Below are positions 1 to 40,866 of a stretch of 40,866 nt of DNA, in pieces. Numbering within the stretch: position 1 is the stretch's first letter; the number at the start of each line of letters is the position of its first letter. The position numbers and the translations under genes were made by a program. The DNA is from Candidatus Stoquefichus massiliensis AP9 (GTDB lineage Bacteria > Bacillota_I > Bacilli_A > Erysipelotrichales > Coprobacillaceae). The notes below the pieces were generated by a model. That model saw only the letters and a program-made list of their open reading frames with translations. It was not told where the DNA came from and ran no database searches. The stretch is taken from NCBI RefSeq assembly GCF_000455285.1, contig NZ_HG005286.1, positions 275,643 to 316,508 of the forward strand, in the 5' to 3' direction.

Positions 1-606
1 CTTTTTCTGATCATGTAATGTCTTTAACATACCAAATAATATGGCTACACTCATTTTATCATCAAGAAATCTTGATTTAATAAAACCTGAAGGAGTTATT
101 TCTGTTTTAGGATCAATTGCAATATAATCACCATTATTGATACCTAATGCAAGAACATCTTCTTTAGATTTCACAATCTCATCAATACGAATATGCATTG
201 TATCACAAGTTCTTTCTCTATCTTTTGCATCCTTGAAAACATGAGCTGCTGGTGATGACGAAAGAATTGTTCCCGTATATACTTTATTATCCCTTGTTAA
301 TATGCGACAGTATTCTCCATCTAAGGTAGGAATGATAGGACCACCAACATTGGTAAAAGCTAAAGTTCCATCACTATTAATACTTCTTACCATTAATCCC
401 AAAGTATCAACATGAGCACAAAACCCCACTGTATAATCATCATTACCCTCAATATGTATTTCTAAATTTCCCTTATGAGTTTTTGTTGTTTTATAGCCTA
501 ATTGCTGAGCTTCCTTTTCACAATATTCAATAACTTCTTTTGTATATCCAGATGGACTATCAATATCCATAATACTTCTTAAAAAATGACAAATATATTC
601 TTTCAT
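1..606 (-). CDS. M42 family metallopeptidase (glutamyl aminopeptidase/FrvX-like), partial
   Basis: This is the N-terminal 202 residues of a cobalt/zinc aminopeptidase of family M42; the C-terminus lies beyond the left edge. M42 enzymes are cytosolic oligomers that trim N-terminal residues from peptides. Visible family marks are CAHVDTLG (His65 and Asp67, first metal ligand region) and SRFLDDK near residue 187 (second metal-binding Asp). The start at 606 is preceded by AAGGAGAAAATTA, a good ribosome site. It lies 21 bases downstream of the Rrf2-type regulator gene on the same strand, so the two are probably cotranscribed. The exact substrate cannot be told, because the domain carrying the specificity residues is cut off. 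Confidence 0.88.
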   Translation of the reverse strand, partial: MKEYICHFLRSIMDIDSPSGYTKEVIEYCEKEAQQLGYKTTKTHKGNLEIHIEGNDDYTVGFCAHVDTLGLMVRSINSDGTLAFTNVGGPIIPTLDGEYCRILTRDNKVYTGTILSSSPAAHVFKDAKDRERTCDTMHIRIDEIVKSKEDVLALGINNGDYIAIDPKTEITPSGFIKSRFLDDKMSVAILFGMLKTLHDQKK

Positions 607-627
607 TAATTTTCTCCTTTATACATA

Positions 628-1053
628 CTATATATGGTGAGCTGACTTAAAGATATGCTCAAGCGTAATTTCTTGAAGTTTTGATTTATATTGTTTTTCA
701 GCAGTATTGAGATAATCAACAATAACTTGTTCGGTTTCTTTTACTTTTAAAGAAGGATCAAATACTTTTTCAACAAGATGTGTTGTTTCAACAAATTTCT
801 CTTTTCCTTCAATTGCTTCAAAAATATCTAAAAAAGATATTTCTTCTAGATTCTTATTTAATACAAATCCACCTAACTTACTCGCTTTTGATGTAATTAA
901 TCCAGATATTACCAATTGTCTTGTGACTTTTTTTAAATAAGAATCAGAAACATCTAACTTCTGACTTAATTCATGACTTTTAATAGGTTTTTCGCTTGCG
1001 CCTATTAATAATAGTATACAAATTGCTTGTTCAAAACTTTGTCTAATTTTCAT
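628..1053 (-). CDS. Rrf2 family transcriptional regulator, no cluster-binding cysteines
   Basis: A 141-residue winged-helix protein. Residues 1-60 match the Rrf2 DNA-binding domain (SHELSQKLDVSDSYLKKVTRQL is the helix-turn-helix region), followed by the usual wing GLITSKASKLGGF and a dimerisation helix. IscR and NsrR-type members hold an iron-sulphur cluster with three cysteines in the middle of the protein. Here the only cysteine is Cys12 in helix 1, so a cluster sensor is unlikely and the signal is unknown. The start is supported by GAAGGTGA upstream. It precedes the M42 peptidase gene and is divergent from the YhgE/Pip gene. It could control either neighbour, but the sequence does not prove this. 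Confidence 0.85.
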   Translation of the reverse strand: MKIRQSFEQAICILLLIGASEKPIKSHELSQKLDVSDSYLKKVTRQLVISGLITSKASKLGGFVLNKNLEEISFLDIFEAIEGKEKFVETTHLVEKVFDPSLKVKETEQVIVDYLNTAEKQYKSKLQEITLEHIFKSAHHI

Positions 1054-1111
1054 ATCAATTCACCTTCTTATTCTATTTTAACAAAAAAATTTCATTTTGT
1101 ATCTAAAAGAG

Positions 1112-1139
1112 TTGACTTTTATATACTTTTCACTATAAT
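1112..1139 (+). promoter_or_regulatory. Promoter of the YhgE/Pip gene
   Basis: TTGACT (1112-1117), a 16-base spacer and TATAAT (1134-1139) form a near-consensus vegetative promoter. The expected transcript start, near 1146, falls inside the left arm of a long inverted repeat. Confidence 0.75.
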
Positions 1140-1141
1140 AC

Positions 1142-1183
1142 TCTATAGACATTATATATCCATAGATAAATAATGTCTATAGA
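1142..1183. promoter_or_regulatory. Perfect 13-bp inverted repeat at the YhgE/Pip transcription start
   Basis: TCTATAGACATTA (1142-1154) is repeated in exact inverse as TAATGTCTATAGA (1171-1183), with 16 bases between. It sits just after the -10 box and ends 24 bases before the start codon. This is a typical place for a repressor operator, and the long arms would also fold as an mRNA leader hairpin. Which regulator binds is not visible; the divergent Rrf2-type protein is one candidate, and TetR-type repressors often control yhgE/pip genes elsewhere. Confidence 0.6.
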
Positions 1184-1207
1184 TAAAATGAAGAAAGAAG
1201 GATTCTT

Positions 1208-3685
1208 ATGGTTAAACAAGAATGGAAGAATGTTTTCCATAATGCTTGGATTATAGTTGTAATGGTGGCGGTTATTGCAATACCAAGTATTTATTCATGT
1301 GTGTTCTTAGGATCTATGTGGGATCCCTATGGAAATTCAGGAAGTATTCCTGTAGCGGTCGTCAATGAAGATAAAGAAGTCTCATATAATGACTCAAAAT
1401 TAGGTGTAGGGGAAGAACTTGTTAAGAATTTACAAGATAATGAGTCTATGGATTTCCACTTTGTTAATGAAAAAAATGCTATGGATGGTCTAGAGAATGG
1501 TGAGTATTATATGATTATTACTATTCCAGAAGATTTTTCAAAGAATGCAACAACACTTTTAGATAATCAGCCACAAAAAATGATTATCAATTATACAACC
1601 AATCCAGGAACAAACTATATTGCTTCTAAAATGGATGACTCTGCTATTGCAAAAATAAAAGCAGAAGTTTCTTCTAGCGTAACAAAGACATATGCTCAAA
1701 CTATTTTTGATTCAATTGATGTACTGTCACAAGGATTGGGAGAAGCAAGTGATGGAACTGGTCAATTATCTGATGGGGTTCATCAACTTATTGATGGAAA
1801 TAAAACAATTTCTGATAATTTAAAAGTTCTGGCTTCTAGTTCACTAACTTTTAAAGATGGAGCAGATACTTTAACTCATGGATTAAAAGATTATACTGAT
1901 GGAGTCGTTACTGTTAATAATGGGGTATATACATTAAAAAATGGGTTGAATACTTTAAACCAATCAACAGGTGCATTATCTCAAGGAGTAAACGATTTAA
2001 ATGATGGAGCAGTTGCTTTAAAATCTGGTGTTAATGAATACACTAATGGTGTTAATCAAGCTTATGCTGGAACTCAACAATTAGTTTCTAACAGTACTAA
2101 ACTTGTGAATGGTGTCAATCAGTTATCAACTGGAACACAACAACTGGTAGAAGGGAATCAAAAAGTTGTAGATGGTGTTTCCAAGTTATCAAGTACTTTA
2201 AGTAGCAGTCAAGAACAGTTAAATAAGTATCAACAATTAATTGCTGGACTTCAAAAAAATGGAAAAGGTGAATTAGCTCAAAAGATTACTTCAGAAGGAT
2301 TAAAATTAAATGAGCTTGATGAGGGAACGAAAACACTATTAACAAGGTTTGGAATTACGAATGATTTACCTTCATCATATCAACTCATTCAACAAGTCAG
2401 TATAGGAATGAACGATTTAAATATAGCTATTAATGGTGGTACATTATCTAATGGTGATAAAACTGATGGTTTAGTTGCTGGAACAAAACAAGTTCAAGCT
2501 GGTTTAGGACAAATGAATGCTAATATTAGTGGTGGAAGTTATATGACTATTAATCAAAAAGGTCAGCCTATGAATGGAAATGTTGATAAAAAGGATTCTT
2601 TACTAACTGGAGTTCAGACATATACAGCAGGAGTCAATCAAGTGAATTCAGGATTATCACAACTCGTTGATAATAATAAAAAATTAAAAAATGGTGTTTC
2701 TGATTTAGCTAATGGAACTGGAACTCTTGTTTCACAGACACCAACTCTTGTTAGTGGGATTAAAGCATTAGATACTGGAGCAAGCCAGATTTATACAGGA
2801 ACTTCTCAATTAGTCTCTAATAATCAAACATTGCTTTCTGGAACTAGTCAATTAAATGGTGGAGCAGGACAAATTAGCAATGGTGCACAACAATTATCTA
2901 ATGGATCTATGACTTTAGGTAATGGACTAAGTGAAGTCAATAAAGGTGTGACAACATTAGATACAAGTTTAAAAGATGGTGCAAAGCAAAGTCAAATGAA
3001 TACAAATAATTCAACTTTTGATATGGTGGCTGCACCAGTGGATACAACTCATAATGAAATATCTACTGTTGAAAACAATGGACACGCAATGGCACCTTAT
3101 ATGATGAGTGTTGCATTATATGTGACAGCATTAGCCTTTGTACTTATGTATCCAATTAGACATGGAATTAAAAATGCTGAAAATGGATGGAAGTATTGGT
3201 TATCTAAAGCAAGTGTTATGTATACAATTTCAACTGTAGCTGCTATTGTTATGATTACATGCTTAAGAATGATCAATGGTTTTGAACCACAACAGTTAAT
3301 GATGACATATCTTTTTGCAATTCTTGTTTCAGCAGCTTATATGTCAATTGTGATGTTGTTAAGTATGACAACAGGATATATTGGAGATTTCTTATTACTT
3401 GTCTTTATGATAGTTAATCTAGGTGGATCTGCTGGAACTTATCCATTAGAAACATCAGGTGCATTCTATAAAACTATCCATGCATTTATGCCTTATACTT
3501 ATAGTGTCAATGGATTTAGAAAGGTTATTAGTATGGCAACTGCATCATTGACAACAGAAATATGGGTATTTGTAGGAATATTTATTGTATGCTCTGCTTT
3601 GACAATTGTTTATTTCCAAGTGAAAAATAAAGAAGATAAACATCTTATTCCTCAAGCATTTGAAAATGTCAATGAAGAAAAATAA
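1208..3685 (+). CDS. YhgE/Pip domain-containing membrane protein
   Basis: An 825-residue integral membrane protein of the YhgE/phage-infection-protein family, related to ABC-2 type permeases. One transmembrane segment lies at about residues 11-33. A long extracellular region (about 34-625) follows, and about five hydrophobic segments occupy residues 630-810. The extracellular part has the family's degenerate repeats in which G, L and N recur about every seven residues (for example LSDGVHQL and LVNGVNQLSTGTQQL), suggesting a long helical bundle. Members are linked to phage adsorption (Pip of lactococci) and to export or type VII-like secretion in other Bacillota. The role here is not known. 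The start has AAGAAAGAAGG upstream. It is transcribed alone between its own promoter and a terminator. Confidence 0.88.
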   Translation: MVKQEWKNVFHNAWIIVVMVAVIAIPSIYSCVFLGSMWDPYGNSGSIPVAVVNEDKEVSYNDSKLGVGEELVKNLQDNESMDFHFVNEKNAMDGLENGEYYMIITIPEDFSKNATTLLDNQPQKMIINYTTNPGTNYIASKMDDSAIAKIKAEVSSSVTKTYAQTIFDSIDVLSQGLGEASDGTGQLSDGVHQLIDGNKTISDNLKVLASSSLTFKDGADTLTHGLKDYTDGVVTVNNGVYTLKNGLNTLNQSTGALSQGVNDLNDGAVALKSGVNEYTNGVNQAYAGTQQLVSNSTKLVNGVNQLSTGTQQLVEGNQKVVDGVSKLSSTLSSSQEQLNKYQQLIAGLQKNGKGELAQKITSEGLKLNELDEGTKTLLTRFGITNDLPSSYQLIQQVSIGMNDLNIAINGGTLSNGDKTDGLVAGTKQVQAGLGQMNANISGGSYMTINQKGQPMNGNVDKKDSLLTGVQTYTAGVNQVNSGLSQLVDNNKKLKNGVSDLANGTGTLVSQTPTLVSGIKALDTGASQIYTGTSQLVSNNQTLLSGTSQLNGGAGQISNGAQQLSNGSMTLGNGLSEVNKGVTTLDTSLKDGAKQSQMNTNNSTFDMVAAPVDTTHNEISTVENNGHAMAPYMMSVALYVTALAFVLMYPIRHGIKNAENGWKYWLSKASVMYTISTVAAIVMITCLRMINGFEPQQLMMTYLFAILVSAAYMSIVMLLSMTTGYIGDFLLLVFMIVNLGGSAGTYPLETSGAFYKTIHAFMPYTYSVNGFRKVISMATASLTTEIWVFVGIFIVCSALTIVYFQVKNKEDKHLIPQAFENVNEEK

Positions 3686-3712
3686 CATGAATCATTACGA
3701 TTCATGTTTTTC
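3684..3712. terminator. Bidirectional terminator between the YhgE/Pip and HAD genes
   Basis: AACATGAATC (3684-3693) and GATTCATGTT (3699-3708) form a 10-bp stem with a 5-base loop. T-rich tracts follow on both strands. It overlaps the ends of both convergent genes. Confidence 0.85.
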
Positions 3713-4396
3713 TATTAATATAGTATATAATTCTCTTAAATCTGAAATGGTATAAGTGATAGGTAGCTGTTTTGTGTTTTCCAGATATTTAGGATTATAC
3801 CAGCATGTATCAATACCAACATTGATTCCACCTTGTATATCGCTAGATAAAGAATCACCAATGATTAAAGTTTTATCAATATCTAAATTCTTAATTCTTT
3901 GAAAACAGTAATTAAAATATTCTTTCATTGGTTTTTGATAACCTGTATCTTCAGATACAAAAATATCTTGAAAATATACATCTAGTCCACTTTCTTTCAT
4001 ACGACTATATTGTGTTTGTGATACACCGTTCGTTACTATATAAAGCTGATAATCTTTGGAAAGTGTTTGAATAACTTCCTTTGCATATGGTAAAAGATTA
4101 TGACCTAATCCTAAAGAGTTTTGATAATCGTCTTCAAAAGCTATACCATCTGCATGAATTTTGAATTCTTGAAATAGTTGAACGAATCTTGTATAAACGA
4201 CTGTTTTTTTGTCAATGATTCCATCTTCAAATTGTTTCCATAAAGAAGTATTGATTTTTTCATATGCTTCTTTTAACTGTGATGTAAGAGGAATTTGATA
4301 TTTTTGAAACGTATTGATTAGTGCTTGTTTTTCAGCTGCATGAAAGTCTAAAAGAGTTCCATCTGCATCAAATAATAAAGTTGTATATTTTGTCAT
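3695..4396 (-). CDS. HAD superfamily hydrolase, YjjG/YfnB-type nucleotidase
   Basis: A 233-residue HAD phosphatase. Motif I is LLFDADGTLLDF (nucleophile Asp10, acid Asp12), motif II is IVTNG, the Lys of motif III lies in QKP, and motif IV is GDSLSSDIQGG. The overall pattern and length fit the YjjG subgroup, which dephosphorylates (non-canonical) nucleoside monophosphates such as dUMP. The start is set at the ATG at 4396 because GGAGG directly precedes it. An in-frame TTG 12 bases further upstream would place that ribosome site inside the gene. It is divergent from the NUDIX gene; both products could clean damaged nucleotides, which is inference. Confidence 0.85.
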   Translation of the reverse strand: MTKYTTLLFDADGTLLDFHAAEKQALINTFQKYQIPLTSQLKEAYEKINTSLWKQFEDGIIDKKTVVYTRFVQLFQEFKIHADGIAFEDDYQNSLGLGHNLLPYAKEVIQTLSKDYQLYIVTNGVSQTQYSRMKESGLDVYFQDIFVSEDTGYQKPMKEYFNYCFQRIKNLDIDKTLIIGDSLSSDIQGGINVGIDTCWYNPKYLENTKQLPITYTISDLRELYTILIEKHES

Positions 4397-4417
4397 ATTA
4401 ACCTCCAATTCTTTCTT

Positions 4418-4440
4418 ATTATAAACAAATTTGTTATGAT
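4418..4440. promoter_or_regulatory. Divergent promoter region with 12-bp palindrome
   Basis: TATAAT on the minus strand (4423-4418) serves the HAD gene and TATGAT (4435-4440) may serve the NUDIX gene. Between them lies AACAAATTTGTT (4424-4435), a perfect palindrome. No good -35 box is visible for the NUDIX side, so this is a tentative shared control site. Confidence 0.35.
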
Positions 4441-4464
4441 TATGAATAAGAAAAGAGGAAAAGT

Positions 4465-4875
4465 ATGAAGAAGTATAATATTATTGTTATATTTGATAAA
4501 AATTATCAAAATGTTTTAATGTGTTTAAGAAGAAAAGATCCATTTAGTGGTTTATATAATTTTGTAGGTGGAAAAATAAATGATGATGAAACAAGTGAAC
4601 AAGCAGCATATCGTGAATTATATGAAGAAACACATATTAATCGTAAGAATCTGACTTTAAAACATGTTCATGATATGATTTATTATTTTGAAGATATGAT
4701 ACTAGAAGTATGGACGGGGAAATTAGATAAATTTATAGAGGTTTATGGAGATGAAAATGATTTGGAATGGATTTCTTTAAGCGAGAATTTTTTTGATGTT
4801 CAGCGTTTTGCAGGTTATGGGAATATTGGACATATTCTATATAGTATTCATTTGAATAAAAAAGAGATATTATGA
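4465..4875 (+). CDS. NUDIX hydrolase (8-oxo-dGTP diphosphatase-like)
   Basis: A 136-residue NUDIX protein that probably hydrolyses a nucleoside diphosphate linked to another group. The Nudix box lies at residues 36-58: Gly36, Glu42, then REL-Y-EE at 50-55. The metal-binding glutamates are all present. The usual Gly near the end of the box is replaced by His57, a mild departure. The N-terminal part (MCLRRKDPFSGLYNFVGGKI) resembles MutT/YtkD-like sanitising enzymes. GAGGAAAAGT precedes the ATG. It stands between the HAD nucleotidase and the SOD-like gene. The substrate cannot be assigned from sequence alone. Confidence 0.85.
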   Translation: MKKYNIIVIFDKNYQNVLMCLRRKDPFSGLYNFVGGKINDDETSEQAAYRELYEETHINRKNLTLKHVHDMIYYFEDMILEVWTGKLDKFIEVYGDENDLEWISLSENFFDVQRFAGYGNIGHILYSIHLNKKEIL

Positions 4876-4916
4876 TTGGTATGAATTGAAGGACTGTTGC
4901 ATATAGTGAGTTGGTG

Positions 4917-5408
4917 ATGCAAATGGAAATAAAACCAACAAAAATGACAAGTCATATTTTAGCAACTGTGATTAATGAAAAACCATATGCTTTTGCATAT
5001 GTCATGGGTGAAAATATAACTGGAACAGTATGTTTTTATCCTTATTTAGCTGGGACTATTATGGTGTATGAAATCATGGGTTTACCAAAAATAAATCAAA
5101 GTGGATTTTATGGTTTTCATATTCATGAAGGGAATAGCTGTATCAATGATACAAAAACGGCTTATGAAAAAACCAAAGGACATTTTAATCCTACAAAGCA
5201 AGAACATCCTTTACATTTAGGAGATTTACCTCCATTATGTGCTGTAAAGGGAAGAGCATGGGGTATTATATATGTAGATAAGTTTAAACCAAAAGATATT
5301 ATTGATAGAACACTTGTTATTCATGAAAATGCAGACGATTTTCATAGTCAACCGGCAGGTAACGCTGGTGAAAAAATAGCTTGTGGAGAGATTCAACGTT
5401 TTTCTTAG
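4917..5408 (+). CDS. Cu/Zn superoxide dismutase family protein, no signal peptide
   Basis: A SodC-fold protein of about 163 residues. All metal ligands can be aligned: GFHIHEG gives His68 and His70, GHFNP gives bridging His89, EHPLHLGDLP gives His97, His100 and Asp103, and VIHENADDFHSQ gives His136. Cys75 and Cys156 (ACGEI) match the conserved disulphide pair. The zinc loop is short. No signal peptide or lipobox is seen, whereas most bacterial SodC proteins are exported. Known members disproportionate superoxide; activity here is inferred. The start is uncertain: ATG at 4917 (after GTGAG) or ATG at 4923 are both possible. Confidence 0.82.
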   Translation: MQMEIKPTKMTSHILATVINEKPYAFAYVMGENITGTVCFYPYLAGTIMVYEIMGLPKINQSGFYGFHIHEGNSCINDTKTAYEKTKGHFNPTKQEHPLHLGDLPPLCAVKGRAWGIIYVDKFKPKDIIDRTLVIHENADDFHSQPAGNAGEKIACGEIQRFS

Positions 5409-5462
5409 AAAATGTATATTCTTCTATATAATGAGCATGATAATTATATGGAGGTAAGAAAA

Positions 5463-5891
5463 ATGAAAAAATTATTAATGCTTTTATTATGTTTAACAGT
5501 ATTTACAGGATGTAGTAATGATACTCCAAATAACAATAAGGACAATAATTCTTCTAATAGTAATGTCACTGATAACAGGAATAATACAAATAATCAAAAT
5601 GATGATTGGTATACACGTTTTGAAAGTGGATTAAAAGATAAGAATATCACTTATTCTTCTAAAAATGTATTAGACGCTGCTTCTATTGGTGGTGCTGAAG
5701 GTTATCGCTATGTCACTGAAAATGGTAATATTGATGTTTATCGTTATGAAGATGGTGATGATTATGATCGTATTGTTAAAGAGAAGAAATTAGGAGAAGA
5801 TGGTCGTAAGGTAGAGGTCAATGGTCATATGATAATTGTTTCTGATGGATTATCTGAAGATGTTTTAGGTATATTTAGAGGTTTAAAATAG
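5463..5891 (+). CDS. Small lipoprotein with Asn/Asp-rich linker
   Basis: A 142-residue predicted lipoprotein. The N-terminus MKKLLMLLLCLTVFTGC is a signal peptide with a lipobox (VFTG-C, Cys17). A low-complexity Asn/Asp/Ser linker of about 35 residues follows, then a folded domain of about 90 residues beginning near DDWYTRFESGL. The start at 5463 is chosen because GGAGGTAAG lies just before it; an in-frame ATG at 5412 lacks a ribosome site and would hide the signal peptide. I do not recognise the C-terminal domain. It ends in its own terminator. Confidence 0.75.
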   Translation: MKKLLMLLLCLTVFTGCSNDTPNNNKDNNSSNSNVTDNRNNTNNQNDDWYTRFESGLKDKNITYSSKNVLDAASIGGAEGYRYVTENGNIDVYRYEDGDDYDRIVKEKKLGEDGRKVEVNGHMIIVSDGLSEDVLGIFRGLK

Positions 5892-5917
5892 GAAAGTTTA
5901 TCTTTCCTTTTTCTTTT
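5891..5917 (+). terminator. Terminator after the lipoprotein gene
   Basis: GGAAAG, a 5-base loop and CTTTCC (5891-5907) are followed by TTTTTCTTTT. It starts on the last base of the stop codon. Confidence 0.8.
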
Positions 5918-5924
5918 GTCATAG

Positions 5925-5930
5925 TATAAT
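5925..5930 (+). promoter_or_regulatory. -10 box of the rnmV-kptA operon
   Basis: TATAAT lies 13 bases after the upstream T-tract, giving a transcript start near 5937. No clear -35 box is seen. Its position argues that the GTG at 5947, not the ATG at 5929, starts rnmV. Confidence 0.5.
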
Positions 5931-5946
5931 GAACTTGGTGATAAAA

Positions 5947-6468
5947 GTGGAAAAGATTAAGGAAGTTATTGTTGTAGAAGGGAAGACTGATACAGCCATT
6001 ATTAAAAAGTTATTTGATGCGGACACAATAGAAACACATGGACTAGCAATAGATGATAAAATATTGGATTTGATTGAGCAAACTAATCAAACAAGAGGTG
6101 TCATAGTATTGACAGATCCGGATTATCCAGGAATGAGAATTAGAAATATGATTATGGAAAGAGTTCCTCATGTTAAACAAGCATTTGTTGATAAAAAAGA
6201 TGCTATTGGAAAGAAAAAATTAGGAATAGCAGAGGCAAGAGAAGAAGCCATTATTGAAGCATTACAGAATGTTGTAACTTTTACTAAAGATATTCAAACA
6301 ATTACATGGCAAGAATTTATATCGTTGGATATTATTGGAGATAAAAAACGAAGATTAGAGATATATGATTTATTTCATTTGGGATATGGCAATGCAAAAA
6401 CTTTATATAAAAGATTGAATATGGCTCATATTTCAAAAGAAGATATTTTAAAGAAGTTAGGGGAATAA
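5947..6468 (+). CDS. rnmV: Ribonuclease M5 (5S rRNA maturation)
   Basis: A 173-residue TOPRIM-domain nuclease that cuts the 5S rRNA precursor in Bacillota. The TOPRIM marks are VVEGKTDTA (catalytic Glu) and LTDPDYPGMRIR (DxD pair), followed by the family's basic stretch KKDAIGKKKLGIAEAREEAI. The GTG start at 5947 is preferred: GGTGAT is 4 bases before it, it aligns with the usual N-terminus, and the ATG at 5929 overlaps a TATAAT box. In Bacillus rnmV sits directly before rsmA. Here it is about 5 kb from rsmA and followed after one base by kptA, so the two are translationally coupled. Confidence 0.92.
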   Translation: MEKIKEVIVVEGKTDTAIIKKLFDADTIETHGLAIDDKILDLIEQTNQTRGVIVLTDPDYPGMRIRNMIMERVPHVKQAFVDKKDAIGKKKLGIAEAREEAIIEALQNVVTFTKDIQTITWQEFISLDIIGDKKRRLEIYDLFHLGYGNAKTLYKRLNMAHISKEDILKKLGE

Positions 6469-6469
6469 G

Positions 6470-7009
6470 ATGAATTATATAAAATTAGGAAAGGAAATCT
6501 CTTTTGCATTAAGACACCATCCTGAAAAATACCATTTAGATATGGATGAAGAAGGCTGGGTTCGGGTTGAACAGCTTTCTCATGCTTTAGAAGATAAATA
6601 TGGAGTATTAACAGAAGCGGATATATTGGATATTATGGAACATTCTGATAAACAAAGATATGAATTAAAGAATCATAAAATAAGAGCTTACTATGGGCAT
6701 TCATTGAAACAAAAAATTAAAAGGATTCCTATGGAACCACCTAAAGTACTATATCATGGAACAGCAAAACGATTTCTTGATTCAATTATGAAAGATGGTC
6801 TTTTACCAATGAATAGACAATATGTCCATTTATCTGCTGATCAAGAAACTGCCATAAAAGTAGGAAAACGTCATGATTCACATCCTATTATTCTACGGAT
6901 AAATGCTATTGAAGCTTATCGTAATGGGATTAGTTTTTACTTAGGCAATGAAACAGTTTGGTTATCAGATTCTATACCTATACAATATATAAAAGTGCTT
7001 GATTCCTAA
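6470..7009 (+). CDS. kptA: RNA 2'-phosphotransferase (Tpt1/KptA)
   Basis: A 179-residue KptA/Tpt1 enzyme, which uses NAD+ to remove an internal RNA 2'-phosphate, leaving ADP-ribose 1'',2''-cyclic phosphate. The N-terminal lobe has ISFALRHHPE with Arg15 and His16; Arg63 (KQRYEL) and Arg116 (NRQYVHLS) complete an Arg-His-Arg-Arg set like that of known Tpt1 proteins. IRAYYGHS and YHGTA are further family signatures. Bacterial KptA has no settled role, as most bacteria lack a 2'-phosphate-leaving tRNA ligase. Repair of damaged RNA or ADP-ribosylation of RNA 5' ends has been proposed. It is the second gene of the rnmV operon and ends in a terminator. Confidence 0.92.
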   Translation: MNYIKLGKEISFALRHHPEKYHLDMDEEGWVRVEQLSHALEDKYGVLTEADILDIMEHSDKQRYELKNHKIRAYYGHSLKQKIKRIPMEPPKVLYHGTAKRFLDSIMKDGLLPMNRQYVHLSADQETAIKVGKRHDSHPIILRINAIEAYRNGISFYLGNETVWLSDSIPIQYIKVLDS

Positions 7010-7034
7010 AAAAGGAATCTTTTTTTATTTTTTT
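7001..7034 (+). terminator. Terminator after kptA
   Basis: GATTCC (7001-7006) and GGAATC (7014-7019) form a stem with an A-rich loop, followed by a long T tract broken by one A. The stem overlaps the end of kptA. Confidence 0.85.
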
Positions 7035-7105
7035 GCAAATAAAAAAAGAAAAATGGAAAATAAATGCGTATATATATAGTAGAGGGGTATTTTTATCATT
7101 GATAA

Positions 7106-7134
7106 TTGTTTTCTTTAAGCAATTATTGTATAAT
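7106..7134 (+). promoter_or_regulatory. Promoter of the Rpn-type gene
   Basis: TTGTTT (7106-7111), 17 bases, TATAAT (7129-7134). ATAATTG (7102-7108) and CAATTAT (7120-7126) form an inverted repeat across the -35 box and spacer, which could be an operator. Confidence 0.6.
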
Positions 7135-7204
7135 ATCCTTAAGATATACCTCACAAATATGTATGAATCCTTTAACTATAAAAACAAAAAAGGGAGGTAT
7201 ATGA

Positions 7205-8227
7205 ATGACTATATTAAAAACGAAACCATCGCATGTCTTTGCTGAGTATATTAAGAAGCCTGAAAGGTTTGCTGACTTTGCCAATCTTGTGCTTTTTGGT
7301 GGCGAAGAAATCATTAAGCAGGAGTTGCTTTATCCTTGGGATACCGATAGCTCGACAGTCCTCCATGACAGCAATGTCATTGAGTCTGTAGAGCGAAGAA
7401 GGGATAACATGATGCTTGCTGAGATTGATGGAATGTCTGTTCTCATTGCGATTGAACATCAGCAGAGGATAGACTATTCTATGTGCAAGCGTGTTCTCAC
7501 CTATGATCATGCAACCTACAACCAGCAGTTCAACTTATGCGATATAAGCAAAAGACAATCTCTGCATCCTATACCAGTTGTGACGATTGTCATCTACACT
7601 GGTGAAGCATACTGGATTAAGCCAAAGACCTTTAAGGACCGTATGTTTATTCCAGAAGTGATTGATGATAAGATTAATGACTGGAATGGGAATATTATGG
7701 ATATGAAGGAGATGGATACTGTAAAACTAAGATGCAGTGACAATGAGAAAGTTGTTATGGCAGTACAGAGATTCTATGCCTGGGATAAGGATATAAGCAG
7801 TGTAGCAGATATGACGTTAAGCAAGGAAGAGGCAATAGTTGTTTCAACTCTTATAAGAGTTGAGGAATTGATTGACTATATAGAAAAAGAAGAAAAGGAG
7901 GAAATTAACATGTGTACAGCAATTAGAGAATTTAGAGCAGAAGGTGAAAAGATTGGAGAAAATCGAGGGATTAAGATTGGAGAAGAACGTGGAATTGGAA
8001 TTGGCGTAAAACTTGGGGAAGATCGTGGAATAAAGATTGGAATTGGTAAAGGTGAAAAGTCTGGATCAATCAAGACATTGGTAGATTTGCTTAAGTTAAA
8101 GCTAGGTAAGCTATCACCAAATATTGAAATAGAAATAGGAAGAAGTACAGATGAACAGCTTAATCAGTTAAAGGCTAGAATCTTTAGTATCGAAAAAGAA
8201 GATGATATTCTAGATGCATTAAAATAA
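7205..8227 (+). CDS. Rpn family (PD-(D/E)XK nuclease) protein
   Basis: A 340-residue protein of the Rpn/transposase_31-like group, in which members act as recombination-promoting nucleases. The nuclease core has Asp67 (ERRRDNM) and the pair Glu84-x-Gln86 (IAIEHQ), the Q-variant of the PD-(D/E)XK active site. Residues about 245-288 are a run of GE-(K/R/D)-x-GI-(K/G)-IG units, a glycine-rich tail often seen in this family. GGGAGG at 7192-7197 sets the start at the ATG at 7205; the ATG at 7201 is out of frame. Leucine codons are mostly CTN and the gene is visibly richer in G and C than its neighbours, which use mostly TTA. This suggests horizontal transfer. It stands alone between two terminators. 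Confidence 0.8.
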   Translation: MTILKTKPSHVFAEYIKKPERFADFANLVLFGGEEIIKQELLYPWDTDSSTVLHDSNVIESVERRRDNMMLAEIDGMSVLIAIEHQQRIDYSMCKRVLTYDHATYNQQFNLCDISKRQSLHPIPVVTIVIYTGEAYWIKPKTFKDRMFIPEVIDDKINDWNGNIMDMKEMDTVKLRCSDNEKVVMAVQRFYAWDKDISSVADMTLSKEEAIVVSTLIRVEELIDYIEKEEKEEINMCTAIREFRAEGEKIGENRGIKIGEERGIGIGVKLGEDRGIKIGIGKGEKSGSIKTLVDLLKLKLGKLSPNIEIEIGRSTDEQLNQLKARIFSIEKEDDILDALK

Positions 8228-8341
8228 TAGAAAGATTCTATGCTTAGGATATAGATAGTATAAGATATATTGTTGAACAGTTGGTGTTATCGACAGATTT
8301 TCTTTTTGATTTTATAGCGAGGAAAATATATTGTATAAAAA

Positions 8342-8384
8342 AGTAGTGAATTCATAAGTATTTATTTACTTATGACTCACTACT
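8342..8384. terminator. Terminator between Rpn-type gene and niaX
   Basis: Two arms of about 18 bases (8342-8360 and 8367-8384) pair with one small bulge. On the minus strand the hairpin is followed by TTTTTT, so it mainly ends niaX. On the plus strand the following tract is weaker (ATTATTTTATG). Confidence 0.8.
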
Positions 8385-8390
8385 ATTATT

Positions 8391-8969
8391 TTATGCGTTT
8401 TTAATAAGATATACAGTTTTTACATTAGCAATATTAGCAATGCTTGAATTTTTAGACAATACTTTCCAAACAACTAAAGAAATAACAAAGTCAACTGAAC
8501 TATGAATAATTGTGCCTAATCCAACAAGACCAAAGACCATATAGAAGAATGCTTGTACATCCATACCAGCTCCCCAATAGAATGGAATAACAACAACCAT
8601 TTCTCCAATCGCATGAAGAATAGCAATGGCTAGATTAAAACCAAAAGTCTTAACAGGTGATTGAAATAAATCTGTATTTTTCTGAATATAATAAGCACCA
8701 ATACCTGCCCAAATAACATGAGATAAAGCACGTAACACAACAATAATAGGGAATCCTGCTAATAAGAAACCTAAAGTTGTTCCTAATGCTACAGCAATTG
8801 CAACCACAGGTGAAACAAATAATGCTATCATAATAGCAACATGTGATGCTAAAGTGAATGACATTGGTCCAACTGAAATCTTAATTGGTGAAATCATTGG
8901 AATAACAATTCCCACAGCAATCAATAATGCTGAAAGAACCATAGTCTGTATTTTTTTATGTGTATTCAT
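8391..8969 (-). CDS. niaX: ECF transporter S component, niacin-specific (NiaX-like)
   Basis: A 192-residue, highly hydrophobic protein with about six membrane segments, fitting the substrate-binding S component of an energy-coupling-factor transporter. Such proteins borrow a shared EcfAAT module encoded elsewhere. Niacin specificity is inferred from the neighbouring niaR gene and the palindrome over its promoter; the sequence alone shows only the fold. The start at 8969 is set by GAGGAGAGGT just upstream. An in-frame ATG at 9008 would lie inside the palindromic operator and within a few bases of the predicted transcript start, so it is unlikely. Confidence 0.8.
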   Translation of the reverse strand: MNTHKKIQTMVLSALLIAVGIVIPMISPIKISVGPMSFTLASHVAIMIALFVSPVVAIAVALGTTLGFLLAGFPIIVVLRALSHVIWAGIGAYYIQKNTDLFQSPVKTFGFNLAIAILHAIGEMVVVIPFYWGAGMDVQAFFYMVFGLVGLGTIIHSSVDFVISLVVWKVLSKNSSIANIANVKTVYLIKNA

Positions 8970-8997
8970 AATACCTCTCCTCTTTACTATATGTTTT

Positions 8998-9017
8998 ACA
9001 TGTGTCATGACACATGT
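8998..9017. promoter_or_regulatory. Probable NiaR operator, perfect 20-bp palindrome
   Basis: ACATGTGTCATGACACATGT reads the same on both strands. It starts at about the niaX transcription start, directly after the -10 box, where a bound repressor would block transcription. The niaR gene is immediately upstream, so NiaR with niacin as co-repressor is the obvious ligand, by analogy with other Bacillota. Confidence 0.75.
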
Positions 9018-9025
9018 TATGACCT

Positions 9026-9053
9026 ATTATATACACAAATGAAAGGTTGTCAA
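9026..9053 (-). promoter_or_regulatory. Consensus promoter of niaX
   Basis: On the minus strand, TTGACA (9053-9048), 16 bases, TATAAT (9031-9026). Both boxes match the consensus exactly, so strong expression would be expected whenever the downstream operator is free. Confidence 0.85.
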
Positions 9054-9056
9054 GAT

Positions 9057-9086
9057 AAAAATAAAAGATAGCACTTACATGCTATC
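9057..9086 (-). terminator. Terminator after niaR
   Basis: On the minus strand GATAGCA, a 6-base loop and TGCTATC are followed by a T-rich run. It separates niaR from the niaX promoter, so the two genes are transcribed independently. Confidence 0.8.
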
Positions 9087-9093
9087 GAGAAGG

Positions 9094-9597
9094 TTATTTG
9101 GTAAAAAGATATCCTTTTTCATCTAATGTTTTTATAATTCTTTGATAAACATCTTCATTTTGACATTGAATAGTATGAAGATGCAAACCATCTGTTAATT
9201 GGCTTAAAGGTTTGGCTTTTCCATGTTCTACCTTTTTAAGAAATTGATCAACATCATAACGTGAAGAAATATGAAGTTTTCCTGTTAGTTGTCCATAAAT
9301 AGGATGATCAACAATCACATCAATAATAGAACCCCCTAAATCAACAATAGTATACAATTCATCGCCTAAGGATTGTTGATCATGCTTTACAGCAATTGTA
9401 TAAATATATTCATTATTTTGTTCATCTAGTATATATCCTCTAGGTGTCGCAATAATATTATATCCACTTGCTCTTAATAAAGCGACATCACCTACAATAA
9501 TTTGTCGGCTGACTCCAAATTGAGATGCTAATTTACTTGCGGAAATGGGTTTATCACTTTTTTTAATTGTTTTTATAATTTTTTCTTTTCTATCCAT
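9094..9597 (-). CDS. niaR: Niacin-responsive transcriptional repressor NiaR (HTH and 3H domain)
   Basis: A 167-residue repressor of NAD/niacin genes. Residues 1-55 form a winged helix (ISASKLASQFGVSRQIIVGDVALLRASGYNI). The rest is a 3H domain with its histidines in VDHPIYGQ, KLHISSRY and DGLHLHTIQ, which bind metal and niacin in characterised NiaR proteins. The start at 9597 is supported by AGAGGTGAG; the in-frame TTG at 9618 overlaps the -10 box. It is encoded just upstream of niaX and should repress it through the palindrome at 8998-9017. Confidence 0.9.
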   Translation of the reverse strand: MDRKEKIIKTIKKSDKPISASKLASQFGVSRQIIVGDVALLRASGYNIIATPRGYILDEQNNEYIYTIAVKHDQQSLGDELYTIVDLGGSIIDVIVDHPIYGQLTGKLHISSRYDVDQFLKKVEHGKAKPLSQLTDGLHLHTIQCQNEDVYQRIIKTLDEKGYLFTK

Positions 9598-9617
9598 GGT
9601 ACTCACCTCTTTTTTCA

Positions 9618-9645
9618 ATTATATATGATTTTTTAATTTTTTCAA
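9618..9645 (-). promoter_or_regulatory. Promoter of niaR
   Basis: On the minus strand TTGAAA (9645-9640), 16 bases, TATAAT (9623-9618). The leader would be only about 14 bases long. No copy of the niaX palindrome is seen here, so autoregulation by the same site is not indicated. Confidence 0.65.
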
Positions 9646-9656
9646 TGAAGAAGATG

Positions 9657-9722
9657 TTGTTAATGTCGATTTCTAGTCGTTGAGGTCAGAGGTATTTTCT
9701 TTAAAAATTATGTGCGTATAAT
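9657..9722 (+). promoter_or_regulatory. Promoter of the LytTR operon with upstream direct repeats
   Basis: TATAAT (9717-9722) has no recognisable -35 box at the right distance. Upstream lie two similar heptamers in the same orientation, TTGTTAA (9657-9663) and TCGTTGA (9677-9683), with starts 20 bases apart. LytTR regulators bind paired direct repeats about two helical turns apart, and weak -35 boxes are usual where an activator is needed. The match is short, so this is tentative. Confidence 0.35.
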
Positions 9723-9745
9723 GAAATTGTAAGGAGGATATTTAT

Positions 9746-10258
9746 ATGTATAGAATAAAAATATTTTTAAGTAGTGAAGGTATGGAAAGGTATTTAAACA
9801 AGTATGCAAAGAAAGGATATGTGTTGCAATCAATGATACCAATGGCTTTATTTGTTCCGCTTGATATTCAAATTTTGCAGTTTATAAAGGCTCCTCATAA
9901 AAATAGAATATATCAGTTAATCAGCAAGGAGTCAGAACAATGGCAACAACTTAAAGAGGAAGAATGGCACAAATTTGTTTCTCACAATAATACAAACTAT
10001 GATATTATTTACAAAGATACACAAAATCGAAATGATGTTTTTAAAGAAGATATATCTCAGCAGAAACATCAAAATCTTGCAGCGCTTGGGTTAAAAGAAG
10101 GATTATTCTTATTGATTATTTATGGCTTTATGACAATCCTTTATCCATCTGCTTCATATAATCAATCATTTATTGGATTTCTTTTACATCATAGTTATTT
10201 GATTATTGCATTGATTATGGTTATTGTATCTGGATGGATATATATACGTAATAAATAA
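9746..10258 (+). CDS. DUF2812-like membrane protein
   Basis: A 170-residue protein. The first 40 residues (EGMERYLNKYAKKGYVLQS) resemble the DUF2812 start, where a 'strip' of charged helix precedes 'AAKGY'. The middle is hydrophilic. Two membrane segments follow near residues 118-137 and 147-166. AAGGAGG precedes the ATG. It is the first gene of a three-gene unit with a second membrane protein and a LytTR regulator. DUF2812 proteins are often paired with regulators, but their biochemical role is unknown. Confidence 0.6.
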   Translation: MYRIKIFLSSEGMERYLNKYAKKGYVLQSMIPMALFVPLDIQILQFIKAPHKNRIYQLISKESEQWQQLKEEEWHKFVSHNNTNYDIIYKDTQNRNDVFKEDISQQKHQNLAALGLKEGLFLLIIYGFMTILYPSASYNQSFIGFLLHHSYLIIALIMVIVSGWIYIRNK

Positions 10259-10288
10259 ATATATTTAAATAGGAAAGAGAGATTGTTT

Positions 10289-10873
10289 ATGGAAAAAATT
10301 GTTGGAAGACCAAAATTAAAATCAGCATTAATTTATACCGTTCTTACTCTAGTTGCGGCATGGATTTTATTTGATAGTCATGCATGGCAAGGAATGAGAA
10401 TTGTTGCATTGGTATTAGTCATCGTTGCTTTTGTAATTATTTTGCCTGGTGTTAGTTATTGTCAAATGATGTGGAAAGTAGATGAACATCATTTACTGTA
10501 TACTTATCACCATACATTTCTAGATAAGATTATCAGTTTTTATCAGTTTATATGGCATCGTCAACCTATTTATCAAATGAAGCTTTGTTTAGATCAAATA
10601 GATTATATTTATGTCACATATAATGGAGTTCCAAGATTTCCTTTTGGTGGTATAGGATATGATTTATTATTTGAAACACATATGTTTGATGGATCCATAT
10701 ATACTTTTGAAGCTTTAGTAACAAGGGATAGAAAATCATTTAATAAAGCTATTGTCTTTATGCAGTCTAAAGGTATAAATTTCAAAGATCCCTACGATAT
10801 TTTAGAATATTTAAAAACAGGACAGTATTTATCTTATTATTTAGAAGAACTGGAGGCTAGTCATCATGATTAG
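10289..10873 (+). CDS. Membrane protein of unknown function in the LytTR operon
   Basis: A 194-residue protein that I do not recognise. Two membrane segments lie at about residues 12-30 and 36-57. The remainder is a soluble domain rich in His and aromatic residues. A stretch near residues 105-135 (YIYVTYNGVPRFPFGGIGYD) is compatible with a small beta-rich, PH-like fold, a guess from pattern only. The start at 10289 is chosen over an in-frame TTG at 10283 because GGAAAGAGAG then has normal spacing. Its end overlaps the LytTR gene by 8 bases, implying translational coupling. Confidence 0.65.
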   Translation: MEKIVGRPKLKSALIYTVLTLVAAWILFDSHAWQGMRIVALVLVIVAFVIILPGVSYCQMMWKVDEHHLLYTYHHTFLDKIISFYQFIWHRQPIYQMKLCLDQIDYIYVTYNGVPRFPFGGIGYDLLFETHMFDGSIYTFEALVTRDRKSFNKAIVFMQSKGINFKDPYDILEYLKTGQYLSYYLEELEASHHD

Positions 10874-11522
10874 AACAACAGTCATATCCACAGATAAAAT
10901 ACATTATCAAATCGTCCAATACTTTATAAAAAAGGATATTAAAGAATGCGAAATACAGAAATTTGATATAAGCAGACAATATGATATTTATTTTATAGAA
11001 ATTAATAAGCAAGAAGATTTTCAAAAATATCAAAATATTAAACGTAATCAGGATACTCTTATTTATATCATTGGACCAGAAGAGTTTTCAATTATCCAAA
11101 CAAGTTTAGAATATCATATACAATATTATTTTAGAGTTAATCATTTAGAATCTGAACTCATTAAACAAAAAGAAAATATATGTCAACAAATACAGAAACA
11201 TTTTCGTTTTTATGTTTATCAAAAAGGAACAATGCAAGTTCAAATAAGATTATCAGATATTTATTATATAGAGTCATTACGTCATAGGATTATTATTCAT
11301 TCTATTAATGGTGAACTGCAAGAAAGAAAAAACTTAAAAGATTTAATGGATGAAATAGGAATGTTTGATTTTATTCAGATTCATAAGTCGTTTGTTATTA
11401 ATAAACAAATGATTTCAAAGTATGATTCAAAAGTAGTATATTTGAAAGATAGTAGTGAAGTTCCAATAGGAAGAGCATACAAAAATATTTTAATGAATCA
11501 ACATAATGAAGATATATTCTAA
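10866..11522 (+). CDS. LytTR-type DNA-binding protein with degenerate receiver domain
   Basis: A 218-residue protein. Residues 115-215 form a LytTR DNA-binding domain (QIRLSDIYYIESLRHRIIIH, then FIQIHKSFVINKQMI and a conserved ending VPIGRAY). Residues 1-95 look like a response-regulator receiver that has lost its active site: where YDLIFLDI is usual the sequence reads YDIYFIEI, so the phospho-acceptor Asp is Glu45. The Thr/Ser switch position is Gly (YIIGP) and the conserved Lys is Arg (YYFRV). No histidine kinase is encoded nearby. GGAGG precedes the start. It may act constitutively or respond to its two membrane-protein partners. Confidence 0.85.
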   Translation: MIRTTVISTDKIHYQIVQYFIKKDIKECEIQKFDISRQYDIYFIEINKQEDFQKYQNIKRNQDTLIYIIGPEEFSIIQTSLEYHIQYYFRVNHLESELIKQKENICQQIQKHFRFYVYQKGTMQVQIRLSDIYYIESLRHRIIIHSINGELQERKNLKDLMDEIGMFDFIQIHKSFVINKQMISKYDSKVVYLKDSSEVPIGRAYKNILMNQHNEDIF

Positions 11523-11537
11523 TGAGTTTGTTTATGA

Positions 11538-11543
11538 TATAAT
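11538..11543 (+). promoter_or_regulatory. -10 box for rsmA
   Basis: TATAAT, 17 bases before the rsmA start. No -35 box is obvious. rsmA could also be read through from the LytTR operon, since no terminator lies between them. Confidence 0.4.
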
Positions 11544-11559
11544 AGTTTCAGGTGATGAA

Positions 11560-12375
11560 ATGAAAGACATAGCGAAAAAATCAAATACGGTCTATTTATT
11601 GGATAAGTATCAGATACAGGCATCTAAGAAATATGGACAGAATTTTCTAATAGACCTTAATACAATTAAGAAAATAGTCAATACAACAAATATTGATAAA
11701 GACACATGTGTCATTGAAATTGGTCCAGGTATAGGAGCATTAAGTGAACAATTGAGTTATCATGCAGGACATGTATTATGTTATGAAATAGATACAAGAT
11801 TAAAAGACGTTTTAGAAGAATCTTTAGGTGAATTTAAGAATATTGAGGTTATATATCAAGATTTTTTAACTGTTGATTTAAAGAATGTTGTTGATGATTT
11901 GAAAAAGAGATATCACAGAGTTTGTATAGTCGCAAATCTACCTTATTATATTACATCTGATATTTTAGAACATATTATAACTTCTAATTCACAATTATCA
12001 AGTATTCATGCAATGGTACAAAAGGAAGTGGCAGTTAAATTAACTGATCAAAATTATCATAGCCCATTAACGTTTATGATAGAAAGTGTAGGATCTATTT
12101 CTTTAGACATGATAGTATCTAAGAATGTATTTTCTCCAGCACCCCATGTTGATAGTGCTATTATTAGAATTGAATTAAATAGAGAATATAATCCTTTATT
12201 AAATTTTATATTAAAACCTGCTTTTACACAAAAAAGAAAAACAATATATAATAATTTAAAAGGATTGTTTCATGAAAAAACAAAAGATATTTTAGAAGAA
12301 TGTCATATTAAAGAAAACAAAAGACCAGAAGAATTAAAAATAGAGGATTATTTAAAACTCACACAATTTTTATAA
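11560..12375 (+). CDS. rsmA: 16S rRNA dimethyltransferase RsmA (KsgA)
   Basis: A 271-residue SAM-dependent enzyme that dimethylates the two adjacent adenines near the 3' end of 16S rRNA. It shows KKYGQNFL, the SAM-binding motif EIGPGIGAL (Glu53), the catalytic motif NLPYYI near residue 127, and FSPAPHVDSA. The start at 11560 follows GGTGAT; upstream in-frame ATG codons overlap the LytTR gene and lack a ribosome site. It is followed by yabG, as in Bacillus, but the usual upstream partner rnmV is about 5 kb away in this window. Confidence 0.93.
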   Translation: MKDIAKKSNTVYLLDKYQIQASKKYGQNFLIDLNTIKKIVNTTNIDKDTCVIEIGPGIGALSEQLSYHAGHVLCYEIDTRLKDVLEESLGEFKNIEVIYQDFLTVDLKNVVDDLKKRYHRVCIVANLPYYITSDILEHIITSNSQLSSIHAMVQKEVAVKLTDQNYHSPLTFMIESVGSISLDMIVSKNVFSPAPHVDSAIIRIELNREYNPLLNFILKPAFTQKRKTIYNNLKGLFHEKTKDILEECHIKENKRPEELKIEDYLKLTQFL

Positions 12376-12400
12376 ATTCATATATTAATATGGTGAGTTT

Positions 12401-13147
12401 ATGAAAATTGGAGATTATGTTGTTAGAAAGAAGTATCAAAGGGATATTCTGTTTGAAATTTTTGATATTAAAGATAATGTGTATTATTTAAGAGGTGTTG
12501 AACTGAGATTGATTGCTGATAGTGATATTGATGATCTTGAGTTAAGTGAAGTTCAGTCAAGACAAGAAGAAGATTTTACGATTGAAAGACAACCTGTCAT
12601 AAGAGGAAAAGTATTACATCTTGATGGTGATCAGAAGTATCTGAATATGTGCCAAAAGAAATATGAGGAATTAAAGATAAGAGCAGATTGTTATTACATG
12701 CCAGAGGGTGAAATGAAAGATCATGTTGTGGAATTGTTAGAAAAGCATAAACCTCAAATTTTAGTGATTACTGGTCATGATGCGTTAAGAAAATCTAGAG
12801 ATAAAGCCGATATTAGTCAGTATCAGCATTCTTATGATTATGTTGAAGCAATTAAGAATGCAAGAAGCTATCAGGAAGATAAAGATGCTTTAATAATTAT
12901 TGCAGGAGCATGTCAGTCATATTATGAAATGTTATTAGCGAGTGGAGCAAACTTTGCATCAAGTCCTAAGCGTATTAACATACATGCTTTGGATCCGGTA
13001 TATGTAGCAAGTTTGGTTGCTAATGAAAGTGTTAGAAATTATTGTGATATTGAAGGTATTATTAATCATACCTCACATAAACAAAGTGGAATTGGTGGTA
13101 TTGATACAAAGGGTGTTGCCCGTAAAATATATCCAACGAGAGGATGA
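12401..13147 (+). CDS. yabG: Sporulation-specific protease YabG
   Basis: A 248-residue cysteine protease that processes spore coat or cortex proteins in Bacillus and Clostridioides. The catalytic pair is His126 (VITGHDALR) and Cys171 (GACQSYYE), followed by the conserved GANFASSPKR and HALDP segments. It lies in its usual place after rsmA. The gene is intact, which supports a spore-forming lineage. It is somewhat shorter than the Bacillus protein (about 290 residues). The start follows GGTGAG. ispE begins 6 bases after its stop. Confidence 0.92.
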   Translation: MKIGDYVVRKKYQRDILFEIFDIKDNVYYLRGVELRLIADSDIDDLELSEVQSRQEEDFTIERQPVIRGKVLHLDGDQKYLNMCQKKYEELKIRADCYYMPEGEMKDHVVELLEKHKPQILVITGHDALRKSRDKADISQYQHSYDYVEAIKNARSYQEDKDALIIIAGACQSYYEMLLASGANFASSPKRINIHALDPVYVASLVANESVRNYCDIEGIINHTSHKQSGIGGIDTKGVARKIYPTRG

Positions 13148-13153
13148 AGAAAA

Positions 13154-14014
13154 ATGAAAGTCAGAGCTTATGCAAAGGTTAATTTAGCATTGGATGTTGT
13201 CAGAAAAAGAGCAGATGGTTATCATGAACTAGATATGATTATGGCACCTATCACTTTGCATGATTTAATTTATATTGATCGTATTGATACAGGCATTGAA
13301 ATAACTTCTAATACCTATCGTATGCCTACTGATGAAAAAAACATCATGTATCAGGTTGCGCAAATATTGATTGAACGTTATGATATTCAGTCAGGAATTA
13401 AGATTCATATTTATAAGCATATTCCAACACAGGCAGGATTGGCTGGTGGAAGTGCTGACGGAGCAGCTGTATTAAGAGCAATGAATCAAATGTTTCGTTT
13501 AAATCTCTCATTAGAAACTCTTGCAGCGATAGGTAAAGAAGTAGGTGCTGATATTCCGTTCTGTATTTATCAGCAAATGGCATTAGTTAGAGGTATTGGT
13601 GAAAAACTTGACTTTATTCATCATCAGTTTCATTGCTATCTATTATTGGTTAAGCCAAAAAAAGGAGTTCCTACAAAAAAATCATTTGGTATGCTTGATT
13701 TAAATAATGCAGTTCATCCCAATATATTAAAAATGAAACAGGCTATTGAAGATAATGATTATCCATCTGTTATTCAAAGCTTAGGTAATACTCTAGAAGC
13801 ACCTTCATTAGAAATTGTTCCGGATATTCAATTAATAAAAAAAGAAATGATAGAAATTGGTTTTGATGGAGCATTAATGTCAGGCAGTGGATCATGTGTC
13901 TTTGGTATGACAAAAGATAAAAAAGTACTAGAGTTAGGGTATGAATATTTTCAAAATAAATATAATTTTGTCAGAAAGACTGAAATCTTACAGGAAGAGG
14001 AAGAAAAATATTGA
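13154..14014 (+). CDS. ispE: 4-diphosphocytidyl-2-C-methyl-D-erythritol kinase
   Basis: A 286-residue GHMP kinase that phosphorylates CDP-ME in the MEP isoprenoid pathway. It has AYAKVNLALDV at the N-terminus (Lys8), the ATP-binding glycine loop PTQAGLAGGSADGAA (about residues 91-105), the catalytic Asp in GADIPFC, and the C-terminal motif MSGSGSCVFG. GAGGATGA precedes the start. The Bacillus genes veg and sspF, which sit between yabG and ispE there, are absent. A hairpin overlapping its 3' end may end transcription before glmU. Confidence 0.93.
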   Translation: MKVRAYAKVNLALDVVRKRADGYHELDMIMAPITLHDLIYIDRIDTGIEITSNTYRMPTDEKNIMYQVAQILIERYDIQSGIKIHIYKHIPTQAGLAGGSADGAAVLRAMNQMFRLNLSLETLAAIGKEVGADIPFCIYQQMALVRGIGEKLDFIHHQFHCYLLLVKPKKGVPTKKSFGMLDLNNAVHPNILKMKQAIEDNDYPSVIQSLGNTLEAPSLEIVPDIQLIKKEMIEIGFDGALMSGSGSCVFGMTKDKKVLELGYEYFQNKYNFVRKTEILQEEEEKY

Positions 14015-14051
14015 AAATAAGGTAAGTATTTCTTCTTTCCTCTTTTTTTTT
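13997..14051 (+). terminator. Probable terminator overlapping the end of ispE
   Basis: An A/G-rich arm (13997-14010) pairs imperfectly with a T/C-rich arm (14027-14042), and nine T residues follow. The bulges make it weaker than the other terminators here. Confidence 0.5.
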
Positions 14052-14093
14052 ATCTAATATTTGTTAGAATAGTGGCGTTAAGGAGAGAGAGAT

Positions 14094-15491
14094 ATGAAAG
14101 TATATGCTATTGTATTGGCTGCAGGTAAAGGGACTCGTATGAAGTCTGAGAAACCAAAAGTTGTACATGAGGTCTTATATAAGCCTATGATTAATCATGT
14201 TGTTGATGAATTAAGGGCTATGGGCGTTGATGAAACAATTGTTGTTGTTGGACATGGTGCTGAGCAAGTTGAGGCAATTGTTGATGGTGTTACATTTGTT
14301 TATCAAAATGAACAATTAGGAACAGGCCATGCGGTATTACAAGCTAAAGATAAACTTGCTGATCAAGAGGGAATGACACTTGTATTGAATGGTGATGCAC
14401 CATTAATTCGTAAAGAAACTTTACAGGGTATTATTGATTATCATCAGCAAAATCATAATCAAGCAACAGTTATGAGTGCCGATTGTGATACATCTACTCA
14501 TTATGGAAGAATTGTAAAGGTTGATGGACAGGTTAAAGGTATTGTTGAATTTAAAGATTTGTTAGATACACAAATGAATATTACTGAAATGAATACAGGA
14601 GAATATTGTTTTGATAATCAGTCATTATTTAATGCTTTATCTAAAATCACAAACAATAATGCTCAAAATGAATATTATTTAACTGATGTCATTGGAATCA
14701 TGAATGATGAAGGGTTAAAGGTTGATGCTTATAAGATTAATGATTTTAATGAAGTTGGTGGTATTAATGATCGTGTTGCTTTAGCAGAGGCTACACAGAT
14801 TTTAAGAGATCGTATTAATAAAGAACATTTATTAAATGGTGTTAATATTGTCGATCCTGCCAATACTTATATTGGAAGAGACGTTATAATTGGTACGGAT
14901 ACAACAATAGAACCAGGATGTATTATTAAAGGAAAGACAGTCATTGGTAATCATTGTCATATAGGTCCTTATTGTGAATTTACCAATATGGAAATTAAAG
15001 ATGATGTTATTATTAAATTTTCTGTATTAAGCGATTCAATTATTGAAAATGGTGTTGATATCGGTCCTTATGCAAGATTAAGAACAAATTGTCATATTAT
15101 GGAACATGCACATCTAGGTAACTTTGTTGAAATGAAAAAGGCTGTTTTTGGAAAAGGCAGCAAAGCTTCACATTTGACTTATGTTGGAGATGCTGAAGTT
15201 GGCGAAGATGTAAACTTCGGATGTGGAACGATTACTTCTAATTATGATGGTAAAAATAAATCATTAACAAAGATTGAAGATAATGTCTTTATTGGATGTA
15301 ATACGAACTTGATTGCTCCAGTAACAGTAAGAAAGAATGCTTATATTGCAGCAGGATCAACAATTACAAAAGAAGTTGAAGAAGATGCTATGGCTATAGC
15401 AAGAGCAAGACAAGAAAATAAAAAAGGTTATAGTAAAATATTAAAAGAGATTAGAGAAAAAGAATACGAACGAAGAAATAAGAAAAAATAA
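14094..15491 (+). CDS. glmU: Bifunctional GlcNAc-1-P uridyltransferase/GlcN-1-P acetyltransferase
   Basis: A 465-residue GlmU that makes UDP-GlcNAc for peptidoglycan. The uridyltransferase half (1-230) starts LAAGKGTRMKSEKPK and holds the NGDAPLI metal site. The C-terminal half (250-450) is a left-handed beta-helix of hexapeptide repeats with the acetyltransferase histidine region near SHLTYVGDAEVGE. Length is normal for the family. AAGGAGAGAGAG precedes the start. prs follows after 18 bases, as in Bacillus; the intervening purR-yabJ-spoVG genes of Bacillus are missing upstream. Confidence 0.95.
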   Translation: MKVYAIVLAAGKGTRMKSEKPKVVHEVLYKPMINHVVDELRAMGVDETIVVVGHGAEQVEAIVDGVTFVYQNEQLGTGHAVLQAKDKLADQEGMTLVLNGDAPLIRKETLQGIIDYHQQNHNQATVMSADCDTSTHYGRIVKVDGQVKGIVEFKDLLDTQMNITEMNTGEYCFDNQSLFNALSKITNNNAQNEYYLTDVIGIMNDEGLKVDAYKINDFNEVGGINDRVALAEATQILRDRINKEHLLNGVNIVDPANTYIGRDVIIGTDTTIEPGCIIKGKTVIGNHCHIGPYCEFTNMEIKDDVIIKFSVLSDSIIENGVDIGPYARLRTNCHIMEHAHLGNFVEMKKAVFGKGSKASHLTYVGDAEVGEDVNFGCGTITSNYDGKNKSLTKIEDNVFIGCNTNLIAPVTVRKNAYIAAGSTITKEVEEDAMAIARARQENKKGYSKILKEIREKEYERRNKKK

Positions 15492-15509
15492 GGAGAAAAA
15501 GAGGTAAAC

Positions 15510-16466
15510 ATGAAAAATAACATAACTATTTTTGCTTTATCATCAAGTCAAGATTTAGCAAAGTCAATCGCTGAACAATTAGGTACTGAAGTTGGGAAAT
15601 GTGATGTTCATCATTTTGCAGATGGTGAAATTTTAGTTGAAATTGGTGAATCAGTAAGAGGGAGAGATGTTTTCATTGTTCAATCTACATCTAATCCAGT
15701 AACTGAAAATTTAATGGAAATCTTAGTATTGGCTGATGCATTAAAAAGAGCCTCAGCAAAAGAAATAACAGCTATTATGCCATATTTTGGATATGCTAGA
15801 CAAGACAGAAAAGCAAAACCTAGACAACCAATTACATCTCGTCTTGTTGCTGATTTATTAACAGTAGCAGGTGTAACAAGAGTTGTGACTATTGATTTGC
15901 ATGCTGCACAAATTCAAGGATTCTTTGATATTCCTGTGGATGAGATGCAAGCATTACCTCTTATTTGCAAATATTTCAAAAATAAAAATATTGAAGATTT
16001 ATGTATTGTTTCTCCAGATCATGGTGGGGCAACACGTGCCAGAAAAATGTCAGAAGCTTTGGATTGTCCAATTGCAATTATTGATAAAAGAAGACCTAAA
16101 CCAAATGTTGCAGAAGTTATGGGTATTATTGGTGATGTTTCAGGTAAAAACTGTATCTTAATTGATGATATGATTGATACTGCAGGAACAATTGTTGCTG
16201 GTGCATCAGTATTAAAAGAAAAAGGTGCAAAAGATGTTTATATTGCTTGTACACATGGTGTCTTATCTGGACCAGCAATTGATAGATTAAAAGATTGTAT
16301 TGCTAAAGAAGTCGTTATTACTGATACAATTGCTATACCAGAAGAAAAGAAATTTGATAATTTAGTTGAAATTAGTGTTGCTGAGTTATTAGCACATACA
16401 ATCGAAAGTATTGAAAATAATTTACCTGTAAGTGACGTTTTTATTCAATTTGATTTTAAAGATTAA
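15510..16466 (+). CDS. prs: Ribose-phosphate pyrophosphokinase (PRPP synthetase)
   Basis: A 318-residue enzyme that makes PRPP for nucleotide, histidine and NAD synthesis. Signatures are the catalytic region MPYFGYARQDRKAKPRQPITSR, the divalent metal site VVTIDLHAAQIQGFFDIPVD, and the PRPP-binding loop LIDDMIDTAGTI. AGGAGAAAAAGAGG gives a good ribosome site. It forms an operon with glmU and ends in a strong terminator. Confidence 0.96.
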   Translation: MKNNITIFALSSSQDLAKSIAEQLGTEVGKCDVHHFADGEILVEIGESVRGRDVFIVQSTSNPVTENLMEILVLADALKRASAKEITAIMPYFGYARQDRKAKPRQPITSRLVADLLTVAGVTRVVTIDLHAAQIQGFFDIPVDEMQALPLICKYFKNKNIEDLCIVSPDHGGATRARKMSEALDCPIAIIDKRRPKPNVAEVMGIIGDVSGKNCILIDDMIDTAGTIVAGASVLKEKGAKDVYIACTHGVLSGPAIDRLKDCIAKEVVITDTIAIPEEKKFDNLVEISVAELLAHTIESIENNLPVSDVFIQFDFKD

Positions 16467-16490
16467 GAGTTCAAAAAGAACTCTTTTTTT
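16465..16490 (+). terminator. Terminator after prs
   Basis: AAGAGTTC, a 5-base A loop and GAACTCTT are followed by a T run. Confidence 0.9.
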
Positions 16491-16707
16491 CTACTAAAAT
16501 AATAAAAAAGTGACATAATATATGAAGAATGTCTGTGATTATAGGAATAGTCTACAATCTTAGAGAATATATTCATAATAATGGATAATGTGAATAAATT
16601 GTGATAATTATTTGTTAAATGTACAAATAAGTATGGTTCTTATATGATTAAAAAATAGAAAAATGTCGATAAATAGCATACAATTTATAATTATTATATT
16701 TAGAAAT
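16491..16707. other. AT-rich intergenic stretch with one hairpin
   Basis: No convincing gene is seen in these 217 bases; short open frames of about ten codons lack ribosome sites. The one structure noted is a perfect 8-bp inverted repeat, TTATTTGT (16608-16615) and ACAAATAA (16623-16630), without a T tail. Confidence 0.5.
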
Positions 16708-16736
16708 TTGACAAAGAGATTCATTTCTGTTATTAT
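16708..16736 (+). promoter_or_regulatory. Promoter of tatD-yabE
   Basis: TTGACA (16708-16713), 17 bases, TATTAT (16731-16736): near-consensus. The transcript would begin near 16743, so the leader is only about 11 bases. Confidence 0.8.
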
Positions 16737-16753
16737 GCCCTAGGGTGAGAAAA

Positions 16754-17512
16754 ATGTACTTCAATACACATACACATTTAAATAGTGAAGAATTATATCC
16801 AAACAGAGATATATTTATCCAACATGCACTAGCAAGTCAGGTAGAATATATTGTTGTAGCAGGATATGATCTGAGCTCATCAAAAAGAGCTGTAGAGATT
16901 GCTCATGAGTATCCCTTTGTTTATGCAACAGTAGGCATTAGCCCTAATGATTGTAAGGATACAACAGATGATGATTTAAATGAAATTGAAACATTACTTC
17001 AAGACCCATGTGTTGTTGCCTTAGGTGAAATTGGGCTGGATTATTATTGGGAAGATGTCCCACATGATAAACAAAAAGATATCTTTCAAAAACAGATAGA
17101 TATTGCAAGAAAACATGATAAACCTATTGTTATTCATGCAAGAGACGCCTATGAAGATACTTACAGTATTTTAAAGCAAGCAGCACACCGTGGCATTATG
17201 CATTGTTATAGTGGATCAGTTGAAATGGCGAAGAGATATATTCAAATTGGATTTGAAATCTCATTAGCTGGACCCGTGACATTTAAGAATGCAAAAGTAC
17301 CAAAGAAGGTTGCTACGGAAATTGGTATTGATCATTTAATGATCGAAACAGACTGTCCTTATTTAGCACCTCACCCATTTCGAGGAAAGTTGAATGAGCC
17401 AGCAAATGTTGTGTATATTGCCCAGGAAATAGCAAAGCTAAAGAACATGGAGATAGAAGACGTTGCTAGAATCACAACATTTAATGCCAAAAGAATGTTT
17501 GGGATTAAATAA
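16754..17512 (+). CDS. tatD: TatD family metal-dependent deoxyribonuclease
   Basis: A 252-residue TIM-barrel hydrolase. Metal ligands are visible in HTHLN (N-terminus), GEIGLDYYW (Glu), VIHARDA (His), MHCYSG (His) and ETDCPYLAP (Asp). Characterised TatD proteins act as 3'-5' DNA exonucleases in repair. The ATG at 16754 is chosen because GGGTGAG lies 5 bases before it; the upstream GTG at 16745 is inside that ribosome site. It corresponds to Bacillus yabD and precedes yabE as in that genus. Confidence 0.92.
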   Translation: MYFNTHTHLNSEELYPNRDIFIQHALASQVEYIVVAGYDLSSSKRAVEIAHEYPFVYATVGISPNDCKDTTDDDLNEIETLLQDPCVVALGEIGLDYYWEDVPHDKQKDIFQKQIDIARKHDKPIVIHARDAYEDTYSILKQAAHRGIMHCYSGSVEMAKRYIQIGFEISLAGPVTFKNAKVPKKVATEIGIDHLMIETDCPYLAPHPFRGKLNEPANVVYIAQEIAKLKNMEIEDVARITTFNAKRMFGIK

Positions 17513-17527
17513 GGAGGATATTTATTT

Positions 17528-18466
17528 ATGTTAAAAAAAGCTAAGGAAATCGTTGTCTCGGCGGACAGCCGTACAAAAGGAATTTTAGCTGTGGCTTGTG
17601 TTTATGCTATTGTTATGTTAGCGACAGTGTCATCAGGAGCCGTTGAACAAATTAAGAATTTTATTCCAACTGTGGATATCAAGTTAAAAGATGGTGTTCA
17701 AGAGGAAAAAGATTATTTGGTTAAGCAGGACACAGTATCAAATGTTTTAAATGAATTAAATATTGAATTAGACAAGAATGATACTTTGAATAAAGATAAA
17801 GAGGAAATTGTTCAACAAAATGATTTTATTAAGATTACAAGAGTTGAAACAAAAACAATGACTCAAGTAGAAACATTAGAATACTCAACTGTAACCAAAG
17901 GTAGTGGAAGTTGGACAAAAACAGTTGAACAAGAAGGTAAAGATGGAAAAATCAAACGTACTTATTTAATAACTTATGCGAATGGAAATGAAACAAGTCG
18001 AAAAGTTATTAAAGAAGAAATTGTTGAAAAACCAGTTGATAAAGTCATAAGATATGGTGGAGTCAGTGAAGGTACAACATTTACAGGACGTTTAACAACT
18101 TATGGTGGAGATTGTAACGGTTGTGGAGGAACTTCTTCTACAGGGATTAAATTATCTGCAAAAACAGGTGTTAATGGATCAAATTCCCCATACCTATATT
18201 ATAAAGGTCGTAAGTATTTTTGTTTAGCTGCTGATCGATCTATTCCATTTGGAACTGTTATTAAGATTTCTAATCATAATCTTAATATCGATAGTACTGC
18301 ATATGGGATTGTTGTAGATCGTGGTGGAGCAATTAAAGGAAATAAGATTGATATTTTTAAAGGTAGTGAAGGTTCTGGTCGATCATATTTTGGTGGAGGA
18401 ACTTCATACAATACAAAATTTGAGGTCGTTTCATTAGGTAGTGGAAATGCTAACTTTTGGAGATAG
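17528..18466 (+). CDS. yabE: YabE-like cell wall protein (DUF348, G5 and 3D domains)
   Basis: A 312-residue secreted or membrane-anchored protein. A membrane segment lies at about residues 17-40. One ubiquitin-like DUF348 domain (49-110), a G5 domain (110-178) and a C-terminal 3D domain (about 225-308) follow. The 3D domain has conserved aspartates in AADRSIPFGT and VVDRGGAIKGNKIDIF and resembles the catalytic double-psi barrel of lytic transglycosylases. The Bacillus homologue is longer, with more DUF348 copies. The likely role is peptidoglycan remodelling. AAGGAGG precedes the start, 15 bases after tatD. Confidence 0.85.
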   Translation: MLKKAKEIVVSADSRTKGILAVACVYAIVMLATVSSGAVEQIKNFIPTVDIKLKDGVQEEKDYLVKQDTVSNVLNELNIELDKNDTLNKDKEEIVQQNDFIKITRVETKTMTQVETLEYSTVTKGSGSWTKTVEQEGKDGKIKRTYLITYANGNETSRKVIKEEIVEKPVDKVIRYGGVSEGTTFTGRLTTYGGDCNGCGGTSSTGIKLSAKTGVNGSNSPYLYYKGRKYFCLAADRSIPFGTVIKISNHNLNIDSTAYGIVVDRGGAIKGNKIDIFKGSEGSGRSYFGGGTSYNTKFEVVSLGSGNANFWR

Positions 18467-18497
18467 GAATAACTGATATGTTATTCCTTTTTCTTTT
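18466..18497 (+). terminator. Terminator after yabE
   Basis: GGAATAAC, a 6-base loop and GTTATTCC are followed by TTTTTCTTTT. Confidence 0.88.
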
Positions 18498-18508
18498 AGA
18501 ATAATAAT

Positions 18509-18559
18509 GGTAACGAATCTCTTTACCAATATTTTTATTTTATAAAAGTTTGGTATAAT
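18509..18559 (+). promoter_or_regulatory. Promoter and possible operator of the nitroreductase/ArsR/EFR1 operon
   Basis: TGGTATAAT (18551-18559) is an extended -10 box with no good -35. Upstream, GGTAA (18509-18513) and TTACC (18523-18527) form an inverted repeat with 9 bases between. The ArsR-type protein of this operon could bind here, but the repeat is short. Confidence 0.45.
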
Positions 18560-18591
18560 GGTTAATGAAAGTTAACGAAAGAGGTCATACT

Positions 18592-19365
18592 ATGATAAAT
18601 CATGTTATAACAATTAATCTAAATAAATGTATAGGATGTCAAATGTGTATTAAAGACTGTCCAGCTAAAAATATTAGACTCGATAATAAAAAAGCAAAGA
18701 TTATTGATCAAGAATGTATTATGTGTGGACACTGTGTTGCCATATGTCCAAAAGTTGCTGTATCAATATCGGGCTATGAAGAAGAACCGATGACTAAAAC
18801 AAAAGAAAGTTTATTAAATCCTCAAGATATCTTAATTACAATTCGTATGAGAAGAACGATTAGACAATTTCAAAGTAAAGATATAGATCAGTATATTATA
18901 AATAATATTCTTGAAGCAGGAAGATTAACACATACAGCTAAAAATGCACAAGATATTTCATTCGTAGTTTTAGATCAAGAAAAAGATATATTTGAAAAAA
19001 TAGCAGTACATTTATTTAGAAAAATAAAACCTTTTGCTAATCTATTGAGTTCAATGGCTAAAAGAAATGAAATCACAGATAACTTTTTCTTTTTCGATGC
19101 GCCCATAGTGATTATGATTATATCTCAAGATTCTGTGAATGGAGCATTAGCTGCACAAAACATGGAATTTGTTGCAGAAGCATATGGATTAGGTGTGTTA
19201 TATAGTGGCTTTTTTACGATGGCTGCGAATCATTCAAGACAAATAAAGAAAATGATTGAATTACCAAAAGGTAAAAAAGTTGTAACAACGCTTGTTTTAG
19301 GGTATCCTAAAGTGAAGTATCAGCGTAGTGCACCAAGAGAAAAATTAGATGTGAAGTATATGTAG
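18592..19365 (+). CDS. Nitroreductase family protein with N-terminal 2[4Fe-4S] ferredoxin domain
   Basis: A 257-residue fusion. Residues 1-65 are a two-cluster ferredoxin (CIGCQMCIKDCP and CIMCGHCVAICP). Residues 80-255 are an FMN-binding nitroreductase-like domain starting with IRMRRTIRQF. Such fusions transfer electrons from the clusters to flavin; natural substrates are mostly unknown. The start at 18592 follows GAGG. The in-frame ATG at 18565 falls at the predicted transcript start, so it is not used. It heads an operon with an ArsR regulator and an EFR1 flavodoxin-ferredoxin. Confidence 0.87.
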   Translation: MINHVITINLNKCIGCQMCIKDCPAKNIRLDNKKAKIIDQECIMCGHCVAICPKVAVSISGYEEEPMTKTKESLLNPQDILITIRMRRTIRQFQSKDIDQYIINNILEAGRLTHTAKNAQDISFVVLDQEKDIFEKIAVHLFRKIKPFANLLSSMAKRNEITDNFFFFDAPIVIMIISQDSVNGALAAQNMEFVAEAYGLGVLYSGFFTMAANHSRQIKKMIELPKGKKVVTTLVLGYPKVKYQRSAPREKLDVKYM

Positions 19366-19377
19366 AGGAGATTATTT

Positions 19378-19722
19378 ATGAAAGATGAATGTCAGGATCG
19401 CATAGAACAAATTACACATGGATTTCAGAATTGTCAAAAGGCTTTAACAGCAATTGGTGATGAAACAAGACAACTTATATTATTAGTTCTTTTACAAAGT
19501 GATTTGAATGGGATAAGAGTTGGTGAAATTGCTAAAAAAGCACATTTAACAAGACCGTCTGTATCTCATCATCTACAAATTTTAAAAGATGCAGGAATAG
19601 TTAATATGAATAAAGTGGGAACAAGAAATTATTATTATATTAGTGGCAATGAAACACGATGGAAAGAAATTGCTGATTTAGTAGAACTTATTTATGATGG
19701 AATTTTACATATGAAGAAATAG
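19378..19722 (+). CDS. ArsR family transcriptional regulator
   Basis: A 114-residue winged-helix repressor-like protein. The ArsR core is ALTAIGDETRQLILLVLL followed by VGEIAKKAHLTRPSVSHHLQILKDAGIV and a wing GTRNYYYI. The metal-binding ELCVC box of arsenic/cadmium sensors is absent. Two cysteines, Cys5 and Cys19, lie in the N-terminal extension and could sense metal or redox state, which is speculation. It sits between two iron-sulphur protein genes, so it probably controls this operon. AGGAGA precedes the start. Confidence 0.87.
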   Translation: MKDECQDRIEQITHGFQNCQKALTAIGDETRQLILLVLLQSDLNGIRVGEIAKKAHLTRPSVSHHLQILKDAGIVNMNKVGTRNYYYISGNETRWKEIADLVELIYDGILHMKK

Positions 19723-19732
19723 GAGAGAAAAT

Positions 19733-20482
19733 ATGATATTATATTTTACAGGAACAGGAAATAGTGCATTTATTGCAAACACTATAGCAAGTCATCTTAA
19801 TGATGAAGTTATGAATCTTTTTGATAAGATTCGTGATCATGATTATAGTGAATTAAGTTCAGAGCAACCATGGATTATTGTCACACCAACTTATGCATGG
19901 AGAATTCCACATATTGTCAGTGATTGGATAAATAAAGTATCATTAAAAGGAAATCGCAATATATATTTCTTTATGACATGTGGAGGATCAATTGGATATG
20001 CAGAAAAATACCTAGAGGAAATTTCTCAACAAAAAAAACTAATTTATAAAGGTTGTGCTGAAATTGTTATGCCCGAAAATTATATAGCTATGTTTGAAAC
20101 AACACCATCAAATGAAGTAGATGGAATGCTTCAAATTGCCAAAGAGAAAACTTTAGAAATTTCAACGTATGTCAAAGAAAACAAATCGATTCCACAAAAG
20201 ACAATGACTTTAAAAGATAAACTTAACAGTGGAATTGTTAATAATCTGTTTTATCCATTATTTGTGCATGCAAAGAAATTTTATGTTACTGATCAATGTA
20301 TTTCATGTGGTCAATGTGAACGTGTTTGTCCTTTAAAAAATATTCAATTAAAAGATAGGAAACCAGTATGGGGACATGATTGTACGCATTGTATGGCATG
20401 TATTTCTTATTGCCCAACAAAAGCAATTGAATATGGAAAAAAGACAGTTGGAAAACAGAGATATGTATGTCCAAAATATTAA
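19733..20482 (+). CDS. EFR1 family ferredoxin (flavodoxin-like and 4Fe-4S domains)
   Basis: A 249-residue protein. Residues 1-165 have a flavodoxin-like fold starting LYFTGTGNSAFIA, the phosphate loop that binds FMN. Residues about 188-235 carry two cluster motifs, CISCGQCERVCP and CTHCMACISYCP. EFR1 proteins are widespread electron carriers in anaerobes with few characterised roles. It follows the ArsR gene after 10 bases with AGGAGAG, and could supply electrons to the nitroreductase two genes upstream. Confidence 0.88.
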   Translation: MILYFTGTGNSAFIANTIASHLNDEVMNLFDKIRDHDYSELSSEQPWIIVTPTYAWRIPHIVSDWINKVSLKGNRNIYFFMTCGGSIGYAEKYLEEISQQKKLIYKGCAEIVMPENYIAMFETTPSNEVDGMLQIAKEKTLEISTYVKENKSIPQKTMTLKDKLNSGIVNNLFYPLFVHAKKFYVTDQCISCGQCERVCPLKNIQLKDRKPVWGHDCTHCMACISYCPTKAIEYGKKTVGKQRYVCPKY

Positions 20483-20509
20483 GATATATTGAGAGATATA
20501 TCTTTTTTT
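20481..20509 (+). terminator. Terminator after the EFR1 gene
   Basis: AAGATATA (20481-20488) and TATATCTT (20497-20504) form an AT-rich stem followed by T residues. It overlaps the stop codon. Confidence 0.7.
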
Positions 20510-20530
20510 GTTTGTTAATTCAAAAGGTAA

Positions 20531-20559
20531 TTGACATTATGATAATAGAGATGTATTAT
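20531..20559 (+). promoter_or_regulatory. Promoter of the aldo/keto reductase-EIIA genes
   Basis: TTGACA (20531-20536), 17 bases, TATTAT (20554-20559). An overlapping TATAAT at 20557 would need a 20-base spacer and is less likely. Confidence 0.7.
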
Positions 20560-20580
20560 AATGTTGACATGACATCATTA
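20559..20580. promoter_or_regulatory. 22-bp operator-like palindrome upstream of the aldo/keto reductase
   Basis: The halves TAATGTTGACA and TGACATCATTA match in inverse at 9 of 11 positions. The site overlaps the -10 box and transcript start. Its core recurs, in inverse orientation and 14 of 15 bases identical, upstream of the first PTS EIIB gene (21898-21912). Confidence 0.6.
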
Positions 20581-20604
20581 CAATATAAAAAAAGAGGTGA
20601 AATA

Positions 20605-21441
20605 GTGAAACAAATAAAACTAAGAGAGAATGTCTTTATCCCTGAGATTGGGTTTGGGACATGGAAATTAGAAGATCAGGAGCTAGCTAAGAATAGTGTA
20701 TTGTTTGCATTGCAACTAGGTTATCGTCATATTGATACAGCAATGTCTTATGGAAATGAAGAAGCAATTGGTCAAGCAATTAAAGAAAGTGGCATACCTC
20801 GAAGCGAGATATTCCTAACAACAAAGTTGAGTAATGATTTTAGAGGAAGAGATGCAACATTTCGTGCATTTGAACAAAGTCTTCAACGTTTACAAACTGA
20901 TTATGTTGATTTGTTTTTAATTCATTGGCCATCTCCTAAAAAATATCGTGATCATTATAAAGAACTCAATAATGAGACCTATAAGGCAATGGAAGAATTA
21001 TATTTTTTAGGGAAAATCAAAGCGCTTGGTGTTAGTAATTTTTTAATTCATCATTTAGAAGAGTTATCGACACAAGTACCAGTAAGTGTTAATCAAATAG
21101 AATTTCATCCTTATTTTACTGATTGGGAAACAATTGAATATTGTCAAAAACATAACATGACTATAGAAGCATATAGTCCATTAGGAAGAGGACAAATTTT
21201 AAAAGATCCTGTTATTATAAAGATGGCTGAGAAATATCAAAAATCAACGGCTCAAATTTGTATAAAGTATGCATTACAAAATAACATTGTTCCTTTACCA
21301 AAGTCTCAAACAACAAAAAGAATTCAAGAAAATCTCAATGTATTTGATTTTGAAATAAGTGAAGAAGATATACAAATATTGAAAAGTTTAAATAAAGATG
21401 ATGGAAAAATTGGCAGTCATCCTGATTATGCGGATTTTTAA
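20605..21441 (+). CDS. Aldo/keto reductase
   Basis: A 278-residue NADPH-type oxidoreductase of the AKR superfamily (2,5-diketogluconate reductase-like group). The catalytic tetrad is Asp44 and Tyr49 (HIDTAMSYGNE), Lys74 (TTKLSN) and His107 (FLIHWPSP). The nucleotide site is marked by PLPKSQTTKRIQENLNVFDF. GAGGTGA at 20594-20600 sets the GTG at 20605 as start; the longer in-frame extension crosses the promoter. It is followed after 11 bases by a PTS EIIA gene, suggesting a role in the same sugar pathway. Confidence 0.88.
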   Translation: MKQIKLRENVFIPEIGFGTWKLEDQELAKNSVLFALQLGYRHIDTAMSYGNEEAIGQAIKESGIPRSEIFLTTKLSNDFRGRDATFRAFEQSLQRLQTDYVDLFLIHWPSPKKYRDHYKELNNETYKAMEELYFLGKIKALGVSNFLIHHLEELSTQVPVSVNQIEFHPYFTDWETIEYCQKHNMTIEAYSPLGRGQILKDPVIIKMAEKYQKSTAQICIKYALQNNIVPLPKSQTTKRIQENLNVFDFEISEEDIQILKSLNKDDGKIGSHPDYADF

Positions 21442-21452
21442 AGGAGAAGAAT

Positions 21453-21854
21453 ATGAAAGGTATATTATTAGTAACACATGGTTCAATGGCTCAAGGTATT
21501 TATGAAAGTTGTCAAATGATTGTAGGTGAAAAGGAAAATATTTTGACTCTTTCATTAGATGAAGAAGGAGTAGAGAAGTTTAGGTATCAATTAGAAGAAA
21601 AATTGATTCAAATGGAATCAATGTATGAAGATGTTATTATTGTGACAGATATTCCTAATGCAACACCTTATAATGAATGTTGTCGCTATATATTGAGTCA
21701 TCAAAGTTCGATAAAACTTCTTTCAGGAATGAATCTTGCTATGGTGATTGAACTTGCTATTTATGCTGAAATAGATATAAAATCTGAAGATTTATGTCAT
21801 CAAGTCTTGGAAAGTGCAAAACAATCACTTACAAAATTTGAAAAAAGTATGTAA
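21453..21854 (+). CDS. PTS mannose-class EIIA component (system 1)
   Basis: A 133-residue IIA-Man domain protein that carries phosphate from HPr to EIIB. The phosphorylated histidine is His9 (LVTHGSMA), and DIPNATPYN matches the conserved TD-x-x-G-T/A-TP loop in altered form. It is cotranscribed with the aldo/keto reductase (AAGGAGAAG ribosome site) and separated from EIIB by 93 bases holding a new promoter and operator-like sites. Confidence 0.88.
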   Translation: MKGILLVTHGSMAQGIYESCQMIVGEKENILTLSLDEEGVEKFRYQLEEKLIQMESMYEDVIIVTDIPNATPYNECCRYILSHQSSIKLLSGMNLAMVIELAIYAEIDIKSEDLCHQVLESAKQSLTKFEKSM

Positions 21855-21863
21855 GCACTTGCA
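21850..21863. promoter_or_regulatory. Candidate catabolite-responsive element (cre)
   Basis: TGTAAGCACTTGCA resembles the CcpA site consensus (TGTAAGCGNTTACA-like), with two mismatches including the central G. It overlaps the EIIA stop codon and lies just upstream of the PTS promoter, a reasonable position for CcpA control. Confidence 0.4.
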
Positions 21864-21871
21864 ATTTTATG

Positions 21872-21900
21872 TTGGATGTGCTAATTTAATAGTGTAAGAT
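21872..21900 (+). promoter_or_regulatory. Promoter of the PTS system 1 EIIB-C-D operon
   Basis: TTGGAT (21872-21877), 17 bases, TAAGAT (21895-21900). The transcript start would fall in the operator-like element that follows. Confidence 0.5.
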
Positions 21901-21921
21901 GTCATGACAACACGACAACAC
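21898..21921. promoter_or_regulatory. Operator-like element and 8-bp tandem repeat before PTS EIIB
   Basis: GATGTCATGACAACA (21898-21912) contains the perfect palindrome TGTCATGACA and nearly equals the inverse of the element at 20562-20576. It overlaps a direct repeat GACAACAC x2 (21906-21921). The regulator is unknown; the GntR/UTRA protein encoded at 29542 is a candidate. Confidence 0.55.
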
Positions 21922-21947
21922 GATAACTTGAGAAAGGAGGAATAGAT

Positions 21948-22451
21948 ATGTCATTAAGTTTAGTGAGAGTTGATGATCGTTTAATTCATGGGCAAGTGGT
22001 CTTAATGTGGTCTAAAGTAAGACAGGGAGATGCCATTATTCTCTTGGTTGATGATGAATTAGGATATGATGATTTTTTAAAGGAAGTTTTTGTGAATGCT
22101 GGAAATGCAATTGGTAAAAAAGTTTATATCTTTACTGTTGAACAAGCAATAGAAAAAATTCCTAAGGCTGTTTCAAGCAAAAAAAGTTATTACTTAATTG
22201 CAAAAAAGATTGAACAACTCTATCAGCTGAGTGTTAAAGGTGTTGAATTTGGTAATGAAATCATTTTTGGAACTGCTAGTAAGGCAGAGGGGACGCAGAA
22301 GGTTTATAACAATATTTATCTTTCTCAAAAAGATTTTCAATATTGTGATGAATTGACTGCAAAAGGAATGAAAATACATTTTAAGTTGATTCCTGATGAA
22401 CAAGGATTGAGTTGGGAATCAGTAAAGAATGGATTATTGAAGGGAGAGTAG
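21948..22451 (+). CDS. PTS mannose-class EIIB component (system 1)
   Basis: A 167-residue IIB-Man/Sor protein that passes phosphate to the incoming sugar. The start LVRVDDRLIHGQV contains the phosphorylated His14. GAAAGGAGG precedes the ATG. EIIC follows after 3 bases. The substrate class (mannose, fructose, sorbose or amino sugar) cannot be decided from EIIB sequence. Confidence 0.92.
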   Translation: MSLSLVRVDDRLIHGQVVLMWSKVRQGDAIILLVDDELGYDDFLKEVFVNAGNAIGKKVYIFTVEQAIEKIPKAVSSKKSYYLIAKKIEQLYQLSVKGVEFGNEIIFGTASKAEGTQKVYNNIYLSQKDFQYCDELTAKGMKIHFKLIPDEQGLSWESVKNGLLKGE

Positions 22452-22454
22452 TTT

Positions 22455-23258
22455 ATGGAAATTACTGTTATACAAGCAATATTAATTGGAGTTGCTTGTT
22501 GGCTTGGTAGTGTTGAGAATCCACAACCATTAGGAGTTGCTTTTTCAGATGCTTTATCTAAACCAATAGTTGGTGGAACTATTGTGGGTATGATCTTAGG
22601 CGATATTCCTACTGGAGTTACAATTGGTGCAGCCATACAAGCTATGTACTTAGGACAAGTTCTTATTGGTGGAGTTGCAACTGCAGATATGGCATTTGTT
22701 TCTTACCCATCTATTGCTTTAGCAATGTTGGCTGGAGCAGATGCAACAGTTGCAGTCACATTAGCTGCTACAGTTGGTGTATTAGGAGCAGCAGTCTTTA
22801 CAGGTTATGAAATCTTATGTTCTGTATTTTATCAATTAGGTGATAAATATATTGCAGAAAATAATATTCAGAAAATGAAGATGGCTTATATGGTTTTACC
22901 TCCAATAACAAGTTTTGTAATCAGATTTGGTTTAACATTTACAATTGTTATGCTAGGAAGTGCTTATGCAGCTGATTTATTAGCTTCTATTCCTGAATTG
23001 GTATTACATATTGCAAGTGTACTTGGTGGAATTTTACCTGCAGTTGGTATTTCTATATTGGTAACATATACATTAAAGGATTTCAAATTTATTATTTACT
23101 TTTTAATTGGTATTGTATGTATTACATTTTTAGGTTTAAACATGGTAGCAACTGCTGTTATTGGAAGTTGTTTAGCAGTTATGTATTATATGTTTATGGG
23201 AAACCAGTCAAGTAATCAGTCTAGTCAATCTGAAGATGAGGAGGACGAATTATTATGA
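22455..23258 (+). CDS. PTS mannose-class EIIC component (system 1)
   Basis: A 267-residue membrane permease subunit with the family start ITVIQAILIGVACWLG and conserved PTGVTIGAAIQAMYLG. Multiple hydrophobic segments cover the whole length except for a Ser/Gln/Asp-rich tail. It works in complex with EIID. The last 4 bases overlap the EIID start (ATGA). Confidence 0.92.
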   Translation: MEITVIQAILIGVACWLGSVENPQPLGVAFSDALSKPIVGGTIVGMILGDIPTGVTIGAAIQAMYLGQVLIGGVATADMAFVSYPSIALAMLAGADATVAVTLAATVGVLGAAVFTGYEILCSVFYQLGDKYIAENNIQKMKMAYMVLPPITSFVIRFGLTFTIVMLGSAYAADLLASIPELVLHIASVLGGILPAVGISILVTYTLKDFKFIIYFLIGIVCITFLGLNMVATAVIGSCLAVMYYMFMGNQSSNQSSQSEDEEDELL

Positions 23259-24103
23259 GTGAAAAAATAGATCAAAAAGAAGAATTAGAAAATGGGAAAA
23301 TAACACTTACAAAAGAAGAAGTCAATAAAAGCTGGTATTCATGGTTTAAATATTGTTTAACAGTTTTTGGTTATGAAAGATTACAGGCTCCTGGTTTTAT
23401 TCTTTCTATGTTGCCTATTTTTAAGAAATTTTATGGAAATGATCCAGAGAAAATGGTTGAACGTCTCAAATGTCATGCAGTATTCTATAACACAAATCCT
23501 GTATTTGGTGCAGTTGTTAATGGTATAGTTGCTTCTATGGAAGTAGAAAGAGGTAATGGGACAGAGATGACTGATGAGTTCATTAACAGTATTAAAGTTG
23601 GACTCATGGGACCTTTGGCAGGTATTGGAGATGCAGTTACACAAGCAACACTTCCTCCAATTATCTTAAGTATTGCGATTGGACTTTCATCAGGTGGAAG
23701 CGCAATGGGTGCTGCCTTTGCAGTAATTGCTCTCTACGCTGCCAATATCATCCTATCAAGATTATTTTATATGCAAGGTTATAAATCAGGGCGAGAGGCA
23801 GTTCATGTTTTATTGGGAAAACAAATGTCTAGAATTCAAGATGCAATGTCAGTTTTGGGTTTAACAGTTGTTGGTGCTATTACTGCTAGTTATGTTAACT
23901 TTACAATTACTGCTCAATATGTGAGTGAGTACAGTACGATTAATTTTCAGGAAATATTAGATGGAATTTTTCCAAAACTGATTCCAATGTGTTTAGTATT
24001 CTTAGGATATTATTTATTAAAGAAAAAGAAAATGAGTGCTGTCAAATTAATTGGAGTTTATCTAGTAATTGCAATTGTCTTAGGTGTATTAGGAATTGTA
24101 TAA
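23255..24103 (+). CDS. PTS mannose-class EIID component (system 1)
   Basis: A 282-residue membrane subunit. The family segments YERLQAPGFILSMLPIF, HAVFYNTNPVFGAVVNGIVASMEVE and GLMGPLAGIGDAVTQATL are all intact, unlike the copy in the second system. Hydrophobic segments occupy the C-terminal half. GAGGAGGA precedes the start. It is followed by the HAD phosphatase gene after 14 bases. Confidence 0.92.
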   Translation: MSEKIDQKEELENGKITLTKEEVNKSWYSWFKYCLTVFGYERLQAPGFILSMLPIFKKFYGNDPEKMVERLKCHAVFYNTNPVFGAVVNGIVASMEVERGNGTEMTDEFINSIKVGLMGPLAGIGDAVTQATLPPIILSIAIGLSSGGSAMGAAFAVIALYAANIILSRLFYMQGYKSGREAVHVLLGKQMSRIQDAMSVLGLTVVGAITASYVNFTITAQYVSEYSTINFQEILDGIFPKLIPMCLVFLGYYLLKKKKMSAVKLIGVYLVIAIVLGVLGIV

Positions 24104-24117
24104 ATGAGGTGAGGGAT

Positions 24118-24924
24118 ATGGTTAAAGTGATATTTTGTGATTTAGATGATACATTGTTACAACCTAAAACAAAAGAAATAACTTATCAGGATCAGCAGTC
24201 TATTAAAAGATGGTTAGATAGTGGACATTTATTTGTGCTTGCTACTGCACGCCATCATTCCTTCTTAAATAACATCTCAGATAAGTTTCATGAATTTGAT
24301 TTTGATTGTATTGGCTGGAATGGTGCAGAAATCTATATGAATCATAAAGTCACAAAACTATATCCCTTTTCTTCATATAAATTAGAAGCGTTATATCAAA
24401 AGTTAAAGTCTTATCAAGCTATGTTAAAAGTCACAAATATTGAAAACATGTATATATTTGGTGAAATAGATTCTTATGCCTACCATTTGTTTAATAGTGA
24501 AATAAAACACCAGTGTATATATCCATATTCAATAAATGAATATTTACGCAATAAAAACAAACCTATTGTTCATGTGAATTATATTTTTCAAACTGCTCAA
24601 CAAGCTCAATATTTTATAAAAGATTATCAACAGTTATTCAAGGAAGATTTTCTACAATGTAAAGTCACATCACCTACAAGTTTTGACTTAACTATGCCTA
24701 ATGCAACAAAAGAAAAAGGAATTCAAGCATATTTAGAATACAATAATATACCCATTACAGATGCAGCGGTTATAGGAGATAGTCAAAATGATATAGGTAT
24801 GATGCAACTTGTACAAAAAAGTTTTTGTATGCAACATGGTCATCCAAAAGCTAAAAAGGCTGCTTATAAAGTTGTTTGTTCAGTAAGTGAAGCAATAGAG
24901 TGTTTGGAAGGAGATGAAAAATGA
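24118..24924 (+). CDS. HAD superfamily IIB (Cof-type) phosphatase
   Basis: A 268-residue HAD hydrolase with a C2 cap. Motif I is IFCDLDDTLL (Asp7, Asp9), the second is VLATARHH, the Lys lies in NATKEKGIQAYL, and motif IV is IGDSQNDIGMM. Cof-type enzymes dephosphorylate sugar phosphates and similar compounds. The start at 24118 has GAGGTGAGGG before it. Its place between PTS EIID and manA suggests action on a phosphorylated sugar of this pathway. Confidence 0.88.
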   Translation: MVKVIFCDLDDTLLQPKTKEITYQDQQSIKRWLDSGHLFVLATARHHSFLNNISDKFHEFDFDCIGWNGAEIYMNHKVTKLYPFSSYKLEALYQKLKSYQAMLKVTNIENMYIFGEIDSYAYHLFNSEIKHQCIYPYSINEYLRNKNKPIVHVNYIFQTAQQAQYFIKDYQQLFKEDFLQCKVTSPTSFDLTMPNATKEKGIQAYLEYNNIPITDAAVIGDSQNDIGMMQLVQKSFCMQHGHPKAKKAAYKVVCSVSEAIECLEGDEK

Positions 24925-25887
24925 GTGAATGAGAAATATATATTTTTAAAACCGACTTTTTCTACAGCAATATGGGGAAATGGAAAATTAGTCTATCAAT
25001 ATCATGTTGAAAAATATGTTCCTAAAGGTATGCCTATTGATGAAATTACAGGCCTAGGAGCAATGAGTGGATTACCAGAAGATGCAAATGAAATCTTAAC
25101 AGGTCAATATCAGGGAAGAAAGTTAAATGAATTATATAATGAACATCCTGAATTATTTGGAACGCCTTCAACTTTAAAATGGGAACATCTTCCAGTATCT
25201 ATGGGAATTGCTCATGCTTGTGCTGATTTAAGTGTACAAGTCCATCCTACAGAAGAATTTGCCATGAAGAATTTAGGAAGACATGGAAAAAGTGAAAGTT
25301 GGTATATTGTAGATTGTGACTCTCATGGAGATATTGTTATGGGTCATAATGCCAAAACATTGAAAGAGTTAGAGAATTATATTGATAGGAAAAATTGGCA
25401 GGGACTATTAAAACGATATCCAATTATGCCAGGAAGTTTTTATAATATACAAGCTGGAACATTACATGCCATTCAAAAAGGGACAACATTTATGGAGGTG
25501 TGTAATCCTTGTCCTATTACATATCGTTTTTATGATTATGATCGATTAGATCGTCAAGGGAAACCAAGAGATACACATATTCAACTTGCAAAAGAAAATA
25601 TTTTAATACCTTTTGTTTGCCAGGATACACATTATCAATATCGTCAAAATGGTGGTGTTACTGAAATAAAATTAACAGATAATGAAAATTTTTCAGTTTT
25701 TAAATATGTTATTGCAGGTGTTGGAGAACTGTCTATGCCTAAACCTTATTTAGGAGCTTTTGTTATTGAGGGTCATGGTGAGATTGATGGTGTTTCTTTA
25801 AAAGCAGGAGATAGTTTCCTGATTACAGCCAACACAAAAAAATTATTATGGAAAGGAGAAATGACTTTATTGGCTTATTCTGGCTAA
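24925..25887 (+). CDS. manA: Mannose-6-phosphate isomerase, class I (short form)
   Basis: A 320-residue zinc-dependent cupin that interconverts mannose-6-P and fructose-6-P. Zinc ligands are seen in LSVQVHPTEEF (Gln, His), KSESWYIV (Glu) and AGTLHAI (His); the substrate Arg lies in ITYRFYDYDR. Start is GTG at 24925, directly after the HAD stop codon, with GGAAGGAG 12 bases upstream. It gives the island one ordinary PMI beside two longer relatives. Confidence 0.92.
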   Translation: MNEKYIFLKPTFSTAIWGNGKLVYQYHVEKYVPKGMPIDEITGLGAMSGLPEDANEILTGQYQGRKLNELYNEHPELFGTPSTLKWEHLPVSMGIAHACADLSVQVHPTEEFAMKNLGRHGKSESWYIVDCDSHGDIVMGHNAKTLKELENYIDRKNWQGLLKRYPIMPGSFYNIQAGTLHAIQKGTTFMEVCNPCPITYRFYDYDRLDRQGKPRDTHIQLAKENILIPFVCQDTHYQYRQNGGVTEIKLTDNENFSVFKYVIAGVGELSMPKPYLGAFVIEGHGEIDGVSLKAGDSFLITANTKKLLWKGEMTLLAYSG

Positions 25888-25897
25888 TAGAGTAAGT

Positions 25898-27649
25898 ATG
25901 TATATGTATGAAGTAGAAGAAAGAAATCCTAACTTTGAATTATATCCTATGAAAAAGATTGATTGTAAATATGTTTTTTCAGGGTTTCAAGCAATTGTTG
26001 ATGAGTTGAAGAAACATATTGTTAAACCTTCAACTGTCATTTGTATTGATTATTATTATGGTGTCAATCAAACACTTATAGAAAAAGAGATTATAAATGC
26101 TTTAAATCCAGATCATGTTATTTGTGTAGATGAAGCAAAATATCCAGAAGAAGTGATATCAAAGAAATTTCATTGCTTTATAACAGATGATAGAGTGAAT
26201 GGTGTCTTTAGTTTTGCGAAGATACAGGAATTCTTCGATCCAGATAAAATAGCTTTATTACAAAAGCAAATACATGAAGAAGAGGGATTGATTATTGTCT
26301 ATGGAGTAGGAGCAGGCTTAATACACACAGGTGATTTATCTGTTTATGGTTCAATGAGTTATCAGACAATTAAGAATCGTTTTATGGATGGAATGGATAA
26401 CTGGGGAGCACAGAATTATGAAGAAGAATATTTACGTAAAGAAAAACGTTTTACTTTCTTAGAGAGCCGAGTTTTAGATAAACATAAAAGAGCGATATTG
26501 AAAAACTGTGATTATGTTATTGATTGTAATCGTGATAATGATTTTGTGATGTTAACACATAAAGATTATGACTATATGATTCATCAGTTTGTAACAAGTC
26601 CATTTAAACCTATTCCTATTTTTTCTAAAGGAGTATGGGGAGGACATTGGTGTCAAAAGGTCTTGGGAGCAGGTTTAGAATTAGAAAATACAGCATGGGG
26701 AATCACAGGATTTCTTGATTGGCAGGCAGTCGCTGCTGAAATTAACCATTGTGTATTTGAGTTTCCTTCGACTGATTTAATTCAGTATGCTCCAAAAGAG
26801 TTACTGGGATATAAGATTTGGTATTTATATGGATATCGTTGTCCTTTACATGTTAATTTCTTAGATACATGGGGAGGAGAAAACTTAAGTTTGCAAGTTC
26901 ATCCAACTCTTGCTTATGCTCAAGAAGAGTTTAACTCCTCTTGGGGTCATTATGAAAGCTATTATTTCTTAGATGCTAATGAGAACAGTTCCGTTTATTT
27001 AGGAACTAAGGATGGTGTTCAATTAGATGAATTGGTTGATGCCTTTGAAACGGCTCAAGTAACAGGTCAATTTGATGATGAAAAGTACATAAATAACTTT
27101 CCTGTTCAAAAACATGATCATGTTTTTATACCTGGAGGAACAATCCATTCATCTGGAAAAGATACCTTAACATTAGAAATAGATATGTTTTGTTTTACAA
27201 CTTTTAAGTTATGGGATTGGGGTCGTTTGGATTATGATGGAAAACCACGTCCAATTCATATTGAACATGGAAAGAATGTTATTCAAGAAGAATTTCAAAC
27301 TCAAATGATAAAAGATCAATTTATATCTCAACATCCTGAGGTGGATTCAGGATATGGATGGCGAAAAGAAAGAAGTGGAACAATGCCATTTGAGGCACCA
27401 ATGGAAGTCAATAGATATTGGTTTAAGAATGTTATTCATTTTGATACAAATGATTGTATTATGATTCATGTTCTTGTTGAAGGTGAAGAAGCTATTATTG
27501 AAAGCTTAGATGAAAGTTTTGAACCTATGGTTATTCATTACGCTGAAGCTGTTTTTGTTCCAGCAGCAGCTGGCCAATATACAATAAGACCATATGGAAA
27601 ATCTCAAAATACTGAATGTGCTCTGTTAGAAATTTATATGGATATTTAA
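25898..27649 (+). CDS. Two-domain class I mannose-6-phosphate isomerase-like protein, copy 1
   Basis: A 583-residue protein. Residues about 235-583 are a PMI-type cupin retaining the zinc ligands: NLSLQVHPT (Gln, His), GHYESYYF (Glu) and GGTIHSSG (His), plus KLWDWGRLDYDGKPRP. The N-terminal 220 residues are a separate alpha/beta domain reminiscent of uridine-kinase-like proteins (VICIDYYYGVNQ, IITDDRVNG-type stretch, VYGVGAGLIHTGD) but without a P-loop; similar long PMI proteins occur in other gut bacteria. The function of that domain is unknown. The ribosome site is weak (AGAGTAAGT); coupling to manA is likely. Confidence 0.8.
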   Translation: MYMYEVEERNPNFELYPMKKIDCKYVFSGFQAIVDELKKHIVKPSTVICIDYYYGVNQTLIEKEIINALNPDHVICVDEAKYPEEVISKKFHCFITDDRVNGVFSFAKIQEFFDPDKIALLQKQIHEEEGLIIVYGVGAGLIHTGDLSVYGSMSYQTIKNRFMDGMDNWGAQNYEEEYLRKEKRFTFLESRVLDKHKRAILKNCDYVIDCNRDNDFVMLTHKDYDYMIHQFVTSPFKPIPIFSKGVWGGHWCQKVLGAGLELENTAWGITGFLDWQAVAAEINHCVFEFPSTDLIQYAPKELLGYKIWYLYGYRCPLHVNFLDTWGGENLSLQVHPTLAYAQEEFNSSWGHYESYYFLDANENSSVYLGTKDGVQLDELVDAFETAQVTGQFDDEKYINNFPVQKHDHVFIPGGTIHSSGKDTLTLEIDMFCFTTFKLWDWGRLDYDGKPRPIHIEHGKNVIQEEFQTQMIKDQFISQHPEVDSGYGWRKERSGTMPFEAPMEVNRYWFKNVIHFDTNDCIMIHVLVEGEEAIIESLDESFEPMVIHYAEAVFVPAAAGQYTIRPYGKSQNTECALLEIYMDI

Positions 27650-27664
27650 AAGGAGGATAAAAAT

Positions 27665-29428
27665 ATGTATGAAAAAATAAAAACACGCTCACCTAACTTT
27701 GATTTGCATCCTGTCTTTGAAATACCTCAGACAACAGCATATTTGGGATACGAGGAGATTTTCAATGTTATATATCAACAAGTTCAAACATTTAAAAAAC
27801 CATGTGTTGTGGTGATTGATTCATATTATGATGTCAATCACCAACAGCTTAAAAACAAAGTTATTGATTTATTAAATCCACAATTATTTATTGATATGAA
27901 TGAAATCAAATACAATGAAGCTATGATTCAACAAAGACTAGGACAGTTTATTACCGAAGATCGTATTAATGGTGTTTTTGTAACAGGTGATATTCAGCAA
28001 TACTTTGATTTAGATAAAGTTGTCTTGGCACAACAGAAAATTCAAGAAGCGACAGGGTTGGTTGTTATTTTTGGAGTTGGTGCAGGAATAATGACTCATG
28101 GCGATATTTTCGTTTATAACAATATAACTATTCAACGTATTAAAGATGGTTATTTCTCAGCATTGTCAAACTGGGGAGCACATAATGAGAATGAAGATCC
28201 ACTAACCAAAGAAAAACGGTTTAACTTTGTAGAATCACGTTTGTTGGATAATCATAAACGACATATGTTTCCTCATATGGATTATGTTATTGATGGGGAT
28301 GATGAAGATGCTCCTGTTATGATAAGTGGAGATGATTTTAGAAAAGCATTAAATTATTTTGCAAGTCATCCATTTAAGTTAGAACCATTCTTTAACCGTG
28401 GCATTTGGGGAGGACATTGGTGCAAAGATGTCTTAAATGGAGGATTGGATAAGGAAAATACAGCATGGGGAATGACAGGCTGGATGAACGCACAAAATGC
28501 CTTAGCGAAAATTGGTGATCTTGAGTTTAGAATTGTTGGAAGAGATATTATTCAATATCAGCCATTAAACTTTTTAGGGCACCAAAATTATTTTTGGTTT
28601 GGATACAATTGTCCAGTTGGCTGCGATTTCTTAGATACATGGGGTGGAGGAAATTTGAGTTTACAAGTTCACTCTGATATAGCATATGGACAAGAAGTTT
28701 TTAATTCTCAATTTGGACATTATGAAAGTTACTATATGCTTGATACGAATGAAAATTCTTGTGTTTATTTGGGAACAAAAGATGGAGTGAAAAAGGATGA
28801 AATTGTTAAAGCATTCGAGCAAGCTCAAGAAACTGGAGAATTTGATGATAAAAAATATATAAATTGTTTTCCTATGAAAACACATGATCATATTTATATA
28901 CCTAGTGGAACAATTCATGCTTCAGGTAAAGATACATTAGTGTTGGAAATTAATCCGATTGGCTTTCAAACTTTTAAACTATGGGATTGGGGACGTATTG
29001 ATGCTGATGGCAAACCACGACCAATTAACATTGAACATGGAGCAAAGGTTATTCAAGAGGAGTATCAAACTGAATTTGTTAAAAATCATCTAATTTCTAA
29101 GAAAAGTGAAGTTGCAAGAGGAAGTGGGTGGCGTAAAGAACACAGTGGAACAATGGAATATGAATTATTAAAAGTAGATCGATACTGGTTTCATAAGCCT
29201 ATTTTCTTTGAAACAAAAGATCATGTAAAACTTCATGTTTTAGTAGAAGGAGAAGAAGCACAAATCATCAGTCCTTTACAGAAGTTTGAACCTATAACTA
29301 TTCATTATGCAGAAGCTGTCTTTATACCTGCAAGTGTAGGTCAGTATGTGATTAAACCTACTGATACAAATCAAGAAGAACTTGCAATTTTGGAATGCTA
29401 TATGGATATGGGAGATGCTTATCATTAA
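27665..29428 (+). CDS. Two-domain class I mannose-6-phosphate isomerase-like protein, copy 2
   Basis: A 587-residue paralogue of the preceding gene, alike over its full length and most strongly in the cupin half, so the pair arose by tandem duplication. Zinc ligands are again kept: NLSLQVHSD, GHYESYYM and SGTIHASG. The N-terminal kinase-like domain also lacks a P-loop. The strong ribosome site AAAGGAGG contrasts with the weak one of copy 1, so the two may be made in unequal amounts. It is the last gene of this transcription unit and ends in a terminator. Confidence 0.8.
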   Translation: MYEKIKTRSPNFDLHPVFEIPQTTAYLGYEEIFNVIYQQVQTFKKPCVVVIDSYYDVNHQQLKNKVIDLLNPQLFIDMNEIKYNEAMIQQRLGQFITEDRINGVFVTGDIQQYFDLDKVVLAQQKIQEATGLVVIFGVGAGIMTHGDIFVYNNITIQRIKDGYFSALSNWGAHNENEDPLTKEKRFNFVESRLLDNHKRHMFPHMDYVIDGDDEDAPVMISGDDFRKALNYFASHPFKLEPFFNRGIWGGHWCKDVLNGGLDKENTAWGMTGWMNAQNALAKIGDLEFRIVGRDIIQYQPLNFLGHQNYFWFGYNCPVGCDFLDTWGGGNLSLQVHSDIAYGQEVFNSQFGHYESYYMLDTNENSCVYLGTKDGVKKDEIVKAFEQAQETGEFDDKKYINCFPMKTHDHIYIPSGTIHASGKDTLVLEINPIGFQTFKLWDWGRIDADGKPRPINIEHGAKVIQEEYQTEFVKNHLISKKSEVARGSGWRKEHSGTMEYELLKVDRYWFHKPIFFETKDHVKLHVLVEGEEAQIISPLQKFEPITIHYAEAVFIPASVGQYVIKPTDTNQEELAILECYMDMGDAYH

Positions 29429-29457
29429 AATCAGGGTATTTTATACCCTGATTTTTA
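29427..29457 (+). terminator. Terminator after the PMI-like genes
   Basis: ATCAGGGTAT, a 3-base loop and ATACCCTGAT, flanked by A and T tracts. Confidence 0.9.
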
Positions 29458-29486
29458 AGAAATATATATATAAACATTATGAAAAT

Positions 29487-29505
29487 TACCAAAAAATGGT
29501 ATAAT
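29487..29505. promoter_or_regulatory. Extended -10 box and inverted repeat before gntR
   Basis: TACCA-AAAAA-TGGTA (29487-29501) is an exact inverted repeat that overlaps the extended -10 box TGGTATAAT (29497-29505). It may be an autoregulatory site for the GntR protein. Confidence 0.45.
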
Positions 29506-29541
29506 TATCAATAAGTAGAAATCAATCAAGGAGATGAATAT

Positions 29542-30294
29542 ATGCAATATCAAATAGATAAAAATTTACCCTTACCACTATATTATCAACTTAAACAAAT
29601 CATTATGAATTCCATAGATGAAGGAATCTATCAAGAGGATACAGCAATTCCTACTGAATTTGAACTTATTCATAAATATGATGTCAGTAGAACAACAGTT
29701 AGACAAGCATTGAACGAACTCGTTAATGAAGGTTATCTCTATCGAAAAAAAGGGATTGGAACATTTGTATCACCACAATCAAAAATAGATGAAAAATATG
29801 ATGCATTTAATACAAGTATCTATAAAATAGATCGCGTTATTAATAGAAATGGTTTTGTTTGTAAAACAGAATTTTTAGATGCAGGTGTGACTCTCGCAAC
29901 ACATGATGTTGCGGCCTATTTAGAAATAGAAGTTGGAGAGGAAGTTTGGTTTATGGATAGAATTAGATATGCTGACAATAAACCCGCTTCATTTTCACGT
30001 TCATATTTTGATAAAAGACTCGTTGATAATTTTGATAATGACGCAAAAAAAGCATCACAGCATTTTTATCAGTATTTAGAAAGCAAAGGATATAAAATAT
30101 CAATTATTAGAGAAAAATTGAAACCTGGATTGCCTGATAAAGATGTGAAGAAAGCATTATCACTAGATGATAAAACACCTATTATGTTAATTGAAGATAT
30201 TGGTTATTTGGAAGATGGAACACCTATGGAATTTTCTGTATCAGTTCTTGATGTGTCATTTGTAGATTTTTCAGCTACATTTAAACGTAATTAA
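29542..30294 (+). CDS. GntR family regulator with UTRA domain
   Basis: A 250-residue HutC-subfamily regulator. The winged helix occupies residues 1-75 (PLYYQLKQII, IPTEFELIHKYDVSRTTVRQAL, GTFV). The UTRA ligand-binding domain spans about 90-245, ending MEFSVSVLDVSFVDFS. Relatives sense sugar phosphates or amino sugar phosphates. GGAGATG precedes the start. It heads a unit with a HAD protein and a DeoC-like aldolase and sits between two PTS systems, so control of one or both is likely. Confidence 0.9.
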   Translation: MQYQIDKNLPLPLYYQLKQIIMNSIDEGIYQEDTAIPTEFELIHKYDVSRTTVRQALNELVNEGYLYRKKGIGTFVSPQSKIDEKYDAFNTSIYKIDRVINRNGFVCKTEFLDAGVTLATHDVAAYLEIEVGEEVWFMDRIRYADNKPASFSRSYFDKRLVDNFDNDAKKASQHFYQYLESKGYKISIIREKLKPGLPDKDVKKALSLDDKTPIMLIEDIGYLEDGTPMEFSVSVLDVSFVDFSATFKRN

Positions 30295-30296
30295 AG

Positions 30297-30923
30297 ATGA
30301 AACCATATATTATATTTGATATGGATGGTGTCATTATAGATAGTGAGACGTGGTATTATAAAATTTTGCAGAAGTATCTAAGAGAAAAACGAATCCTAAT
30401 ATCTGAAAGTAGATTAGAAAAATCTATTGGTTTAAGTACAGAGGATTTCTATCTTCAAAATGAGGATATGATAAATATATCACTTCAAGACTTTATTAAT
30501 GATTATCATACATATATTAATGAATATGGAATACCACGATATGAAGAACTCGTATTCCCACATATTAAAGATTGTTTTTTTGAACTTTATCAAAGAGGGA
30601 TAGATATTATTATTGCATCATCTTCATCTAGGCAGACAATTCAAGATGTTTTATCAGAAATAAAACTACAGAAATTTGTTGAATTTTATTTGGGTGCTGA
30701 AAATGTTGAGAAGAAGAAACCAAATCCAGAAATATATTTGAAGATAGTTGATATCAAAGGTTATAAACCTTTATTTGTTGTAGAAGATAGTTATTATGGA
30801 ATTCAATCAGCAAAGGCAGCTAAATTGAAAGTTATTGCATATTCTCAAAATGTAAATAATTTAAATCAAAGTGAAAGTGATCTTATTGTTTATGATCACT
30901 TAGAAATATTAAAATATTGTTAA
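30297..30923 (+). CDS. HAD family phosphatase, beta-phosphoglucomutase-like
   Basis: A 208-residue HAD protein with a helical cap. Motif I is FDMDGVIIDSE (Asp8, Asp10), motif II is IASSSSR, the Lys is in KKKPNPEIYL, and motif IV is VVEDSYYGIQSA. This subgroup includes beta-phosphoglucomutase and sugar-phosphate phosphatases; the second Asp-containing features do not separate the two. It begins 2 bases after gntR with little ribosome site, so translation is probably coupled. Confidence 0.85.
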   Translation: MKPYIIFDMDGVIIDSETWYYKILQKYLREKRILISESRLEKSIGLSTEDFYLQNEDMINISLQDFINDYHTYINEYGIPRYEELVFPHIKDCFFELYQRGIDIIIASSSSRQTIQDVLSEIKLQKFVEFYLGAENVEKKKPNPEIYLKIVDIKGYKPLFVVEDSYYGIQSAKAAKLKVIAYSQNVNNLNQSESDLIVYDHLEILKYC

Positions 30924-30949
30924 TGAGTAATTATAATGGAGGATAATAT

Positions 30950-31630
30950 ATGACAAGTGATGAATTAGCAAGTATGTTTGATCACACATTTTTAAAGGCA
31001 TATGCAACTGATCAGGATTTTGAAAAATTATGTGGGGAAGCAAAGACAATAGGTGCTGCTATGGTTGCGATTAATAGTGAACCTGTAAAGTTATGTAAAA
31101 AATTATTAGAAGGGACAAATGTTCATGTAGGAGCTGCTATATCATTTCCATTGGGGCAAACAGCAATAGAAGTAAAGATTGCTGAAACAAAGAAGGCAAT
31201 TGAAGATGGCGCAGATGAAATTGATTATGTCATTAATGTTGGTAAAGCGAAGATGCATGATTGGGATTATATTGAAAAAGAAATGAAAAGTATTGTATCA
31301 GTTTGTAGAGAACACTATGTTTTATCTAAGGTTATTTTTGAAAATTGTTATTTAGAGAAAGATGAAATCAAACAATTAGCTTTAATAGCAAAAAAAGTAA
31401 AACCAGATTATATCAAAACAAGTACTGGATTTGGTACTGGTGGTGCATTAGAAGAAGATGTTCGTTTAATGAAGGAAACGGTTGGAGATGAAGTCCAAGT
31501 CAAAGCAGCAGGTGGAATTCGTGATTGGAAAACATGTGAAGCGATGATAAAAGCAGGCGCAACGCGTATTGGAACAAGCAGTTCATTAAAAATATTAGAA
31601 GAATTTGAGGATGACGTTATATCTGATTGA
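30950..31630 (+). CDS. deoC: Deoxyribose-phosphate aldolase family protein (DeoC-like)
   Basis: A 226-residue TIM-barrel aldolase. The Schiff-base lysine is Lys156 (DYIKTSTGFG), with Asp92 (EIDYVINVG) and Lys185 (VKAAGGIR) completing the active site. The usual CVNP stretch after strand 2 reads AINSEP, and the Asn of that motif is retained in shifted context. No other deoxynucleoside genes (deoD, pdp, deoB) are near, so the substrate could differ from deoxyribose-5-P. GGAGGATA precedes the start. Confidence 0.85.
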   Translation: MTSDELASMFDHTFLKAYATDQDFEKLCGEAKTIGAAMVAINSEPVKLCKKLLEGTNVHVGAAISFPLGQTAIEVKIAETKKAIEDGADEIDYVINVGKAKMHDWDYIEKEMKSIVSVCREHYVLSKVIFENCYLEKDEIKQLALIAKKVKPDYIKTSTGFGTGGALEEDVRLMKETVGDEVQVKAAGGIRDWKTCEAMIKAGATRIGTSSSLKILEEFEDDVISD

Positions 31631-31643
31631 TATAGCGTTTTTT
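31614..31643 (+). terminator. Terminator overlapping the end of deoC
   Basis: ACGTTATATC and GATATAGCGT pair with one G-T wobble over a 5-base loop, followed by a T run. Confidence 0.75.
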
Positions 31644-31724
31644 ATTTCCTCCTACTTTTTTGTAAAAAGTATATTTAATATCTTCCAAGTATAAATATGT
31701 AAATTCTAGAGTTAAATATTACCA

Positions 31725-31764
31725 TTGAGGTGTTTTTGACACTATATTACAATAAAGTTGTAAA
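31725..31764 (+). promoter_or_regulatory. Promoter of PTS system 2
   Basis: Two overlapping readings exist: TTGAGG (31725-31730), 17 bases, TACAAT (31748-31753); or TTGACA (31736-31741), 17 bases, TGTAAA (31759-31764). No copy of the system 1 operator is seen here. Confidence 0.45.
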
Positions 31765-31787
31765 AAAACTTAGAGGAGGAAAAGAAA

Positions 31788-32594
31788 ATGAGCTTATTAC
31801 AAGCACTATTACTTGCACTTTGGGCTGGATTTTGTTCTTACGATGATCAAGGACCCCAAATGTTTCGTAGACCATTATTAGTTGGTCCAATTGCAGGTAT
31901 TATTTTAGGGGACATTACATCAGGGCTTATCGTATCAGCAACATTAGAATTGATGTGGATGGGATTAGGTAATATGGCAGGATATAAAACACCTGACATG
32001 ATTATTGGAACAATAGTAGGTATTACAGTATCTATTCAAACAGGAACAGGTACAAGTCCTGAAGGAATTGCTGCAGGAGTCGCTGCTGCAACAACAGTTG
32101 CAGTCTTAGCACAACAATTATTATTAGTCTTTGATTTTATTAGACAAGCATTTGCACCTTGGGCAGATCGTTTAGCATTAACTGGTAACTTTCATTCTAT
32201 TTTAAAGATCAATGCAGTTGCAGTATTATTACAAGCATCTGTAAGAGCTGTACCAACTTTCCTTGTTGTATATTTTTCAAATGGGGTAGTTGAACAATTA
32301 TTAAAAGTAATTCCAACAAATATTTTATCTGGTTTAAGTGTTGCTTCAGGTTTACTTCCAGCTATAGGTCTTTCTATTTTAATGACAATGATGATGAAAG
32401 GTTTCTTCTGGCCATTCTTATTATTAGGATTTGCTTTAGCAACATACTTAGAATTGAATATTTTATCAATTACATTAATCTCTTTAGCATTCGCAATGAT
32501 CTATTCATTAATAATGGAAGTGAAAGATAGGCAAAATGATATGCCAAAAGCAGTTAATCAAATTGATGATGAGGAAGGAGAATATGATCTATGA
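31788..32594 (+). CDS. PTS mannose-class EIIC component (system 2)
   Basis: A 268-residue membrane permease subunit (LLQALLLALWAGFCSYDDQGPQ at the start, then GDITSGLIVSATLELMWMG). It is only distantly like the system 1 EIIC, so this is a different subfamily and not a recent duplicate. AGAGGAGGA precedes the start. It overlaps the EIID start by 4 bases. No defect is seen in this gene. Confidence 0.92.
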   Translation: MSLLQALLLALWAGFCSYDDQGPQMFRRPLLVGPIAGIILGDITSGLIVSATLELMWMGLGNMAGYKTPDMIIGTIVGITVSIQTGTGTSPEGIAAGVAAATTVAVLAQQLLLVFDFIRQAFAPWADRLALTGNFHSILKINAVAVLLQASVRAVPTFLVVYFSNGVVEQLLKVIPTNILSGLSVASGLLPAIGLSILMTMMMKGFFWPFLLLGFALATYLELNILSITLISLAFAMIYSLIMEVKDRQNDMPKAVNQIDDEEGEYDL

Positions 32595-33439
32595 GCAAGA
32601 CAAATGCAAATGAAGTCAAAGGAACTTATCGTATTCTTTCTAAAAGTGATATTAGAAAAATGTTCTTACGTTTACAGCTTTTTGGATTAGGGATTACGGC
32701 AACACAATCAGGTTATCAGGCGATTGGATTTATGACAGCTGTTGCACCCGTTTTAGATAAACTTTATAAAGATGCTGATAAAGAGACAAGAAAACGTGCA
32801 ATGCAACGTCATTTAACAATGTTCTTATCACAAAATACAGCAACTGGTATGATTTTAGGCATTACAGCTGCTTTAGAAGAAACAACAAGTGAAGATGAAA
32901 AAGAAGCAGTTGTAGCAGTTAAGGCAGGTATGATGGGTCCATTAGCAGGAATTGGAGATAGTGTTTTTAAGATTACAATTTAAGCAATTGCTGGTTCAGT
33001 AGGAGCAGCTTATGCTTTACAAGGAAATTTTATTGGACCAATCTTAATGTTCTTAATTTATAATGTAATTAATGTTGGTATTAAATATTATGGAACGGTT
33101 CTTGGTTATGAAAAAGGTGTTGAATATATTAACAGTGGTGAACAGGCCAAAGTTATGCAAAAGATTATTAATGTTGCTACAATGGTTGGAGTTATTGTTA
33201 TTGGAGCTTTAATTGGATCATATGTTAAAGTGAATATTGGAACAGAATTGAAAGTTAATGAGACAGTTGTCAGTATTCAACAATTATTAGATGGTGTTAT
33301 GCCTAAATTATTACCATTATTATTAACAGTTGGATTGTATAAAGTGAATACAAAAATGCCTAGAAAATATTTAATTTTCTTAATCTTTGGATTATTAATT
33401 GTAGGAACAATCTTAGCTGTGTTAGGAGTGTTGGTATAA
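32591..33439 (+). pseudogene. PTS mannose-class EIID component (system 2), interrupted by an in-frame TAA
   Basis: A single EIID reading frame of 283 codons has a TAA at 32981-32983 (codon 131). The part before encodes 130 residues ending MGPLAGIGDSVFKITI. The part after continues in the same frame (AIAGSVGAAYALQGNFIG) to the normal stop at 33439, one base before EIIA. Reading through gives a protein of the usual EIID length. The stop falls just after the conserved GIGD loop, so the short product would lack the membrane half. One base change (for example from CAA, AAA, GAA, TTA or TCA) explains it. It is either a recent nonsense mutation or a sequence error. Confidence 0.85.
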
Positions 33440-33440
33440 G

Positions 33441-33881
33441 ATGAGTTTATATTTATTTGTTGCAAGTCATGGTGAATTTGCAAAAGCTACAGTCGCAACT
33501 GCAGAAATGATTATTGGAAATAAACAGGATAATGTTGATACCATCTGTGTGACAGAAGGTCGTTCTTATGATGAATGTTTAGTAGAATTACAAGAGAAAT
33601 ATGATAGAATAAAAGATAGTGTGGATGGTGTTGTGATATTAACTGATATTTATGGTGGAACACCTGCGAATATTGCAACTTATATGGCTTTGTCTTTTGA
33701 TAATATTCTTGTTTATTCAGGATGTTCAGTTCCACTCTTGTTAGAGTATCTTTTGAGTCATCCACAAACATTACAGGAAGCAATGCAAACGATAGATAAT
33801 GCTATACCTAATGTTGTTATTAACATTAGTCAAAAATTAAAGGAGGTTAATGAAAATGCCGATAATATCGACTCGTATTGA
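33441..33881 (+). CDS. PTS mannose-class EIIA component (system 2)
   Basis: A 146-residue IIA-Man protein. The phosphorylated histidine is His10 (FVASHGEFA) and the loop VVILTDIYGGTPANIA is canonical, unlike system 1. It begins one base after the EIID stop, and its end overlaps the EIIB gene by 26 bases. It remains intact although EIID upstream is interrupted, so polarity could reduce its translation. Confidence 0.92.
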   Translation: MSLYLFVASHGEFAKATVATAEMIIGNKQDNVDTICVTEGRSYDECLVELQEKYDRIKDSVDGVVILTDIYGGTPANIATYMALSFDNILVYSGCSVPLLLEYLLSHPQTLQEAMQTIDNAIPNVVINISQKLKEVNENADNIDSY

Positions 33882-34341
33882 TGATTGCTTGATTCATGGA
33901 CAAGTTGCTACATCATGGTTAAGCCATGTTGGTGCAACTCAAGTTATTTGTGTTAGCGATAAAGCTGCTAAGAATCCAGTTCAGGCACAAGTTTTAAAAA
34001 TGGCTGCTCCAGAATATATTGTTCATGTCTTTGGAGTAGATCAGTTTATTAAGATTTATCAGAAAAATCCTATTAAGAAAACGACATTCTTAATTTTAGG
34101 AAGTACTTTAGATGCTTTACGTTTAAAACATGGTGGTGTAGATATTGATAGAATCAATTTTGGAGGAATGCGTTCGGCTCCAGAAAGAACGATTACTTAT
34201 GCCCATGATCTATGGTTTACACAAGAAGAATTAGATGCTATTGATCAGTTATTTGCTGAAGGAATTCAGATTGATTATCAAGTTGCAGCATATGATTCAC
34301 CAACTGATTTAAGAGAATATATTAAGAAAGCTAAAGGATAG
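33856..34341 (+). CDS. PTS mannose-class EIIB component (system 2)
   Basis: A 161-residue IIB-Man/Sor protein; STRIDDCLIHGQV holds the phosphorylated His14, with Cys in place of the common Arg before Leu. GINFGGMR-type stretch RINFGGMRSA is typical of the family. The ATG at 33856 has normal spacing from AAAGGAGG, while the ATG at 33850 is too close. The phosphatase-like gene follows after 4 bases. Confidence 0.92.
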   Translation: MPIISTRIDDCLIHGQVATSWLSHVGATQVICVSDKAAKNPVQAQVLKMAAPEYIVHVFGVDQFIKIYQKNPIKKTTFLILGSTLDALRLKHGGVDIDRINFGGMRSAPERTITYAHDLWFTQEELDAIDQLFAEGIQIDYQVAAYDSPTDLREYIKKAKG

Positions 34342-34345
34342 AATT

Positions 34346-35407
34346 ATGAATATTCGCTTTGTTGAAGCTTTTTATATCAATGAATCAGAGAATGAATTGA
34401 TTATTCATTCTCCTGATGATATATCAAACTATCAAGTCTATTGGACATATGATCAGCATATCCACACATTAAATAAAACATTTCTCTTTGAAAGCAATCA
34501 AAAACAAGTCAAATTTAATTTTCAATATCCTCGAGATCGACGTGTTTATTTTATCATTCATTTTGATAATGGACCAACTCTAATCTTTGGTCATCGTATT
34601 CTCCCTATAGATGGTCTTTATAACTGTAGAGATATTGGTGGTTATTTAACAGAAGATGGTAAACGTATTAAATGGGGTGTAGGATATCGTTCTGATTATC
34701 TTTATTATTTAAAAGACAGCAGCTTAGAATATATGAAGAATTTAGGTGTCCAGACAATCATTGATTTTCGTTCTCAAAAAGAAGTTGAAGATAGTCCTAA
34801 TCGACATATTGGGGAAAAGCAATCTTATATATGTGATCCCAATGCCCATATTGCAGAAGCAGCAGGTGTTTTACAATCTGGTCATACAAAAGAAAGTCAT
34901 GTGGCAATGAGTGAAGAAATGAAGCAAAAAATAATCTCTGGTAAATTAACTGGAGACCAAAAAATGATAGATCAGCAATTACGTTTTGCAACTGAAAAAA
35001 CAAGTCAAGAAGCATATCGTCATACTCTTCAAATATTAGCCAAAGCTGAAAACAATCCAAGCTTACAACATTGTCGTGGTGGTAAAGACAGAACTGGTTT
35101 TGGATTAATGTTATTAGAAGGAATACTAGGTGTTTCTAAAGAAGATATGTTATATGATTATCTTTTAACAGCAAAAGCACGAAAAGAAAAAAACAAATTA
35201 TATTATCAAAGATTTTTAGAAGAATCTCAAAATGAGATTGTTGCTCAATATATGTATTCATTATTTGATGCAAGAGAAAGTTATATTCTTGCATCAATGA
35301 ATAAAATCTTAGAAGAGTATTCATCAATTCAAGATTATGCTCAAAAAGTTTTAGGAATCACTGATGATGAAATTGAACAGTTAAAGGCAATTTTTTTAGA
35401 ATCATAG
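34346..35407 (+). CDS. Tyrosine-protein phosphatase family protein (DSP/LMW-unrelated, Y_phosphatase3 type)
   Basis: A 353-residue protein. Residues 1-85 form an N-terminal beta-rich domain I do not recognise. From about residue 87 it resembles the bacterial tyrosine/lipid phosphatase family (DGLYNCRDIGGYLTEDGKRIKWG, then TIIDFRSQKEVED). The P-loop HCRGGKDRTG carries catalytic Cys243. Such enzymes act on phosphotyrosine, phosphoinositides or other phosphate esters. It is the last gene of the PTS system 2 operon, which is unusual and suggests a sugar-phosphate or regulatory phosphatase. Confidence 0.85.
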   Translation: MNIRFVEAFYINESENELIIHSPDDISNYQVYWTYDQHIHTLNKTFLFESNQKQVKFNFQYPRDRRVYFIIHFDNGPTLIFGHRILPIDGLYNCRDIGGYLTEDGKRIKWGVGYRSDYLYYLKDSSLEYMKNLGVQTIIDFRSQKEVEDSPNRHIGEKQSYICDPNAHIAEAAGVLQSGHTKESHVAMSEEMKQKIISGKLTGDQKMIDQQLRFATEKTSQEAYRHTLQILAKAENNPSLQHCRGGKDRTGFGLMLLEGILGVSKEDMLYDYLLTAKARKEKNKLYYQRFLEESQNEIVAQYMYSLFDARESYILASMNKILEEYSSIQDYAQKVLGITDDEIEQLKAIFLES

Positions 35408-35430
35408 GTAACTCAAGTGGGTTACCTTTT
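35406..35430 (+). terminator. Terminator after PTS system 2 operon
   Basis: AGGTAAC (35406-35412) and GTTACCT (35421-35427) form a 7-bp stem followed by T residues. It includes the stop codon's last bases. Confidence 0.82.
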
Positions 35431-35449
35431 CCCATATTTTCTTGTTTTA

Positions 35450-35458
35450 TGTTATAAT
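35450..35458 (+). promoter_or_regulatory. Extended -10 promoter of the PRD-type regulator gene
   Basis: TGTTATAAT (35450-35458) has the extended TG element; no clear -35 box is seen. Confidence 0.5.
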
Positions 35459-35484
35459 GATGATGGTTTAAAAAAGAGGTTATT

Positions 35485-37333
35485 ATGTTAAATTTAGAAA
35501 CAAGACAAATCCAAATACTATCTATACTTTTAGGGCAGGATTATATCTCCTTAGAACAACTTATCGCATTAGGACATTTTTCGCAAAATACCATTTTATC
35601 AGAAATTCATGATATTAATGATGTCTTTAAAAACTCAGATTTTCATTGCCAGATTATTAATCATCGTGGAAAAGGATATACTTTGCAATATGAACCATCT
35701 CAAAAACAAATGATTCAAAAGTTAAAAAAACATTGTCACTTATATTTAAGTATACCTAATCATTCTACAGTGTCTAATTACGAAAGAGTTATCTATCTAT
35801 TAAGATATTTTATATATCAAAGGCAGAATATTAAATCAGAAGGATTAGCTCAAAAAATGTCTGTTAGTCTTGCAACACTCAATAAAGATTTAAGAATTGT
35901 TAGAAATATTTTATCGAAGTATCATATTACGATAGAATCTGTACCTTATTATGGTATGCATTTAAAAGGACAAGAACTTTCAATAAGAAGTTGTTTTATA
36001 GATTATTGTGATGTATATATTATTAACGAAGAGAATATATTTCCACAATATTTTATGGAACAATTTGATTTGACATATGAAAAATTTTTTCGGATATATG
36101 ATGATATAAGAACTATTTTGATTCAACAGAACATAGGTGTTGATGAATTTGGTATAAGAAGACTTGCTTTGTATATTTTAACATTACCTATTTTGAGTTA
36201 TCATTCTCAAGATATTAATGAAATAGAAATTGATTTTCAGCATCCATTAAAATTATTGCTTCATAAATATAATTTACATCTTTCTTTACAAGAAGATACC
36301 TTGCTTTCCATTTTCTTTTTATCAGTTCTTGATATTTCTGAAATGAAAGATTATGAGAAAAACTCAAATGAATTCCATAATTGCATTCGTAAACTATATG
36401 AAATAAGTGGTCTTTATATTGAATTAGATTCTTCTTTGTATGTGTTTATCAAACAGGTAGTAAATAAAGTTGTTCATTGTTATCAAAATGGTATATACTG
36501 TTATGCAGTTCCTCAATTTCTTAAAGAAAAAAATAAGAAGAGAAATAAGCTCTTATTCATTTTCCCAATATATTATTCATTCTATATTACCAAAAGAAAC
36601 AATGCTTTCATATGATTATCTCTTTTATGAAATTGCTATTAAATTATATGCAATTGTTTATAATGTGAGAAACGAATATTATCCATGTCGTGCTTTGGTT
36701 GTCAGTGGGTTTGGTAAAAACTATGCAAAGGTTGCATGTGAGCGACTTAAGAGATCACTTACAAAAGTAGATTATATACCTTGTTATGAATATGAATTAG
36801 AGAAAATAGATTTTACCCATTATGATTTTGTTTTGGCATATGATGTGAATGATATAAATCTCAAAAATATTCCTGTTCCTGTCTATGAAGATAAAATGGA
36901 TAGTATTAATCAATCTTCTATAAGAATATGGTCAGATCATGTTGCGAAAAAGAGAAAAATAAAAGTTTTACGTCCTTATTTAGATTATCCTGTTTATTCT
37001 ACAATACTGGATTCAGCTCAAATGATAGATATTATTATTGATGCATTTATGAATAAAGGATATATATTACCTGAGTCACGTTCTTCTTTTAAAGGGTTAT
37101 TATATCAGCTTATATATGATGGGTTATATGATCAATCATCAGGAATAAAAATTATAACATTGTTTACGAATCAGGATATTGGTTTTAAATATTTTGCTTT
37201 TAGTTTAAAGGAACCTGTTTTCATTGATGGTGGGAAAATCGTTTTATTACATTTTCTTTTTATGAATACATCAAATGGTTCTATTGTTATTAAAAATGGT
37301 GATTCTGAACTTCATAGATATTTTAATTTATAG
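35485..37333 (+). pseudogene. PRD/PTS-type transcriptional regulator, frameshifted at an A7 tract
   Basis: The N-terminal frame runs from 35485 and leaves its homologous sequence near 36530; the C-terminal part continues in the next frame to 37333. Removing one A from the A7 run at 36527-36533 joins them into about 615 residues. The joined protein has two helix-turn-helix domains (1-70 and 90-165), PRD-like domains (about 180-395), an EIIB-like domain (400-490, LVVSGFGKNYAKV, lacking the phospho-cysteine) and an EIIA-like end. This is the layout of MtlR/LicR/Mga-type activators of PTS operons. Both halves lack other stops, so the lesion is recent, a switch, or a sequencing error. Confidence 0.8.
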
Positions 37334-37357
37334 AAAAATGGGCTAATGCCCATTTTT
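37334..37357. terminator. Bidirectional terminator between the regulator and PstS-like genes
   Basis: AAAAATGGGC, TAAT and GCCCATTTTT form a symmetric hairpin with A/T tails on both strands. It serves both convergent genes. Confidence 0.9.
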
Positions 37358-38780
37358 AGTTTAATGCAGAGTAACCTGTTTGTTCAATTATATATTGACC
37401 TTGTCGAGAAAGAAGATATTCTTTGAGTTTCTTTACATTTTCTTTTTGATTAGATTTAAGTGTTACACAGTATAGATAAGTTGATAGAGGGTAAGATTGA
37501 TTTTTAATATTTTCAGAGGTTGGATAGATACTATCAATAGAAAGAATCTTGACATTATCTTCCTGATTTAAACCTTCTAAGAAATATTTAAAAGTATAGC
37601 CGATTGCTCCTTTTTCATTTTTATATTCAGCCACTTCTTCAATAATACCACTCATTGCTGATACCATCTCATAAGTCAATGGTTCCTTTAAAGATACATC
37701 GCCCATAAAAGAATTCATCATTGCTTGACTTCCAGATCTCTCTGGTCTTTGAAATGCAATAATATCATGATTCTTTCCATTTAATTCTTTCCAATTCAGA
37801 ATATCTCCATGATATATATCTTTGATTTGTTGTGATGTTAGATTTGATATGGGATTTTTTTGATTAACAAAGAATACAAAAGCTTCTTTACCAATGGGTG
37901 TATAATCAAGTTCAACACCTAATTCTTTAGCTTCATCTAATTGTGCTTTGGAAGGTTTTGATCCAAAAAACATATCTATTTCTTTATTAAACAATCTTGT
38001 ATAGCCAATAGATGTATTGGTAAAAGAAACAATCTTTCCATTCGTATAAGCATAGTCACTTTTATAACGCAATTCAATTTTATCAATATCTCTGTAAACT
38101 GTTTTAGCAATGGCACTATATACGGGATAGCATGCTTCTGCTCCATCAAGATAAGGCATTTCATCTTCAGTTTCAATGATAAGTGTACTTGGTTCATTAA
38201 GTGTGACAAGTTTGCTGTTTTTAGCATAAGGTGTATAATCTGTTAAATCAGTACTCGAATATCCATTCATGTATTTGAACTGATGTCCACCTTTGTATTT
38301 CACTGAGTTACTATTTAAATAAAGATATGTATTCATAAAAAGTAAACATAAACAAATTGCCATGATTGGTATAAATCTTTTCTTAAAATCAAAGGGTTTC
38401 ACCATAATATAAGATATAACAGTATTAAAGAGAAGCAGACAAATAATACCAAAATAAAAAGTAAGAAAATCATTAGTAAATATGGTTAATAGAAAAAATG
38501 GAAAAGAAACGATTTGAAATAGACTCCAGATTGATGAAGAAAGATATCCTTTAGAAACCCATAAACAAATAACCAGACTACATAAAGCAATCAAAGCCAT
38601 TGTCATGTTAACATAAACATGTTCCTTCTGAAGTTTGTTTTTCTTATATTTATAATAATAGAAAAACAGAAAAATTGGCATAAAGAATAACCATACTTGA
38701 CCAAAAACAACTCCAAATAAAGTTAAACAGAAATGCAGCAAAACATATTGAAAAACAAATATTTTAAAATATATAAACAT
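37356..38780 (-). CDS. Membrane-anchored PstS-like substrate-binding protein
   Basis: A 474-residue protein. The first 155 residues hold about six hydrophobic segments with short loops. Residues about 200-474 match a phosphate/PstS-type periplasmic-binding fold: YPVYSAIAK near the start, DMFFGSKPS, LTSQQIKDIYHGDILNWKEL, and RPERSGSQAMM, the phosphate-contacting stretch. No pst ABC genes are next to it. A normal PstS is a lipoprotein; a multi-pass anchor is unusual and suggests a sensor or a scavenging role. It is a single gene with its own terminator. Confidence 0.78.
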   Translation of the reverse strand: MFIYFKIFVFQYVLLHFCLTLFGVVFGQVWLFFMPIFLFFYYYKYKKNKLQKEHVYVNMTMALIALCSLVICLWVSKGYLSSSIWSLFQIVSFPFFLLTIFTNDFLTFYFGIICLLLFNTVISYIMVKPFDFKKRFIPIMAICLCLLFMNTYLYLNSNSVKYKGGHQFKYMNGYSSTDLTDYTPYAKNSKLVTLNEPSTLIIETEDEMPYLDGAEACYPVYSAIAKTVYRDIDKIELRYKSDYAYTNGKIVSFTNTSIGYTRLFNKEIDMFFGSKPSKAQLDEAKELGVELDYTPIGKEAFVFFVNQKNPISNLTSQQIKDIYHGDILNWKELNGKNHDIIAFQRPERSGSQAMMNSFMGDVSLKEPLTYEMVSAMSGIIEEVAEYKNEKGAIGYTFKYFLEGLNQEDNVKILSIDSIYPTSENIKNQSYPLSTYLYCVTLKSNQKENVKKLKEYLLSRQGQYIIEQTGYSALN

Positions 38781-38828
38781 GATTATTCCTCCTCTCTTTT
38801 ATTATAACAGAATAAAAATTTAGAACAC

Positions 38829-38855
38829 AAAAAAGAGTCATATAAAATAACTCTT
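38829..38855 (-). terminator. Terminator after the GNAT gene
   Basis: On the minus strand AAGAGTTAT and ATGACTCTT pair with one G-T wobble, followed by a T run. Confidence 0.8.
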
Positions 38856-39363
38856 AATGTATCATTATTTTTCCTTTGATATTTTTTAAAGCATTAGGAA
38901 TTAGCTCACAGGCTAATACAAATTGATTAGGAATATCAGAATCATTAATAATGTTGAATTCATTTGTTTGGCGATAACCAAATCTTCCATAATAATCTGG
39001 ATTACCAACAAGAAATGATGTAGTATATCCCATTTCTAATGCCCTTTTATGAGCATAATGCATTAAAGCCTGACCAATGCCTTGATGACGATGGTTGATG
39101 TCTACACATAATGGAGCAACTAATACACCAGTCAATATTCCATCCTCCAGTTGTATAGATTGTTTTGTCATCATAATATGACCAATAATTTCATGATCCT
39201 CTTCAGCGATGAATTCTAGTTCAGGAATAAATGTATCACCAGCACGTAAATTTAATACAAAATCTTGTTCAGTTCCATCTTTCACTTCAGCAGTTGAGAA
39301 AGCTATTTGGATAAACGTATATAGATTTTGATAATCTGTAGATTTAACAGTTCTTATTTTCAT
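38854..39363 (-). CDS. GNAT family N-acetyltransferase
   Basis: A 169-residue acetyltransferase. The acetyl-CoA loop is RHQGIGQALM after VAPLCVDINH, and the C-terminal GNPDYYGRFGYRQTNEF is typical of the YhbS-like group. The substrate is not known. The start at 39363 follows the stop of the CoA-binding gene by 7 bases without a clear ribosome site, suggesting coupled translation; an in-frame TTG at 39384 is an alternative. Confidence 0.87.
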   Translation of the reverse strand: MKIRTVKSTDYQNLYTFIQIAFSTAEVKDGTEQDFVLNLRAGDTFIPELEFIAEEDHEIIGHIMMTKQSIQLEDGILTGVLVAPLCVDINHRHQGIGQALMHYAHKRALEMGYTTSFLVGNPDYYGRFGYRQTNEFNIINDSDIPNQFVLACELIPNALKNIKGKIMIH

Positions 39364-39370
39364 AGAGCGA

Positions 39371-39748
39371 CTACGCAGTCTCAACTAAAACACATGCTAA
39401 AATAGGTGTTATTCCTACGTTCTTCATGTATTTTAAGAGTTCATCATCATAAGTATTGGGTTGCATCCATGCATAATGTATACCTAAACCTGTCATTTCA
39501 TCAATATAATCATAAGCATATTTTTTATTGACTACAAAAACAACAACATCAATTGGTTTTTCAACGGATTCTAATGTTTGATACATATGATCTCCATCAA
39601 CCTCATTATAAACAGGAGAAATACCAGAAACATCATAACCTCTTTCTTTGAGCCTTTGATAAATTTTATAACCATATTTATCTTTGTTTTGAGAAACACC
39701 AATAACTGCAAAATGATAATATTTATTTAAGATATCTTTTGGATTCAT
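39371..39748 (-). CDS. CoA-binding domain protein (YccU-like)
   Basis: A 125-residue Rossmann-fold protein with one CoA_binding domain: FAVIGVSQNKDKYGYKIYQRLKERGYDVSGISP at the N-terminus and AWMQPNTYDDELL near the C-terminus. These small proteins bind CoA, and their cell role is not settled. GAGGTGAAA precedes the start. It is the first gene of an operon with the GNAT acetyltransferase, whose cofactor is acetyl-CoA. Confidence 0.88.
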   Translation of the reverse strand: MNPKDILNKYYHFAVIGVSQNKDKYGYKIYQRLKERGYDVSGISPVYNEVDGDHMYQTLESVEKPIDVVVFVVNKKYAYDYIDEMTGLGIHYAWMQPNTYDDELLKYMKNVGITPILACVLVETA

Positions 39749-39787
39749 AATTTCACCTCAACTCATTATAACATATATGAATTAAAA

Positions 39788-39816
39788 TTGATAATATTAT
39801 CATTTTGTGCTAAGAT
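39788..39816 (+). promoter_or_regulatory. Promoter of mnmG with palindrome over the -35 box
   Basis: TTGATA (39788-39793), 17 bases, TAAGAT (39811-39816). TGATAATATTATCA (39789-39802) is a perfect 14-bp palindrome covering the -35 box; AT-rich, so it may be chance. Confidence 0.5.
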
Positions 39817-39842
39817 GAATGCTAGTCAAAGGAGTGATAGAT

Positions 39843-40866
39843 ATGTATGATGTGATTGTTGTTGGAGGAGGACATGCGGGAATTGAAGCGAGTTTAGCTC
39901 CTGCGAGAATAGGGAAAAAGACGCTATTAATAACATCTCATTTTGATAATGTGGGATCGTTACCTTGTAATACATCAATTGGAGGACCTGCTAAAGGAAT
40001 TATTGTTAGAGAAATAGATGCGTTGGGTGGTCAGATGGGAAAAACAGCTGATGCAACTTATTTGCAGATGAAAATGCTGAATACAGCTAAAGGTCCAGGT
40101 GTTCAGTCATTACGTGCCCAGGCAGATAAGCAGGCTTATCCTCGCTATATGCGAGATGTTTTAAAGCGACAGGAAAATTTGGATATTGTTGAGGGGATGG
40201 TTGAAGATTTAATCATAGAAGATCAGACTGTCAAAGGTGTTGTTTTAGATACAGGTGTTGTTTATCAAGGATGTACTGTTATTTTAACAACTGGAACATA
40301 TTTAAAAGCAGAGATACTGGTTGGGGATCAAAAGACACCTAGTGGACCAGATCAAGAAAGACAATCTTTATTCTTATCTGATAAATTAAGAAATCTAGGA
40401 TTGAGAATTCAAAGACTGAAAACAGGAACACCACCACGTGTTGAAATCAACAGTGTTGATTATTCTAAAACACAATTACAGCCAGGAACTGATGAACCAT
40501 TAGCCTTTAGTTATGAAACAACAAATTATATTCCCATAGAACAACAAACGCCTTGTTATTTAACATATACAAATGAAACAACACATCAAATCATTAAAGA
40601 TAATCTATCAAAGTGTAGTATGTATTCAGGTATTGTCAAAGGAATAGGACCAAGATACTGTCCATCTATTGAAGATAAGATTGTTAAATTCTCAGATAAA
40701 CCACAACATCAGATCTTCTTAGAACCTGAATCAAAAGAAATGAATACAATCTATGTCCAAGGTTTTTCAACATCAATGCCCCATGATATTCAAGAAAAAA
40801 TGATTCGTACAATACCAGGATTAGAAAATTGTAAGATTTTAAAATATGCATATGCAATTGAATATG
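39843..40866 (+). CDS. mnmG: tRNA uridine-5-carboxymethylaminomethyl modification enzyme MnmG (GidA), partial
   Basis: The first 341 residues of about 620; the gene runs off the right edge. MnmG binds FAD and, with MnmE, modifies the wobble uridine of several tRNAs. The FAD motif is VVGGGHAGIEA, followed by NTSIGGPAKG and the conserved KMLNTAKGPGVQSLRAQADK, and TGTPPRV. AAAGGAG precedes the ATG at 39843. The partner mnmE is not in the window. Confidence 0.94.
   Translation, partial: MYDVIVVGGGHAGIEASLAPARIGKKTLLITSHFDNVGSLPCNTSIGGPAKGIIVREIDALGGQMGKTADATYLQMKMLNTAKGPGVQSLRAQADKQAYPRYMRDVLKRQENLDIVEGMVEDLIIEDQTVKGVVLDTGVVYQGCTVILTTGTYLKAEILVGDQKTPSGPDQERQSLFLSDKLRNLGLRIQRLKTGTPPRVEINSVDYSKTQLQPGTDEPLAFSYETTNYIPIEQQTPCYLTYTNETTHQIIKDNLSKCSMYSGIVKGIGPRYCPSIEDKIVKFSDKPQHQIFLEPESKEMNTIYVQGFSTSMPHDIQEKMIRTIPGLENCKILKYAYAIEY

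Follow-up and report, generated by a model that had tools for sequence, protein, structure and literature searches.

Three consecutive phosphomannose isomerase-type genes, two of them tandem two-domain paralogues, in an operon-like gene run of Candidatus Stoquefichus massiliensis AP9

Does an operon with three phosphomannose isomerase (PMI) genes in a row encode one activity three times, or three different activities? This question is raised by a locus of Candidatus Stoquefichus massiliensis AP9, which was analysed here within a stretch of 40,866 nucleotides (the window, to which all coordinates refer unless another locus is named). The original prediction, made from the sequence alone, held that one hexose pathway does not need three PMIs and that the two longer proteins may act on different phosphosugars. 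We give a modest preference to the reading that the locus encodes three non-redundant zinc-dependent sugar-phosphate isomerases, which would have been retuned for a PTS-imported sugar and would act on different substrates or in successive steps.

The three genes lie in an operon-like same-strand run between about 20.5 and 31.6 kb (+ strand throughout), which extends from an aldo/keto reductase gene (20467..21441; the true start is probably inside the ORF) to a gene of the deoxyribose-phosphate aldolase family. A promoter-like site ahead of the operon (TTGACA-17-TATTAT, 20531..20559, + strand) is a consensus match only, with 11 of 12 positions, and such sites are no commoner across the region than in shuffled sequences. 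The reductase gene is followed by the mannose-family PTS genes for EIIA (21453-21854), EIIB (21948-22451), EIIC (22455-23258) and EIID (23255..24103), and by a gene for a HAD-IIB (Cof-type) sugar phosphatase (23989..24924), the ORF of which overlaps EIID and the HAD domain of which begins at about residue 45. Then come the short PMI (24925..25887; 320 aa) and the two long forms, long1 (25898..27649; 583 aa) and long2 (27665..29428; 587 aa), with 10 and 15 bp between successive genes. The run is completed by a GntR/UTRA transcription regulator (29542..30294), a HAD-IA phosphatase similar to beta-phosphoglucomutase or hexitol phosphatase (30297..30923), and DeoC (30950..31630; 224.8 bits on TIGR00126, cut-off 117.3). 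The terminator-like hairpin at the end of deoC (31613..31639, + strand) is weak, with two hairpins found and 3.3 expected in shuffles.

The gene order of the run is identical in a second genome of the genus (G048, locus L136), and a run with the same order also occurs in G053 and G005, which belong to a different genus within the family; the aldo/keto reductase gene is kept in the operon copies of G048 and Massilimicrobiota. No neighbouring gene in the operon points to a particular sugar. DeoC aldolase genes are found repeatedly in the vicinity of long PMIs, in the window and at 11 further loci, including operons unlike that of the window. A second mannose-family PTS is located downstream in the window, outside the conserved run; its EIID gene (32591-33439) is split by an in-frame TAA (32981-32983), and each half matches EIID.

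The prediction of three consecutive PMI-type genes on the + strand, the last two of them tandem paralogues with an intact zinc site and an additional N-terminal part, was confirmed. The short PMI matches the Bacillus subtilis PMI (1QWR) from end to end (E=4e-53), and long1 matches it only from residue 233 onward (E=8.5e-16); a comparison of profiles aligns the C-domain of the long family with short PMIs at a probability of 100% (E=9e-44). In long1, the double-cupin PMI domain (26594..27646) follows an N-terminal domain of residues 1-232 (25898..26593) that is predicted to be alpha/beta and has no P-loop; the corresponding N-terminal domain of long2 is encoded at 27665..28363. Over the full length, long1 and long2 share 52% identity. 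Both the double-cupin fold and the four zinc ligands of type I PMIs are present in the window proteins, and the alignment shows the ligands Gln/His/Glu/His to be complete in all three and in their orthologues (Q105, H107, E124 and H182 in the short PMI; Q333, H335, E353 and H417 in long1; Q334, H336, E354 and H418 in long2). The long forms share the double-cupin fold, the zinc ligands and the GT-x-H, Lys/Arg-x-x-Asp and PR motifs with the short type I PMI of Bacillus (1QWR; B. amyloliquefaciens BaM6PI, PMC4718643), but differ from it in carrying about 230 extra, conserved N-terminal residues.

A long PMI is present in 72 of 294 genomes of the order. The tandem pair is found in only four of these 72 genomes (and in four of the 17 of the family), which belong to two genera and always have it in this operon, so the assumption that pairing is usual among long genes, for which a survey had been proposed, was rejected. 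In a tree of 92 rows, calculated with a quick method and SH-aLRT support only, long1 and long2 each formed a clade with 100% support, and the two clades were sisters on a long stem (0.84). Since each copy forms one clade spanning the two genera, and the clades are sisters, one duplication before the split of the genera is indicated.

Comparison of the window with G048 gave a dN of 0.106 and a dS of 1.208 for long1 (dN/dS about 0.09), and a dN of 0.082 and a dS of 1.060 for long2 (dN/dS about 0.08), ratios that are only approximate because synonymous sites are near saturation. By these sequence comparisons, both copies are under purifying selection, and the N-terminal domain evolves faster than the C-terminal domain (dN of 0.208 vs 0.041 in long1 and 0.140 vs 0.047 in long2) yet is still constrained. 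Decay of the second copy, one of the outcomes that would have spoken against the prediction, was rejected: the copies are old, both are under purifying selection, and they differ at conserved positions of the putative pocket.

A docking study of Bacillus enzymes proposed Gln96, Lys114 and Glu116 (B. subtilis numbering) as catalytic, with Lys114 as the proton shuttle, an assignment that is not an accepted criterion of the family (PMC4718643). In our alignment, the equivalents of Gln96 and Glu116 are retained. The position of Lys114 is occupied by Lys in every short PMI examined (K122 in that of the operon), by His in long1 (H351) and long2, and by Gln in the other, ordinary long forms. The position of Lys85 has Lys in typical ManA, Gly in the short PMI of the operon (G94), Asn in long1 (N320), and Asp in long2 and the ordinary long forms, each state being constant among the orthologues examined. 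Five residues that 85 other long forms share without exception (W190, E275, R318, Q351 and S429) are absent from both members of the pair, which also have the motif GHYESYY in place of the TQDESYY of other long PMIs; Lys437 and Asp440 are retained. In addition, 63 positions of the C-domain are fixed differently in long1 and long2, among them the Asn or Asp at the Lys85 position. Judged by the alignment, the positions that differ between the paralogues appear to line the pocket, and the pattern of residues fits an altered substrate preference of long1 and long2.

The tandem pair is a variant within an already known but little-studied family of long PMIs. Its members, most of which bear the RefSeq name class I mannose-6-phosphate isomerase, are found in Bacillota, Bacteroidota, Deinococcota, Actinomycetota and Vibrionaceae; in broader draws, a long PMI was present in 26 of 395 genomes of the class and in 18 of 392 of the phylum. 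A protein search of plasmid records yielded full-length relatives, N-terminal domain included, in Photobacterium, Persicobacter, Listeria, Deinococcus, Spirosoma and others, with 36-40% identity over 93-99% of the length, which places the window proteins in the family; relatives in Streptomyces were more distant. The window pair matches members such as WP_009274966.1 (Parabacteroides) and WP_003734057.1 (Listeria, probably lmo2143) over the full length, has the same zinc site and, as is often the case in the family, lies near sugar uptake genes and a GntR gene. Unlike other members, its copies are in tandem, and long1 is only 31-41% identical to the Bacillota members sampled. In the literature collection searched, neither a paper on the two-domain form of PMI nor an assay of a long PMI was found.

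Among 12 annotated records from outside the order, a sugar kinase (mostly ROK) is encoded near the long PMI in ten, and a glycoside hydrolase of alpha-mannosidase type (GH92, GH38, GH76 or GH125) in six. These neighbours make mannose-6-phosphate the likeliest substrate of the ordinary long forms, which, judging from gene context, most likely convert it to fructose-6-phosphate in the use of mannosides. At 78 loci of Bacilli (a tally that leaves out L133, L134, L137 and L138, the last of which is the fourth tandem locus), genes at a distance of up to seven genes include a PTS in 29 cases, a PF06560 cupin glucose-6-phosphate isomerase in 34, a GntR regulator in 37 and another PMI in 23. Because short and long forms recur in the same neighbourhoods, they seem to do different work. 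The PF06560 cupin is likewise a cupin sugar-phosphate isomerase, and in many relatives it is encoded beside the long PMI; it belongs to a different family and is absent from the operon of the window. Annotation of the long-PMI family, with proteins of about 580 residues from at least five phyla, has mostly been by transfer; its conserved N-terminal domain has no covering Pfam or NCBIfam model that we could find, and the proposed catalytic Lys is absent. If the pair has new substrates, its automatic annotation is wrong, and a sugar pathway that uses three zinc isomerases still awaits discovery in a gut bacterium.

From these data we infer the activity, the substrates, the order of steps and the role of the N-terminal domain as follows. 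The three genes would encode non-redundant zinc-dependent aldose-ketose isomerases of the type I PMI fold, which would be made together and process a sugar imported as phosphate by the neighbouring mannose-family PTS. The long gene would have been duplicated in this lineage before the two genera separated, and both copies would have kept the zinc site while the surrounding pocket changed in copy-specific ways. Given such changes around a preserved zinc site, long1 and long2 probably use different hexose phosphates or catalyse consecutive steps, such as those from an aldose phosphate to a ketose phosphate and on to another aldose phosphate. The N-terminal domain would probably be a structural or ligand-binding (regulatory) module and no working kinase. 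Non-redundancy is argued for by the intact zinc ligands of all three proteins and their orthologues, by the supported sister clades, each of which covers both genera, between which the gene order is shared, by the low dN/dS of both copies together with their fixed C-domain differences, and by the lack of R318, Q351, E275 and S429 in the pair. The altered active sites suggest three enzymes that handle different phosphorylated sugars and are not duplicates; against this, fixed differences between paralogues can also arise without a change of substrate.

The alternative that fares best, unlikely as we consider it, is that all three proteins are mannose-6-phosphate isomerases that have been kept for flux on mannose or mannosides. 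It would agree with the mannose-family PTS of the operon and with the clustering of mannoside genes around ordinary long PMIs, but not easily with the PMI genes of the genome, which number three short and three long ones. One of the short forms outside the operon (locus L016) is a typical ManA with 201.8 bits on the manA equivalog model of NCBIfam (TIGR00218; curated cut-off 116.2 bits), and another (L017), beside genes of 6-phospho-beta-glucosidase type, also exceeds the cut-off with 134.8 bits. The PMIs of the operon remain below it, the short form with 92.7 bits and, much further down, long1 with 23.5 and long2 with 28.3 bits. With a separate typical ManA in the genome and these low scores, the three operon PMIs are unlikely to be redundant. 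The loss from the pair of residues that ordinary long forms never lack, and of the Lys85 residue from the short PMI, also speaks against a mere increase in dosage, as does a further, ordinary long PMI that is kept elsewhere in all four pair-bearing genomes. Taken together, the separate ManA, the manA scores, the age of the copies, the selection on them and their pocket differences support the predicted non-redundancy and favour different phosphosugars.

At L015 (3292-10287), the ordinary long PMI of the present genome is adjoined by two PF06560 cupins and by a binding-protein-dependent ABC transporter of PhnS/iron type. The latter could fittingly have a sugar-phosphate cargo; transporters of this type can carry sugar phosphates (AfuABC).

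The N-terminal domain was described in the original prediction as kinase-like and devoid of a P-loop, of which the second part was borne out (the Walker A motif GxxxxGK[ST] occurs in none of 97 members) and the first was not. An alignment of 46 sequences gave no convincing Pfam or NCBIfam match in any member, and its profile nothing credible in the PDB. In hhalign comparisons, from which remote homology could escape, the profile showed no signal with PF00485 uridine kinase (0.9%), with the dephospho-CoA kinase CoaE (4.1%) or with the Fe-ADH negative control, and the kinase-kinase positive control reached 92.8%. A structural model with a pLDDT of 63 has the alternating alpha/beta order of P-loop small-molecule kinases such as pantothenate and uridine kinases. 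Its weak structural matches (VIA) were headed by pantothenate kinases (Z 6.7, rmsd 6.0, 177 aligned residues), with which the unrelated Fe-ADH and aminotransferase-type folds were tied within 1 of this Z; Foldseek returned nothing at E<0.001 from the PDB and viral sets. The term kinase-like may therefore be right at the level of the modelled fold, but neither a P-loop nor profile similarity connects the domain with such kinases. Seven positions (P17, Y53, D98, G102, G136, N168 and K183) are at least 95% conserved across phyla, which speaks for a function of the domain. That this function is to sense a sugar phosphate or nucleotide by an undescribed fold and so to control the isomerase, with the pair forming a two-step or heteromeric set for a rare hexose-6-phosphate, we regard as a rather doubtful extension.

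Slightly more doubtful is the view that long1 and long2 are subunits of one hetero-oligomer with different roles, one catalytic and the other regulatory or supporting. The two genes always occur together, adjacent and in the same order in the four genomes, and both are under purifying selection, but nothing in the sequences points directly to such an assembly, neither protein has lost a zinc ligand, ordinary long forms are encoded by single genes, and the full-length model (from six sequences) is unreliable with a mean pLDDT of 37. It is least probable that the pair no longer isomerises, and instead catalyses another reaction (epimerase, lyase) or binds sugar phosphate only as a signal: the His in place of the proposed catalytic Lys, where ordinary long forms have Gln, would speak for such a loss, but the pair has kept its zinc ligands as well as Lys437 and Asp440, constraint on the C-domain is strong (dN/dS about 0.04), and ordinary long forms without the Lys are located where a mannose-6-phosphate isomerase is expected.

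The search for relatives of the long PMI gave several further observations. Listeria lmo0737 (allose operon) was rejected as the long PMI; at L156, the order of the genes agrees with lmo2143 instead. A scan of viral contigs found no relative. In Flammeovirga (WP_144076932.1; L161, 4047-6707), one of the ten records with an adjacent kinase, a ROK kinase is fused to a full long PMI, N-terminal domain included, beside a GH92 gene. At L082 (6978-8474), a short PMI is fused to a PF06560 cupin glucose-6-phosphate isomerase and adjoins an ordinary long PMI; PMI neighbours of similar length are present at L078, L151, L153 and L155. Distant relatives of about 615 aa with a divergent N-terminal domain are encoded at L133 (7884-9728) and L134 (7201-9048); with bit scores of 156-172 vs more than 360 for the others, they may constitute a separate subfamily.
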